Positions 1-64,000 of a stretch of DNA of 64,000 nt are shown here, piece by piece (within the stretch, counting starts at the first letter, position 1; each line of letters begins with the position of its first letter). The translations under genes were made by a program, and so were the position numbers. The notes beneath the pieces are model-generated. The model saw nothing but the letters and a program-made list of their open reading frames with translations. It was not told the origin of the DNA and did no database searches. Source of the stretch: an uncultured Prochlorococcus sp. (lineage in GTDB: Bacteria > Cyanobacteriota > Cyanobacteriia > PCC-6307 > Cyanobiaceae); NCBI GenBank assembly GCA_913048245.1, contig CAJWWR010000001.1, positions 19,918-83,917 on the forward strand. The letters are read 5' to 3'.

Positions 1-135
1 CCAATAATCTTTGGCGTTTTAACTACTGATAACATGCAACAGGCCCTAGAAAGAGCAGGCATTAAGAATAATCTTGGTTGGAATTATGGATTGCAAGCAA
101 TAGAAATGGCTAATTTGATGAAGGAATTAAAATAA
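1..135 (+). CDS. ribH: 6,7-dimethyl-8-ribityllumazine synthase, C-terminal part (truncated by window edge)
   Basis: Frame 1 reads [44 protein letters not shown], typical RibH C-terminus. Confidence 0.85.
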
Positions 136-191
136 AAGAAATAATTAATATGGAATCTTTTTCTTACCAAAGTAGGATAAAATAAACATAC

Positions 192-263
192 GCGGATGTA
201 GCTCAGTGGTAGAGCATCTCCTTGCCAAGGAGAATGTCGAGAGTTCGAATCTCTTCATCCGCT
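192..263 (+). tRNA. tRNA-Gly (anticodon GCC)
   Basis: Acceptor GCGGATG/CATCCGC, anticodon loop CTTGCCAAG, TTCGAAT T-loop. Confidence 0.95.
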
Positions 264-368
264 TTCTTACATGAAATAATAGTCCTATATATAAAATTAC
301 TTGATTTTTTTATTCGCACTTTTTAGAGTAATTACATTTCATTCTAAAACTTCTTATCTCATTAAAAT

Positions 369-800
369 ATGTCAATATTAATCTCTGCAAAAGATCTAGA
401 AAAGCTTTTTACGAAAAATTATGGAGAAACACCTCCATCAGAGGAGCAATGGTCAGAATTCTATGATGAACAAGTTATTTTTATAGATCCAACACAACAA
501 AGAATTGGTTTGAAAGCTTATATACGTGCTCAAGATAATTTAGTAAAAAGATGTGATGATATCTTCTTGAAAGCTCACTCAATTGCAATAAATGAGCATA
601 TAGGTTTTGTGGAATGGACAATGATTTTAAAAATAATGGGTAAAGAATTTGTTTATCCAGGAACAACACGATTAATTTTTGATGATAAAGGAAAGATCAA
701 AGAACATAGAGATTATTTTGATTTTTGCGGGCCTACTTTTGGACCTGTCCCTCTACTAGGCTCCTTTATTAGATGGATATATAAACTTTTTGTTTCCTAA
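369..800 (+). CDS. NTF2-like / SnoaL-like fold protein
   Basis: Intact ORF; FYDEQVIFIDPTQQRIGLKAYIRAQ...GTTRLIFDDKGKIKEHRDYFD pattern typical of NTF2-like proteins. Confidence 0.6.
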   Translation: MSILISAKDLEKLFTKNYGETPPSEEQWSEFYDEQVIFIDPTQQRIGLKAYIRAQDNLVKRCDDIFLKAHSIAINEHIGFVEWTMILKIMGKEFVYPGTTRLIFDDKGKIKEHRDYFDFCGPTFGPVPLLGSFIRWIYKLFVS

Positions 801-1264
801 TAATTGTAATTATTTTGTTGAATTAGTAAATTCTGAGAATTTACATCTATGAAATCTAATTGGTAGTAAAAGTCTTTTTTGTTGGTTGTCATAAGATATA
901 CTTTTTGTACTTTCTTCATTTCTTTTGAATTTAATATTTCATTGACAACAATTTTTCCGTAACCTCTTCCTTGGAATTCTTCAGCAATGACAATATCCCA
1001 AAGTACTCCCCTATAAATATTATCTGATAATGCTCTTCCAAATCCCACTATTTCTTTATCTTGCCAAATACTAACTATAACGTCGCTACTAGAGAGACAT
1101 TTTTTTAAATCTTTAATGTCTCTATTTTGAGCCCAGAAGGTATTTTTATTGAGGAATTCTTGGAGTTTTTTTAACCCTCTACATGGTAATAAGTTAGGAC
1201 CAAGTCCTAGTAATCTTAAACCTGGAGCTCCCTGTAAATGCTTTATTAATTTAATTTCAGCCAT
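797..1264 (-). CDS. GNAT family N-acetyltransferase
   Basis: GNAT motif A: DIVIAEEFQGRGYGKIVVNEIL. Confidence 0.85.
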   Translation of the reverse strand: MAEIKLIKHLQGAPGLRLLGLGPNLLPCRGLKKLQEFLNKNTFWAQNRDIKDLKKCLSSSDVIVSIWQDKEIVGFGRALSDNIYRGVLWDIVIAEEFQGRGYGKIVVNEILNSKEMKKVQKVYLMTTNKKDFYYQLDFIDVNSQNLLIQQNNYNY

Positions 1265-1431
1265 TATTGAACGAATTGATTCAAGAAATCTAAAGAGTAA
1301 TTTGTTATAACTAAGATATTAATTCTAGTCTATCTGCCCTTCAGAAATATACTTTGTCTTGAAATCTCCTAGTTTTGGCTCATTAATTTATAATGGAATG
1401 ATAGATGTAGTATTTCGAGGTAAAAAAAATT

Positions 1432-4275
1432 ATGCTCAAGCTATTGTTGGGTGACCCTAATGCAAGAAAGTTAAAGCGATATCAGCCATTGGTTGAAGAG
1501 ATAAATTTACTAGAAGATGAAGTTTCAAAACTTACTGATCAAGAATTGAGGGATGAGACTAATAATCTTAAACAATTTATTTCTAAGGAAAAGGATGTAA
1601 CTAAAGAAAAAGATTTATTAAATCAATCTCTAACTAAAGCTTTTGCAATCGTGAGAGAAGCAAGTAAAAGAGTCCTAGGGATGAGACATTTTGATGTGCA
1701 ATTAATTGGCGGGATGGTATTGCACGAGGGGCAAATCGCGGAAATGAAAACTGGTGAAGGAAAAACGCTCGTAGCGACATTACCGTGTTATTTAAATGCA
1801 CTTTCTGGTAAGGGAGTCCATGTTGTGACTGTCAATGATTATTTAGCTAGGCGTGATGCTGAATGGATGGGACAAGTTCATAAATTTTTAGGTTTATCGG
1901 TTGGTCTCATTCAGCAAGATATGAGTCCAGTTGAAAGAAAAAAGAATTATGCATGTGATATTACTTATGCTACTAATTCCGAATTAGGTTTTGACTACTT
2001 AAGAGATAACATGGCAACGAGTATTGAAGAAGTTGTCCAAAGAAATTTTAATTATTGTGTTATTGATGAAGTGGATTCAATTTTAATAGATGAAGCAAGA
2101 ACACCTCTCATCATTTCGGGACAGATTGAGCGTCCCCAAGAAAAGTATCAAAAAGCCGCAGAATTATCTCTGACACTTGAAAGGGCGAAAGAAATGAGCA
2201 AAGACGGCGTTGATCCGGAAGGTGATTATGAAGTTGATGAAAAGCAAAGGAGTTGTATTTTAACTGATCAAGGATTTGGAAGATGTGAAGAGTATTTAAA
2301 AGTCAATGATTTGTATGATCCGCAAAATCCATGGGCACACTTTATTACAAATGCATTAAAAGCAAAAGAGTTGTTTATTAAAGATGTTAACTACATCATT
2401 AGGAATGGAGAAGCTGTCATAGTAGATGAATTTACAGGAAGAGTGATGCCAGGTAGAAGATGGAGCGATGGACAGCATCAAGCAATTGAGGCTAAAGAAG
2501 CCTTAAAAATACAACCAGAGACACAAACTTTGGCATCCATTACTTATCAAAACTTTTTTCTTTTATATCCAGGCTTAGCTGGTATGACTGGTACTGCAAA
2601 GACTGAAGAAGTGGAATTTGAAAAAACATATAAACTACAATCTACTGTTGTGCCTACCAACAAGATACGAAAGAGGAATGATTGGGCTGATCAGGTTTTT
2701 AAAACTGAACAAGGCAAGTGGAGAGCGGTAGCAAATGAAATAGCTCAAATACATAAAGAAGGTAGACCTGTGCTAGTTGGTACTACAAGTGTAGAAAAAA
2801 GTGAATTATTAAGTAATTTATTGCATGAACAGCAAATTCCGCATAATTTACTTAATGCTAAACCTGAAAATGTTGAACGTGAAGCTGAAATTGTAGCTCA
2901 AGCAGGAAGGTCTGGGGCTGTAACTATAGCTACTAATATGGCTGGAAGAGGGACAGATATAATTTTGGGAGGAAATAGTGATTATATGGCAAGACTTAAG
3001 CTGAAAGAAATATTAATGCCTTTACTAGTGAAACCTGATAATGAGCATAAGCCACCAATACCTCAGCAAAGAAATATGAAATCGGGAGGTGGCTTCTCTT
3101 CAGGTAAATCTAATAAAAAACCCTCTAAAGCTACAGAGGCAATTGGATTGAAAAGCCTTTTCCCATGCATGCTAGGAGAAAATATTGAATCTGAGCTGGC
3201 AAATTTATCTAAACAACTAGTAGATTCATGGGGAGACAGACAACTTAGTGTTATTGAACTTGATGATCGAATAGCAACAGCATCAGAAAAGGCACCTACA
3301 GAAGATCTTTCTATTAGGGCTTTAAGACATGCTTTGACTTCTGTAAAACAGGAATACGAAAAAGTGCTGACTCAAGAAGAAGAAAATGTAAGATTGGCAG
3401 GTGGACTTCATGTGATAGGTACTGAAAGGCATGAGTCACGAAGAGTTGACAATCAACTTAGAGGACGAGCGGGGAGGCAAGGTGATCTTGGAAGCACAAG
3501 GTTCTTTTTATCTTTGGAAGACAATCTACTCAGAATTTTTGGCGGTGAAAGAGTAGCTAATCTTATGAATGCTTTCAGAGTAGATGAAGATATGCCTATC
3601 GAATCAGGGATGTTAACTAGGTCACTTGAAGGAGCGCAAAAGAAAGTAGAGACCTACTACTATGATATTCGCAAACAGGTCTTTGAATATGATGAAGTTA
3701 TGAACAACCAAAGAAAAGCAGTATATACAGAGAGATTAAGGGTTTTACAAGGAGTTGATCTCAAAAGCCAGGTAATCGGTTATGGTGAAATTACTATGGA
3801 AGAAATTGTTGAAGCGTATGTTAATCCAGATTTGCCGCCTGAAGAATGGGATCTTGAACAACTAATTGCTAAGGTTAAAGAATTTATTTATCTTTTAGCA
3901 GATTTAAAAAAAGAAGATATTTTTTCTTTATCAGTACCTGAATTAAAAAATTATCTAAAGGAGCAATTGCAAAATGCCTATAATCTCAAAGAATCTCAAA
4001 TAGAGAAATACAAACCTGGATTGATGAGAGAGGCAGAAAGATTTTTTATCATTCAACAAATTGATAATTTATGGAGAGAGCATTTACAGGCTATGGATTC
4101 ACTGCGTGAATCAGTAGGTTTAAGAGGTTATGGACAAAAGGACCCTTTAATTGAATATAAAAATGAAGGTTATGATATGTTCCTTGAAATGATGACAAAC
4201 ATGAGAAGGAATGTTATCTATTCTATGTTTATGTTCCAACCTAAAATTGAGAAAGAGCCACAACAGACAATTTAA
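1432..4275 (+). CDS. secA: Preprotein translocase ATPase SecA
   Basis: [50 protein letters not shown], full length 947 aa. Confidence 0.99.
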
Positions 4276-5012
4276 GATTTATCATCTCCGAGAAATTCAA
4301 TTATTTCTTTATCTTTCAGATTTTGTGCATCTCCCAGTTTAGAAATATCAATAGCCTCATCTTTCGCAATACTTCTCATGATATTTTGTAATTTCGAAAT
4401 TTGATTTTCAAGCTGATCTATTCTTTCCATAAGATTTCTTATTACATTTGCCTCAGCGTCAGGTAGAGCAGAGTGTGCGAGTGGATTTATTTTTACTCCA
4501 CTTTGATGTACAACCCGTCCTGGTACTCCTACAACAGTGCTATTGGCTGAAACACTTCTCACAACAACTGAGCCAGCTCCTATTCTAGTGTTTGGACCAA
4601 CAGTAATTGACCCTAGTACTTTTGCTCCAGCACCAACTACTACATTCTCTTGAAGCGTAGGATGTCTTTTGCCATGACTTTTACCGGTTCCTCCTAAAGT
4701 GACACCTTGGTAAAGAAGACAATTATTACCAATTTCTGCTGTTTCTCCAATTACTACTCCCATACCATGATCAATAAACACCTTTCTTCCAATTTTTGCT
4801 CCAGGATGAATTTCAATACCTGTGATACTTCTATTTAGCTGACTTAGTATTCTAGGAATTAGAGGTAATTTGATTTTCCATAGTTTATGAGTAATCCGAT
4901 GTATGACAATTGCTTGAAATCCAGGATAGCAGAACAAAATTTCAAGCATTCCTCTTGCCGCTGGATCTCTTTCTTTAATGATTTCAATATCAGATTTTAG
5001 AAAATTAAACAT
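4272..5012 (-). CDS. cysE: Serine O-acetyltransferase
   Basis: Hexapeptide-repeat: [56 protein letters not shown]. Confidence 0.97.
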
Positions 5013-5017
5013 AAGTT

Positions 5018-6004
5018 TTATTTTGATATACCAATTTCTTTTTTTAGTTGATCAATAGTTTCTTTACTCAAATAATTCACAGCACAATGCAACGATGGTA
5101 TTCTCATTAATTGCGATCTGTGCTTGGTTAAGGTACTTTCAACTACTGATAAACTTGGGCCATCGCATAAAACATGGTTTGATGCTCGAAGTAAAGCTAG
5201 TAATCTACTACTGTTCTCTGTATTAGCTGTCATAAGTAATATATCGTTTCCTCTAATGCTATGGAGAATTACTTCTGCAGCTCTAAGTAATCCTGGGCTA
5301 ATACTCACAATCCCCACACAACTTCCAGGTTTTAATTCTTTAAGGATAGTTAATTCTTTTTGAAAGTCACTGAGATCCACTGCAATAGCTCTAACACCAT
5401 ATTTTTTTGCTAGTTTTTCTAGTGGTTGTAGGAAATACCTGCTTGTGACAATTGTTCCGTTACGAGAGTTGCAGAGAACCTTATCAAGTTCCTCCATAGG
5501 TACCACCTCAACTGGAATATTGATTCGTGGCGATAAATCTTCTGCAATTAACATTGAAGCTCCAATATCTTCCCTTGGAGTGCTCACAAGTACTCGTGAA
5601 CCACATTTGATTCTCCAATCAATTTCACTTGTAAATAAATCCCTGGCCTGATGCAAAGTAGATCCTAATTTAATTAGCTGATCAATTGCTTTTTTTGCTT
5701 CTTGCTCTGGATCTTTTGAAGCTTGAATTTTTTTACTAATAGATTCATTGAATTCTTTCTTCTTTATTTGGTCTCTTACATAAATTCCAGAGCCAGCAAT
5801 TGCTTCAACAACTCCGTCAGTTTCAAGTTGCCTATAAACTTTACTAATTGTATTTCGGTGGAGGCCGGTTTGCATCGCGAGTTGCCTTGTGCTTGGTAGT
5901 CTGTGACCAGGAGGGTAATGCCTTGATGCAATTGCAAAACAAATCTGATTATAAAGTTGAGTTGAGGCAGATATGTCACTCTCTTGCTGAATATGGAATT
6001 TCAC
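5018..6004 (-). CDS. GntR family transcriptional regulator with uncharacterised C-terminal domain
   Basis: N-terminal wHTH: LYNQICFAIASRHYPPGHRLPSTRQLAMQTGLHRNTISKVYRQLETDGVVEAIAGSGIYV. Confidence 0.85.
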   Translation of the reverse strand: MKFHIQQESDISASTQLYNQICFAIASRHYPPGHRLPSTRQLAMQTGLHRNTISKVYRQLETDGVVEAIAGSGIYVRDQIKKKEFNESISKKIQASKDPEQEAKKAIDQLIKLGSTLHQARDLFTSEIDWRIKCGSRVLVSTPREDIGASMLIAEDLSPRINIPVEVVPMEELDKVLCNSRNGTIVTSRYFLQPLEKLAKKYGVRAIAVDLSDFQKELTILKELKPGSCVGIVSISPGLLRAAEVILHSIRGNDILLMTANTENSSRLLALLRASNHVLCDGPSLSVVESTLTKHRSQLMRIPSLHCAVNYLSKETIDQLKKEIGISK

Positions 6005-6105
6005 TCTTTTTTACATCCTGCTAACTAAATTTGAAGACTTAGTGACACTTTAACATTCGGCATAAACTTTATCTGAAGTTTTTCTTAAATTTTAAAAATT
6101 TTATC

Positions 6106-6678
6106 TTAATCACCCTCTTTTTTTATTAGGGGCGTCTTTCTTGGACTTAGAAACATAATCATGTTTCTTCCCTCTCTTTTTGGAGATTGTTGGACTTCAG
6201 ATTGCTCTTCAAGGTCTGTTGCCATTTTAAGCAGTAATGTTTCTGCTAAGTTGGAATGCTGTATTTCTCTGCCTCGAAAAATAACTGTACATTTAACTTT
6301 ATCCCCAGCCTTAAGAAATCTTGCTGCTTGCCCTATTCGCACATCATAATCATGCTTGTCAATTTTATATCGCATTTTCACCTCTTTCACTTCAGTTTGA
6401 TGTGATTTTTTTCGAGCTTCTTTAGCTTTTTTTTCTTGTTCAAATTTATATTTTCCATAATCCATTATTCGACAGACAGGAGGTTTAGCTTTTTCACTAA
6501 CAAGTACTAAATCTAATTCTCTTTGAGACGCAATTTCTAAAGCTTTTTTTCTATCAATCACTCCCAGTTGTTGCCCATCTGAGTCAACGACCCTAAGTTC
6601 AGGGTATTTTATTCTTTCATTTATATTTGGGAGCTCTCTTACAGGAGCTCGGCGATCGAAACGTGGACGTGGAGGCAT
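6106..6678 (-). CDS. infC: Translation initiation factor IF-3
   Basis: [23 protein letters not shown]...[29 protein letters not shown]. Confidence 0.98.
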
Positions 6679-6730
6679 TCAGGTTTGTTTGTTGAGATTA
6701 ATTTTTTAAATTAAATTTTGTTAGACAGAG

Positions 6731-7630
6731 TTAAGTTAATTCAGACTCTATTTTAATTATTGCATCTTTTAGAGGGTTTTTGGGATCTAGCCATATAGGA
6801 TTATTTTTGTTACGAAACCAAGTTCGCTGTCTTTTGGCAAAGTTTTTTGTCTTCTTTGCTGTTAAATGAATAGCACTTTCAATGTCTAGGATGTTTTGGA
6901 GTATCTTGCAAGATTGTTCATAACCAATAGTTTGGAGTAGTGGTAGGTCAACTCCATATTTATCAATAATTGTTTTTGTTTCATCAATTATTCCTTCTTG
7001 GAACATTTCTTTAGTTCTGTAAAGGATTCTTTCATTTAGGTCTTCTCTATCCAATCCTAATTCAAGAACTTTCCATGGAGGTGAGGCTTTGTACTGTTGA
7101 GATGATATTGGTAGGCCGGTTGAGTAAAACACTTCAAGAGCTCTGATTGTTCTTAAGTTATCAGCATAATTAATTTTATTTGCGGATTGAGGATCGCATA
7201 ATTTCAATAAACCCCAGCATTCTTCTTGACCAAGGCCAGCTAGTTTTTTTCTGAGTTCAGCTTTTGGGGCGGCGTCTGGGGTTTTAAATCCTTTTATGAT
7301 CGCATTCATGTATAACCCACTGCCTCCAACAAGTAACGGAGTTAAATTTTCTTTAATTTCTCTATTGATGGATTTTGTTGCAATTTCTTGAAATTCCTTA
7401 ACATTCATCCTTTTATTAGGATTTTCAATATCAATGAGAAAATGTTTAATTTCTCGTTGTTGAGATTTGGTAGGTTTTGCTGTTCCAATATCCATTTCTC
7501 TATAAATTTGTCTTGAATCTATATTGTGGATATTAAGACCAAAATATTTTGCGATTTCTATTGATAAATCTGTCTTACCTGTTGCAGTAGGCCCAATCAG
7601 AGAAATTACTAATGGTTTAGATGGCAACAT
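6731..7630 (-). CDS. miaA: tRNA dimethylallyltransferase
   Basis: [52 protein letters not shown]. Confidence 0.97.
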
Positions 7631-7787
7631 ATTAAGTATGGTGATTAGGATTTCCTGAATTATTGTTAGTAAGTAGTTAAATTATTCAATTAATTTGAAG
7701 CCTTTCTAGAATACCAGTGTTAGATTAAATCTGAAACCTTCAAAAATTAATACTTTTCGAGGGCTGTATTTATTATTTTAAGACTAA

Positions 7788-10081
<2,294 letters not shown>

Positions 10082-10083
10082 TT

Positions 10084-10455
10084 TTGAAGCTAGATTCACT
10101 TTTGCTTATTTGTTTTGGGAGTCTATTTGGATTAAGTCTCAGATTGTTAATAATGAAAAAAATTAAATCACAAATTTTTTTTACATTAAATAATGTCTCT
10201 TTAATTAATATAATTTCATCTTTTCTTGTGGGAATATTTATTGCCTTAAATATTTCTAATGATCTTTTATATTTATTTTTTATAATTGGATTTCTGGGAT
10301 GCTTTAGTACTTTCTCATCATTTATTTATCAATTATTTAAATATCTTCAAGAAGGACAGTTTGTAAATTTTATATATCACTATTTAGAAGTATTTGGTTT
10401 TTCTTTGGGGTTATGCATGCTTGGCTTTTGGTCTACTAATTTAATATTTAGGTGA
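10084..10455 (+). CDS. crcB: Fluoride ion channel CrcB/FluC, first of tandem pair
   Basis: TTG start; FFIIGFLGCFSTFSSFIYQLFKYLQEG matches the CrcB GxxGxxTTFSTF region; four predicted TM segments. Confidence 0.85.
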   Translation: MKLDSLLLICFGSLFGLSLRLLIMKKIKSQIFFTLNNVSLINIISSFLVGIFIALNISNDLLYLFFIIGFLGCFSTFSSFIYQLFKYLQEGQFVNFIYHYLEVFGFSLGLCMLGFWSTNLIFR

Positions 10456-10808
10456 TTTTTCTAAGACTTTTTTTTACAATCTTAATTACTTATGCCGCAA
10501 CATTATCAAGATATTTTGTGGATAATATTTTTCTGGTTTCATTGATAGCCTCATTTATTTATGGACTCTTTTTACCTGTAAGAATTAACAATCGCTTTGT
10601 TAAAGATTTAATATTTGTGTATTTCTTATCCTCTTTTACTACATATAGTGGTTTTATTTTTAACTTATTCAAACTGTTTTCTGAGGAAAACTATTTAGTA
10701 ATTTTTTATCATATAAATTTAGTAATTTTCTTGAACCTTTTTCTTATGTATCTTGGGTTTTTGTTTGGAAAAAAAATATCAACTAAATATAATATTAGTA
10801 ATAGATGA
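10452..10808 (+). CDS. crcB: Fluoride ion channel CrcB/FluC, second of tandem pair
   Basis: SFTTYSGFIFNLFKLF similar to the CrcB signature; overlaps upstream crcB by 4 nt. Confidence 0.75.
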   Translation: MIFLRLFFTILITYAATLSRYFVDNIFLVSLIASFIYGLFLPVRINNRFVKDLIFVYFLSSFTTYSGFIFNLFKLFSEENYLVIFYHINLVIFLNLFLMYLGFLFGKKISTKYNISNR

Positions 10809-10827
10809 TTTCCTTGGAAAATTAATT

Positions 10828-12240
10828 ATGAATAATAATAATGATGCTCATAATAATTTTTCTCTTTTGTCTAATGAACTTAACTCAAGTGAAAAAATTT
10901 CTTTGCAATTAGAAGAGCTTTTGGTGGCTGGCAATTATGATTCAGCGAAGCTTATACTGGAACCCTCACAACCTGTTGATATAGCAGAGGCAATTGGAAG
11001 TTTACCTCAAATACTACAGGCATTGGCATTTAGATTATTGAAAAAAAATGAGGCTATTGAGGTTTATGAATATCTTGATCCAGTAGTTCAACAGACACTT
11101 TTGGATAGATTGCGCTCGGGTGAGGTCCTCGAGATTGTTGAGAAAATGTCTCCTGATGATCGAGTTCAGTTATTTGATGAGTTACCCGCCAAGGTAGTCA
11201 GAAAATTTCTATCAGCTTTAAGTCCAGGCGAACGTAAAGTTACTGCAGAGTTGCTTGGATACGAACCCGAAACAGCTGGAAGATTGATGACTACTGAATT
11301 TATTGATCTCAAGGAAATGCAAACTGCCCAACAAGCCTTGTCTCTTGTTCGTAAGAGAGCCCCGTTTACCGAAACAATTTATAGTTTGTACGTAACTGAT
11401 AAAGAACGTCATTTGACAGGAATTTTATCTCTAAGAGATTTAGTTACAGCTGAACCCGGAACGCGTATTGGTGAAGTAATGACAAGAGATGTGGTTAATA
11501 TTTCTACTAATACAAATCAGGAAGAAGTTGCTAGAGCTATCCAAAGATACGATTTTTTGGCACTACCCGTAGTTGATAAAGAGGAGAGACTTGTAGGAAT
11601 CGTTACTGTTGATGACTTGATAGATGTTATTGAACAAGAAGCTACCCGTGATATTTATGCTGCTGGAGCAGTTCAAGCTGGTGATGAAGATGATTATTTC
11701 CAAAGTAGTCTTTTCACAATAGCTAGAAGACGTATTCTATGGCTTCTAATTTTAGTTTTAGCCAATGGAATTACTACACAAGTAATAGCTATGAATGATC
11801 AGATTTTGAGTGAAGTTGTTATCTTGGCAGCTTTTATCCCATTGCTTATAGGTACGGGTGGTAATGTTGGTGCTCAAAGCTCAACTGTTGTAATTCGTGG
11901 TTTGAGTACACAAAAAATTAAAACCATAGGTCCTCTAAAAGCCATATTAAAAGAATCGCTATCAGGTGCATTATTAGGACTCCTAATGTTATTAGTAGTT
12001 ATACCTTTTGCTTGGTGGCAGGGTGAAGGCCCCATGATTGGATTGGCTATCGGAATCAGCTTAATATCAATCACAACTCTTGCCGCAACAGCTGGTGCCT
12101 CTCTTCCATTGCTTTTCAATAAAATGGGACTTGATCCTGCTTTGATGTCTTCCCCATTCATAACTACAGCAACTGATATTGCAGGAGTTTATATTTATTT
12201 GAGTACCGCATCTTGGCTTTTGAGTAATTCAAGTGCATAA
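10828..12240 (+). CDS. mgtE: Magnesium transporter MgtE
   Basis: MgtE N domain, CBS domains and TM domain (LIGTGGNVGAQSSTVVIRGLS). The ORF extends to 10753 but ATG at 10828 (MNNNNDAHNNF) is the likelier start. Confidence 0.95.
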   Translation: MNNNNDAHNNFSLLSNELNSSEKISLQLEELLVAGNYDSAKLILEPSQPVDIAEAIGSLPQILQALAFRLLKKNEAIEVYEYLDPVVQQTLLDRLRSGEVLEIVEKMSPDDRVQLFDELPAKVVRKFLSALSPGERKVTAELLGYEPETAGRLMTTEFIDLKEMQTAQQALSLVRKRAPFTETIYSLYVTDKERHLTGILSLRDLVTAEPGTRIGEVMTRDVVNISTNTNQEEVARAIQRYDFLALPVVDKEERLVGIVTVDDLIDVIEQEATRDIYAAGAVQAGDEDDYFQSSLFTIARRRILWLLILVLANGITTQVIAMNDQILSEVVILAAFIPLLIGTGGNVGAQSSTVVIRGLSTQKIKTIGPLKAILKESLSGALLGLLMLLVVIPFAWWQGEGPMIGLAIGISLISITTLAATAGASLPLLFNKMGLDPALMSSPFITTATDIAGVYIYLSTASWLLSNSSA

Positions 12241-12341
12241 AAAAGAGAATGAGTAAATTTACTCAAAAATGTAAAAATGTGGATTTTTAGGTTTAACTTT
12301 ACAATTCTTAATGGTATTGTTTACAAAAGAATATTTAAATT

Positions 12342-13343
12342 ATGTCCTCTGAAACTTTATCTGATAATAAAGTAATCCCAATTCCTACTCTGAAGCCAGG
12401 TAGTGAGGTTGATCTAGTTAGATCATATTTGAGAGATATTGGTCGTGTTCCTTTGTTAACTCATGAACAAGAGATAACATTAGGTAGGCAGGTTCAAGAA
12501 TTAATGCAGGTAGAAAGACTTGAACTCGAAATTATTGATATGACAGGGGCAAAGCCATCTCTAGAGGAATTAGCCGATAAGCTTGATTTATCTACATCAC
12601 AGGTAAAAAAACGTTTGAGAGCAGGCCAAAGAGCTAAAGAAAGGATGGTAGCCGCTAATTTAAGATTAGTTGTGAGTGTTGCAAAAAAATATACTAAGAG
12701 AAATATGGAGTTATTAGATTTAATTCAAGAAGGGACAATTGGTTTGGTAAGAGGGGTTGAAAAATTTGATCCAGCAAGAGGTTATAAATTCTCAACCTAT
12801 GCATATTGGTGGATTCGTCAGGGCATTACTCGAGCAATTGCTGAAAAAAGTAGAGCAATACGACTGCCCATTCATATTACTGAGATGTTAAACAAATTAA
12901 AAAAAGGGCAAAGAGAACTTAGCCAAGAGATGTCAAGGACTCCTTCGATCAGCGAATTAGCTAAATATGTTGATTTACCTGAAGATGATGTAAAAGACTT
13001 GATGTGTAAAGCAGGTCAACCAGTAAGCTTGGAGACCAAAGTAGGTGATGGGGAAGATACTGTCTTGCTTGATTTATTAGCTGGTGGTGAGGATTTGCCT
13101 GATGAGCAAATTGAAATGGATTGTATGAGAGGAGACTTACATTCTCTCTTGCATCAACTTCCTGATTTGCAATGCAGAGTTTTAAGGATGAGATATGGAA
13201 TGGATGGTGATGAGCCTATGTCTCTTACAGGAATAGGTAGAGTTTTAGGAATCAGTAGGGATAGAGTACGTAATTTAGAAAGAGATGGTTTAAGAGGACT
13301 CAGGAGATTAAGCGATAATGTTGAGGCTTATTTTGTCTCTTGA
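12342..13343 (+). CDS. RNA polymerase sigma factor, sigma70 family (group 2 / RpoD-like)
   Basis: DLVRSYLRDIGRVPLLTHEQEI, DLIQEGTIGLVRGVEKFDPARGYKFSTYAYWWIRQGITRAI, region 4 LGISRDRVRNLERDGLRGLR. Confidence 0.96.
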   Translation: MSSETLSDNKVIPIPTLKPGSEVDLVRSYLRDIGRVPLLTHEQEITLGRQVQELMQVERLELEIIDMTGAKPSLEELADKLDLSTSQVKKRLRAGQRAKERMVAANLRLVVSVAKKYTKRNMELLDLIQEGTIGLVRGVEKFDPARGYKFSTYAYWWIRQGITRAIAEKSRAIRLPIHITEMLNKLKKGQRELSQEMSRTPSISELAKYVDLPEDDVKDLMCKAGQPVSLETKVGDGEDTVLLDLLAGGEDLPDEQIEMDCMRGDLHSLLHQLPDLQCRVLRMRYGMDGDEPMSLTGIGRVLGISRDRVRNLERDGLRGLRRLSDNVEAYFVS

Positions 13344-14242
13344 ATAATTTTCAAAATTAGTGAATTAGTTTCCTCAGGATTTTCATCATGTGGACAATGC
13401 CCTGCATCATTAATTACAAAAAGTGATTTGATTTTTTTGTAATTTTTTTTCCATGCTTTTGCTTCAGCCAAAGGCTCCCAGGGATCTTTTTCACCCCATA
13501 TTAAGTGAATATCGCATTCCACTTTATCAAACAGTTCAGTTGCCAAATAATCATCAAACAAGTTTATAAAACCTCTAAATGCTTCTGGAGAGTTTTCTCT
13601 TTGAGATGGTTTATAGAGAATGTCTATCAATTCATTATCAATATTTTTTCCTGATGGATAAGCTTTTCTTAGGATCTTCTCAATTATTGTTTTATTTGCA
13701 GCTCTTCTAAAAAGTGTATTGCTAATAATTCTTTGCCTGACAATTGTTTTTAAAACAGGTCTGAATAACTGCATCAAAACATCATTTTTTTTTATTCTTT
13801 TATCATCCATTAATCGTTGAGCACAATTTAAAAGAATTAATCCTTGACAGTTGCTTTCTAAAATTTGAGCCGCTCTTAAGGCAATAATACCTCCTATTGA
13901 ATTACCGACTAAGTAAATTGGTCCATTAATGTTTTGATTACAAAATTCCACAATTTGCTTGCCCCATAAGTCGAAGCAATATTTAACTCTATTTTCTTGA
14001 TCTTTCTCATAGTCTAGAAGTGCATATGGTTGACTGCTTTCTCCAAAACCAAGTAAATCGATAGAATAGCAATTAAACTTACTCCCTAGTATTTTTTGGT
14101 TATTTCTCCAATGATTCTTAGATGCACCGAACCCATGAATTAGCAATATATTTTGGTTCGATTCACAATCAGAGTATTTACTCCAAGAAATATTCCAATT
14201 TCCCCATTTCCAAAAATTGTTGGATTTTTCCAAAATCTTCAA
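13328..14242 (-). CDS. Alpha/beta hydrolase
   Basis: LLIHGFGASKNHWRNN, nucleophile elbow GNSIGG, C-terminal GHCPHDENPEE. Confidence 0.88.
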   Translation of the reverse strand: MKILEKSNNFWKWGNWNISWSKYSDCESNQNILLIHGFGASKNHWRNNQKILGSKFNCYSIDLLGFGESSQPYALLDYEKDQENRVKYCFDLWGKQIVEFCNQNINGPIYLVGNSIGGIIALRAAQILESNCQGLILLNCAQRLMDDKRIKKNDVLMQLFRPVLKTIVRQRIISNTLFRRAANKTIIEKILRKAYPSGKNIDNELIDILYKPSQRENSPEAFRGFINLFDDYLATELFDKVECDIHLIWGEKDPWEPLAEAKAWKKNYKKIKSLFVINDAGHCPHDENPEETNSLILKIIQETK

Positions 14243-14316
14243 TTATTACTTTTAATCTTTAATCTTAAGTGATAAATTGCAATTTTGTTTAATCAAAACT
14301 AGTCTAGTTTTTACTA

Positions 14317-15333
14317 ATGATTAAGTGTATGGGAATTCTTAAATCAAAGGTTATTTGTATTGGTGAAGCTTTAGTAGATGAAATTATTGATAAATCAAAA
14401 GATGAATATATTCATTACCTCGGAGGTGCTCCAGCTAACGTTGCATGTACCTTGAGTAATTTATCCGTAGATACAGCTTTCATAGGCTGTGTGGGTAATG
14501 ATGATTATGGGCAATTATTTATTAAAAAATTTGAAAAAATAAAAATTGATCATAATTTACTACAAATTTCAAAGAAATTTCCAACAAGAATCGTTCAGGT
14601 AGAAAAGAATCAGAAAGGAGATCGCGTTTTCGTGGGTTTTCAGAATAACAGTAGCAAAAATTATGCGGACGAAATGTTAGATGTTGCTGAGCTTACGAAA
14701 AAGCAACATACTTTGAAAGCTATGTATATTTATACAAAATATATTGTTGTTGGAACATTATTTTTATCTTCTTCAAACACATCTGAATCAATTTATTATT
14801 TATTGAATTATGCGCAGAAATTTAATATTAAGATAATAATTGATGTGAATTGGAGAGATATTTTTTGGGATAATTCTATTTTGATGAGGGATAAAACTAG
14901 AGAAGAGCAAAATAAGATAATTAAGCATTTTTTGGGATTTGCAAATCTATTGAAACTTTCAAAGGAAGAAGCAATACAGTTTTTTAGGACCGACGATCCT
15001 ATTCAAATTTCCTGTTCATTACAAAAAAAGCCAGATGTGATTATTACAGATGGCCCTGAACCCATAGCATGGTATGTATCCGGTTTTGTTGGATTAACGA
15101 AAATAGTGAATACTCTCCCTATTGTTGATACAACTGGCGCAGGAGATGCATTCTTAGGTGGATTAATTTCTAAATTAATTTATCTTGATGAGGTTACAGA
15201 TGAAAATCAGATATCCCAAATCATTCAGTATGCAAGTGCTTGTGGCTTATTAAATTGCTTGAGTCAAGGAGCAATCGATAATTTACCAAATGATAAAAAT
15301 ATTCAGGCTTATTTAGAAACCAAAGGTTTGTGA
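14317..15333 (+). CDS. PfkB family carbohydrate kinase (fructokinase-like)
   Basis: CIGEALVDEI...GGAPANVACTLSNL..., PfkB signature VDTTGAGDAFLGGLISKL. Confidence 0.93.
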   Translation: MIKCMGILKSKVICIGEALVDEIIDKSKDEYIHYLGGAPANVACTLSNLSVDTAFIGCVGNDDYGQLFIKKFEKIKIDHNLLQISKKFPTRIVQVEKNQKGDRVFVGFQNNSSKNYADEMLDVAELTKKQHTLKAMYIYTKYIVVGTLFLSSSNTSESIYYLLNYAQKFNIKIIIDVNWRDIFWDNSILMRDKTREEQNKIIKHFLGFANLLKLSKEEAIQFFRTDDPIQISCSLQKKPDVIITDGPEPIAWYVSGFVGLTKIVNTLPIVDTTGAGDAFLGGLISKLIYLDEVTDENQISQIIQYASACGLLNCLSQGAIDNLPNDKNIQAYLETKGL

Positions 15334-15794
15334 AGTTTGCAATTTCTCCCGTAATTTTTTGCATATTCTATTTCGATTAACCAATATGTTTCTATAAAAG
15401 GCAAAATTAATTCAGGCCACTCGACTATTAATATTGCTCCTGTTTGATGTGCTTCTTCTTCTTCTTCCCAGAAGAATTCTCTAGCTGAAATTTTATTGTT
15501 AATTCTGTATAGATCCATATGTATTATTGGAAGTCTTCCTGAGTCATAATGATGAGATAAACCGAAAGTGGGGCTAGTAATATTTTCGATAACAGATAAA
15601 CCATCCGCTATACCTTTCACCAGAGAAGTTTTTCCGGATCCGATTGGGCCCTTTAATAGAATTATTGAATTAGGCAAAAACTCTTTTGCTAAATTCCTGC
15701 CTAAAGTTTTCATTTCGGCTGCATTTTTTACAAACACAAAAATACCTAAAGTGGCATATAATCTTATGATAATTAATGTATTAAATATGGTCAT
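15309..15794 (-). CDS. tsaE: tRNA threonylcarbamoyladenosine biosynthesis protein TsaE
   Basis: [53 protein letters not shown]; 5' start uncertain (next ATG at 15713). Confidence 0.92.
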
Positions 15795-17205
15795 CGCTCA
15801 CTCTCGTGAAAAATCTTTTGTAAATTATGAAATTGCAGATATTTGTTTAGCAGAATTTGGAAGAAAAGAAATCAGTATTGCGGAAACAGAAATGCCAGGG
15901 CTCATGGCATTAAGAGAAAAATATCAATCAACTAAGCCCCTCAAAGGTGCAAAAATTGCAGGTAGCTTACATATGACAATCCAAACTGCTGTTTTGATAG
16001 AAACATTAATTGATCTTGGCGCGGAGGTTAAATGGGCTTCTTGTAATATTTTCTCTACACAAGATCATGCCGCCGCCGCTATAGCTTCGAAAGGAATTTC
16101 AGTTTATGCGAAAAAAGGCGAGACCCTTGATGAGTATTGGAAATACACTCATTGCATTTTGGATTGGGATGATGAAAAACCTAATATGATTTTAGATGAT
16201 GGTGGAGACGCCACAGGCTTACTAATATTGGGTAGTAAAGCAGAAAAAGATATTTCTGTACTAAATTCTCCTGAAAATGAAGAAGAAATTGCTTTATTTA
16301 AGTCAATTAAAAATAAATTAGAAGAAAATCCTTCTTTCTATTCCGATATTAAAACTAATATTCAAGGAGTGACCGAAGAAACAACGACTGGTGTGGCAAG
16401 ATTATATCAATTACAAAAAGATGGACAACTACCTTTTCCTGCAATAAACGTTAATGATTCAGTAACTAAAAGTAAGTTTGATAATCTTTACGGATGTAGA
16501 GAATCATTAGTTGATAGTATTAAACGTGCAACCGATGTGATGATAGCCGGTAAAGTCGCTTTGGTAATAGGTTTTGGAGATGTAGGTAAAGGATCTGCTC
16601 AATCTTTAAGAGGTCTTGGAGCTATTGTAAAGATTGCTGAGGTAGATCCCATTTGTGCTTTACAAGCTGCGATGGAAGGTTATAGCGTTGTCACTCTAGA
16701 TGATGTCGCTGAGGAGATTGACATTTTTGTAACCGCTACAGGTAACTACAAAGTCATCAAGCATGAACATCTTCTAAAAATGAAAGATGAAGCGATTGTT
16801 TGTAACATTGGACATTTTGATAATGAAATAGATGTTGCTTCACTTAAGCAATATAAATGGGATAACATCAAGCCCCAGGTTGATCACATTACACTACCTA
16901 ATGGAAACAAAATTATTCTTTTAGCTGAAGGTAGATTAGTTAATTTAGGTTGTGCAACTGGACATCCTAGTTTTGTCATGAGTAATTCATTTACTAATCA
17001 AGTTTTAGCCCAAATAGAACTCTTTAGTAAAGGTGATAATTATTCAAATAAAGTTTATGTTTTACCAAAACACCTTGATGAGATGGTAGCGAGATTACAT
17101 TTAGATAAAATTGGAGCGAAACTTACAACTTTAACTAAAGAACAAGCAAACTATATCAATGTTCCAGTTGAAGGACCATATAAATCTGAATTATATAGAT
17201 ATTGA
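15787..17205 (+). CDS. ahcY: Adenosylhomocysteinase
   Basis: [46 protein letters not shown]..., [36 protein letters not shown]. The provided ORF from 15568 is an upstream in-frame extension. Confidence 0.97.
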
Positions 17206-17861
17206 CTTTGAGCCTCTTGTTTCTAAATCTTATTAATTCACTTCCTGAATTAATTTCTAATGCAGTAGAAAATAATACAAATCTCGCATACATCTTAATC
17301 ACTCTTGCTATGTTTTTGGAAAATATTATTCCACCAATTCCATCAGAAATTATTATGCCTTTGGGTGGTTTTGCAGTTCAGCAGGGAAGTCTTAATTTTT
17401 TTGTTGTTACTTTTTGTGGTTTAATTGGCACAGTTTTAGGAGCTTTACCATGGTATTATCTTGGTAAGGTTGTAAATGAAAAAAAAATATCTCATTTTGT
17501 TAATAATAAAGGCAGATTTCTAGGTATAACACAAAAGGACATAGAAAAAAGTAGATTATGGTTTGATAAATATGGGATAACTTTAGTTTTTTGGGGCCGC
17601 TTAGTCCCTGGAGTGAGAACTTTAATTTCAATACCTGCAGGCATTGAATTAATGCCCTTTAGACAATTTGTGCTCTGGACTAGTTTAGGAAGTTTAATAT
17701 GGGTACTTGCTTTAACTTCTGCAGGTTACTATTTTGGTGGGCAATATCATCAAATAGCTAGTTATCTAGAAAATTTTAAGATCCTTATTAAACCAATATT
17801 TGTAATTATTCTGATTTTCTTCGCATCGAAACTAATTATTAACATTAAACAAAATAATTAA
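17202..17861 (+). CDS. DedA family membrane protein
   Basis: TTG start; [58 protein letters not shown]. Confidence 0.93.
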
Positions 17862-18230
17862 TCAAAAAGGTATTTCATTGGGATTATTGTTATTGGAAAA
17901 ATTATTTTCGCTGTCTCTTTTTGAACCCAGTAAATTTAATCGATCAACTCTAATAACTGGCTTAAATCTATCCTCCCCAGAACTTTTATCTTTCCAAGTA
18001 TCAATTTTGAAACTTCCAGTTATGCCAATTAAGGAACCTTTTTTTACATAATCTGCGGCTATTTGAGCTTGTTTACCCCATATTTCTAAATTAAACCAGT
18101 CAGGTTCTTCATCTCTACTTCTTCGGTTAACTGCAATTGTAAAGTTTGCAACTGTACTTCCTGATTCAAAATATCTGACATCAGGTTCTCTTCCTGCACG
18201 TCCTACAAGATTAATTGTGTTAATTTCCAT
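17862..18230 (-). CDS. ssb: Single-stranded DNA-binding protein
   Basis: MEINTINLVGRAGREPDVRYFESGSTVANFTIAVNRRSRDEEPDWFNLEIWGKQAQIAADYVKKGSLIGITG; ORF extends to 18257. Confidence 0.95.
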   Translation of the reverse strand: MEINTINLVGRAGREPDVRYFESGSTVANFTIAVNRRSRDEEPDWFNLEIWGKQAQIAADYVKKGSLIGITGSFKIDTWKDKSSGEDRFKPVIRVDRLNLLGSKRDSENNFSNNNNPNEIPF

Positions 18231-18363
18231 AATTATTTTTTTTTTAATAATACACATTTTTGTTAGGTTTGCTTGAAGTTTTGCTAGCTATTCATGACTA
18301 AATAAAAATATTTGCTGGTTATTTAAAAAAAACATCTATTATTTGTAAAACTGTGTAATTATT

Positions 18364-19416
18364 GTGATTTTTAATAGATTAAAATTTTCCCGCGATATTG
18401 GAATTGACTTGGGAACTGCAAATACATTGATTCATGTTTCAGGTAAGGGTGTAGTGCTTCAAGAACCTTCAGTTGTTGCAATGGATCTAGAAGAGGGTAT
18501 TCCTTTAGCTGTAGGTCACGATGCAAAATTAATGCTTGGACGAACCCCAGGTAATATCCGAGCAGTGAGACCTCTAAAAGATGGTGTAATTGCAGATTTT
18601 GATGCTGCTGAGCAAATGTTAAAAATGTTCATACAGAAATCTAATGAGGGAAGGGGGATACTTGCACCAAGATTAATTATTGGAATCCCTAGTGGAGTAA
18701 CAAGCGTGGAAAGAAGAGCTGTGCGCGAAGCAGGATTAGCAGGGGCACGAGAAGTTTATTTAATAGATGAGCCAGTAGCCGCTGCAATTGGAGCTTCGCT
18801 TCCTGTTACAGAGCCAATAGGTACGATGATTGTTGATATTGGTGGTGGAACAACAGAAGTTGCAGTACTAAGTTTAGGTGGAACAGTATTGAGTGAATCT
18901 GTAAGAGTAGCAGGGGATGAGATTAATGACTCTATTTCTATGTACTTAAAGAAAAATCATAATATGGCTGTTGGAGAAAGAACTGCTGAAGATATTAAAA
19001 TTAAAATTGGTTCAGCATTCCCTAATGATGAGTTTGATCAAACAACTATGGAAGTTAGAGGATTACATTTATTGTCTGGATTGCCACGTTGTATTAATTT
19101 ATCATCAGGAGAAATAAGAGAGGCAATGGCTGACCCCTTAAACAAAATTGTAGAGGCAGTCAAAAGAACGCTTGAAAGAACTCCACCAGAACTTGCAGCT
19201 GATATTGTTGATAGAGGAATTATGCTTGCTGGGGGTGGAGCATTAGTGCGTGGCATCAGTGATTTACTGAGTCATGAGACAGGCATATTTACACATATTG
19301 CAGAAGATCCTTTGTTTTGTGTAGTAAATGGGTGTGGAGAAGTATTAGATGATTTTAAAAAATTAAGAAGAGTTGTTGATACTCCAGACTTTGCAAGAAA
19401 TGCTATCAGAGATTAA
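18364..19416 (+). CDS. mreB: Rod shape-determining protein MreB
   Basis: GTG start; DIGIDLGTANTLIHVSGKGVVLQEPSVVAMD, DIGGGTTEVAVLSLGG. Confidence 0.98.
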   Translation: MIFNRLKFSRDIGIDLGTANTLIHVSGKGVVLQEPSVVAMDLEEGIPLAVGHDAKLMLGRTPGNIRAVRPLKDGVIADFDAAEQMLKMFIQKSNEGRGILAPRLIIGIPSGVTSVERRAVREAGLAGAREVYLIDEPVAAAIGASLPVTEPIGTMIVDIGGGTTEVAVLSLGGTVLSESVRVAGDEINDSISMYLKKNHNMAVGERTAEDIKIKIGSAFPNDEFDQTTMEVRGLHLLSGLPRCINLSSGEIREAMADPLNKIVEAVKRTLERTPPELAADIVDRGIMLAGGGALVRGISDLLSHETGIFTHIAEDPLFCVVNGCGEVLDDFKKLRRVVDTPDFARNAIRD

Positions 19417-20165
19417 TGCTCGATAAAAGGCGAATATATTCAGTCCGGTGGTGGAATAAAAAGAAATTATGGGTGATAGTATTATTTTTATCTTTTTTTG
19501 TATTCGTAAGGATCTCTAAGGGTTCAATTTATCGAGATCTTTATTATTTTTTATCAAAACCATTTTGGCCAGGAGAATTTCAACAAGAAATATTGCTGAA
19601 AAGTTACGAACAAGAGCTTTATGCAAAACTAACTCAATTAGAAAAAGATAATCAGAGATTGAGAGAGCTTTTATCTCTTCAAAGAGTCACAAATGAGGAT
19701 AGAATCAATGCCTCGGTTATTTCAAGGCAAACTTCAAGTTGGTGGAATATTGTTATCTTAAATAAAGGTTCTAGAGATGGAGTTGAGGTCGGGGATATTG
19801 TTGTTGGTCCTGGAGGCTTGATTGGAATAATAGATAATATTTCTCTATTAACATCTTCAGTTAAATTAATTACTTCATTTGATAGTCAATTAGGAGTATG
19901 GACTCAAAGAGGAAATATTCATGGGTTATTAATTGGTCAAGGTAATGAATCTCCATTACTAACTTTTTACCTAAAGGAAATAGATGTAAAAGTAGGTGAT
20001 TTTGTATTTTCCTCACCTGCTAGTACTATTTTGCCGCCAAATTTGCCAATAGGTATTATTGAGACTGTTGATAAAGAATTGGGTCCTGCAGTAGTTGCAA
20101 CAGTAAAGTTGCTAGCAGACCCACAAGCTATTGATTGGGTTCAAATATTAAAAATGAGAATCTAA
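19416..20165 (+). CDS. mreC: Rod shape-determining protein MreC
   Basis: Position after mreB; coiled coil then ASVISRQTSSWWNIVILNKGSRDGVEVGDIVVGPGGLIGII. Confidence 0.95.
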   Translation: MLDKRRIYSVRWWNKKKLWVIVLFLSFFVFVRISKGSIYRDLYYFLSKPFWPGEFQQEILLKSYEQELYAKLTQLEKDNQRLRELLSLQRVTNEDRINASVISRQTSSWWNIVILNKGSRDGVEVGDIVVGPGGLIGIIDNISLLTSSVKLITSFDSQLGVWTQRGNIHGLLIGQGNESPLLTFYLKEIDVKVGDFVFSSPASTILPPNLPIGIIETVDKELGPAVVATVKLLADPQAIDWVQILKMRI

Positions 20166-20692
20166 TGAGAATTGCTCCCAAAATCAACCTATCAATAGCA
20201 TCTGTTTTGATTATTCCAATAATGATTTTTTGGAATCCACCATTTTTTTCATTAATGGGTGTTCAACCTTATTGGCCATTATTTTGGCTGTTACCATGGG
20301 CAATTATTTACGGTTCTTTAGATGGTTTTGTTGCAGGACTTTTTTTAGGTTTAGTATTGGATGCCATTAATAATGATTTTTATACTCAAATACCTGGTTT
20401 AGTAATTTGCGGTCTTTGGTTTGGGAGTCTTAATGATGGTAAAAAGAATATAAATAAGCTCAAGTATGGATTACTAGCATCCTTAGGGACTTTAATTTGT
20501 GGAATAATATATTTATTACAAATTGTACTTTTTGGTATTCATAATGAAGTTTCTTATTTATTTTCTTATGCCATAAAAAATATTGTTTCTCAATTTTTTT
20601 TAACTGGACTGTTAGCCCCAATTTTTTCTTCTTGGCTTTTTTTGTTATTTATTAAGGAAAAAAATCAAAGATATAAAAGCTTCCACAATTAA
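20165..20692 (+). CDS. mreD: Rod shape-determining protein MreD
   Basis: Hydrophobic protein following mreC; ATG at 20165 overlaps mreC stop; ORF extends to 20135. Confidence 0.8.
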   Translation: MRIAPKINLSIASVLIIPIMIFWNPPFFSLMGVQPYWPLFWLLPWAIIYGSLDGFVAGLFLGLVLDAINNDFYTQIPGLVICGLWFGSLNDGKKNINKLKYGLLASLGTLICGIIYLLQIVLFGIHNEVSYLFSYAIKNIVSQFFLTGLLAPIFSSWLFLLFIKEKNQRYKSFHN

Positions 20693-20874
20693 AAGAAATT
20701 TAGTCTTGCATTCTTTCATCCAGTTTGTATTTTGAATAATAAAAAAATTTTGTATTTATTGAAGATATATCTTTGTGGGTTCTTAATGTTATATTTTTAC
20801 TTGTTAGATTAATAAAACGGAAACGTTAAAAGCTTAATTGCTTTGAATTTAATTAAGTAATCTTTTTTTTATCG

Positions 20875-21621
20875 ATGTCAAAAGCAAGTATTCTAGTAGT
20901 TGATGATGAACCAGCTGTATTAAAGGTTTTAGTTACAAGACTGCAATTAGCTGGTTATCAGGTTTTTTCTGCAACGAATGGAGAAGAAGCTATTGAGGTT
21001 TTTCATAAGGAATCTCCTGATTTGATAGTTCTTGATGTAATGCTCCCCAAAATGGATGGATTTGCAGTTTGTAGGCGAATCAGGGCTGAGTCAGTTGTTC
21101 CAATAATTTTCCTGACTGCTTTAGAAGCTATTTCTGAGAGAGTAGCTGGCCTTGATTTAGGGGCTGATGATTATCTATCAAAGCCATTTAGTCCGAAGGA
21201 ACTAGAAGCTCGTATTGCAACCATTCTAAGGCGAATGGGCCCTAGTATAACTGTGGCAGAAACAAAGGAAGTTCCATCTGGGAAAGGTGTTATGAAGTTT
21301 GGGAATTTAGTTGTTGATACTAATAGAAGACAAGTTTCAAGAGCAGGTGAAAGAATCAGTCTCACTTATACTGAATTTAGCTTGCTAGAACTTTTATTCG
21401 ATGAGCCAGGGAAGGTTGTTCCTCGGGCAGAGATTCTTGAGCAGTTATGGGGTTACCCTCCTCGTAGAGCGGCAGATTTAAGGGTTGTAGATGTTTATGT
21501 TGCAAGATTAAGAGGTAAATTAGAACCTGACCCCAGGAATCCTGAATTAATCCTAACTGTGCGGGGGATTGGATATGCCTCCCAAAGGGTCGGTGAAACA
21601 GCAACTTCTATGGCAAGTTGA
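20875..21621 (+). CDS. rpaB: OmpR-family response regulator, RpaB-like
   Basis: ILVVDDEPAVLKVLVTRLQLAGYQVFSATNGEEAIEVF...DLIVLDVMLPKMDGFAVCRRIR; C-terminal wHTH LEQLWGYPPRRAADLRVVDVYVARLRGKLEPDP. Confidence 0.92.
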   Translation: MSKASILVVDDEPAVLKVLVTRLQLAGYQVFSATNGEEAIEVFHKESPDLIVLDVMLPKMDGFAVCRRIRAESVVPIIFLTALEAISERVAGLDLGADDYLSKPFSPKELEARIATILRRMGPSITVAETKEVPSGKGVMKFGNLVVDTNRRQVSRAGERISLTYTEFSLLELLFDEPGKVVPRAEILEQLWGYPPRRAADLRVVDVYVARLRGKLEPDPRNPELILTVRGIGYASQRVGETATSMAS

Positions 21622-21666
21622 GTCTTATTCTGATAACTTAATTAAATGCAACCCTTATAATTTATT

Positions 21667-23178
21667 TTGTCTGAATTTAGAGAAGCTCGATTAAGTAAAG
21701 CTAACGCGTTAATTGGAAAGGGATTTGAACCTTATCTGGGAAGTTTTGATGTAACACATTCATCTAAATATTTAGTTGAAAAATATAGTTTTTTAGGGGA
21801 AGGTGAAGAATACGATCTTCATGTATCCATAGCAGGAAGAGTCTTAACCAAAAGAATCATGGGTAAGATTGCTTTTTTTACTATCTCCGATCAAGAAGGT
21901 TTAATTCAACTTTATTTAGATAAATTAATTATTGATAATAATCATTCTTCACAAAAGTTTCTTTCATTTCTAGATTTAAAAGATTTAGTAGATATTGGAG
22001 ATTGGATTGGAGTTCAAGGCACAATAAAAAAAACCAATAAAGGAGAATTATCTATCAAAGTTACACAATGGGAAATGTTATCTAAATCTCTACAGCCATT
22101 ACCTGATAAATGGCATGGTTTAACGGATATTGAAAAAAGGTATAGACAAAGATATCTTGACTTGATAGTCAATCCTCAATCAAAGAATGTTTTTAAAACT
22201 AGAGCAACCTGTATAAGTCTTATAAGAAGATGGTTGGATGATAATGGATTCTTAGAAATAGAGACGCCAATATTACAGTCAGAGGCAGGAGGAGCTGAGG
22301 CAAGACCATTTGTAACGCATCATAATACCTTAGATATTCCCTTGTATTTACGGATAGCTACAGAATTGCACTTGAAAAGAATGGTAGTGGGTGGTTTTGA
22401 AAGGGTTTATGAGTTAGGAAGAATTTTTCGGAATGAAGGTATAAGTACGAAGCATAACCCTGAATTTACTTCTGTTGAAATTTATCAGGCGTATTCAAAC
22501 TATTTAGATATGATGAATATGACAGAGGAATTAATTAACAATATAGTTCTGAGTATTTGTAACTCCCTTGATATCAATTACCAGGGACAAGAAATTAGTT
22601 TTTCTAACTCTTGGGAAAGGATAACAATGAAAGATGTAGTAAAAAAATATACTGATATTGATTTTGATGCTTTTAATGGGGACTTTAATTGTGCTAAAAC
22701 TGCCGTTGAAGCAAACAATATAGAAATACCACCTCAAATTGATTCACTAGGAAAGTTATTAAATGAAGTCTTCGAACAAAAAGTTGAAGCATTACTCATA
22801 CAACCAACTTTTGTCTTTGATTACCCAGTTGAAATATCTCCTTTAGCTAGACGACACGCTACAGATAAGAGTCTTGTGGAGAGATTTGAATTATTTATTG
22901 CTGGTCGTGAAATTGCGAATGCTTTTAGTGAGTTGATAGATCCTGTTGATCAAAGAGAACGATTAGAGATGCAACAGTCTTTAAGAGAAGCAGGAGATCT
23001 AGAAGCTCATAGTGTCGATGAGGACTTTTTGAATGCATTAGAAATTGGCATGCCTCCTACAGGGGGATTAGGAATTGGAATTGATAGATTAATTATGTTA
23101 ATAACAGATAGTCCCTCAATTAGAGATGTTATACCGTTCCCGTTACTCAAACCAGAATTTACTTTGAATAAATCTTAA
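21667..23178 (+). CDS. lysS: Lysyl-tRNA synthetase (class II)
   Basis: TTG start; [68 protein letters not shown]. Confidence 0.98.
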
Positions 23179-23231
23179 AATGTTACCTTGAATGAAGTAA
23201 AATAATATTAATCCAATACGAAATGTTTTAA

Positions 23232-23480
23232 ATGAGTGGTGAACGTGTTGGCTTCCGATTCAAGCACAAAGACGCAGTTGTTAAAAGAAATCCCCAAGGC
23301 CGATCAAGAAGAGGGTGGGTCATGGAACCTGTCGAGCAAACTACAAGTAGGGGTACAAAAATGCCAGCCTACAAAATTCGTTGGAGAGATAGCGAGCGTC
23401 CTGAAATAGTTTTGCAACATATGCTCATTGCCGACCCAGATCCCTCCCCTCCCCCTGATACCGTGAGCTTAAGTCCTTAA
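23232..23480 (+). CDS. Conserved hypothetical small basic protein
   Basis: Intact 82 aa ORF between lysS and smpB, low-complexity DPDPSPPPD tail. Confidence 0.6.
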   Translation: MSGERVGFRFKHKDAVVKRNPQGRSRRGWVMEPVEQTTSRGTKMPAYKIRWRDSERPEIVLQHMLIADPDPSPPPDTVSLSP

Positions 23481-23494
23481 TAGTTTTCTAGAAA

Positions 23495-23968
23495 CTATCT
23501 GATTAGTGCTGAACGTATTTCTTTGTTTATATCTTTCTTTTTATCTGCTTGACGCTTATCATATATTTTCTTTCCTTTTCCAAGTCCTAAATTTAGTTTA
23601 ATCCAAGATCCTTTAAGATAAATTGATAATGGTACGATAGTAAGTCCTTTTTTTTCCGCTCTCGCTTTAAGTTTGAGGATTTCTTTTTTGTGAATTAATA
23701 TTTTCCTTTCCCTTAAAGGGTCATGATTAAAAAATGCTCCAACATTAGTATGTGGTGAAATGTGGACATTCTTTAAAAGAATTTCATTATTATTAAACGA
23801 GCAATAACCATCTCTTAGGTTTACCTTTCCACTTCTTATTGATTTTACTTCTGTTCCTAAAAGTTCAATCCCAGCCTCAATTGTCTCTAGTATTTCATAT
23901 TGAAATCTTGCATATTTATTTTGTGCAAGCATCTTTTTTATTGAATTCTTTTTTGACGATTTTTGCAT
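23495..23968 (-). CDS. smpB: SsrA-binding protein
   Basis: [43 protein letters not shown]...[20 protein letters not shown]. Confidence 0.97.
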
Positions 23969-24020
23969 TATCTTCTTAATGAATGTTTCTCCTAAGGAGA
24001 ATTGATACTAATCTTGCATT

Positions 24021-25079
24021 ATGGCAATCATATCTTCTAGTTTAAATGAATCGGAATCTTCTCGCCCCCAAAAAGGGTTAAGAATAGTTGGCTCAGAAAA
24101 TCTTCCAGAAGATCGAGAAAATAAACAACCTCTATTTAATCGTCCAAAAAATCTAGCAGAATTTATTGGTCATGATGAATTAAAAACATCATTAAAAATC
24201 GCAATAGATGCATCTCTCTATAGGAAGGAATGTCTTGAACATGTTCTCTTTTATGGCCAGCCAGGTTTAGGTAAAACAACCTTAGCATTACTTATTGCAA
24301 ATGAAATGAATACTACTTGCAAGGTAACTAATGCATCTCTACTGGAAAGGCCAAGAGACATAGTTGGTTTACTACTTGGTTTAAAACAAAATGAGATTTT
24401 GTTTATTGATGAAATTCATAGATTAAATAAATTAACGCAAGAAATTTTATATTCTGCTATGGAAGATTTTAGACTAGACCTAACTGCTGGAGCAAATAAA
24501 GGTACTAGAAGTAGAACTATTTATATTAAAAGATTTACTCTTGTAGGTGCCACAACAAAGTTAGCTTCAATAAGTAATCCAATGCGGGATAGATTCGGAA
24601 TATGTCAAAAGATCGAGTTATATACTTCTAAAGATCTGCAGGAAATCATCTTTTACTACTCTGCTTTCTTAGGTATCAAGATAGAAAAAGGTGCGGGCAC
24701 TCTTTTAGCAAAGAGTTCAAGAGGTACTCCAAGAATAGCCTTAAGATTACTAAAAAGAACGAGAGATTTTGCTCAAGTAATAAGAAATACCAATACTATT
24801 TCAATAGAAATAGTGCAATCAGCATTAAATTACCAAAAAATAGATGATAAAGGTTTAGATCAAACTGATAGAAAGTATCTTGATTTTTTATTTAGAAATA
24901 ATAATTCTCCTATGGGCTTGGAGGCAATTGCAGCGGCTTTAGGTGAAGATTCTTCAATGTTAGAATTTGTTGTAGAACCATATTTACTTCAATTGGGTTT
25001 TGTTTTACGAACCCCAAGGGGAAGAAAACTTTCTTCACTAGGAGAGAAATATTTTAATGAATTGCAAAAAAATATTTAA
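24021..25079 (+). CDS. ruvB: Holliday junction branch migration helicase RuvB
   Basis: [60 protein letters not shown]-like C-terminus. Confidence 0.97.
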
Positions 25080-25860
25080 GTTTTTAACTTTCAGACAAGT
25101 TAAATATCTTTGTTTATTAATTGTATATTTTATCAATGTTTTGCCAATATATTCTTTGGAGAATAGAGAGGAACTATTTCGAGAAGCATTAGAAAATAGT
25201 TCTATAGGCCAATTTAATGTTTCATTAGAGCAATGGAATAATTATTTGCAAATTTACCCTGAGGATTCAGCCGCTTTAAGTAATAGAGGTAATGTAAGAC
25301 TAATTTTAGGAGATCCTCAAGGGTCTATAGAGGATCAAAATTATTCCATCAAAGTTAAACCGGATGAATTAGATCCTTATATTAATAGAGGTATTGCTTA
25401 TGAAGCATTAGGTCTTTGGAAGAATGCAAAAGATGATTATCAATTTGTAATTTCTCAAGAAAGTGAGAATTTTTCAGCTCTTTATAATTTAGCTAATGTA
25501 GAAGGCTCTCTTTCTAACTGGGAAGAAGCAAGAAATTTATTTTATAAGGCTTCGCAATCTAATACAGGATTTGCCATGTCAAGATCTAGTATGGCGTTAG
25601 CTGATTATCAGTTGGGTAATATCGATAATGCTGAAAGTGAATTGAGAAAGTTAATTCGTAAATATCCAACATTGGCTGATGCAAGGGCTGCCCTGACGGC
25701 ATTGCAATGGTCAAAAGGTAAAGTTGGAGAGGCCGAGAGTAATTGGATAGCTGCTATAGAATTAGATCCGAGGTATGCTCAAGAACAATGGCTTTTAGAT
25801 GTCCGAAGATGGCCACCAAAACCTACCAGTGATTTAATGAAATTTATTTCTTTGAACTAA
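25057..25860 (+). CDS. TPR repeat protein with signal-like N-terminus
   Basis: Repeats such as [57 protein letters not shown]. Confidence 0.88.
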
Positions 25861-25863
25861 TTT

Positions 25864-27027
25864 ATGGATAATCAGTTATTTGATGAAAAGTTGGATGCTT
25901 TCTTTGATGAACTCATAGAAATAAGAAGACACATTCATGCTCATCCAGAGTTGAGTGGTTTAGAGCATCAGACTGCAGTCCTCATTTCTGGGTATCTAAA
26001 AGAAATTGACTGGAAAGTTCAAGAATCAGTAGGTAGGACGGGTTTAACTGCTGAATATGGATCTAGTCATAAAGGTTATATAGGATTGAGAGTTGATATG
26101 GATGCATTGCCAATTCAAGAAAATACAAATTTAAGTTTTTCCTCTAAAGTTGACGGAATAATGCATGCATGTGGACACGATATTCATACATGCATAGGGT
26201 TAGGAGTGGCCAGGCTAATAAATTCTTTAGACCTTCAAATTGGTACTAGAATTATTTTTCAACCTGCTGAGGAAATTGCAAGCGGAGCCAAATGGATGAT
26301 TAATGATGGTGTTACAAAAGATTTAAGGAAGCTCATTGGTGTTCATGTATATCCTGATTTGCCCTCTGGAATGGTAGGAATAAGAGATGGAGGTTTAACG
26401 GCAGCCGCTGGTGAAATTTCTGTAGATATCATTGGCAAATCAGCTCATGGAGCAAGGCCTCATCAAGGAGTAGATGCAATTTGGGTTGCTGCAAAGATAA
26501 TTTCTGGGGTGCAAGAATTGATAACAAGAAAATTAGATGCATTAAATCCTGTCGTAATAACATTTGGAAAAATTAATGGAGGGAAAGCTTATAATGTACT
26601 AGCTGATAATGTTAATATTTTAGGAACGGCAAGATGTACAGATTTAAATACTTTCGAAAATTTGGGTGACTGGCTCAAGCAAATAATATCTGATATAGCG
26701 AGTAGTTATGGTGCTCAGGTAGTAGTCAAATTTAAAAAAATTACTCCCCCCGTTAATAATGATTTACAAGTCAATCAAGCATTAAGAAATAGTGCAATTG
26801 AATTAATTGGTCATGAGAATGTCATTGAATTAAATAAACCTTCTATGGGTGCCGAAGATTTTGCAGAGTTCTTAAATTATGTTCCTGGAGCAATGTTTAG
26901 ACTTGGTGTGGATGATAATCTCAATAATTCCTCTCCACTGCATAGTGCTGAATTTAACCCCAATGAAGGAGCAATGAAAATAGCTATTAAATTAATTACA
27001 AAATCTATAATAAAATTAAGTTGTTAA
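25864..27027 (+). CDS. M20 family amidohydrolase / aminoacylase-like peptidase
   Basis: IRRHIHAHPELSGLEHQTA, VDMDALPIQE, MHACGHDIHTCIGLG, MGAEDFAEFL. Confidence 0.93.
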   Translation: MDNQLFDEKLDAFFDELIEIRRHIHAHPELSGLEHQTAVLISGYLKEIDWKVQESVGRTGLTAEYGSSHKGYIGLRVDMDALPIQENTNLSFSSKVDGIMHACGHDIHTCIGLGVARLINSLDLQIGTRIIFQPAEEIASGAKWMINDGVTKDLRKLIGVHVYPDLPSGMVGIRDGGLTAAAGEISVDIIGKSAHGARPHQGVDAIWVAAKIISGVQELITRKLDALNPVVITFGKINGGKAYNVLADNVNILGTARCTDLNTFENLGDWLKQIISDIASSYGAQVVVKFKKITPPVNNDLQVNQALRNSAIELIGHENVIELNKPSMGAEDFAEFLNYVPGAMFRLGVDDNLNNSSPLHSAEFNPNEGAMKIAIKLITKSIIKLSC

Positions 27028-27044
27028 TCTTTTTATTAAGATCA

Positions 27045-27260
27045 ATGAAGTTAAGCATTTTAAATACATATAATTTAATTGCCCTTTTGATGATTGTTGT
27101 TTCAATCATTGGTTTTAACTATTCAAATGAAAGAAAAAAATATTTTTATTTACCCATGGGTTTTATTGGATCATACCTAATAATAATTAGAGAAATTGGT
27201 AGAAAAAGAGCAAGAAAAGAAATTTTAAATAAAGTGCAGTTTTATAGAAAAGTTAAATAA
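27045..27260 (+). CDS. Hypothetical small membrane protein
   Basis: 72 aa with one to two hydrophobic segments and basic tail; ORF extends to 27021. Confidence 0.4.
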   Translation: MKLSILNTYNLIALLMIVVSIIGFNYSNERKKYFYLPMGFIGSYLIIIREIGRKRARKEILNKVQFYRKVK

Positions 27261-27430
27261 ATTCTTATTTTATTTATATTATTTATATTTTGGATGACTT
27301 AATTTTTAAAAAGAGCTATTTTTTAATTATTACTAAGTTATTAAATTTAATCTTTTGCATCTTCAAACTTTTTGCAACTTATTCATTTCTTAATGATTTA
27401 GAAAATTGAATTTGATTCAATCTTAGTTAA

Positions 27431-28825
<1,395 letters not shown>

Positions 28826-28837
28826 TAAACTTAGTCT

Positions 28838-30844
28838 TTACAGGATTTCTTTCGTTTTCGCAACGACATTGTCTACTGTAAATCCAAATTTATCCATACA
28901 TTTTCCACCAGGAGCGGATGCACCAAATCTGTCCATAGTAATACAGACTCCATCAATACCTACATATTTATGCCAACCAAAGGAATGTGCCGCTTCAACA
29001 ACAACTCTTTTTTTAACTTTTTTTGGTAAGATATCTTCCTTGTATTCCTCACTTTGTTCTTCAAATAGCTCAATGCAAGGCATAGAAATTACACGAGTTT
29101 TGTGCCCTAATTTTTCTATTTCTTTGCTTGCTTCGATACAAAGATTTAATTCGCTTCCTGTGCCAATAAATATAATATCAGGGGTGCCCTCACAGTCCGC
29201 AACCACGTAACCTCCCAATGCGACTTTATCTATTGATGTTTTTTCTTGATTAGGCATGCCTTGTCTACTTAGACAAAGAGCGGATGGACGCTTTCTATTT
29301 TGAATAGCAATTTTATATGCACCACTTGTTTCATTGCCATCTCCAGGACGGAAAACAAGCATATTAGGCATTGCTCGTAAAGAAGGAATAGTTTCAACTG
29401 GTTGATGAGTAGGACCATCTTCCCCAACTCCTATTGAATCGTGAGTTAATACATAGATAACTCCTAGTTCACTTAAGGCAGACAATCTCATAGAGCCTCT
29501 CATATAGTCTGCAAAGACTAAGAAAGTTCCACCGTAGGGGATTAAACCGCTGTCATGATAAGCAATTCCATTTAAAATTGCTGCCATTGCATGTTCTCTA
29601 ACTCCAAAGTGTAAGTATCTTTTTTCTGGAGACTCTGCTTGAAAAGATCCAGTTTCTCCCTTGATATCTGTGTAGTTAGAGTGAGTTAAATCAGCAGATC
29701 CTCCAATTAATTCGGGTAGATTAGGTCCAAGAGCACCTAAACATATCTGTGAATGTTTTCTCGTCGCTAAACCTTTATCTTCAGGGGTATATTGCGGTAG
29801 ATCAGCATCCCAGTTTTCTGGTAATTCCCCATTCATCATTCTCTGTAATTCTGCCCCTTCAGATGGAAATGCATTTTTGTAATCTTGAAATTTTAAATTC
29901 CAATTTTTTTCAGATTCTTCGCCTTTTGTAATAGCTTTTCTAAATTGCGCATATACTTCTTCCGGTATTTGAAATGGAGGGTATTCCCAATTTAAGAATT
30001 CTCGTGTTAATTGCGCTTCTTCTTCCCCTACTGCCGCTCCATGGATACCTGCAGTATCAGACTTATTTGGAGAACCATATCCTATAGTTGTTGAAATTTT
30101 AATAATTGATGGTTTATCTTTAACACCTTTTGCAACCTCAATTGCTTTGGAGATTCCCTCTATGTCATGATTACCATCTTTTACATGTTGCACATGCCAT
30201 CCATAAGCTTCATATCTTTTTAAGACATCTTCTGTAAAGGATACGTCTGTGCGTCCATCGATAGTAATTTGATTATCATCATAAAGTGCAATTAGCTTTC
30301 CTAATTTAAGATGACCTGCAAGAGAACATGCCTCAGATGCAATACCTTCTTGATTACAACCATCTCCCATGATCACATATGTATAATGATCGACAATTTC
30401 ATAATTGGGCTTATTGAACTTAGCACCTAAATGAGCTTCTGCTATTGCAAGTCCCACAGCGTTGGAGATGCCTGCACCCAAAGGTCCAGCTGTAACTTCT
30501 ACTCCTTCGGTTTCAAATGTTTCAGGATGACCTGGTGTTTTGGAACCCCATTGACGAAACTCTTTTATATCCTCTATTGAGACTGATTTGTAACCTGTTA
30601 AATGAAGAAGTGAATAAAGTAACATGCAACCATGGCCAGCAGATAATACAAACCTATCTCGATTAAACCATTTAGGGTTCTTTGGATTATGGTTCAAAGC
30701 ATTTTGCCATAGTGCATAACCCATTGGGGCACATCCCATAGGAAGACCTGGATGTCCACTATTGGATTTGTTTACTGCATCTACAGCTAGCATTCGTATA
30801 CTATTTACACAGAGTGATTCTAAGGAAACGGTTGCAGCGACCAT
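28838..30844 (-). CDS. tktA: Transketolase
   Basis: [27 protein letters not shown], ThDP motif [32 protein letters not shown]. Confidence 0.98.
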
Positions 30845-30886
30845 TGTTTTAAATAAGGTAAGTTGAATATTTTGAATTGAGTGTCA

Positions 30887-32134
30887 TTATAAATGTTTGC
30901 TAAATGCTAAACAAACATTGTGACCCCCAAATCCGAAGGAGTTTGAAAGAGCCACTTTAATGTCAGTGTCTCTAGCAGTATTTGGTACATAATCAAGATC
31001 ACAATCAGGATCTGGATTAACGTAGTTGATTGTAGGAGGAACAAAATTATGTGTCAAAGAAAGTATACAAGCTACTGCTTCTATGCCTCCTGAACCTCCA
31101 AGGAGATGACCAGTCATCGACTTAGTCGAGCTTACAGGAATAAGGTAAGATCTGTCTTTAAAAATTGATTTAATTGCGGCAGTTTCGTTACTGTCATTTG
31201 CTGAGGTGCTTGTGCCATGAGCATTAATGTAATCAATTTCGTCAAAGTTCAAATTAGCATCTTCAATTGCCAATTTAATAGCTTCTGCACCCCCCTTGCC
31301 TCCTGGCGCTGGGGCGGTGATGTGATGAGCATCACATGTCGTGCCATATCCGACAATTTCCGCATAAATTCTTGCGCCTCTTTTTTTTGCGTTTTCAAGA
31401 GTTTCTAAAATTAGAATTCCTGATCCTTCACCAATAACAAAGCCATCTCTTTCAGCATCAAAAGGCCTGCTAGCAGTTTCAGGACTCTCATTTCGAAATG
31501 ACAGTGCTTTAGCGCTTGCAAAGCCAGCTACACCTAGAGGGGTTATGCTGGCTTCTGCACCCCCACACACCATCGCATCAGCTTTACCCATTTGTAACAG
31601 TCTGAAAGCATCTCCAATAGCATTTGATCCTGCGGCACAAGCTGTTGAAACAGATGAGCTTGGTCCTTTTGCTCCTAGGGCAATTGCTGCTAAACCAGTA
31701 GCCATATTAGGAATCATCATGGGTACTGTGAATGGACTTACACGTTTTGGCCCTTTAAGGTTAAGAATTTGAGCTTGAGTTTCCATTGTTAATAAGCCAC
31801 CCACCCCGGAGCCAATAATGACACCAATTCTAGATGCATTGCTTTCTGTAATTTGGAGTCCAGAATCTTTAAAGGCTTGTTTTGCTGCAATAACTCCAAG
31901 CTGGGAAAATCTGTCCCATCTTTTAGATTCCTTTGGTTCTATAAAATCTTCAGATTTAAGATTTTTTACTTCTGCAGCAAATTTGCAAGGATGTTGTTCA
32001 GGGTTAAATAGAGTTATCCCTGATACACCATTAGTTCCTTTCTGTAGGCCAATTAAATATTCATCAATATTATTACCAATTGGCGTTACAGCACCAATTC
32101 CTGTAATAACAACTCGATGGAAATTTGCGATCAC
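30887..32134 (-). CDS. fabF: 3-oxoacyl-[ACP] synthase II
   Basis: VVITGIGAVTPIGNN, VSTACAAGSNAIGDAFRLLQMGKADAMVCGGAEA, NAHGTSTSAND. Confidence 0.98.
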   Translation of the reverse strand: MIANFHRVVITGIGAVTPIGNNIDEYLIGLQKGTNGVSGITLFNPEQHPCKFAAEVKNLKSEDFIEPKESKRWDRFSQLGVIAAKQAFKDSGLQITESNASRIGVIIGSGVGGLLTMETQAQILNLKGPKRVSPFTVPMMIPNMATGLAAIALGAKGPSSSVSTACAAGSNAIGDAFRLLQMGKADAMVCGGAEASITPLGVAGFASAKALSFRNESPETASRPFDAERDGFVIGEGSGILILETLENAKKRGARIYAEIVGYGTTCDAHHITAPAPGGKGGAEAIKLAIEDANLNFDEIDYINAHGTSTSANDSNETAAIKSIFKDRSYLIPVSSTKSMTGHLLGGSGGIEAVACILSLTHNFVPPTINYVNPDPDCDLDYVPNTARDTDIKVALSNSFGFGGHNVCLAFSKHL

Positions 32135-32138
32135 TAAA

Positions 32139-32381
32139 CTAACCTTTTTTTTCTTCGATAAATTTTACAGCATCTCCAACTGTTGTAATACCTTCTGCGG
32201 CTTCGTCAGGTATTTCAATGTCAAATGCCTCCTCAAGAGCCATGACAAGCTCAACAGTGTCCAGTGAGTCTGCACCTAAATCATTTTGGAAGTTTGAGTC
32301 AGTTTTTACTTCCTCAGACTCTACGCTCAATTGCTCTGAAACTATTGAGCGAACTTTTTGGAAGGTTTCTTCTTGTGACAT
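32139..32381 (-). CDS. acpP: Acyl carrier protein
   Basis: [45 protein letters not shown]. Confidence 0.98.
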
Positions 32382-32461
32382 AGTTATGAAAAAAAGACTA
32401 ATTTCTATAAGATTTTATGCCCTAGAGTTAACAAGAGTGAAGCATATCTTAATTTTTTTAA

Positions 32462-32761
<300 letters not shown>

Positions 32762-32845
32762 TTTTAATAGTGCAGTTCTAATAGAGTCCACATTTAGGAT
32801 TAAATTTATAATTTTCAATTAAGTTATAAAAAAAGATAGATTTAT

Positions 32846-34741
32846 ATGTGTGGAATAGTCGCTGTTACTGGATATAGAAAAGCTTTATCCCTTCTTCTTG
32901 ATGGATTAGAAAAATTAGAATATAGAGGCTATGATTCCGCTGGCATAGCAATTGTGAATTCTGAGAATAAGGAATTAGTTTGTAACAAATCAGAAGGTAA
33001 ATTAATTAATTTAATTAATAAAGTTGGTCAAAAGGAAATATTAGGTACAGTTGGCATTGGCCATACTCGTTGGGCAACACATGGTAAACCTGAAGTTAAA
33101 AATGCCCATCCTCACCTAGATAGTAGCGGAAAAGTTGCGGTAGTTCAGAACGGCATAATAGAGAATTTCTTAGAATTGAGAAATAAATTAGAGGAAGAAG
33201 GAATTATTTTTAAATCAGATACTGATACTGAAGTCATACCTCATTTAATAAATAAAGAGTTAAATAATTTAAAAAAACTAAATCTTGAAGATAGCGGTTC
33301 AACCCTCTTAATCGCAGTAAGAAATGTACTTTCAGATTTAGAGGGGGCTTATGCTTTAGCTGTTCTTTGGTCCGATGCCCCTGACTCCTTAGTTATAGCA
33401 AGACGTCAAGCCCCTTTGATTATTGGATTAGGAGAGGGAGAATTTATTTGTGCAAGTGATACACCAGCAATAGTTGATTTTACGCAAACTATTTTGCCTA
33501 TGGAAGATGAAGAAATTGCTTTATTAACTCCTTTGGGAATAGAACTTTACGATTCTAATAATGAGAGGCAATACAGAAATCCAATCTCCCTAAAATGTTC
33601 AGAACAAGTAGTAGATAAAAAAAACTTTCGTCATTACATGCATAAAGAGATTTATGAACAACCTGAGCTTACTCAAAAGTGGATAAAAAACTATTTAATT
33701 AAAAATAGTGAATCAGGTCTTATTAAAGTGAACTATAGTTTTGATACTAATTTTCTTGAAAATATTGAAAGAATTCAAATATTAGCTTGCGGTACCAGTA
33801 GACATGCTTCTATGGTTGGTAGTTATTTGTTAGAGCAATTTGCTGGTATACCTACAGATGTTTTTTATGCAAGTGAATTTAGATATTCCCCACCACCTAT
33901 TCTTCCTAATACATTAACCATAGGAGTTACTCAATCCGGGGAGACAGCTGATACTTTAGCAGCATTAAGTATGGAAATTTCAAGAAGAGAAGATCTAAAA
34001 GATGAATTATGTAAACCAAATTTAATAGCCATAACAAATAGACCAGATAGTTCAATAGGAAGACAAATATCTAATGTAATTGATATCTCAGCAGGTATAG
34101 AGATTGGAGTTGCAGCTACAAAAACTTTTTTTGGCCAATTATTGTCTTTTTATGGATTAGCTATTACCTTTGCACAGATTAAAAGAAGTAAAACAGATGA
34201 TGAAATTAATCAATTAATTTCTAATCTTGAAAATTTACCTCCACTTTTAAAAGAACTTGTGGATCAACATAATGAAATATCAGAAAAACTTGCCCATGAC
34301 TTTTCAGATATTAAAGATGTAATTTTTCTTGGAAGAGGAATAAATTATCCAATTGCTCTTGAGGGTGCTCTTAAGTTAAAAGAAATTAGTTATATTCATG
34401 CTGCTGGTTATCCAGCTGGTGAGATGAAGCATGGCCCCATAGCATTGTTAGAAAAAAAAGTTCCTGTTATATCAATTGCAACACCAGGAAAAGTGTTTGA
34501 AAAAGTTATTAGCAACGCACAAGAAGCAAAAGCTAGGGACTCATATTTAATAGGGATTGCTCCTAAATGTGATGGCACTGAAATTTTCGATTATTTGATG
34601 CCCTTACCTTTATCAGATGAATGGCTTTCACCATTATTGGCAGTTATTCCTCTTCAATTATTGAGTTATCATATTGCAGCCCATAGAGGACTGGATGTAG
34701 ATCAACCAAGAAACTTAGCAAAAAGCGTAACTGTTGAATAA
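32846..34741 (+). CDS. glmS: Glutamine--fructose-6-phosphate aminotransferase
   Basis: MCGIVAVTGYRKALSLLLDGLEKLEYRGYDSAGIA, SIS domains, DQPRNLAKSVTVE C-terminus. Confidence 0.99.
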   Translation: MCGIVAVTGYRKALSLLLDGLEKLEYRGYDSAGIAIVNSENKELVCNKSEGKLINLINKVGQKEILGTVGIGHTRWATHGKPEVKNAHPHLDSSGKVAVVQNGIIENFLELRNKLEEEGIIFKSDTDTEVIPHLINKELNNLKKLNLEDSGSTLLIAVRNVLSDLEGAYALAVLWSDAPDSLVIARRQAPLIIGLGEGEFICASDTPAIVDFTQTILPMEDEEIALLTPLGIELYDSNNERQYRNPISLKCSEQVVDKKNFRHYMHKEIYEQPELTQKWIKNYLIKNSESGLIKVNYSFDTNFLENIERIQILACGTSRHASMVGSYLLEQFAGIPTDVFYASEFRYSPPPILPNTLTIGVTQSGETADTLAALSMEISRREDLKDELCKPNLIAITNRPDSSIGRQISNVIDISAGIEIGVAATKTFFGQLLSFYGLAITFAQIKRSKTDDEINQLISNLENLPPLLKELVDQHNEISEKLAHDFSDIKDVIFLGRGINYPIALEGALKLKEISYIHAAGYPAGEMKHGPIALLEKKVPVISIATPGKVFEKVISNAQEAKARDSYLIGIAPKCDGTEIFDYLMPLPLSDEWLSPLLAVIPLQLLSYHIAAHRGLDVDQPRNLAKSVTVE

Positions 34742-34981
34742 TATCCAAAGTGATAATTAAATATTCAAAGCTATGTAAATGTTTGGAGTGTGAGATTATT
34801 TACTAATATTGAAAAAATGGCAATATAAACTGTTATTTAATTTCTGATGATAATTGATTTTTTTTATTACTTTTTTTAAACAAGGTGATTTAGAAGTGAA
34901 TTAGTTTTTTGGAAATTATATTTTTATTAGATTCTTCTTAAATAAAAAGTAGTTTATAATCATCAATAAATTTGTTCAGTT

Positions 34982-35644
34982 ATGTGGGAAAAAACTAAAA
35001 ACTTAGCAAACTTAGATGTTGGTAGTTATCGAAGTGTTTTAGGTTATGCAGGAGAATCTATAGCAATTGGTAGGGCATTAGTTTGTGGATATAATTTATT
35101 TTTTAAAGCTTGGAGGGATGCTAAATATGATGCTGTTTTAGATTCAAAAAATAATCTTTTTCGTGTAGAGATCAAACAAACGAGTGGCGATTCAAGTTTG
35201 ACACTAACTTCAGGTGGAAGGGGAGGTAAACAGATAAGAGATGAAGTTAAAAAAGGTGATGAATCTAGAGAAAAAGTTTTATCAACCGCTGACTGCGATT
35301 TTGTTATTGGAGTACAGTCTTTAAGAGGAAATTGTTGGATAATTCCTGTTGAGCTTCTTGAAATTCTTGGAAAGAAATCTATAACCATATCTCAACTTTC
35401 TATTTTTGATGAAAAATGGAAAGTTTTCGATTTTGAAACAAAAAATATAACAGTAGAAATGATTAAAAAGGGATTTAAGGATTTCTCCTCTAATCAATTA
35501 GAGGATCTATGTAAAAAATTAAATATCTCAATTCCTTCTAATGATTCAGAAATTAAATTAACAAACCTTGCAAAACCAGTGAAGGTAAATAAACATAAAA
35601 GAATGATTTATGAGATTTGGATGCATATTTTAAGCCATTGCTAA
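34982..35644 (+). CDS. Putative restriction endonuclease, PD-(D/E)xK superfamily
   Basis: GYAGESIAIGRALVCGYNLFFKAWRDAKYDAVLDSKNNLFRVEIKQTSG: a G-E-A-like helix, then D-(x)n-E-x-K. Directly upstream of a DNA methyltransferase on the same strand. Confidence 0.68.
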   Translation: MWEKTKNLANLDVGSYRSVLGYAGESIAIGRALVCGYNLFFKAWRDAKYDAVLDSKNNLFRVEIKQTSGDSSLTLTSGGRGGKQIRDEVKKGDESREKVLSTADCDFVIGVQSLRGNCWIIPVELLEILGKKSITISQLSIFDEKWKVFDFETKNITVEMIKKGFKDFSSNQLEDLCKKLNISIPSNDSEIKLTNLAKPVKVNKHKRMIYEIWMHILSHC

Positions 35645-35710
35645 TTTTTTATTTGATTAAGTTGTTTAGTAAAAATAAAAATTAGGTTGACAAATAAATC
35701 AAATATGTTG

Positions 35711-35724
35711 CCATATATGTATGG
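35711..35724. promoter_or_regulatory. Candidate operator: inverted repeat CCATA-TATG-TATGG overlapping methyltransferase start codon
   Basis: CCATATATGTATGG; 5-bp arms exactly complementary, 12 of 14 positions symmetric; ATG at 35721-35723. Confidence 0.35.
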
Positions 35725-37061
35725 ACAAAAATAGCAACTCAAAAATACAGTTCAGACTCCCAAATGATCTCTCTAAGAATTTTAAAATTGTATGTCAACA
35801 ATTGGGTGTAAAACCCTCTGAAAAATTAAGAGATTTAATGTGTGATTTTTTAGACAATTATGAGACTGAAGTTTTAAATAGAGAACCTTATATTTTCCCA
35901 AACTTAGTCAAAAAATCTCAATTTAATAAATTTTCCATTGGTGAAATGTATTGTGGTCCTGGTGGCATTGGATTAGCCGCCAAGAAATCAAAATTAATAG
36001 CCAACGGTAATAAATATGGTTTTGAGCATATTTGGGCTACAGATAATCATAAAGACACATGTATGACTTTCCAATCAAATATTTCATCACCTAGAGATAA
36101 AAATTTTAAAGTTATTTGCGAAGATATAAGCGATAGTTTGGTAGAAAAATTGCCTTACGTAGATGGCTTTTTATACGGCTTTCCATGTAATGACTTTAGT
36201 AATGTTGGAGAATCAAAGGGATTGGATGGAAAATATGGCTCTTTATATTCTTATGGAGTTAGCTATATAAATAAAAATAATCCAAAATTCTTTTTTGCAG
36301 AAAATGTATCTGGTTTATCAAATGCTAATTCAGGAAAGGCTTTTCAAAAAATATTAGATGAATTAGCTAACGCTGGTAATTTTGGTTATGAATTAACACC
36401 GCATTTATATAAATTTGAAGAATATGGTATACCTCAAGCGAGACACAGATACATAATAATTGGTATTAGAAAAGATTTAAAACTTAAATTTAAAGTACCT
36501 GAACCAACTCATATAAATGATTTTAAGAATTGTAGTCAAGCAATCTTAAATCCGCCAATTAATAATAAATGTGCAAACAACGAATTAACTAAGCAAAGTC
36601 GTAATGTTATTGAACGTCTAAAACACATAAAGCCAGGGGAAAATGCATGGCAAGCAAATCTTCCAGAGAATTTAAAATTAAAAGTTAAAAGCGCAAGGCT
36701 ATCTATGATTTATAAAAGATTAGATCCTGATAAGCCTGCATATACCATTACTGGTAGCGGAGGAGGAGGTACTCATATGTATCATTGGTCTGAAAATAGA
36801 GCTTTAACTAATAGGGAACGTGCTCGATTACAAACTTTTCCTGATGAATTCGTTTTTCATGGATCTAAAGAAAGTGTTAGAAGACAAATAGGTATGGCAG
36901 TACCAGTTGAAGGAGCCAGAATTATTTTAGAAGCAATTTTAAAGACTTTTGCAGAAATTAAATATGCATCTGTCGAATCTAGTTTTATAACTAAAAAATC
37001 TCATAATGTTTTTAAATTTGATCAATCTGATAATGATGAAATAATTCCAGAAGCAGGTTAG
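35721..37061 (+). CDS. DNA (cytosine-5-)-methyltransferase with N-terminal ribbon-helix-helix-like segment
   Basis: Motif I MYCGPGGIGLAA, motif IV GFPCNDFSNVGESKGLDG, motif VI FFAENVSGL, motif VIII GIPQARHRYIIIGIR, motifs IX/X TNRERARLQTFPDEF...RQIGMAVPVEGA. N-terminus IQFRLPNDLSKNFKIVCQQLGVKPSEKLRDLMCDFLDNY. Confidence 0.93.
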   Translation: MDKNSNSKIQFRLPNDLSKNFKIVCQQLGVKPSEKLRDLMCDFLDNYETEVLNREPYIFPNLVKKSQFNKFSIGEMYCGPGGIGLAAKKSKLIANGNKYGFEHIWATDNHKDTCMTFQSNISSPRDKNFKVICEDISDSLVEKLPYVDGFLYGFPCNDFSNVGESKGLDGKYGSLYSYGVSYINKNNPKFFFAENVSGLSNANSGKAFQKILDELANAGNFGYELTPHLYKFEEYGIPQARHRYIIIGIRKDLKLKFKVPEPTHINDFKNCSQAILNPPINNKCANNELTKQSRNVIERLKHIKPGENAWQANLPENLKLKVKSARLSMIYKRLDPDKPAYTITGSGGGGTHMYHWSENRALTNRERARLQTFPDEFVFHGSKESVRRQIGMAVPVEGARIILEAILKTFAEIKYASVESSFITKKSHNVFKFDQSDNDEIIPEAG

Positions 37062-37099
37062 ACATATTTAAATAAAAAAATTTACGAAAAATAAAAAAT

Positions 37100-37639
37100 T
37101 TAAAGTTCTAATAGACCCTTTGGGGGATTTATAATTAAGAATTTATTTTTTATATCTATCTCTGGGATTATTTCATTTACAAAAGGTACTAAAACCTCTT
37201 TATTTGTTTCAATAAGTCTTATTGTTAATAAACTATTTTTTTCATTATTAAAGTCGCATACTTCTCCAATGATTTTTAATTCGTTATTTTCAAATATTTT
37301 TACTTTTAAGTTTATGAGTTGAGACATGTGAAATTCTCCTTCTTTTAATGTGGGTATGTCGTTACTTTTAACTAATAATTTATAATTTCTAAGGCTTTCA
37401 GCTGAATTTCTGTTATTGATGTTTTTCAAACTAATAATAAAAATATCTGTACCTGGTTTGTGTGAACCGGAAATTAGTTCATAAGAGATAGGATCTTCAT
37501 TATTTATTCTTAGCCATCTTTCTCCAGGTTTCGTAAATCTTTCTTCGAAGTCACTTAAAGATTTAACTTTTAATTTACCATCAATGCCATGGGGTGATGT
37601 TATTTCTCCAATAATTAGCCATTCATCTTGACCTGCCAT
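37100..37639 (-). CDS. rimM: 16S rRNA processing protein RimM
   Basis: [29 protein letters not shown]-terminal [30 protein letters not shown]. Confidence 0.96.
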
Positions 37640-37669
37640 AGTATTCTTAATTTATATTTGAAGGAAATT

Positions 37670-37855
37670 ATGGAAAATTTAGCAAAGCCAATTCTTCCTG
37701 GTTGTGTGGTTCGTGTATCTGATGATAATTCTATTTATAAAGGGTATAAAGGTTTTGTTCAACGTGTTACTACAAAAAAAGCTGCCGTATTATTTGAAGG
37801 TGGTAATTGGGATAAACTAGTTACATTTGCTTTAAGTGATTTAGATTTAGTTTAA
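37670..37855 (+). CDS. ndhS: NAD(P)H-quinone oxidoreductase subunit S-like protein
   Basis: PILPGCVVRVSDDNSIYKGYKGFVQRVTTKKAAVLFEGGNWDKLVTFALSDLDLV resembles cyanobacterial NdhS; ORF extends to 37628, ATG at 37670 likelier. Confidence 0.75.
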   Translation: MENLAKPILPGCVVRVSDDNSIYKGYKGFVQRVTTKKAAVLFEGGNWDKLVTFALSDLDLV

Positions 37856-38607
37856 TTAAAATGTACTTCATCTTTCATAACTTTTTCTAAGGCTACATAA
37901 GCAGCATTTTTTTCTGCTTGTTTATGTGATTTACCAAAAGATGTAGCGATTAATTTTCCCAAAATAGACAATTCACAACAAAATCTATTTGAATCTCCGT
38001 GTATTTTTGATACTTCTTTGATTTGATATTTAGGTAGATCAATTTTCTTTTGTTGACACCATTCTTGCAACGAAGACTTCGCGTTAAATAGGTGAGGTGA
38101 CTCTAAAATTATTCTTGAATCAACTAGCCAGTATTGATCTAGCCATAAATTAATTTCTGAAATCGAATTGAAACTTTTATATATTGCTCCGATTAATGCT
38201 TCAGCAGTTTCGGCAATAATTGTATCTTTTGAATAGTTATCTCTTAGTGCTTGTTTTCCAACAATAATTATCTTTTCGAGGTTAATTTTTTTTCCTAGTT
38301 TTGTTAACCATTCATCGCTTACAATTTGGGCTCTTAGCTCTGATCTTTTTCCTACATCTATCTTTTTGTAGTTATGATCTATAAATTCAGATGCAGCTAA
38401 TCTGAGTACAGCATCTCCAAAGAATTCCAACTTTTCATGGCTTTTATTTTTATGTGCAGATGAGTGAGTTAATGACTCATCGATATAACCAAGCATTTTA
38501 AGATCTTTATTAATTAATCCTTTTTCAAAGCGCTTTGATTTAATATTTAAATTCTTTAAAAAATCAATTAGATTTTCAATTCTTATATCATCAAGTCCAG
38601 AATTCAT
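37852..38607 (-). CDS. rnc: Ribonuclease III
   Basis: LTHSSAHKNKSHEKLEFFGDAVLRLAASEFI signature; C-terminal dsRBD. Confidence 0.95.
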   Translation of the reverse strand: MNSGLDDIRIENLIDFLKNLNIKSKRFEKGLINKDLKMLGYIDESLTHSSAHKNKSHEKLEFFGDAVLRLAASEFIDHNYKKIDVGKRSELRAQIVSDEWLTKLGKKINLEKIIIVGKQALRDNYSKDTIIAETAEALIGAIYKSFNSISEINLWLDQYWLVDSRIILESPHLFNAKSSLQEWCQQKKIDLPKYQIKEVSKIHGDSNRFCCELSILGKLIATSFGKSHKQAEKNAAYVALEKVMKDEVHFN

Positions 38608-38632
38608 TGATATTAATAATGAAACTTTAAAG

Positions 38633-39020
38633 AGAAGCAGGTCATAAGCCGGGTTCTGTTCACTTTAAAAATATTAAAGCGGGTAATCATCTATCTAGGA
38701 CTGGAATTACTTCTCAGCCTCAAGCGGCGCTAATAAGTAGACTTTAACAATGGCATTAAGTCTACTTAGCCTTGCTCCCAGCCGGGGTTTACCTAGCCAA
38801 TACCTCTCAATATTGCTGGTGCGCTCTTACCGCACCTTTGCACCCTTGCCATACTTATAAAAGTATTAGGCGGTATGTTTCTGTGGCACTATCCTCACGG
38901 TTTCCCGCACTGGGAATTACCCAGCAAGCTTAGCCATGTGGGAGCCCGGACTTTCCTCAAAAAAGTTTTATTTCGTTTCCAAAATAAAACTTTTTTGCGA
39001 TTACCTCTCCTGCTTCACTT
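38633..39020 (-). ncRNA. rnpB: RNase P RNA (bacterial type)
   Basis: Minus strand contains GAGGAAAGTCCGGGCTCCC (CR I) and GAACAGAACCCGGCTTATGACCTGCTTC (3' end); P1 arms GAAGCAGG/CCTGCTTC pair. Ends approximate. Confidence 0.96.
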
Positions 39021-39054
39021 AGCATAATGCTTATCATAAAAAAAAACAGTCTCT

Positions 39055-39128
<74 letters not shown>

Positions 39129-39207
39129 TAAATTTAATAAACTATATTTAGTATGCGTGCAAACATGCTACTCTGTAGCTAGCGTATATATAAGTAATAA
39201 GTCTTTT

Positions 39208-39537
39208 ATGGCAAAGCTACATGACATGCGTTTAAAACTCTTGGTACAACAAGAGCATGAGCGTATTGCAAAATCCCAGCCTGGTGATTTAGATTTGTCT
39301 GTTGTTCAGGCAAGGTGTTTATGTTGGTTAGCTTTGTTAGCAGAAGCTCATGAAGATCAAGCTAATGATGCAGAAAAAAGAGGAGATGCAGAACAGGCGA
39401 TGGGTTGGTTTGCTGATTCTATGCGTTTAAGAGATGTAATTAACCTAGTGACTAGTATTGAAATACCTTTGCCAGATAGTCCAGAAATAACAGACGAAAA
39501 TGACGGTTTTTATAGTGATCCCACTATAAATGCATAA
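39208..39537 (+). CDS. Conserved hypothetical protein
   Basis: ORF with ATG at 39208 (MAKLHDMRLKLLVQQEHERIAKSQPGDLDLS); ORF extends to 39157. Confidence 0.65.
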   Translation: MAKLHDMRLKLLVQQEHERIAKSQPGDLDLSVVQARCLCWLALLAEAHEDQANDAEKRGDAEQAMGWFADSMRLRDVINLVTSIEIPLPDSPEITDENDGFYSDPTINA

Positions 39538-39567
39538 TTAATGTAATGATATTAATAGCAATACTTT

Positions 39568-40032
39568 ATGAAATTGTCGGAACAACCTTGTCAATGTGCA
39601 GATTGTCAAAGATTTTATCGTGAACATGATCGCCTAATAAGACAGTTTCCTACTTTAAAACAACAACAGGAATTGAATTGGGCTTCAATTCAATCATTTA
39701 GAACTTTATGCGGAAAAGTTTCAGAAGAGTTGCAAAAGAATATCTCAGAATTAGAGAATGATTGCTCAAATTTAGGAACTCAGAATAAGTTAAGTATTTC
39801 TGAAGTTACAGAGGCTCTTTCTGAAATAGAGAATATAAATGCACATTTATACTCCATAGAGGCTTTGATGGAGAGGATATTTGAAGTGAGAGTTTCCGAT
39901 GAAATAGAGGCCAAATTTAAGGAGGTAGCAGGAGAAATAGCACCAGATCCTTTAAATATAGATAGATTGATTTTAAATAGATTATTTCACCAGGCACCTG
40001 ATTCGCCTGATAAAAAGACAAATTCTAATTAG
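39568..40032 (+). CDS. Hypothetical protein with N-terminal Cys cluster and coiled-coil-like body
   Basis: MKLSEQPCQCADCQRFYREHDRLI...; intact ORF in gene-dense context. Confidence 0.6.
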   Translation: MKLSEQPCQCADCQRFYREHDRLIRQFPTLKQQQELNWASIQSFRTLCGKVSEELQKNISELENDCSNLGTQNKLSISEVTEALSEIENINAHLYSIEALMERIFEVRVSDEIEAKFKEVAGEIAPDPLNIDRLILNRLFHQAPDSPDKKTNSN

Positions 40033-40038
40033 AGATAG

Positions 40039-42585
40039 CTATTCAATATCACAAGTAATTTCAACTGGCATTGGTGAAACCTTCCAAATAGATTTGCAAT
40101 ATTCTTTTATTGATCTGTCTGACGAAAAATATCCTGATCTTGCTATGTTTAACAATGCCATTTTGTTCCATTTCTTTTTATCAATCCAGGCCTTGCTAAC
40201 AATATCTTGGGTTTTTAAATAATCGTCAAAATCTGCCATTACAAAAAATGGGTCACTACCTTTAAGACTATTTAAGAGGGGTTTGAATAAATCTTTATCA
40301 CCATTACTGAAATGTCCAATTTCAATTAACTGAATGACCTCTTTTAATTCAGATGAGCTTTCGATATATGATTTAGGGGAATATCCTGAAAGTTTAAGAT
40401 CCATGATTTGACTTTCGGTTTTTCCAAAAAGAAAGAAATTTTCAGGTTTTACTAATTCCCTCAACTCAACATTGGCGCCATCCAAAGTACCAATTGTAAG
40501 AGCTCCATTCATTGCAAACTTCATATTACCTGTTCCGGAAGCTTCTTTACCTGCAGTTGAAATTTGTTCTGACAAATCAGTGGCTGGGTAAACTATTTCT
40601 CCAAGCTTTACATTATAGTCTGGTAAAAATACGACCCTTAAAAGGCCATCCATATCTGGATCAGAATTCACAACATCAGCAATACCATTAATGAATCTAA
40701 TCATTAATTTTGCCATGAAATAACCTGGAGCTGCTTTGCCTCCAAAAATTATTGTTCTAGGAGCAATATTTGTATTTTTACCATTTTTAATTCTTAAATA
40801 TTGGGCAATTATCTGAAGAGCATTTAAATGTTGTCTTTTATATTGATGAATTCTTTTAACTTGTACATCAAATAAGCTTGAAGGATCAACTAAAATACCA
40901 GTCTTTGAGTGAATAAAGTTTGATAATTTTCTTTTCCCTTCTAGTTTTGTGTTTTGGAATTTGTTGAGAAATTCATAGTCATTCTGTTTTTTTTCTAGAT
41001 TTTTCAGAAGTCTCATGTCGGTGATCCAATTAGCTCCGATTTCTTTCTCCAGAAGCTCTGCTAAGTTAGGATTTGCAAGTGCCACCCATCTTCTTGGGGT
41101 AACTCCATTAGTTACATTAGTAAATTTTTCGGGCCACAATTCTGCAAATTCTGGTAGAAGTTGTCTTTTTATCAAATCAGAGTGCAGTGCTGCCACGCCG
41201 TTAATATGATGAGCTCCAATTGTTGCAAGGTGTGCCATTCTTACTGATTTAGACCCTTCTTCATCAATAATCGATAATTTCCTAAGAATTTTGTCATCAC
41301 CTGGGTAACGTAACCTCACTTGTTGCAAAAATCTCCAATTTATTTCGTAAATAATTTCAAGATGCCTTGGTAATAGATCATTAAACAAATGAAGATCCCA
41401 TTTTTCTAGAGCTTCAGGCAAAAGAGTGTGATTAGTATATGCAACTGATTGATTTGTAATGCTCCAGGCCTTTTCCCATTCAACATGGTACTGGTCTATT
41501 AGCAATCGCATTAATTCAGCCACTGCGATAGCTGGATGCGTATCATTGAGTTGAACGGTCCAATGTCTTGAGAAATCTGTAATTGGAATTGATCTTTTTT
41601 CTAGACTTTTCAACATATCTTGAAGTGAGCAACTTACGAAAAAATGTTGTTGCTTTAAACGTAGTCTTCTCCCTTCATCTGTACCATCATTAGGATATAA
41701 GACTTTAGAGAGTGTTTCAGATGCAACTTTTTCTTCTACAGCTCCATAATAATCTCCAATATTAAAGGCATAAAAATCAAAACTTTCTGTAGCATCTGCG
41801 CGCCAAAGTCTCAATCTATCGCATGTATTTACTCTATAACCAAGCACTGGTACATCATGTGGTACACCAATTGCATGCTCGTAAGGGATCCATCTAGATC
41901 TGTAATTTCCCTTGTCATCTCTATAACTTTCAGTCCTTCCTCCGAATCCAACAAAACATGATTCATCTGGTTGAGGTAATTCCCAAGGCCAACCTCCTTT
42001 GAGCCATTTATCAGTTACTTCTACTTGCCAGCCATCTCTTATTAATTGATTAAAAATACCAAATTCATATCTAATTCCATAACCTACAGCAGGTACTTGC
42101 AGGGAAGCTAAAGATTCCATATAGCATGCTGCTAGTCTACCAAGCCCCCCATTGCCAAGACCTGGTTCTTCCTCTACTTCAAGAATTTGATTTAACGATT
42201 CAATACCAAATCTTTTGAGAGCTTCTTCTGCTTCTTTAGTTATTCCAAGATTTAAAAGATTATTACTTAGTTGAGGACCTATCAGAAATTCAGCTGATAA
42301 ATAAGCAACGGTTTTTTGAGGTTTTTTTCTTATCAACTCTTGACTGGCTAAATAACGAGTCATCAATCTATCTTTGACAGCGTAACTTAAAGCCATGTAA
42401 AGATCATGTGAACTAGCAGAGGTAGCTAATTTACCAAGAGTAAAGAATAAATGAGATGTCATTCCTTTGAAAACAGCATCTGAATCCATTCCAGCCTTTT
42501 CTGAATCTAAGTAACATCCAGGAGTTGGAAGTCTTAAATCAAAAGGTTCGTTACTGTTCATTGCTTTACTCATATAAATTGACAA
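40039..42585 (-). CDS. glgP: Glycogen phosphorylase
   Basis: TVAYLSAEFLIGPQLSNNLLNLG, FDVQVKRIHQYKRQHLNALQII, STAGKEASGTGNMKFAMNGALTIGTLDGANVE. Confidence 0.99.
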   Translation of the reverse strand: MSIYMSKAMNSNEPFDLRLPTPGCYLDSEKAGMDSDAVFKGMTSHLFFTLGKLATSASSHDLYMALSYAVKDRLMTRYLASQELIRKKPQKTVAYLSAEFLIGPQLSNNLLNLGITKEAEEALKRFGIESLNQILEVEEEPGLGNGGLGRLAACYMESLASLQVPAVGYGIRYEFGIFNQLIRDGWQVEVTDKWLKGGWPWELPQPDESCFVGFGGRTESYRDDKGNYRSRWIPYEHAIGVPHDVPVLGYRVNTCDRLRLWRADATESFDFYAFNIGDYYGAVEEKVASETLSKVLYPNDGTDEGRRLRLKQQHFFVSCSLQDMLKSLEKRSIPITDFSRHWTVQLNDTHPAIAVAELMRLLIDQYHVEWEKAWSITNQSVAYTNHTLLPEALEKWDLHLFNDLLPRHLEIIYEINWRFLQQVRLRYPGDDKILRKLSIIDEEGSKSVRMAHLATIGAHHINGVAALHSDLIKRQLLPEFAELWPEKFTNVTNGVTPRRWVALANPNLAELLEKEIGANWITDMRLLKNLEKKQNDYEFLNKFQNTKLEGKRKLSNFIHSKTGILVDPSSLFDVQVKRIHQYKRQHLNALQIIAQYLRIKNGKNTNIAPRTIIFGGKAAPGYFMAKLMIRFINGIADVVNSDPDMDGLLRVVFLPDYNVKLGEIVYPATDLSEQISTAGKEASGTGNMKFAMNGALTIGTLDGANVELRELVKPENFFLFGKTESQIMDLKLSGYSPKSYIESSSELKEVIQLIEIGHFSNGDKDLFKPLLNSLKGSDPFFVMADFDDYLKTQDIVSKAWIDKKKWNKMALLNIARSGYFSSDRSIKEYCKSIWKVSPMPVEITCDIE

Positions 42586-42725
42586 TAGCGATAATTAGAA
42601 AATATTCTGCTTTGTAACTGCAGATCCACACTTGTTTATAATTTTTTTATTTTTTTGACATATTTACTCAACGGGGCATGTTATCAACTATGTTCCAATA
42701 AGGATTATTAATTTTCAATCAAAAA

Positions 42726-44093
42726 ATGTATTATTTGCTTGCTGAACTAAGTGCTCATGACTTAGAAGTGGCAGAGACTCTGATAGGAGTTATAAGATTT
42801 CTGTTAATATTTTTAGCTGCTAGAGCACTTGCTGAGGTTTTGGTCAGACTAAGTTTACCTACTATTGTGGGAGAACTTTTAGCGGGAGTCGTAATAGGCG
42901 CATCAGGTTTCCATCTATTAATACCACCCTCAGCTCATACTGAGTTAAATCAAGGATTGGTAAATGTAATAAGTTCTCTAGCTTCCATACCTCCTGAAGC
43001 TGTTCCTGAAGTATATTTTGAAAGTTTTCCTTCTCTTCAAGCTGTTGCAACACTTGGTTTATATGCACTTCTTTTCTTAACAGGTTTAGAAAGTGAACTA
43101 GAAGAATTAGTAGCAGTTGGTGCCCAAGCATTTACTGTTGCCATGGCAGGAGTAATTTTGCCTTTTGCTTTTGGAACTCTTGGATTAATGTTTATTTTTC
43201 AGGTAGATTTAATTCCTGCAGTTTTTGCTGGAGCGTCTATGACCGCAACTAGCATTGGTATTACAGCAAGTGTCTTTGGCGAATTAGGATATTTGAAAAC
43301 CAGAGAAGGCCAAATTGTTATAGGTGCAGCAGTTTTGGATGATATCTTAGGCATTGTTATACTCGCAGTTGTTGTAGCTCTTGCTGCAGGTGGTTCCCTA
43401 GAAATAGCCCCTATAATTAAATTAGTTGCCGCTGCGGTGGTTTTTGTAATCGCTGCAATTGCATTAAGTAGAACCGCGGCTCCCGCATTTGATTGGCTCC
43501 TTGATAGATTAAAAGCTCCAGGAGCAGTTGTTGTAGCATCTTTTGTAATACTTGTTTTATGTTGCTTCGTAGCTACAGCAATAGGGCTTGAAGCGGCTTT
43601 AGGTGCTTTTGCCGCTGGACTAATCCTAAGTAGTTCTAAAAATAATCATGCTATTCAACAATCAGTTTTGCCATTAGTTTCATTATTCGCAACTATCTTT
43701 TTTGTGTTAGTTGGCGCTGGTATGGATTTATCGGTTATCAATCCACTTGATCCGTCGAGTAGATCTGCGCTGATAGTAGCTGGGTTTTTGTTGGTTGTTG
43801 CAATTATTGGAAAAATTGCTGCTGGATGGGTATTTTCAAGTGATAAGCCAACAAATAGATTGGTTGTTGGCTTAGGAATGATGCCTAGAGGGGAGGTTGG
43901 TTTAATTTTTCTTGGCCTAGGAACAAGTGCTGGTTTGTTAACTCCTTCTTTAGAGGCGGCTATTCTTTTAATGGTTATTGGTACCACATTCCTTGCCCCT
44001 GTTCTATTACGAATTGTTCTTAAAGATAAGCCTCCTGGTGGGGATAATAAAATTTCAGATGATGTTGCGGCTGATCCTGTCGGTCTTCTTTAA
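42726..44093 (+). CDS. CPA2 family Na+/H+ antiporter
   Basis: LPTIVGELLAGVVIGASG, ILGIVILAVVVALAAGG, GLGMMPRGEVGLIFLGLGTSAGLL. Confidence 0.92.
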   Translation: MYYLLAELSAHDLEVAETLIGVIRFLLIFLAARALAEVLVRLSLPTIVGELLAGVVIGASGFHLLIPPSAHTELNQGLVNVISSLASIPPEAVPEVYFESFPSLQAVATLGLYALLFLTGLESELEELVAVGAQAFTVAMAGVILPFAFGTLGLMFIFQVDLIPAVFAGASMTATSIGITASVFGELGYLKTREGQIVIGAAVLDDILGIVILAVVVALAAGGSLEIAPIIKLVAAAVVFVIAAIALSRTAAPAFDWLLDRLKAPGAVVVASFVILVLCCFVATAIGLEAALGAFAAGLILSSSKNNHAIQQSVLPLVSLFATIFFVLVGAGMDLSVINPLDPSSRSALIVAGFLLVVAIIGKIAAGWVFSSDKPTNRLVVGLGMMPRGEVGLIFLGLGTSAGLLTPSLEAAILLMVIGTTFLAPVLLRIVLKDKPPGGDNKISDDVAADPVGLL

Positions 44094-44141
44094 TAAATAA
44101 TTCTACTAGAATAGTTGAAGGCAATATTAATTCTCAGATAA

Positions 44142-45047
44142 ATGGACAAAACCGTACTAACTAGAAATGAAGTGAACTATTCATGGAATTTTTTAAATTA
44201 TCCAATACATACTGTATCTTCTAAACCTGAGAAAACTACTTCATCAAATGATTATGCGATTTTATTAATACATGGCTTTGGTGCTTCTACTGATCATTGG
44301 CGTTTTAATATTCCCGTTTTAAGTACAAAATATGAAGTGCATGCGATAGATCTTTTAGGGTTTGGGAAAAGCCCAAAACCAGAAGATATAGATTACTCAG
44401 GCACTTTATGGAAAGACCAGGTTATTGCCTATGTTAGAGAAAAAATTGAAAAACCTACTATTATCGTTGGGAATTCACTAGGCGGCTATGCGGCTTTAGC
44501 AGCTGGAGCAGAATTAAATGAACTCACTGCAGGAGTTATTTTATTAAATGCCGCTGGCTATTTTAGTGAAGAAAAAACAATTAAGAAAAATATACTGCAG
44601 ACTTCAATTGAAACTGTTGCAGGAATATTTCTGAAAAATATTGTTCTTCAACGTTTAATTTTCGAAAATATGAGAAATCCAAAAAATATTAAAAAAACTT
44701 TAAACCAAGTTTATGTCGATAAAAAAAATGTTGATGATTTTTTGGTGAGTTCAATAAGAAAACCATCATTAGATTATGGCGCCTTTAATGTCTTTAGAAG
44801 TGTATTTAATCCATCCGGTCCTCAAGGATTGCCTTTAGATAAATTATTTGCGGAATTAGACTCACCTTTGTTACTACTTTGGGGGGGGAAAGATCCATGG
44901 ATGAATACTCCAAAAAAAAGAAATCTATATAAAAAATTTACACCAAACAATACCACTGAAATTATCTTGGATGCTGGACATTGTCCTCATGATGAAATAC
45001 CTGAGTTAGTAAATCAGCATATACTTGATTGGGTTGATACTCTCTAA
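44142..45047 (+). CDS. Alpha/beta hydrolase
   Basis: LLIHGFGASTDHWRFNIPVLSTKYEVHAIDLLGFGKSPKP, GNSLGGYAAL, GHCPHDEIPELV. Confidence 0.9.
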   Translation: MDKTVLTRNEVNYSWNFLNYPIHTVSSKPEKTTSSNDYAILLIHGFGASTDHWRFNIPVLSTKYEVHAIDLLGFGKSPKPEDIDYSGTLWKDQVIAYVREKIEKPTIIVGNSLGGYAALAAGAELNELTAGVILLNAAGYFSEEKTIKKNILQTSIETVAGIFLKNIVLQRLIFENMRNPKNIKKTLNQVYVDKKNVDDFLVSSIRKPSLDYGAFNVFRSVFNPSGPQGLPLDKLFAELDSPLLLLWGGKDPWMNTPKKRNLYKKFTPNNTTEIILDAGHCPHDEIPELVNQHILDWVDTL

Positions 45048-45055
45048 CAATTATT

Positions 45056-45910
45056 TTGCCACTTCACTTAAAAAAAGAAAATGAAGGGATTTATATTCTT
45101 CAATTAGACGATACTAACTATATTGAATTTTGCCCTGATAGGGGAGGTTTAATAACAAAATGGATTTGTAATTCCGAAAGTATTTTGTACTTTGATAAAA
45201 AAAGATTTCTAGATAAGGGAAAAAGTGTTAGGGGAGGAATACCAATTTTATTCCCTATTTGTGGGAGTCTTTCTGGCCCTAATTCAATATTCAATGAGGA
45301 TTTAGAGCTAATGCCTCAGCATGGATTTGCTAGAGATCTAAAATGGGAACATGTAATTAATATTCAGAATAATTCATTAAACTTTTTTTTAGTAGATAAT
45401 TCAACTACCAAGAAATATTATCCATATAAATTTGAAGTTGATATTCGAGTAACTTTGGGAATTAATAAATTAGATTTCGAAATAATAATCACTAACAAAA
45501 GTAATACATGTATGCCAATAAATTTTGGATTACATCCATATTTTAATATTTCAAGTTTTAATAATATAATTTTTCCTAATTTTCCTAAAATTTGTCAGAA
45601 TCAAACTAATAATACCTTGGTAAATACTGGCGATTTATTGAAAAATATTCATCAAGGAATTGATTTGCTGATGTATTCTCCTGGTGAGAGTTTGTTTAGA
45701 GATTATGAATTTAAAAGAGAAATTTTAATATCTCATCCTTATCCGTTTGACATTAATGTTATTTGGAGTGATCCTCCAAGAAAAATGATTTGCATAGAAC
45801 CGTGGACTAGTCCACGGAATTCTTTATTAGATGGGATTAGAAGAATAGATATTGCTCCATGCAGTTCCCAAAGATTATTTACTTCAATAAAAGTTAAAAA
45901 GTTTGAATAG
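45056..45910 (+). CDS. Aldose-1-epimerase / galactose mutarotase-like protein
   Basis: TTG start; GGLITKWICNSESILYFDKKRF, RGGIPILFPICGSL, NFGLHPYFN, CIEPWTSPRNSL. Confidence 0.88.
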   Translation: MPLHLKKENEGIYILQLDDTNYIEFCPDRGGLITKWICNSESILYFDKKRFLDKGKSVRGGIPILFPICGSLSGPNSIFNEDLELMPQHGFARDLKWEHVINIQNNSLNFFLVDNSTTKKYYPYKFEVDIRVTLGINKLDFEIIITNKSNTCMPINFGLHPYFNISSFNNIIFPNFPKICQNQTNNTLVNTGDLLKNIHQGIDLLMYSPGESLFRDYEFKREILISHPYPFDINVIWSDPPRKMICIEPWTSPRNSLLDGIRRIDIAPCSSQRLFTSIKVKKFE

Positions 45911-45918
45911 CAAAAAAT

Positions 45919-47271
45919 ATGAAGATAATAGTTTTTGATGATGATCCAACTGGCTCTCAAACTGTAAATGACTGCTTACTATTGTTGAAATGGGACTATA
46001 AAACATTACTTAAGGGATTAAAGCATAATTCTAATATTCTTTTTATTCTTGCGAATACCAGAGCTCTATCGGAGTTTCAAGCAAAGGAAAGATTAAAAGA
46101 GATTTGTGAGTCTCTACTGAATGTATTTCATCGTGAAGGGTATAGGAAGGAAGATTTTATTTTCGTTAGTAGAGGAGACTCTACCTTAAGGGGGCACAAT
46201 TATATTGAGCCAAATCAATTAAATAAATTGTTAGGTCCATTTGATGCTACATTTCATATTCCTGCTTTTATAGAAGGCAATCGGGTGACTATAGGAGGAG
46301 AACATTTCGTTGATAATGTTCCCGCACATATGACTATTTATTCTAAGGATAAAATCTTTGGTTATGAAACTAATAATATAAAAAAAATTTTATGTCAAAA
46401 GAGTAATAATAAGCTTGGCTTTAGAAATATCAATAATTTATTTCTTTCTGATTTAGATCTACTGGAAATAAAGAGAAGTAATAATATTTATAGGAGAATT
46501 TTGAGTTTCAAAAATAATAGTCAAGTAATTGTAGATGCTAACGATTACAAGTATTTGGAGAAATTATCTTCTTTCATCCATTCTGCGAAGGAAGAGAAAA
46601 GATTTCTTTTTCGAACCTCAGCAAGTTTTTTAACTGCTCTATCCGGTAAAAATCGAAAGAGTAAAGATTATAAATTCTTCTCGAATCTTAGAAGAAAAAA
46701 TAAAGAGGATCAATTTTTAAAAGGGTTAATAGTCGTTGGCTCAGTTGTAGACAATACAAATATTCAATTAAAGAAATTGTTAGATAATAATTCATTGATA
46801 TCGATTGAATTAAATGTGGAAGAATTTCATAGAATTATTTCTTTGCAAGAGAGTGAGAGCGATCTGCTTAATTTAAAAACCTTACTAAAGGATAAAATTA
46901 GAGCATGCTTAAGAGGATCTTATACACCAGTTCTTTATACATCAAGGAGACAAATGTTCTTTGATAACTATGATGAGCAGATTTATTTTTATAATTCTCT
47001 ATCAAAATTTATTGCCGAATTGATTGGCTTACTAAGTCATGAAATAGGTTATTTAATTTCTAAGGGTGGAATAACATCGAATACTATTTTGAGTCATGGA
47101 TTAAATTCGGATATAGTTTATCTGCAGGGTCAAATAATTAATGGAGTATCAATAGTGGAGGCAAAAATTGTAGATGAAAAACATATTTTGCCAGTGGTAA
47201 CTTTTCCTGGGAATATTGGAAATGAATATAGCCTGCTAAAGGTTTGGAAAATACTAGAGGGATTGCAGTAA
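45919..47271 (+). CDS. DUF1537 / four-carbon acid sugar kinase family protein
   Basis: IIVFDDDPTGSQTVNDCLLLLKWD, SRGDSTLRGHNYIEPNQL, ISKGGITSNTIL, VVTFPGNIGNEYSLLKVWKIL. Confidence 0.85.
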   Translation: MKIIVFDDDPTGSQTVNDCLLLLKWDYKTLLKGLKHNSNILFILANTRALSEFQAKERLKEICESLLNVFHREGYRKEDFIFVSRGDSTLRGHNYIEPNQLNKLLGPFDATFHIPAFIEGNRVTIGGEHFVDNVPAHMTIYSKDKIFGYETNNIKKILCQKSNNKLGFRNINNLFLSDLDLLEIKRSNNIYRRILSFKNNSQVIVDANDYKYLEKLSSFIHSAKEEKRFLFRTSASFLTALSGKNRKSKDYKFFSNLRRKNKEDQFLKGLIVVGSVVDNTNIQLKKLLDNNSLISIELNVEEFHRIISLQESESDLLNLKTLLKDKIRACLRGSYTPVLYTSRRQMFFDNYDEQIYFYNSLSKFIAELIGLLSHEIGYLISKGGITSNTILSHGLNSDIVYLQGQIINGVSIVEAKIVDEKHILPVVTFPGNIGNEYSLLKVWKILEGLQ

Positions 47272-47276
47272 ATAAT

Positions 47277-48701
47277 TTAAAAATTAGATATTATCTCATC
47301 GGCAAATGCACTACAAGATAAAGGATCCACTTTAGGTTCCATCAATCTTGCTAAATCATAGGTTACTTTTTTATTCGCAATTGATTTACTTATACCTTTT
47401 GTAATTAATTTTGCGGCTTCATTCCAACCAAAATATTCGAGCATCATAACGCCACTTAAGATAACAGAACCTGGATTGATTTTGTTAAGACCAGCATGTT
47501 TTGGAGCAGTGCCATGAGTTGCTTCGAAGATAGCGGCTGTGTCACCAATATTTGCACCAGGTGCCATTCCTAACCCACCAACAATTGCGGCAGCAGCATC
47601 TGAAACATAATCACCATTAAGATTTAAAGTTGCAAGGATAGAATATTCTTGAGGCCTGGTTTGAATTTGTTGGAAAATACTATCAGCAATCCTATCATCA
47701 ACTAAAATTAAATCTTTCCATTTATTTTGACCATGAGTTTCAGCAATAGATTCAATAACTGCTTTGATTTCTTCGCAAATAAATGATCTTTTGTTTGGTG
47801 TTAATTTATCAAAACCAGGTTCAAGAAGTCTTGCATTGTTTTCAATATTGATATCTGGATTTTTCTCAATGTTATCTAAGATCCAACTTTCTCTTTCAGT
47901 AATGCAATCGTTCCTGAATTCATTTACTGCCAAATCATAACCCCAGTCCCTGAAAGCCCCTTCGGTATATTTCATGATATTTCCTTTATGGACTAAGGTG
48001 ACATGTTTTTTATTACCTTTTAATTTCTTGGCATGTTCAATGGCTTTGCGAATATGCCTTTGACTTCCCTTTTTGCTGACAGGTTTAATCCCTATTCCGG
48101 AACCATTTGGAATGACTCGATTCTTAATTTTTTCACTTTTTGGTATCAAAGTGTTATTCAAATAATCAATTAAATTCTTGCAATTTTCATCTTCGGCTTC
48201 CCATTCTATTCCCATGTATATATCTTCTGTGTTTTCTCGATAAACTACAATATCAAGGTCCTGAGGATTTTTATGTGGACTTGGGGTTCCTGAGTAATAT
48301 TTGCAGGGTCTTACACAACTATATAAATCAAATATTTGCCTTAGTGCGACATTTAAGGATCTTATGCCTCCTCCAATTGGAGTTGTTAATGGACCTTTTA
48401 TCGCAACACCAAAATGTCTAATTGCTGCAATTGTATCCTCTGGAAGATATTGATATGTCCCATAAAGTTCACAAGCTTCATCACCGGCATATACTTTAAA
48501 CCAATTTATTTTCCTTTCTTTTCCATATTCTTTCAGAATTGCAGCATCAATGACTTTCTGAGTAGCAGGCCATATATCTACTCCTGTACCATCTCCTCTG
48601 ATGAAAGGTACTATTGGGTCATTTGGCACACAAGGAATCCCTTTTGTGAAGGTTATAACTGAGCCCTCTGTGGGTAATCTGAGTTTTTCAAAATTAGGCA
48701 T
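47277..48701 (-). CDS. icd: Isocitrate dehydrogenase (NADP+)
   Basis: VPFIRGDGTGVDIWPATQKVIDAA, YRENTEDIYMGIEW, GDYVSDAAAAIVGGLGMAPGANIG, EATHGTAPKHAG. Confidence 0.98.
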   Translation of the reverse strand: MPNFEKLRLPTEGSVITFTKGIPCVPNDPIVPFIRGDGTGVDIWPATQKVIDAAILKEYGKERKINWFKVYAGDEACELYGTYQYLPEDTIAAIRHFGVAIKGPLTTPIGGGIRSLNVALRQIFDLYSCVRPCKYYSGTPSPHKNPQDLDIVVYRENTEDIYMGIEWEAEDENCKNLIDYLNNTLIPKSEKIKNRVIPNGSGIGIKPVSKKGSQRHIRKAIEHAKKLKGNKKHVTLVHKGNIMKYTEGAFRDWGYDLAVNEFRNDCITERESWILDNIEKNPDINIENNARLLEPGFDKLTPNKRSFICEEIKAVIESIAETHGQNKWKDLILVDDRIADSIFQQIQTRPQEYSILATLNLNGDYVSDAAAAIVGGLGMAPGANIGDTAAIFEATHGTAPKHAGLNKINPGSVILSGVMMLEYFGWNEAAKLITKGISKSIANKKVTYDLARLMEPKVDPLSCSAFADEIISNF

Positions 48702-48923
48702 GAATCGAAGCTAGTCGAGTGAGTTTTCTTTATGAAATTTTTATAATTTATTTTCTAAGTCTAATTTATTTCTTCGATTTAAACTAATAATTCTCATTAT
48801 TTTCAATATGATTCAATCAATAATGATGTTCATTTCAACATTTTTCTTAAAAGAAAATATAGATTCTTTAGCAAGAACCAGTAACTTGTGTCATTTTGCA
48901 AAGAAATACTAACTTTCGAGATT

Positions 48924-49355
48924 ATGAATGCAAGTTCGAATGCAAGAAATATTCTTTTAGCTAACAAGATTGCATGTACTGCATCTTTATTCCGTAAATA
49001 TTTTCCCGATGCTATCGTAAATTTTAGTCCTTGGGATTGTAATAATGATCAAGAATTGTTTGATACAATTGATTTCTCTTTCCATTTTCCTGGTTGGAGC
49101 CCAACTATTGAATGTAGAGCAATTTTATTGCAGTTGAGAGTTGAAACAAATCAAGAAAGTGGAGTTCCTAGGTTGTTAGGAATTATTATGAGGGGCATGA
49201 TTATTCCGCAGGAGAGATGGAGGGTAGCTACTATTGGAAATTGGGAGATGACTGGTACACACCTGCCTCAAAAAGCTCAAAAGGATAATCTTTTTTTGGT
49301 TTGCAAAGAACTATACAAGTTATTCTCTAGAACATCTTCAGGTAACAAAAATTAG
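48924..49355 (+). CDS. Conserved hypothetical protein upstream of ho1
   Basis: Intact ORF MNASSNARNILLANKIACTASLFRKYFPDAIVNFSPWDCNNDQELF; ORF extends to 48888. Confidence 0.65.
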   Translation: MNASSNARNILLANKIACTASLFRKYFPDAIVNFSPWDCNNDQELFDTIDFSFHFPGWSPTIECRAILLQLRVETNQESGVPRLLGIIMRGMIIPQERWRVATIGNWEMTGTHLPQKAQKDNLFLVCKELYKLFSRTSSGNKN

Positions 49356-49414
49356 CTGTTTTTTGTATTTACCTAGTAGATTAATTATATATTAATAGTA
49401 ATTGAAATTTATTA

Positions 49415-50125
49415 ATGGCTGTAGCTCTAGCACCACAACTGAGAGAAGGGACAAAGAAGTCTCATACAATGGCGGAAAATACAGGTTTTGTGGCCTGTTT
49501 TTTAAAAGGAGTTGTAGAAAAGAAATCATACAGAAAACTGATAAGTGATTTGTATTTTGTTTACTCTGCTATGGAAGAAGAAATCGATAGATTAGTATAT
49601 GAAAACCATCCAATAATAAGAAATATTGGTTTTAAAGAATTATTTAGAAAAGAAACTCTTGAGAATGATCTAAAATTTTATTATGGGAATAACTGGAAGA
49701 ATCTTATTGAAATATCAGATTCTGCAAAGTCTTATGTTGATAGAATAAGATTTGTCGCAAAAGAATCTCCAGAATTATTAGTTGGTCATCATTACACTCG
49801 TTATATTGGAGATTTATCAGGAGGACAGATTTTAAAGAAGATTGCTAAAAAAGCACTAAATATAAATGGTAATGAGGGCTTAGATTTTTATGAATTCTCA
49901 ATGATTAGTGATGAGAAGCAATTTAAAAAATCTTATTCAGATACTCTTAATCAACTTCCAATAAATCAAGAAGTTGCTGATCAAATCATTGAAGAGGCTA
50001 ATAAAGCATTTACTTATAATATGAAAATGTTTAAGGAATTAGAGGGAAATTTAATTGCAGTACTAGGAAAGATAGTTTTTAATTACCTTACAAAAAAAGT
50101 CAGAAAAGGAAGTACTGAATCTTAA
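49415..50125 (+). CDS. ho1: Heme oxygenase
   Basis: [72 protein letters not shown]. Confidence 0.98.
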
Positions 50126-50130
50126 TTCTT

Positions 50131-50832
50131 ATGTTTGATGATTTATTTGATATTTTAATTACCAATCTTGAAAAGATAAATAGTGAAAGAGTTAAATTAC
50201 CAAATGATTTAGAGGAATACAAGAATGAAAATTCAACTTATATTATAAAAAACTGGCTTTTTAAGTCCTCCAAATTCAGAAAATGGAGGATAACTAAATT
50301 GGATGGAGGTGAGAAGATACAAGTTTTTAATACCGTTAGTTATCCAACATTTAACTCGGAATTACCCATACTGGGAGTAGATATTTTATGGTTTGGCGCT
50401 TCTCAAAAACTCCTTGCGGTTTTAGATTATCAACCATTAATTCAAGACAAAAATTATCTTGAGCAGTACTGTAAAAGTATTCAATTAATTAAAAAAAAAT
50501 ATTGTGAATTTGACAATACAAAAATGAAGAAGGTTTATGATTCGAATCGATATTTTTCTCCATGGGTAATAATATGTAGAGGAGGAAGTGTTCATATAGA
50601 TAAATATCTCTTAAATGTATTCGATATCTTTTTAAGTGAATATTTAAAAATGGTCTATTATCATTCTGAAAATAATTTCTTGAATAAAGAGCAGATAGAA
50701 AAAAAACAAATAGAGTATGATTTGTATAGCTCTCAGAAAGATCCAGCAGGTAAGTTGTTCAAATCTTTTTTTGGAGAAGAATGGGCAAAAAAATTTATTA
50801 AGAATTATCTTTTTACTCTTAGTTCAAGTTAA
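50131..50832 (+). CDS. pebA: 15,16-dihydrobiliverdin:ferredoxin oxidoreductase
   Basis: Ferredoxin-dependent bilin reductase family ([22 protein letters not shown]...[10 protein letters not shown]), directly after ho1. Confidence 0.92.
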
Positions 50833-50841
50833 ATTTTAAAA

Positions 50842-51603
50842 ATGAAAATAGAGGAAACTATTTTTTTTAATAATTCATGGAGATGGTCATCCTTCCTAAA
50901 ATATCTGATCGCCAAGCTAGCTAAATATGATTGCTCAAAATATAATATACCCTCTGAATATGAATATAGACAATCAACTTTTGGATCAAAAAAAAATAAA
51001 CAAAATGTGACTCTTTTTACTTGGGGAGCTGTCCATCCAAGAATTAATCTGGCAAGAGCAGTTTGTATTGATAGCCCAAATTACTCTGTTCTTAATTTTT
51101 TAATAATACCTAATCAAATATATAACATACCTTTTTTTGGTTTAGATTTTGTAAGTCTCCCAAGTAAACATTTATTAGTTTTGGATTTTCAGCCTTCTTT
51201 ACCAATAGAGAAACAGTTTGATATGAATTTGTTAAAAAGAGTTGTCCGATTAAAAAATCAATTTCACGACAAGATATCAACCGCAGAAGAATTACCAATT
51301 GAATTATCTAAATTTTTTTCTCCTGGGATGATTTGGTCTAAGTTACCCAAGGACGAATATAGTGAAAAGTTAATATCTACAAATCTTTTTACTTCATTTC
51401 AGTCCTATTTAGATTTATATTTGGAGGCTCTTTCTAAGAGTAAGAAAGTGGAACCTGAATTACAAAAAGAAATAATAATAGGACAAACAACTTACTTAAA
51501 CTTTAGAAAAGAAAATGATCCAGCGAGGCCAATGTTAAAGAGTTTATTTGGCAGTGAGTTTTGTGAATCCTTAATTCAGAATGTTCTTTTTGCTATAAAT
51601 TAG
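50842..51603 (+). CDS. pebB: Phycoerythrobilin:ferredoxin oxidoreductase
   Basis: Bilin reductase family (IPFFGLDFVSLPSKHLLVLDFQPSLP...FFSPGMIWSKLP, NDPARPMLKSLFG); follows pebA. Confidence 0.92.
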   Translation: MKIEETIFFNNSWRWSSFLKYLIAKLAKYDCSKYNIPSEYEYRQSTFGSKKNKQNVTLFTWGAVHPRINLARAVCIDSPNYSVLNFLIIPNQIYNIPFFGLDFVSLPSKHLLVLDFQPSLPIEKQFDMNLLKRVVRLKNQFHDKISTAEELPIELSKFFSPGMIWSKLPKDEYSEKLISTNLFTSFQSYLDLYLEALSKSKKVEPELQKEIIIGQTTYLNFRKENDPARPMLKSLFGSEFCESLIQNVLFAIN

Positions 51604-51637
51604 TTTTATGATTGAGTCAATTTATTAAATTAGCAAT

Positions 51638-52120
51638 ATGGAAAAAACAAAGGTTCTTTTCGTTTGTTTGGGTAATATTTGTAGATCTCCAGCTGCAGAA
51701 TCTATTTTCCTGAAAATGATTAATGAAAAAGGGATAGATGATCAATTTATTGTAGATTCTGCAGGTACAGGCAGTTGGCATGTTGGTAAAAAAGCAGATT
51801 CAAGAATGAGAAGTACAGCTAAACAAAGGGGCATTAATATAAAATCAATTGCTAGACAAATCAACAGAAATGATTTTGATCAATTCGATTTTATTGTAAC
51901 TATGGATAATTCTAATTTTAATAATGTTTGTAATTTTAAAAGTCGAGAATCATCCAATTCCAATATAAAAATAATTAAAATCCAATCTTTTGCTTATCTC
52001 TTTAAAAAATATGATGAAGTTCCTGATCCATATTTTGGAGGCGATGATGGATTCGAAAACGTTTTAGATATACTTGAAGATTCTGTGGGTGGGTTTCTTA
52101 AAAGTATTTCTCAATTTTGA
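51638..52120 (+). CDS. Low molecular weight protein tyrosine phosphatase
   Basis: VLFVCLGNICRSPAAESIFLKM (CX5R), VPDPYFGGDDGFENVLDILEDS. Confidence 0.96.
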   Translation: MEKTKVLFVCLGNICRSPAAESIFLKMINEKGIDDQFIVDSAGTGSWHVGKKADSRMRSTAKQRGINIKSIARQINRNDFDQFDFIVTMDNSNFNNVCNFKSRESSNSNIKIIKIQSFAYLFKKYDEVPDPYFGGDDGFENVLDILEDSVGGFLKSISQF

Positions 52121-53640
52121 ATATCTTTAGGGATTTTATCATTATAAATATCCACAATTTTTTCAACTATTTCTTGTACTGATAGTCCATCAGATTCTAT
52201 AGATATTGCGTCCTTAGCTTTTTTTAATGGGGAATTAGTTCTATTCATATCATTATGATCTCTTTGTTTAATTTGTTCCCTGATTATAGAAAAATCAAGA
52301 TTATCATAACCATTATGTTCTAATTCTAATTTTCTTCTTTTTGCTCGCTCGTTGATACTAGCAGTCAGATAAATTTTGAGTGCGGCATCAGGAAAGACTG
52401 TCGTTCCAATATCTCTGCCTTCAGCTACTAAACCACCTTTCTTTCCAAGCTTTCTTTGTTCATTTACTAAGAATGCTCTAACTTCATCTATGGAAGCTAT
52501 TTTTGAGACCAATGAATTGATTTCTTGGGCTCTAATAGCTTTAGTAACATCAATATCATTAATTAGTACTGCCTGATTATCGTCAGTATCAGATTTAAAA
52601 ATTATAGATATATTTTTAAGTCCTTTGGATAAATCATCTTTTGAAGAATAATTAATATCATTTTTAATTAAATACCAACTAACAGCTCTATACATAGCGC
52701 CAGTGTCTAAATATAAAAGTTTTAATTTCCTGGCTATTAATTTTGTTACGGTGCTTTTCCCAGATCCTGCTGGTCCATCAATAGCAATAATTGGTTTATT
52801 TTTCATTAGAAAGACGTGATCAATTAATCTCGTGTGTCCACATTTTATCGCACCTGCAAGCATTGAAATTTTTTCAGAGGTAATTTTTTCTTTAAGAGAA
52901 AATGCATCTACTACTTTTAAGTATTCGATTTTTATATCTTTTAATTCAATTTGTTTGATTAATTTATTTAAATCTAAAGATTTTCCTTTTTCAAAAATTT
53001 CTTTTGCTTCCTTTAATTTTTTAGAAAAGAAAATAAGTTTTGCCCTTTCACTTTTTTTAAGAAGGCTATTTCTAGAACTTAAAGGTACTCCATCATGATC
53101 TCTTAGAGTTGAAATAGATTTTATTTTTATATCTAGTTTCATTTCTTTAATCATATTTCTTACAATAAGAAGTTGTTGCCAATCTTTTTCTCCAAGGAAT
53201 AAGTATTTAGGATTAACAAGTTTCAATAATCTATAAACAACTGTACATACTCCATCAAAATGGCCAACTCTATTGAGACCACATAATGTCGAATTTAACT
53301 CGACTGAAGCTTTAATAGTATGATATTGCAAATAGTTTGCGGGAAATAAATCTTTTGCTTTAGGTATGAAAATAGCATCTGCCCCTGATTGAAATGCTAT
53401 AGATTGATCATCATCTGTAGTCTTTGGATAATTCTTGAGATCTTCTTTGCAATCAAATTGCAATGGATTCACAAAAATGCTGACTAAGGTATAACCGTTT
53501 TTTTGGTTATTAGCTGCTTCAATTAATTTTTCATGTCCTTTATGCAGATTGCCCATTGTTGGTACAAAATTTATTTCTGCATCTAAATTATTTGACCAGT
53601 TTGTTAGTTCTTCAATTGTTCTAAAAATAATTCTAGCCAC
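52111..53640 (-). CDS. panC/cmk: Bifunctional pantothenate synthetase / cytidylate kinase
   Basis: FVPTMGNLHKGHEKLI...LFLGEKDWQQLLIVR (PanC), then IIAIDGPAGSGKSTVTKLIARKLKLLYLDTGAMYRA (Cmk). Confidence 0.97.
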   Translation of the reverse strand: MARIIFRTIEELTNWSNNLDAEINFVPTMGNLHKGHEKLIEAANNQKNGYTLVSIFVNPLQFDCKEDLKNYPKTTDDDQSIAFQSGADAIFIPKAKDLFPANYLQYHTIKASVELNSTLCGLNRVGHFDGVCTVVYRLLKLVNPKYLFLGEKDWQQLLIVRNMIKEMKLDIKIKSISTLRDHDGVPLSSRNSLLKKSERAKLIFFSKKLKEAKEIFEKGKSLDLNKLIKQIELKDIKIEYLKVVDAFSLKEKITSEKISMLAGAIKCGHTRLIDHVFLMKNKPIIAIDGPAGSGKSTVTKLIARKLKLLYLDTGAMYRAVSWYLIKNDINYSSKDDLSKGLKNISIIFKSDTDDNQAVLINDIDVTKAIRAQEINSLVSKIASIDEVRAFLVNEQRKLGKKGGLVAEGRDIGTTVFPDAALKIYLTASINERAKRRKLELEHNGYDNLDFSIIREQIKQRDHNDMNRTNSPLKKAKDAISIESDGLSVQEIVEKIVDIYNDKIPKDIQN

Positions 53641-53732
53641 GTTTAGTTTTGCAACAAAATCTAATTAAATTAAAAATACTGGACAAAATCAATCTTAAGA
53701 GGAATATCTATATATAAGCAATTTTATCATTT

Positions 53733-54776
53733 TTGATTATGGACTACAAAACATCAGGAGTAGATATTGAAGCAGGGAGAAAATTTGTTTCGCAAATAAA
53801 GCAGACTGTAGAAGATACACATACTGCTAATGTGCTCGGGGGTCTAGGGGGATTTGGCGGTTTATTTAAACTTCCTATAAAAGACTATGCAAATCCAATA
53901 TTAGTCTCTGGAACCGATGGAGTGGGCACTAAACTAGAGATAGCACAAAAGAAAGGATTTCATTATGAAGTCGGAATAGACTTAGTCGCAATGTGCATAA
54001 ACGATATTGTAACTACTGGTGCAATACCTCTATTCTTTCTTGACTATATTGCAACTGGTAAATTAGAAGAGGGTCAGTTGTTAAAGGTTGTGCAGGGGAT
54101 ATCAAAAGCATGTAAAGAGAATAATTGTTCACTACTTGGTGGCGAAACAGCTGAAATGCCAGGTTTTTACTCAAAAAATAAATATGATTTAGCTGGTTTT
54201 TGCGTTGGTATTGTTGAAGAATCTAATTTAATAAATGGAAAAAGAATTGCTGAAAATGATGTAATAATAGGACTTCAAAGCAATGGTATACATAGTAATG
54301 GGTTTAGCTTGATTAGAAAAATTATAGAAAACTCAGAATATATAGATCAAAAATTTGAAGAAGTAACAAATTTAAATTTTTATAGCCAATTGATGAGACC
54401 TACCAAAATTTATTCGGAACTGATAAGACAATTGTTTTTAGAAAAAATTGAAATTAAAGGAATGGCACACATAACAGGAGGAGGCTTGCCTGAAAATCTC
54501 CCTAGATCAATACCTAAAAATCTAGTTCCCTATATTGATAAGAAATCATGGGATATACCTTTCATTTTTCAATTCTTAAAGGATATTGGTCAAATCCCAG
54601 AAGATGACTATTTGAATACATTTAATTTAGGAGTTGGATTTTGTTTAATATGTGATAAAAAAAATGTTAATAAGATTTTGAATATTTGTTTAGGTAAAAA
54701 TGTGATTGCATGGGAACTAGGTAAATTAATAGCAAGGAATGATTTGAATAGCCAACAAATAATTGCAGGAATATAA
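53733..54776 (+). CDS. purM: Phosphoribosylformylglycinamidine cyclo-ligase
   Basis: ILVSGTDGVGTKLEIAQ, GIDLVAMCINDIVTTGAIPLFFLDYIATGKL, LLGGETAEMPGFY, HITGGGLPENLPR. Confidence 0.98.
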   Translation: MIMDYKTSGVDIEAGRKFVSQIKQTVEDTHTANVLGGLGGFGGLFKLPIKDYANPILVSGTDGVGTKLEIAQKKGFHYEVGIDLVAMCINDIVTTGAIPLFFLDYIATGKLEEGQLLKVVQGISKACKENNCSLLGGETAEMPGFYSKNKYDLAGFCVGIVEESNLINGKRIAENDVIIGLQSNGIHSNGFSLIRKIIENSEYIDQKFEEVTNLNFYSQLMRPTKIYSELIRQLFLEKIEIKGMAHITGGGLPENLPRSIPKNLVPYIDKKSWDIPFIFQFLKDIGQIPEDDYLNTFNLGVGFCLICDKKNVNKILNICLGKNVIAWELGKLIARNDLNSQQIIAGI

Positions 54777-54917
54777 TCTATGGATTATTAATTTTTTTGT
54801 AATTAGCCACTAACAAATACAAATTTTTTACACAAATTAAAAACTTAGATGTAAAATAGAAAAATTATGCTCCGCTTTATATCGGGAACCTTTGATTAAG
54901 TAGATTTAATTATTCTT

Positions 54918-55562
54918 ATGCCTCTTGAAAATAACCAAAGAATTACTCGTAGACGCAGTTCAGCTGGACCTACACCCCCAAGAAGACCTTCCTCTAGTGC
55001 ATCTGATTTTAATGGCAGGCAAAATCAGGGCCCTAGACCAACATTTCTGACTTTACGAGATCATGGCAAAGTATTTGTTGCAGATTTACCAAATCTTTCT
55101 GATGGTCAATTGGCACATATAAGCAAAGAGGCTAATGAGGTTTTAAGTAGCTTGGAGAAAAGATTATTTGATCTTGAAAATGATACAACTTCTACTAATC
55201 AAGAAACTGACACCTTAATAAAGGCTTCTACAAAGCGTGATGTAACCTTGAGGTTTATTAAATCAATAGAAGAAGAACAGGAACACCGTAGAAATAATCC
55301 TGCATTAAGAGATGCGGCTACTGAATCATTGCCAAGAACTTTTTTGGAAGTGGCAAGACATAGATTACCTGGAGCAACTTTCGATTCTTTACTTAGGGAA
55401 GCATTGGAAGCATGTTCTGTTGATGATACAGAAAAAGAAAATAATGTAAGAGTGAATAATAAAGATACGGTTAAGATAATGGATATTCCTTCTTCCAGCA
55501 GAAATACATCTCTTGTTGTTAATATCAACTCAGATAGTGATGAAAATGATGAAAATGTATGA
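54918..55562 (+). CDS. Conserved hypothetical protein with disordered basic N-terminus and acidic tail
   Basis: MPLENNQRITRRRSSAGPTPPRRPSSSASDFNGRQNQGPRPTFLTLRDHGKVFVADLPNLSDGQLAHISKEANEVL. Confidence 0.65.
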   Translation: MPLENNQRITRRRSSAGPTPPRRPSSSASDFNGRQNQGPRPTFLTLRDHGKVFVADLPNLSDGQLAHISKEANEVLSSLEKRLFDLENDTTSTNQETDTLIKASTKRDVTLRFIKSIEEEQEHRRNNPALRDAATESLPRTFLEVARHRLPGATFDSLLREALEACSVDDTEKENNVRVNNKDTVKIMDIPSSSRNTSLVVNINSDSDENDENV

Positions 55563-55713
55563 GAAGAATAACTTAGTATTTAAAACTGTTTCCAAAAAGA
55601 CAAGCTCTTTAAGCAAGAATGATGCAGATCCTATTTTATGTAAACATTGTAAGAGATCTGTATCTAATGGATTAAGATGCATGGGTATTTGTGTTGCAGA
55701 TAACGAATATTAG
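55555..55713 (+). CDS. Small putative metal-binding protein (CX2CX9CX3C)
   Basis: MYEKNNLVFKTVSKKTSSLSKNDADPILCKHCKRSVSNGLRCMGICVADNEY; overlaps upstream stop by 8 nt. Confidence 0.5.
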   Translation: MYEKNNLVFKTVSKKTSSLSKNDADPILCKHCKRSVSNGLRCMGICVADNEY

Positions 55714-55722
55714 GAATTATTA

Positions 55723-57267
55723 TTATTCTTTCAAAACTAAATTCCATGGTGCAAAATCTTCTGATTGACTAATTAACTTTAATTCTTTTTCACTTTTAAT
55801 CTCTTCTTTACTTGTTGTAGTCCACGCATAGTTTTGGCTTTCTAGATTATCTAGAGTTTTTAAGCCAACCCCAATTTTTGGCATTAGTGTAAGAATTTTA
55901 ATAATCTTTGAATGTGACAATTCACTATCAATTCCTTCAGTTATTGTATTAATCTTAATATTTTCAAGCTTTTCAGATTTTATTAGATTTTCAGTCGCAA
56001 TTCTTAAATCCTGAGATCTATCGGTAATTAATCCTGATTGTAATATAGTTGAAAATAATAAATATGGCCCAATAATAATACAAATTAATTTACTGTTTTT
56101 GCTTTTTACAAAATTGAATGATAACCAAATAATTGAAAATAATAGAATTCCAACAATGATATATTTTTCTCTTATCAATCCTATATTGATAGAAATTATT
56201 TGAAAATTTACCAAGATAGCGCCTAGCATTAAAGTAATTGGTATTAATATGAAGTTAATAATTTTGAAGAGAGATATTAGAAAATTTTTATTTTGAATTA
56301 CTAATGAAATTCCTAAATAACAATTAATTGACAAGAGAGTAGTTATTTGTAGTGGATAATATGGAGTTTTTGTTGAAAAAATACTTAAAATGCCAATTAT
56401 GAATAAAGGATAAAAAAATAAGAAATATTTAGCTGTTTGATTTTTCAACCTTGATGACCCAGCAAATCCAGCAAATAAAAATAAAGACCATGGAAAGATA
56501 TTCATAGGGATATTCCAAAAATAAAAGTAAAAAGGGTTTGTAAAGGTGTTATTTTTTGATAAATTTATAAATTTAGAAAATAAGTTACTGTAAATTGGAA
56601 TACCATGTGTAGTTAAAATAAGAAGACTCCAGATAAAAAATGGAAGAAAGCCAATAAAGAAACCAAGCCAAAAGAATTTTTTAAAAATAATCTTTCTAGA
56701 AATTAAAAAAGGCAATATCCCTAGAAAAGGAATAATAGTTAAAAAAGTCTTAAGCATTACAGCTAATCCAATCCATATGCCTGCAAGAAAAAAGAATGAA
56801 TTTCTATGCGTTTTATTTGCTTTTATAGTTGAATAAATACCTAATGTAATAATCGATGAATAAACAATGTCTTGAGTCGCCATATTGGCATAATTTATCC
56901 ATAGGAAAGTTGTTGATAGAATTAGAGTAGAAATTAATGCATATTTATCATCTAGAAGTGCTCTATGAATTTTATAGGTCAGAAAAGCCATCAATATTGC
57001 TGAGATAATACTAGGTATGTAAATTGCAAAACTACTATTTCCAAAGATTTTTTGAGATAGGGCAATTAGAAATTGAATGCCAATAGTTCTATCAAGAGTA
57101 ATATCCTCAAACCAAAGAGGTGTTATCCAATTGCCTCTATCTAAAATCCATTTTGCTTGTAATATATAAAAACCTTCGTCGTAAGCAATACAACTTCTTT
57201 CACCTAAATAGATAAACAATGGAGAAAAAATTACTATTTTAAAGATATTTGATAACTTTCTATACAA
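55723..57267 (-). CDS. ArnT/PMT-family membrane glycosyltransferase
   Basis: Multi-TM protein with YDEGFYILQAKWILDRGNWITPLWFEDITLDRTIGIQFLIALSQKIFG. Confidence 0.82.
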   Translation of the reverse strand: MYRKLSNIFKIVIFSPLFIYLGERSCIAYDEGFYILQAKWILDRGNWITPLWFEDITLDRTIGIQFLIALSQKIFGNSSFAIYIPSIISAILMAFLTYKIHRALLDDKYALISTLILSTTFLWINYANMATQDIVYSSIITLGIYSTIKANKTHRNSFFFLAGIWIGLAVMLKTFLTIIPFLGILPFLISRKIIFKKFFWLGFFIGFLPFFIWSLLILTTHGIPIYSNLFSKFINLSKNNTFTNPFYFYFWNIPMNIFPWSLFLFAGFAGSSRLKNQTAKYFLFFYPLFIIGILSIFSTKTPYYPLQITTLLSINCYLGISLVIQNKNFLISLFKIINFILIPITLMLGAILVNFQIISINIGLIREKYIIVGILLFSIIWLSFNFVKSKNSKLICIIIGPYLLFSTILQSGLITDRSQDLRIATENLIKSEKLENIKINTITEGIDSELSHSKIIKILTLMPKIGVGLKTLDNLESQNYAWTTTSKEEIKSEKELKLISQSEDFAPWNLVLKE

Positions 57268-57648
57268 AGAATATCCTGTTAATTTTTTATTTATTATAGA
57301 GAATATTTACATTTAATCAATTTCACAAACTAATTTACTGAGGGATTTTTTGCTGTTAACTAAAAAAAAGATTAATAAATTCGTCTTTTGTGAGAAATTG
57401 GTCCGATTGTCTAAAGCATAATAAATTTTTTAATAAGCATTAAAGATTTTTATTGAATAAAAATTTAAAACTTTCTTGATTGGTCAGTAAATGAGAAGAT
57501 ATAAATAGGATACAAATGCTCTGATAACTTTTCAGAGAAATTATCTACCACTTTCCTACCATTCATAACTCTTTGAAATTCTCTAACCGTTACTCGAAAA
57601 CCCTTTTTTTAGAACGGTTTATAGCGAATATTGTCACTAATATAAAGA

Positions 57649-57719
57649 AGGCGGCACCCAGATTCGAACTGGGGATAAAGGATTTGCAATCCTCTGCCTT
57701 ACCACTTGGCCATGCCGCC
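57649..57719 (-). tRNA. tRNA-Cys (anticodon GCA)
   Basis: Minus strand GGCGGCATGGCCAAGTGGTAAGGCAGAGGATTGCAAATCCTTTATCCCCAGTTCGAATCTGGGTGCCGCC, U discriminator. Confidence 0.95.
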
Positions 57720-57761
57720 GTGCAAGATTTGAATGAATCAATTAAACATCTTAACAGTAAA

Positions 57762-58991
57762 ATGATTCATTCCCTACTAATAATATCTAATGGACATGGA
57801 GAGGATGCAATTGCTTTTGAAATAATTAAAAGAATTTTGGCTTTCAGTAAACCAATCAAAATAGAAGTTATGCCTTTAGTTGGCAATGGTTACCTTTTTA
57901 ATTCAATGCGTGGAAATCATGTAACAATTGTTGGAAATCTTAAAGTGTTGCCGAGCGGTGGCTTCAGTAATCAAAGCTTAAGAGGCTTGTTTTTGGATAT
58001 TTGCGCTGGCATGCCCATCAATTTGATTAAGAACTGGTTAATTGTATTAAAAAAATCAAATAAAAAATATAAGATCTTAGCTATTGGAGATTTACTACCA
58101 TTGTTTTTTGCGTGGACCTCCAGGTGTCAATTTAGTTTTGTTGGCATGCCTAAGAGTGACCATACTTGGAATAGTGGTCCAGGTTGGAGTATTAGTGATT
58201 TTTACCACAAGATAAAAGGTTCTGAGTGGGACCCATGGGAGATCTTTATTATGCGCCACTCAAATTGCAAAACAGTAATCTTAAGAGATGAAATTACTGC
58301 AAATAATTTAAGGAAAAAAAGCGTCAATGCAAATTTTCTTGGTAATCCGATGATGGACTTTATTGATTCAAGTATTGAAACTAAAAAAAATTTAAGAGAT
58401 TACAAGAAAATAATCATGCTAATAGGGAGTCGTTTCCCTGAAGCTTTTTGTAACCTCAAGGCTTTTTTATGTAGTTTAAATTCTTTGAATACAGAAAAAA
58501 AAGTTTTAATTCTGTGTCCTCTAAGTCAAAATTGTGAGTTAAGCAAAATAAAGGAAATTTTAAAAAGATTTTCTTATAAACTTCAGAAAAAAGATTTCTA
58601 CGTTGGAGAGGAATCAATATGGAAAAAAAATAATCAATATATCGCTATTGGAGTAGGTACATTTAATAAGTGGGCAACTTTAGCTCAAGTCGGTTTATCA
58701 AATGCAGGTACTGCAACTGAACAAATATCTGGATTAGGGATACCATCTTTGTCTATTCCAGGAAGAGGTCCCCAATTTACAAAAGCATTTGCAAAAAGAC
58801 AACAAAGATTATTAGGTGGGAGCGTTAATGTTTGCTCCAGTAAAAAGGATCTCACTATGAAATTATATAAATTATTAAACGATAATGATTTCAGAAAGGA
58901 ACAATCCAGATTAGGCGTCCAGAGAATGGGTTCTAAGGGAGCTAGTAAAAGAATTGTTCAACATTTATTTCTAAATTTGTTGTCAGAGTAA
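57762..58991 (+). CDS. Lipid-A-disaccharide synthase-related protein
   Basis: MIHSLLIISNGHGEDAIAFEIIKRIL, VGNGYLFNSM, GTATEQISGLGIPSLSIPGRGPQFTKAFAKRQQRLLGGSV. ORF from 57573 is an extension across tRNA-Cys. Confidence 0.75.
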   Translation: MIHSLLIISNGHGEDAIAFEIIKRILAFSKPIKIEVMPLVGNGYLFNSMRGNHVTIVGNLKVLPSGGFSNQSLRGLFLDICAGMPINLIKNWLIVLKKSNKKYKILAIGDLLPLFFAWTSRCQFSFVGMPKSDHTWNSGPGWSISDFYHKIKGSEWDPWEIFIMRHSNCKTVILRDEITANNLRKKSVNANFLGNPMMDFIDSSIETKKNLRDYKKIIMLIGSRFPEAFCNLKAFLCSLNSLNTEKKVLILCPLSQNCELSKIKEILKRFSYKLQKKDFYVGEESIWKKNNQYIAIGVGTFNKWATLAQVGLSNAGTATEQISGLGIPSLSIPGRGPQFTKAFAKRQQRLLGGSVNVCSSKKDLTMKLYKLLNDNDFRKEQSRLGVQRMGSKGASKRIVQHLFLNLLSE

Positions 58992-59020
58992 AGTAAAATT
59001 TTATAGTAATAATAAAAATT

Positions 59021-59287
59021 ATGTATCCAATTAATGATCGAGATTATTTGAAGATATGTTCAGAAATAGCAAGGTTAATGAGTATCAGTCTATCTGCAGC
59101 AAAAAAAAAGGTCGAGATACAAATTGCCAAACGAGGGTCAAAAACAATTCAAGAGAAAAGAGAAGTTGCTAAAGATCTTTTAGAGTTTTGTAAAAAAGAA
59201 AAAGAAATTGGAGTTGATACGGTTCAGATCTTCAATAAATTAATGGAGTCTATGGGTAATGATGATAATTTCATGATTGAGGATTAA
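59021..59287 (+). CDS. Conserved hypothetical small protein
   Basis: Intact 88 aa charged helical ORF in gene-dense context. Confidence 0.55.
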   Translation: MYPINDRDYLKICSEIARLMSISLSAAKKKVEIQIAKRGSKTIQEKREVAKDLLEFCKKEKEIGVDTVQIFNKLMESMGNDDNFMIED

Positions 59288-59290
59288 TTA

Positions 59291-59932
59291 TTAGTGTTCA
59301 AAAATATGCACAAATTTTTGTATGTCTAATTCTGAATGCACGTGAATAGTGGCAAAGCATTGTTTTGCTAAATTATATCTGCCCTCCCTTTTTAATATGA
59401 TATGCAATTCTCTCATTGCAGGAATTAAAAATTTCACATCATTTGCAGCATAACTTAGCTGATCCTCTGAATATGTTTCTGTTTTACCCCAATCACTACA
59501 TTGTGAACTTTTATCTATCTCCACACCTAACAGTTCATTTAGTAAATCCTTTAGGCCATGTTTATTGGTATATGTCCTTGCTAGTTTACTGGCGATTTTT
59601 GTACAAAAAATATTTTGTGTATTAATGCCTAAATTGCATTTGAGTGCAGCAATATCAAACCTTGCAAAATGAAATATTTTAGTAATTTCTGTATTCTCAA
59701 ATAATTTTCTAATATTTTTCGATGTAGTTTGGCCTTTTTCTATCCTAATGCAAGAAGTTATATTATCTTCATTACATATTTGTATAAGACATAATCTATC
59801 TCTTCCATGAACTAAACCCATAGCTTCCGTATCTACTGCTAACAAAGAGGATTTAGTATAAATCTCAAAGAAATCATCAGTTAAATCTTGATTAAAATAG
59901 TTTATTTTTTCATTTATTTTCTGAAACTCCAT
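59291..59932 (-). CDS. rnd: Ribonuclease D-like 3'-5' exonuclease
   Basis: LLAVDTEAMGLVHGRDRLCLIQICNE, HFARFDIAALKCNLGI, LSYAANDVKFLIPAMRELH (DEDDy). Confidence 0.93.
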   Translation of the reverse strand: MEFQKINEKINYFNQDLTDDFFEIYTKSSLLAVDTEAMGLVHGRDRLCLIQICNEDNITSCIRIEKGQTTSKNIRKLFENTEITKIFHFARFDIAALKCNLGINTQNIFCTKIASKLARTYTNKHGLKDLLNELLGVEIDKSSQCSDWGKTETYSEDQLSYAANDVKFLIPAMRELHIILKREGRYNLAKQCFATIHVHSELDIQKFVHIFEH

Positions 59933-60068
59933 AGGATTTTTGAGATAGTTAATTAATTATTACTTTAATATTATGTTGCAAAGGTTGAGAATACTATTTA
60001 TAAAATTAGTTTTTTAAGGCTCTAATTTTCATTATCATAATCTAAGATAGATTTTTTAAGTTATTTTC

Positions 60069-60626
60069 ATGGAGAATTCTTTGAACTCTACTTTGCTATT
60101 GACAATACTTTTATTCATAGGTCTATTTTTTTTTCTAAGGGCATCAAGTAAAGATAGAACAACGACAGTAGAAATAACATCTTCCAAAATGCCAATAGAA
60201 GTTTTAGATATTATTTGCAATTGGCTTACTATAAGAGGATGGAAACAAGTAGGTGGGGATTCTACTCAACAAAAATTAGAGTTCAAAGGTGAAGTGGTTT
60301 CAAGTAAATTATTAGCAATATTTTTAACTCTGCTAGGAGGATTAGGTTCATGTTCTCTTGGCCTCGTTATTGTACAGCTATATCCAAGGCTTGGATGGTG
60401 GCCACTGCTTTTAGGATTGATTGGAGGACCCTTGTCCGGCTGGATTTATTTTATTAAATCTAGAAGAGTAGAATCATTTGAATTGAAATTAATGGATACT
60501 ATTAAGAGAAATTCAACTGCTTTAAAAATAAGAGCTCATCGTGATGAATTGATTGCATTGGATTCAGACTTAAAAGATAAATTAGACTTAGAAAGCGATG
60601 GATCTTTATTTAAAACACCTATTTAA
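60069..60626 (+). CDS. Putative cofactor assembly of complex C subunit B-type membrane protein
   Basis: Two hydrophobic hairpins and a soluble domain resembling the cyanobacterial CCB family; assignment by recollection only. Confidence 0.5.
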   Translation: MENSLNSTLLLTILLFIGLFFFLRASSKDRTTTVEITSSKMPIEVLDIICNWLTIRGWKQVGGDSTQQKLEFKGEVVSSKLLAIFLTLLGGLGSCSLGLVIVQLYPRLGWWPLLLGLIGGPLSGWIYFIKSRRVESFELKLMDTIKRNSTALKIRAHRDELIALDSDLKDKLDLESDGSLFKTPI

Positions 60627-60638
60627 AGAATAATAATT

Positions 60639-61667
60639 TTAATCAAAGATTTTTTTATCAATACAGAATTTCTCTAAATCTTCATCATCATGCCAATCTT
60701 GTGGTTTAGTAAAAATTTCAGTCAGGTATTTTTCTCTTGTGTGTTCAGAAGGTACATATCCATATTCCCAGCGAGCCAATGGAGGAAGAGACATTAATAT
60801 GGATTCAGTTCGACCATTTGTTTGCAAACCAAATATAGTGCCTCTATCCCAAACAAGATTAAATTCAACATATCTACCTCTTCTATAAAGTTGAAAATCC
60901 CGCTCCTTTTGAGAATATTGATTTTTTAATCTTTTTTTTACTATTGGTTCATAAGCAGGTAAAAAAGCATCTCCACAATTTTTAGCAAGTGAATATAGAT
61001 CATCCCAGCTAAATTGTATTTCGCCTATTTTATTAGATATTTCATTAGCTAACCCATTAATATTTTTTCCCTTGTATAGAGATCCTGATCCATCTTGATA
61101 ATCATAAAATATGCCTCCTATTCCTCTGGATTCATTTCTGTGCTTTAAATAAAAATATTCGTCGCACCATGGTTTAAATACTTTATGCAAATTAATATCA
61201 ATTCTTTCGCAAGCATCACGATGAGTTTGATGGAAATGCCTTACATCGGTAAGGTATGGGTAATAAGGAGTTAAATCTGCTCCCCCTCCAAACCACCAAA
61301 CCGGACCCGCCTCAAAATATCTATAGTTTAGGTGGACTGTTGGAATATACGGATTTTTTGGGTGTAAAACCAAAGATGTACCTGTTGCGAACCATTCGTG
61401 ACCTTTGGCTTCAGGTCTTTGAGAAATAATTGATGGGGGTAACTCGCTACCATAAACTTCAGAAAAGTTTACACCTGCTTGCTCAAAAACTTTGCCATTT
61501 TTAAGGACCCTCGATCTCCCTCCTCCGCCTTCTGGTCGAATCCAGGATTCTTCTATGAATTTCTTTTCCCCATCTAGTGCTTCTAGACCATTACAAATTT
61601 TATCTTGCAAATTCTTTAAGAGACTTTTTGCCTTGGATCTGGATTCTTTTGGAGGTGAAGATAACAT
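60639..61667 (-). CDS. hemF: Aerobic coproporphyrinogen III oxidase
   Basis: [82 protein letters not shown]. Confidence 0.99.
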
Positions 61668-61825
61668 TTATGAAGTTTGATAATTTAAAAGAAAATTTTG
61701 ATCAAAGAAGATTTTGCCTTTATAATTTCCCTTGAGGGGTAAATTGTTAACCTATTGCATAGTTCGACAGAGTTCTTAATCTTCCAAGCAGTCGGCTAGC
61801 TTATTAAAAAGTATTTAAATTCTTA

Positions 61826-62875
61826 ATGACTAAAGTTGAAGAAGCACGTGATGCTTTATCAAAAATAATTGATGTAGGATCTAAGAAAAACTTGATGGAG
61901 TTAGGCTGGATTAAAAACGTTAGAGTTTTAGTTCCAAGATCAATTATTACGCTAGCTTTACCATCATATGCGAATTCTCAGAGGGACAGAATAGTAAAAG
62001 AAATAAGAAATACATTACTTAACTTTTCTGATATCAATGATGTTCAAATAGAGATAGACAATGCCAGTCAGCCTGATGGGGGGAGTGAAGATAGTGGGCC
62101 TAATCTTCAAGCAATCAATGGGATTAAAAAAATCATCGCTGTTAGTAGTGGAAAAGGTGGGGTAGGGAAAAGTACTGTAGCCGTAAATATTGCATGCACG
62201 CTCGCAAAACTTGGCCTTAAGACAGGTTTATTAGATGCTGATATTTATGGTCCAAATACTCCGTCAATGTTAGGAGTATCTGATGAAAGTCCAAAAGTCT
62301 ATGGAAGTGGGAATGAGCAAAGATTAATACCAATTTTTAAACATGGAATATCTATTGTTTCAATGGGATTTTTAATTGAAGAGGGTCAACCAGTTATATG
62401 GAGAGGACCTATGCTAAATACTATTATCAGACAATTCCTATATCAGGTGGAGTGGGATAATTTAGATTTTCTTATTGTTGATTTACCTCCAGGAACTGGT
62501 GATGCTCAGATTTCCTTGGCACAATCAGTTCCTATTGATGGAGCAATTATAGTAACTACTCCTCAACAAGTTTCTTTGCAAGATTCCAGAAGAGGATTAG
62601 CTATGTTTAAGCAGTTAGGGGTCCCCTTATTAGGAGTTGTAGAAAATATGTCGGGTTTTATTCCCCCTGATCAACCAGAAAAGAAATATGAAATATTTGG
62701 TAAAGGCGGTGGGCAAATCCTTGCAGACGAGCATAAATTACCCTTATTAGCTCAAATACCTATAGAAATTTCTGTTGTTTCTGAAAGTAATAAAGGAATA
62801 CCAATTGCTATAGGTGATCCGCAGAGCCTTAGCGCCATTGTTTTTAAAGAATTAGCACAATTTATTACTAAGTAA
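61826..62875 (+). CDS. mrp: Mrp/ApbC (NBP35-type) Fe-S carrier ATPase
   Basis: IIAVSSGKGGVGKSTVAVNIACTLAKLGLKTGLLDADIYGPNTPSMLG, DLPPGTGDAQISLAQ. Confidence 0.97.
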   Translation: MTKVEEARDALSKIIDVGSKKNLMELGWIKNVRVLVPRSIITLALPSYANSQRDRIVKEIRNTLLNFSDINDVQIEIDNASQPDGGSEDSGPNLQAINGIKKIIAVSSGKGGVGKSTVAVNIACTLAKLGLKTGLLDADIYGPNTPSMLGVSDESPKVYGSGNEQRLIPIFKHGISIVSMGFLIEEGQPVIWRGPMLNTIIRQFLYQVEWDNLDFLIVDLPPGTGDAQISLAQSVPIDGAIIVTTPQQVSLQDSRRGLAMFKQLGVPLLGVVENMSGFIPPDQPEKKYEIFGKGGGQILADEHKLPLLAQIPIEISVVSESNKGIPIAIGDPQSLSAIVFKELAQFITK

Positions 62876-62886
62876 TTTAATATTTA

Positions 62887-64000
62887 ATGATTGAAGGAAT
62901 TCCTATTTTAAAAAATAGAAAGTTTTTTCGAAAACAAATAATAGTCAAAAATAATCTTTTTTTATCGCCTTTATTATTAATACCTTTTTCTTTAGTAATA
63001 GTTTCTAGTATTTTAATCTATAGTTCACAAAGACAATCACTCCAATCTGATTCCACAAGTCATCTTCTAACTGGTTTATTAGGTTACTTCCTTGCTATAA
63101 CAATTTCATATGTACCTCTTGAGAGAATTAAGAATTTTGTTTTTGCATTTTATTCCATTTCGATCGTTGCTCTGATTAGTCTTTTTTTCTTTGGCATAAC
63201 AATTTCGGGATCTCAAAGATGGCTTAGTCTTGGCTTTATAACTTTTCAACCTTCAGAAGTTGCTAAATTATCCACTATTTTGGCTTTGGCATTTGTACTG
63301 GATAGAAAAGCAATCAATTCTATAAGTGACTTATTAATGCCTATTTTAGTGGTTTTACTTCCTTGGACTTTAATATTTTTTCAACCTGATTTAGGCACTT
63401 CATTGGTGTTAATTTTTTTGTTTTTTATAATGTGTTATTGGGCTCAGATGCCGATAGAGTGGATATTAATAATAGTTTTATCTTTAATAACAGCTTTAAT
63501 AACTTTCATTTTCCCTCCGATACTGGGTTTGTGGATTATGTTCATGGGGTTTTTAGCCTATAAGTCTTTTAAAAAGAAAATCACATTTTCATTTATAACC
63601 GTATTGTTTCACGCTTTTATTGCAAAAATAACACCTTTTTTATGGAATGTTGGTTTGCAAGATTACCAGAAAAACAGATTAATCTTGTTTCTTGATCCAG
63701 GGAAGGATCCTTTAGGTGGAGGGTATCACTTGTTGCAAAGTAAGATAGCCATAGGATCTGGAGGATTATTCGGAACTGGTTTGTTAAATGGTAAATTGAC
63801 CAATTTAAGATTTATTCCTGAGCAACATACAGATTTTGTTTTTAGTGCTGTTGGAGAAGAACTTGGATTACTTGGATCATCTTTTATAACTTTATTTTTC
63901 TTCATTTTAATTTTAAAATTAATTAAAATTGCAAAAAATGCCAGAACTGATTTTGAATCTTTAGTTTTAATTGGAGTTGTAGCTATTTTCTTATTCCAAA
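62887..64000 (+). CDS. rodA: Rod shape-determining protein RodA (truncated by window edge)
   Basis: Translated by eye (absent from the ORF track): ITISGSQRWLSLGFITFQPSEVAKLSTILALA, FFQPDLGTSLVLI, FLDPGKDPLGGGYHLLQSKIAIGSGGLFGTG, FIPEQHTDFVFSAVGEELGLLGS. Confidence 0.93.
   Translation, partial: MIEGIPILKNRKFFRKQIIVKNNLFLSPLLLIPFSLVIVSSILIYSSQRQSLQSDSTSHLLTGLLGYFLAITISYVPLERIKNFVFAFYSISIVALISLFFFGITISGSQRWLSLGFITFQPSEVAKLSTILALAFVLDRKAINSISDLLMPILVVLLPWTLIFFQPDLGTSLVLIFLFFIMCYWAQMPIEWILIIVLSLITALITFIFPPILGLWIMFMGFLAYKSFKKKITFSFITVLFHAFIAKITPFLWNVGLQDYQKNRLILFLDPGKDPLGGGYHLLQSKIAIGSGGLFGTGLLNGKLTNLRFIPEQHTDFVFSAVGEELGLLGSSFITLFFFILILKLIKIAKNARTDFESLVLIGVVAIFLFQ

Follow-up and report, generated by a model that had tools for sequence, protein, structure and literature searches.

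A Prochlorococcus C5-cytosine DNA methyltransferase with an N-terminal ribbon-helix-helix domain that probably serves autorepression

The window analysed here (64,000 nucleotides of DNA from an uncultured Prochlorococcus sp.) carries two genes between glmS and rimM: a 220-aa ORF, hereafter R, and a C5-cytosine DNA methyltransferase, hereafter M (Table 1). The catalytic domain of M is intact. PF00145 (DNA_methylase) was matched at full length in a Pfam profile search (residues 71-408, E 5e-70), motifs I, IV, VI and VIII are all there, the PADLOC type II methyltransferase was matched too (E 1e-110), and Foldseek gave M.HaeIII as the best PDB match (E 1e-21). The nearest relatives of the M gene are from Prochlorococcus. 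In front of the catalytic domain lies an extension which the sequence-only reading had put at about 53 residues; the extension is real and starts with the residues quoted there, but is about 69 residues long when measured from the PF00145 start. Its last part is a linker, of low pLDDT at residues 55-63 in the AlphaFold model, that differs between strains by a 3-residue indel.

Table 1. Features of the glmS-rimM interval and its flanks, in window coordinates
Feature	Position	Strand	Basis or remark
glmS	32846-34741		Flank of window R and M
Segment exchanged relative to L002/L010 (window R and upstream DNA)	34743..35685	.	BLASTN
Putative type II restriction endonuclease (R), 220 aa, PD-(D/E)XK-like (EIKQ)	34982..35644	+	PDDEXK_5
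Promoter/operator candidate	35686..35727	+	GTTGACAAA, variable spacer, TGCCATATATGTATGGACA
C5-cytosine DNA methyltransferase (M) with N-terminal RHH extension	35721..37061	+	ORF, 446 aa
RHH domain, M residues 7-45	35739..35855	+	Strand KIQFRLP, helix A, G-V-K-P-S-E turn, helix B
Linker, M residues 49-68	35865..35924	+	Weak constraint, low model confidence
M catalytic domain, residues 71-408	35931..36944	+	Motif I GPGG, IV PCN, VI ENV, VIII QARHR
rimM	37100-37639	-	Flank of window R and M

Profile comparison supported the identification of this extension as a ribbon-helix-helix (RHH) domain. Aligned with hhalign to an RHH_1 profile built from 15 cyanobacterial matches to PF01402, the M N-terminus gave a gapless alignment over residues 7-45 with a probability of 93.7 % and a score of 34.3. 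Controls scored far lower: at most 14.1 for 60 column shuffles, at most 18.7 for 400 natural 69-residue fragments of the window's own proteins, and at most 18.6 for methyltransferases headed by a helix-turn-helix (HTH) domain. Library searches returned weak matches to RHH families. Pfam RelB, an RHH antitoxin, matched residues 6-37 (E about 0.01, under the gathering score) and was also a weak match in NCBIfam; weak PHROGs matches comprised CopG-like and Arc-like repressor families along with PHROGs of unknown function; and the two best PDB profile matches were NikR and RelB, each weak alone. No single RHH match in these libraries reached a curated cut-off, and profile searches gave no HTH match in the segment. 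Both AlphaFold (AF2) models placed helices at residues 19-28 and 34-52, where an RHH fold would have them. The ribbon strand was absent from the AF2 monomer, and Foldseek gave no match with the isolated N-terminal model. Since RHH domains are obligate dimers, neither of these outcomes supports or refutes the ribbon. In the strand KIQFRLP, K8, Q10 and R12 point outward and I9, F11 and L13 inward, an alternation expected of a DNA-contacting RHH ribbon (PMC10853773; also established RHH knowledge). The RHH domain, proposed from the letters alone, is thus well supported by the profile score against its controls and by the two modelled helices.

With one genome searched per species, the RHH extension was found in three Prochlorococcus genomes: that of the window and those of strains SCGC AAA795-J16 (L002) and AG-347-B23 (L010; locus divided over two contigs), whose extensions are 81-85 % identical to the window's. 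In eleven further relatives (51-64 % identity; genomes and viral contigs), as in nearly all of 57 viral-contig loci, the methyltransferase begins just a few residues ahead of the catalytic motif, without the extension. As dozens of relatives do without it, the segment lies outside the standard methyltransferase fold, of which the sequence-only reading had allowed that it might be a part.

A survey of C5-methyltransferases for fused RHH domains, suggested with the same reading, covered 294 ORFs from 276 loci. At least 35 residues precede the core in 25 of the 294 (22 distinct sequences), and the identifiable N-terminal domains, besides the Prochlorococcus RHH, were HTH domains of the XRE or MerR type. 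An RHH score above 19 was reached by Prochlorococcus sequences only, the RHH head being found in Prochlorococcus M alone; because the set consists mostly of viral contigs and cyanobacterial genomes, RHH heads may exist elsewhere. Two contigs (L057 and L061) encode members of M's own methyltransferase family with a clear HTH_3 (XRE-type) N-terminal domain, and by this sequence evidence the family has independently gained HTH domains. These HTH-headed ORFs (L057:4677-6080 and L061:4683-6077) adjoin a 614-aa ORF that is similar in both contigs, and a PLD/NgoFVII-like ORF lies near the one in L057.

Other architectures were noted besides. Four other Prochlorococcus genomes (L018-L021) encode a different C5-methyltransferase with a MerR/HTH_17-like N-terminal segment of about 70 residues (weak Pfam match in L019, E 0.001; none in L018), which is another candidate self-regulator. 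At L025:406-2658, two C5-methyltransferase units apparently stand in tandem within a single ORF (751 aa or more), and a protein of about 340 aa that is common in Prochlorococcus genomes (L139-L149) has a weak RHH_1 match. We found no other fusion of the M N-terminal domain in the phages, plasmids, viral contigs and 400 family genomes searched, and among open-access papers none reporting an RHH domain fused to a C5-methyltransferase. The fusion search yielded only weak stand-alone similarities, to an annotated RHH protein (L097) and to an RHH-like ORF of 55 aa in a genome of the same family (L038:1471-1638, minus strand; 29 % identical to the M N-terminus); an ORF of the latter type is a possible kind of source for the fused domain. 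A single plasmid match was set aside, being without RHH support.

Codon substitutions between the window and AAA795-J16 follow the architecture of the protein. Residues 1-48 gave a dN of 0.066 and a dS of 0.38 (dN/dS about 0.17), the linker at residues 49-68 a dN of 0.16 and a dS of 0.24 (dN/dS about 0.68), and the catalytic part a dN of 0.039 and a dS of 0.41, so that the ratio is low, high in the linker and low again, the pattern of a domain, a linker and a domain. On this evidence residues 1-48 are translated and under purifying selection, which argues against a start codon inside the segment. A true start further downstream, the other doubt raised with the sequence-only reading, is also hard to reconcile with residues 1-18, where dN is 0 and dS 0.24. 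No extra conservation of synonymous sites was found in the first M codons.

All three systems in which M bears the RHH extension lie between glmS and rimM. We compared this site (34742-37099 in the window) across loci L098-L118 and L160: in 17 of the 18 other Prochlorococcus loci, the three carriers left out, glmS and rimM are adjacent, 26-48 bp apart. The remaining one, G110, has an unrelated C5-methyltransferase and a 267-aa ORF in the gap, indicating that the site received restriction-modification (RM) genes more than once.

The gene beside M differs among the three carriers. The 220-aa protein of the window matched PDDEXK_5 below the gathering score (E 3e-4), and its sole detectable homologues are two phage or prophage proteins (25.7 % identity, E 6e-9 and 4e-8), each from a gene cluster in which a DNA methyltransferase is encoded as well. 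R is co-directional with M, upstream of it and outside the conserved promoter block. In AAA795-J16 and AG-347-B23, M has instead a divergent partner, a PLD endonuclease of the NgoFVII family (PF09565, E 1e-17); endonucleases of this family also stand beside several distant M relatives, and two PLD-family enzymes, NgoFVII and AspCNI, cut GCSGC (PMC4081073). The window locus resembles NgoFVII-type RM systems in the company its M relatives keep, and departs from them in that a PD-(D/E)XK-like protein takes the place of such an endonuclease. In a BLASTN comparison with AAA795-J16, homology of the window DNA breaks off at the glmS stop (34742) and begins again where the conserved block starts (35686); the promoter block was therefore retained with M across a change of R gene, and the exchange, as read from the alignment, ends exactly at the putative M promoter. 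No remnant of an NgoFVII-type gene was found in the window interval.

This change of neighbour leaves room for the view that M is an orphan in the window strain, its RHH domain a relic of the NgoFVII-type system and the 220-aa protein unrelated to its specificity. A search of the window genome (1.1 Mb, about 78 % complete) did not find the usual NgoFVII-type partner, and the other Prochlorococcus genomes searched (genus set) did not yield the 220-aa gene. Against this, the homologues of the 220-aa protein keep company with DNA methyltransferases and purifying selection continues to act on the RHH segment, and we consider an orphan M rather unlikely; it would in any case be compatible with the explanation of the RHH domain that we favour below.

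The block upstream of M (35686-35727) is identical in the three strains save for its spacer, and we found no second copy of it in the window. Within the block, positions 35711-35724 form an inverted repeat, CCATA-TATG-TATGG, that runs across the M start codon. The operator candidate CCATATATGTATGG is conserved, yet statistically unremarkable alone: a repeat as good as CCATA-TATG-TATGG occurred in 311 of 2000 random 60-mers of the window (16 %). The TTGACA element would put the start of transcription near the ATG, and a standard scan recognised no good -10 box for it. From its sequence, the block is a candidate only for the operator of M.

According to a review, autorepression by methyltransferases is mediated by an N-terminal HTH (PMC3874152). 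In M.SsoII, residues 1-71 regulate and residues 72-379 methylate (PMC3978073); the N-terminal 71 residues of M.SsoII and M.Ecl18kI bind a 15-bp quasi-palindrome, repress the methyltransferase gene and favour that of the endonuclease (PMC3978073, PMC3695355). M has the same plan as these enzymes, which represent the third mode of RM control: an N-terminal region of about 70 residues that would bind DNA, with a linker, and then the C5-methyltransferase. The divergent R gene of AAA795-J16 and AG-347-B23 is a further likeness. The head of M is RHH-like, however, and not HTH, the window R gene is co-directional, and operator and repression, shown for M.SsoII and M.Ecl18kI, are proposed for M. M.EcoRII, M.ScrFIA, M.MspI and M1.LlaJI are autorepressing C5-methyltransferases as well, repression of the own gene being the mechanism we propose for M, and their regulatory N-terminus is again HTH (PMC3874152) whereas that of M is RHH.

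With a module of the repressor and antitoxin type at its front, M probably switches down its own gene. Most likely, two molecules would pair through their RHH strands, or assemble on DNA, and occupy an operator where their own gene begins, probably the conserved CCATATATGTATGG / GTTGACA block (35686-35727). RNA polymerase would thereby be blocked, and the level of M would stay low and steady. In relatives with a divergent R gene, binding could also shift transcription towards R, as with M.Ecl18kI. Autorepression through RHH instead of HTH is, by analogy, the best inference, because the known autoregulating C5-methyltransferases share the size of the N-terminal DNA-binding domain and because M's own family independently gained HTH domains.

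The same domain might instead serve the enzyme itself, through dimerisation or extra DNA affinity for search or binding, and not control transcription. RHH domains dimerise, non-specific binding would grow stronger with a DNA-binding domain fused to the enzyme, and N-terminal mutations in M.Ecl18kI change methylation too (PMC3695355); moreover, the operator is a candidate only and its repeat is common by chance. We nevertheless judge a purely enzymatic role unlikely, given that relatives methylate without the extension, that a conserved block sits at the start of M's own gene, and that like domains fused to characterised methyltransferases are regulators (PMC3978073, PMC3874152). It is very improbable that the extension is a helix-helix segment of some other kind or an HTH of non-canonical form. 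Such a reading draws on the weak single-sequence scores, the unmodelled strand and the empty Foldseek search. Against it stand the RHH profile score (34.3, with maxima of 18.7 among natural fragments and 18.6 among HTH-headed methyltransferases), the polar-hydrophobic alternation of the strand and the recurrence of RelB, NikR, CopG and Arc among the weak matches.

We favour, with good though not full confidence, the reading that M is the modification component of a type II RM system, has acquired an N-terminal RHH domain and represses its own gene. The proposal of the sequence-only reading that the RHH module replaces a C protein is in keeping with the locus: no separate C-protein ORF (of at least 60 aa) lies between glmS and rimM in the window. 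C-protein systems share with M a DNA-binding regulator dedicated to the RM system, but here the regulator would be part of M itself and of a different fold. M also recalls RelB/ParD-type antitoxins, RelB being the best Pfam match of its head. In these, likewise, the RHH is N-terminal and the C-terminal region neutralises a toxic partner; the corresponding region of M is a DNA-modifying enzyme and not a toxin-binding segment. Because RHH is a widespread fold, the likeness is no sign of common descent, and a review notes that homology between RM and toxin-antitoxin systems has gone undetected (PMC3874152).

Self-regulating methyltransferases have so far been described with HTH heads. If our reading is true, the RHH head of M would show that a known control circuit has also been realised with another DNA-binding fold, which toxin-antitoxin repressors use too. 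Tentatively, M with its antitoxin-type RHH head and its own promoter might even be a portable, self-regulating unit of protection, retained at its site as restriction enzymes with unrelated folds replace one another next to it. The M gene and promoter kept next to an exchanged R gene offer a natural test of whether self-regulation gives tolerance of new restriction partners.
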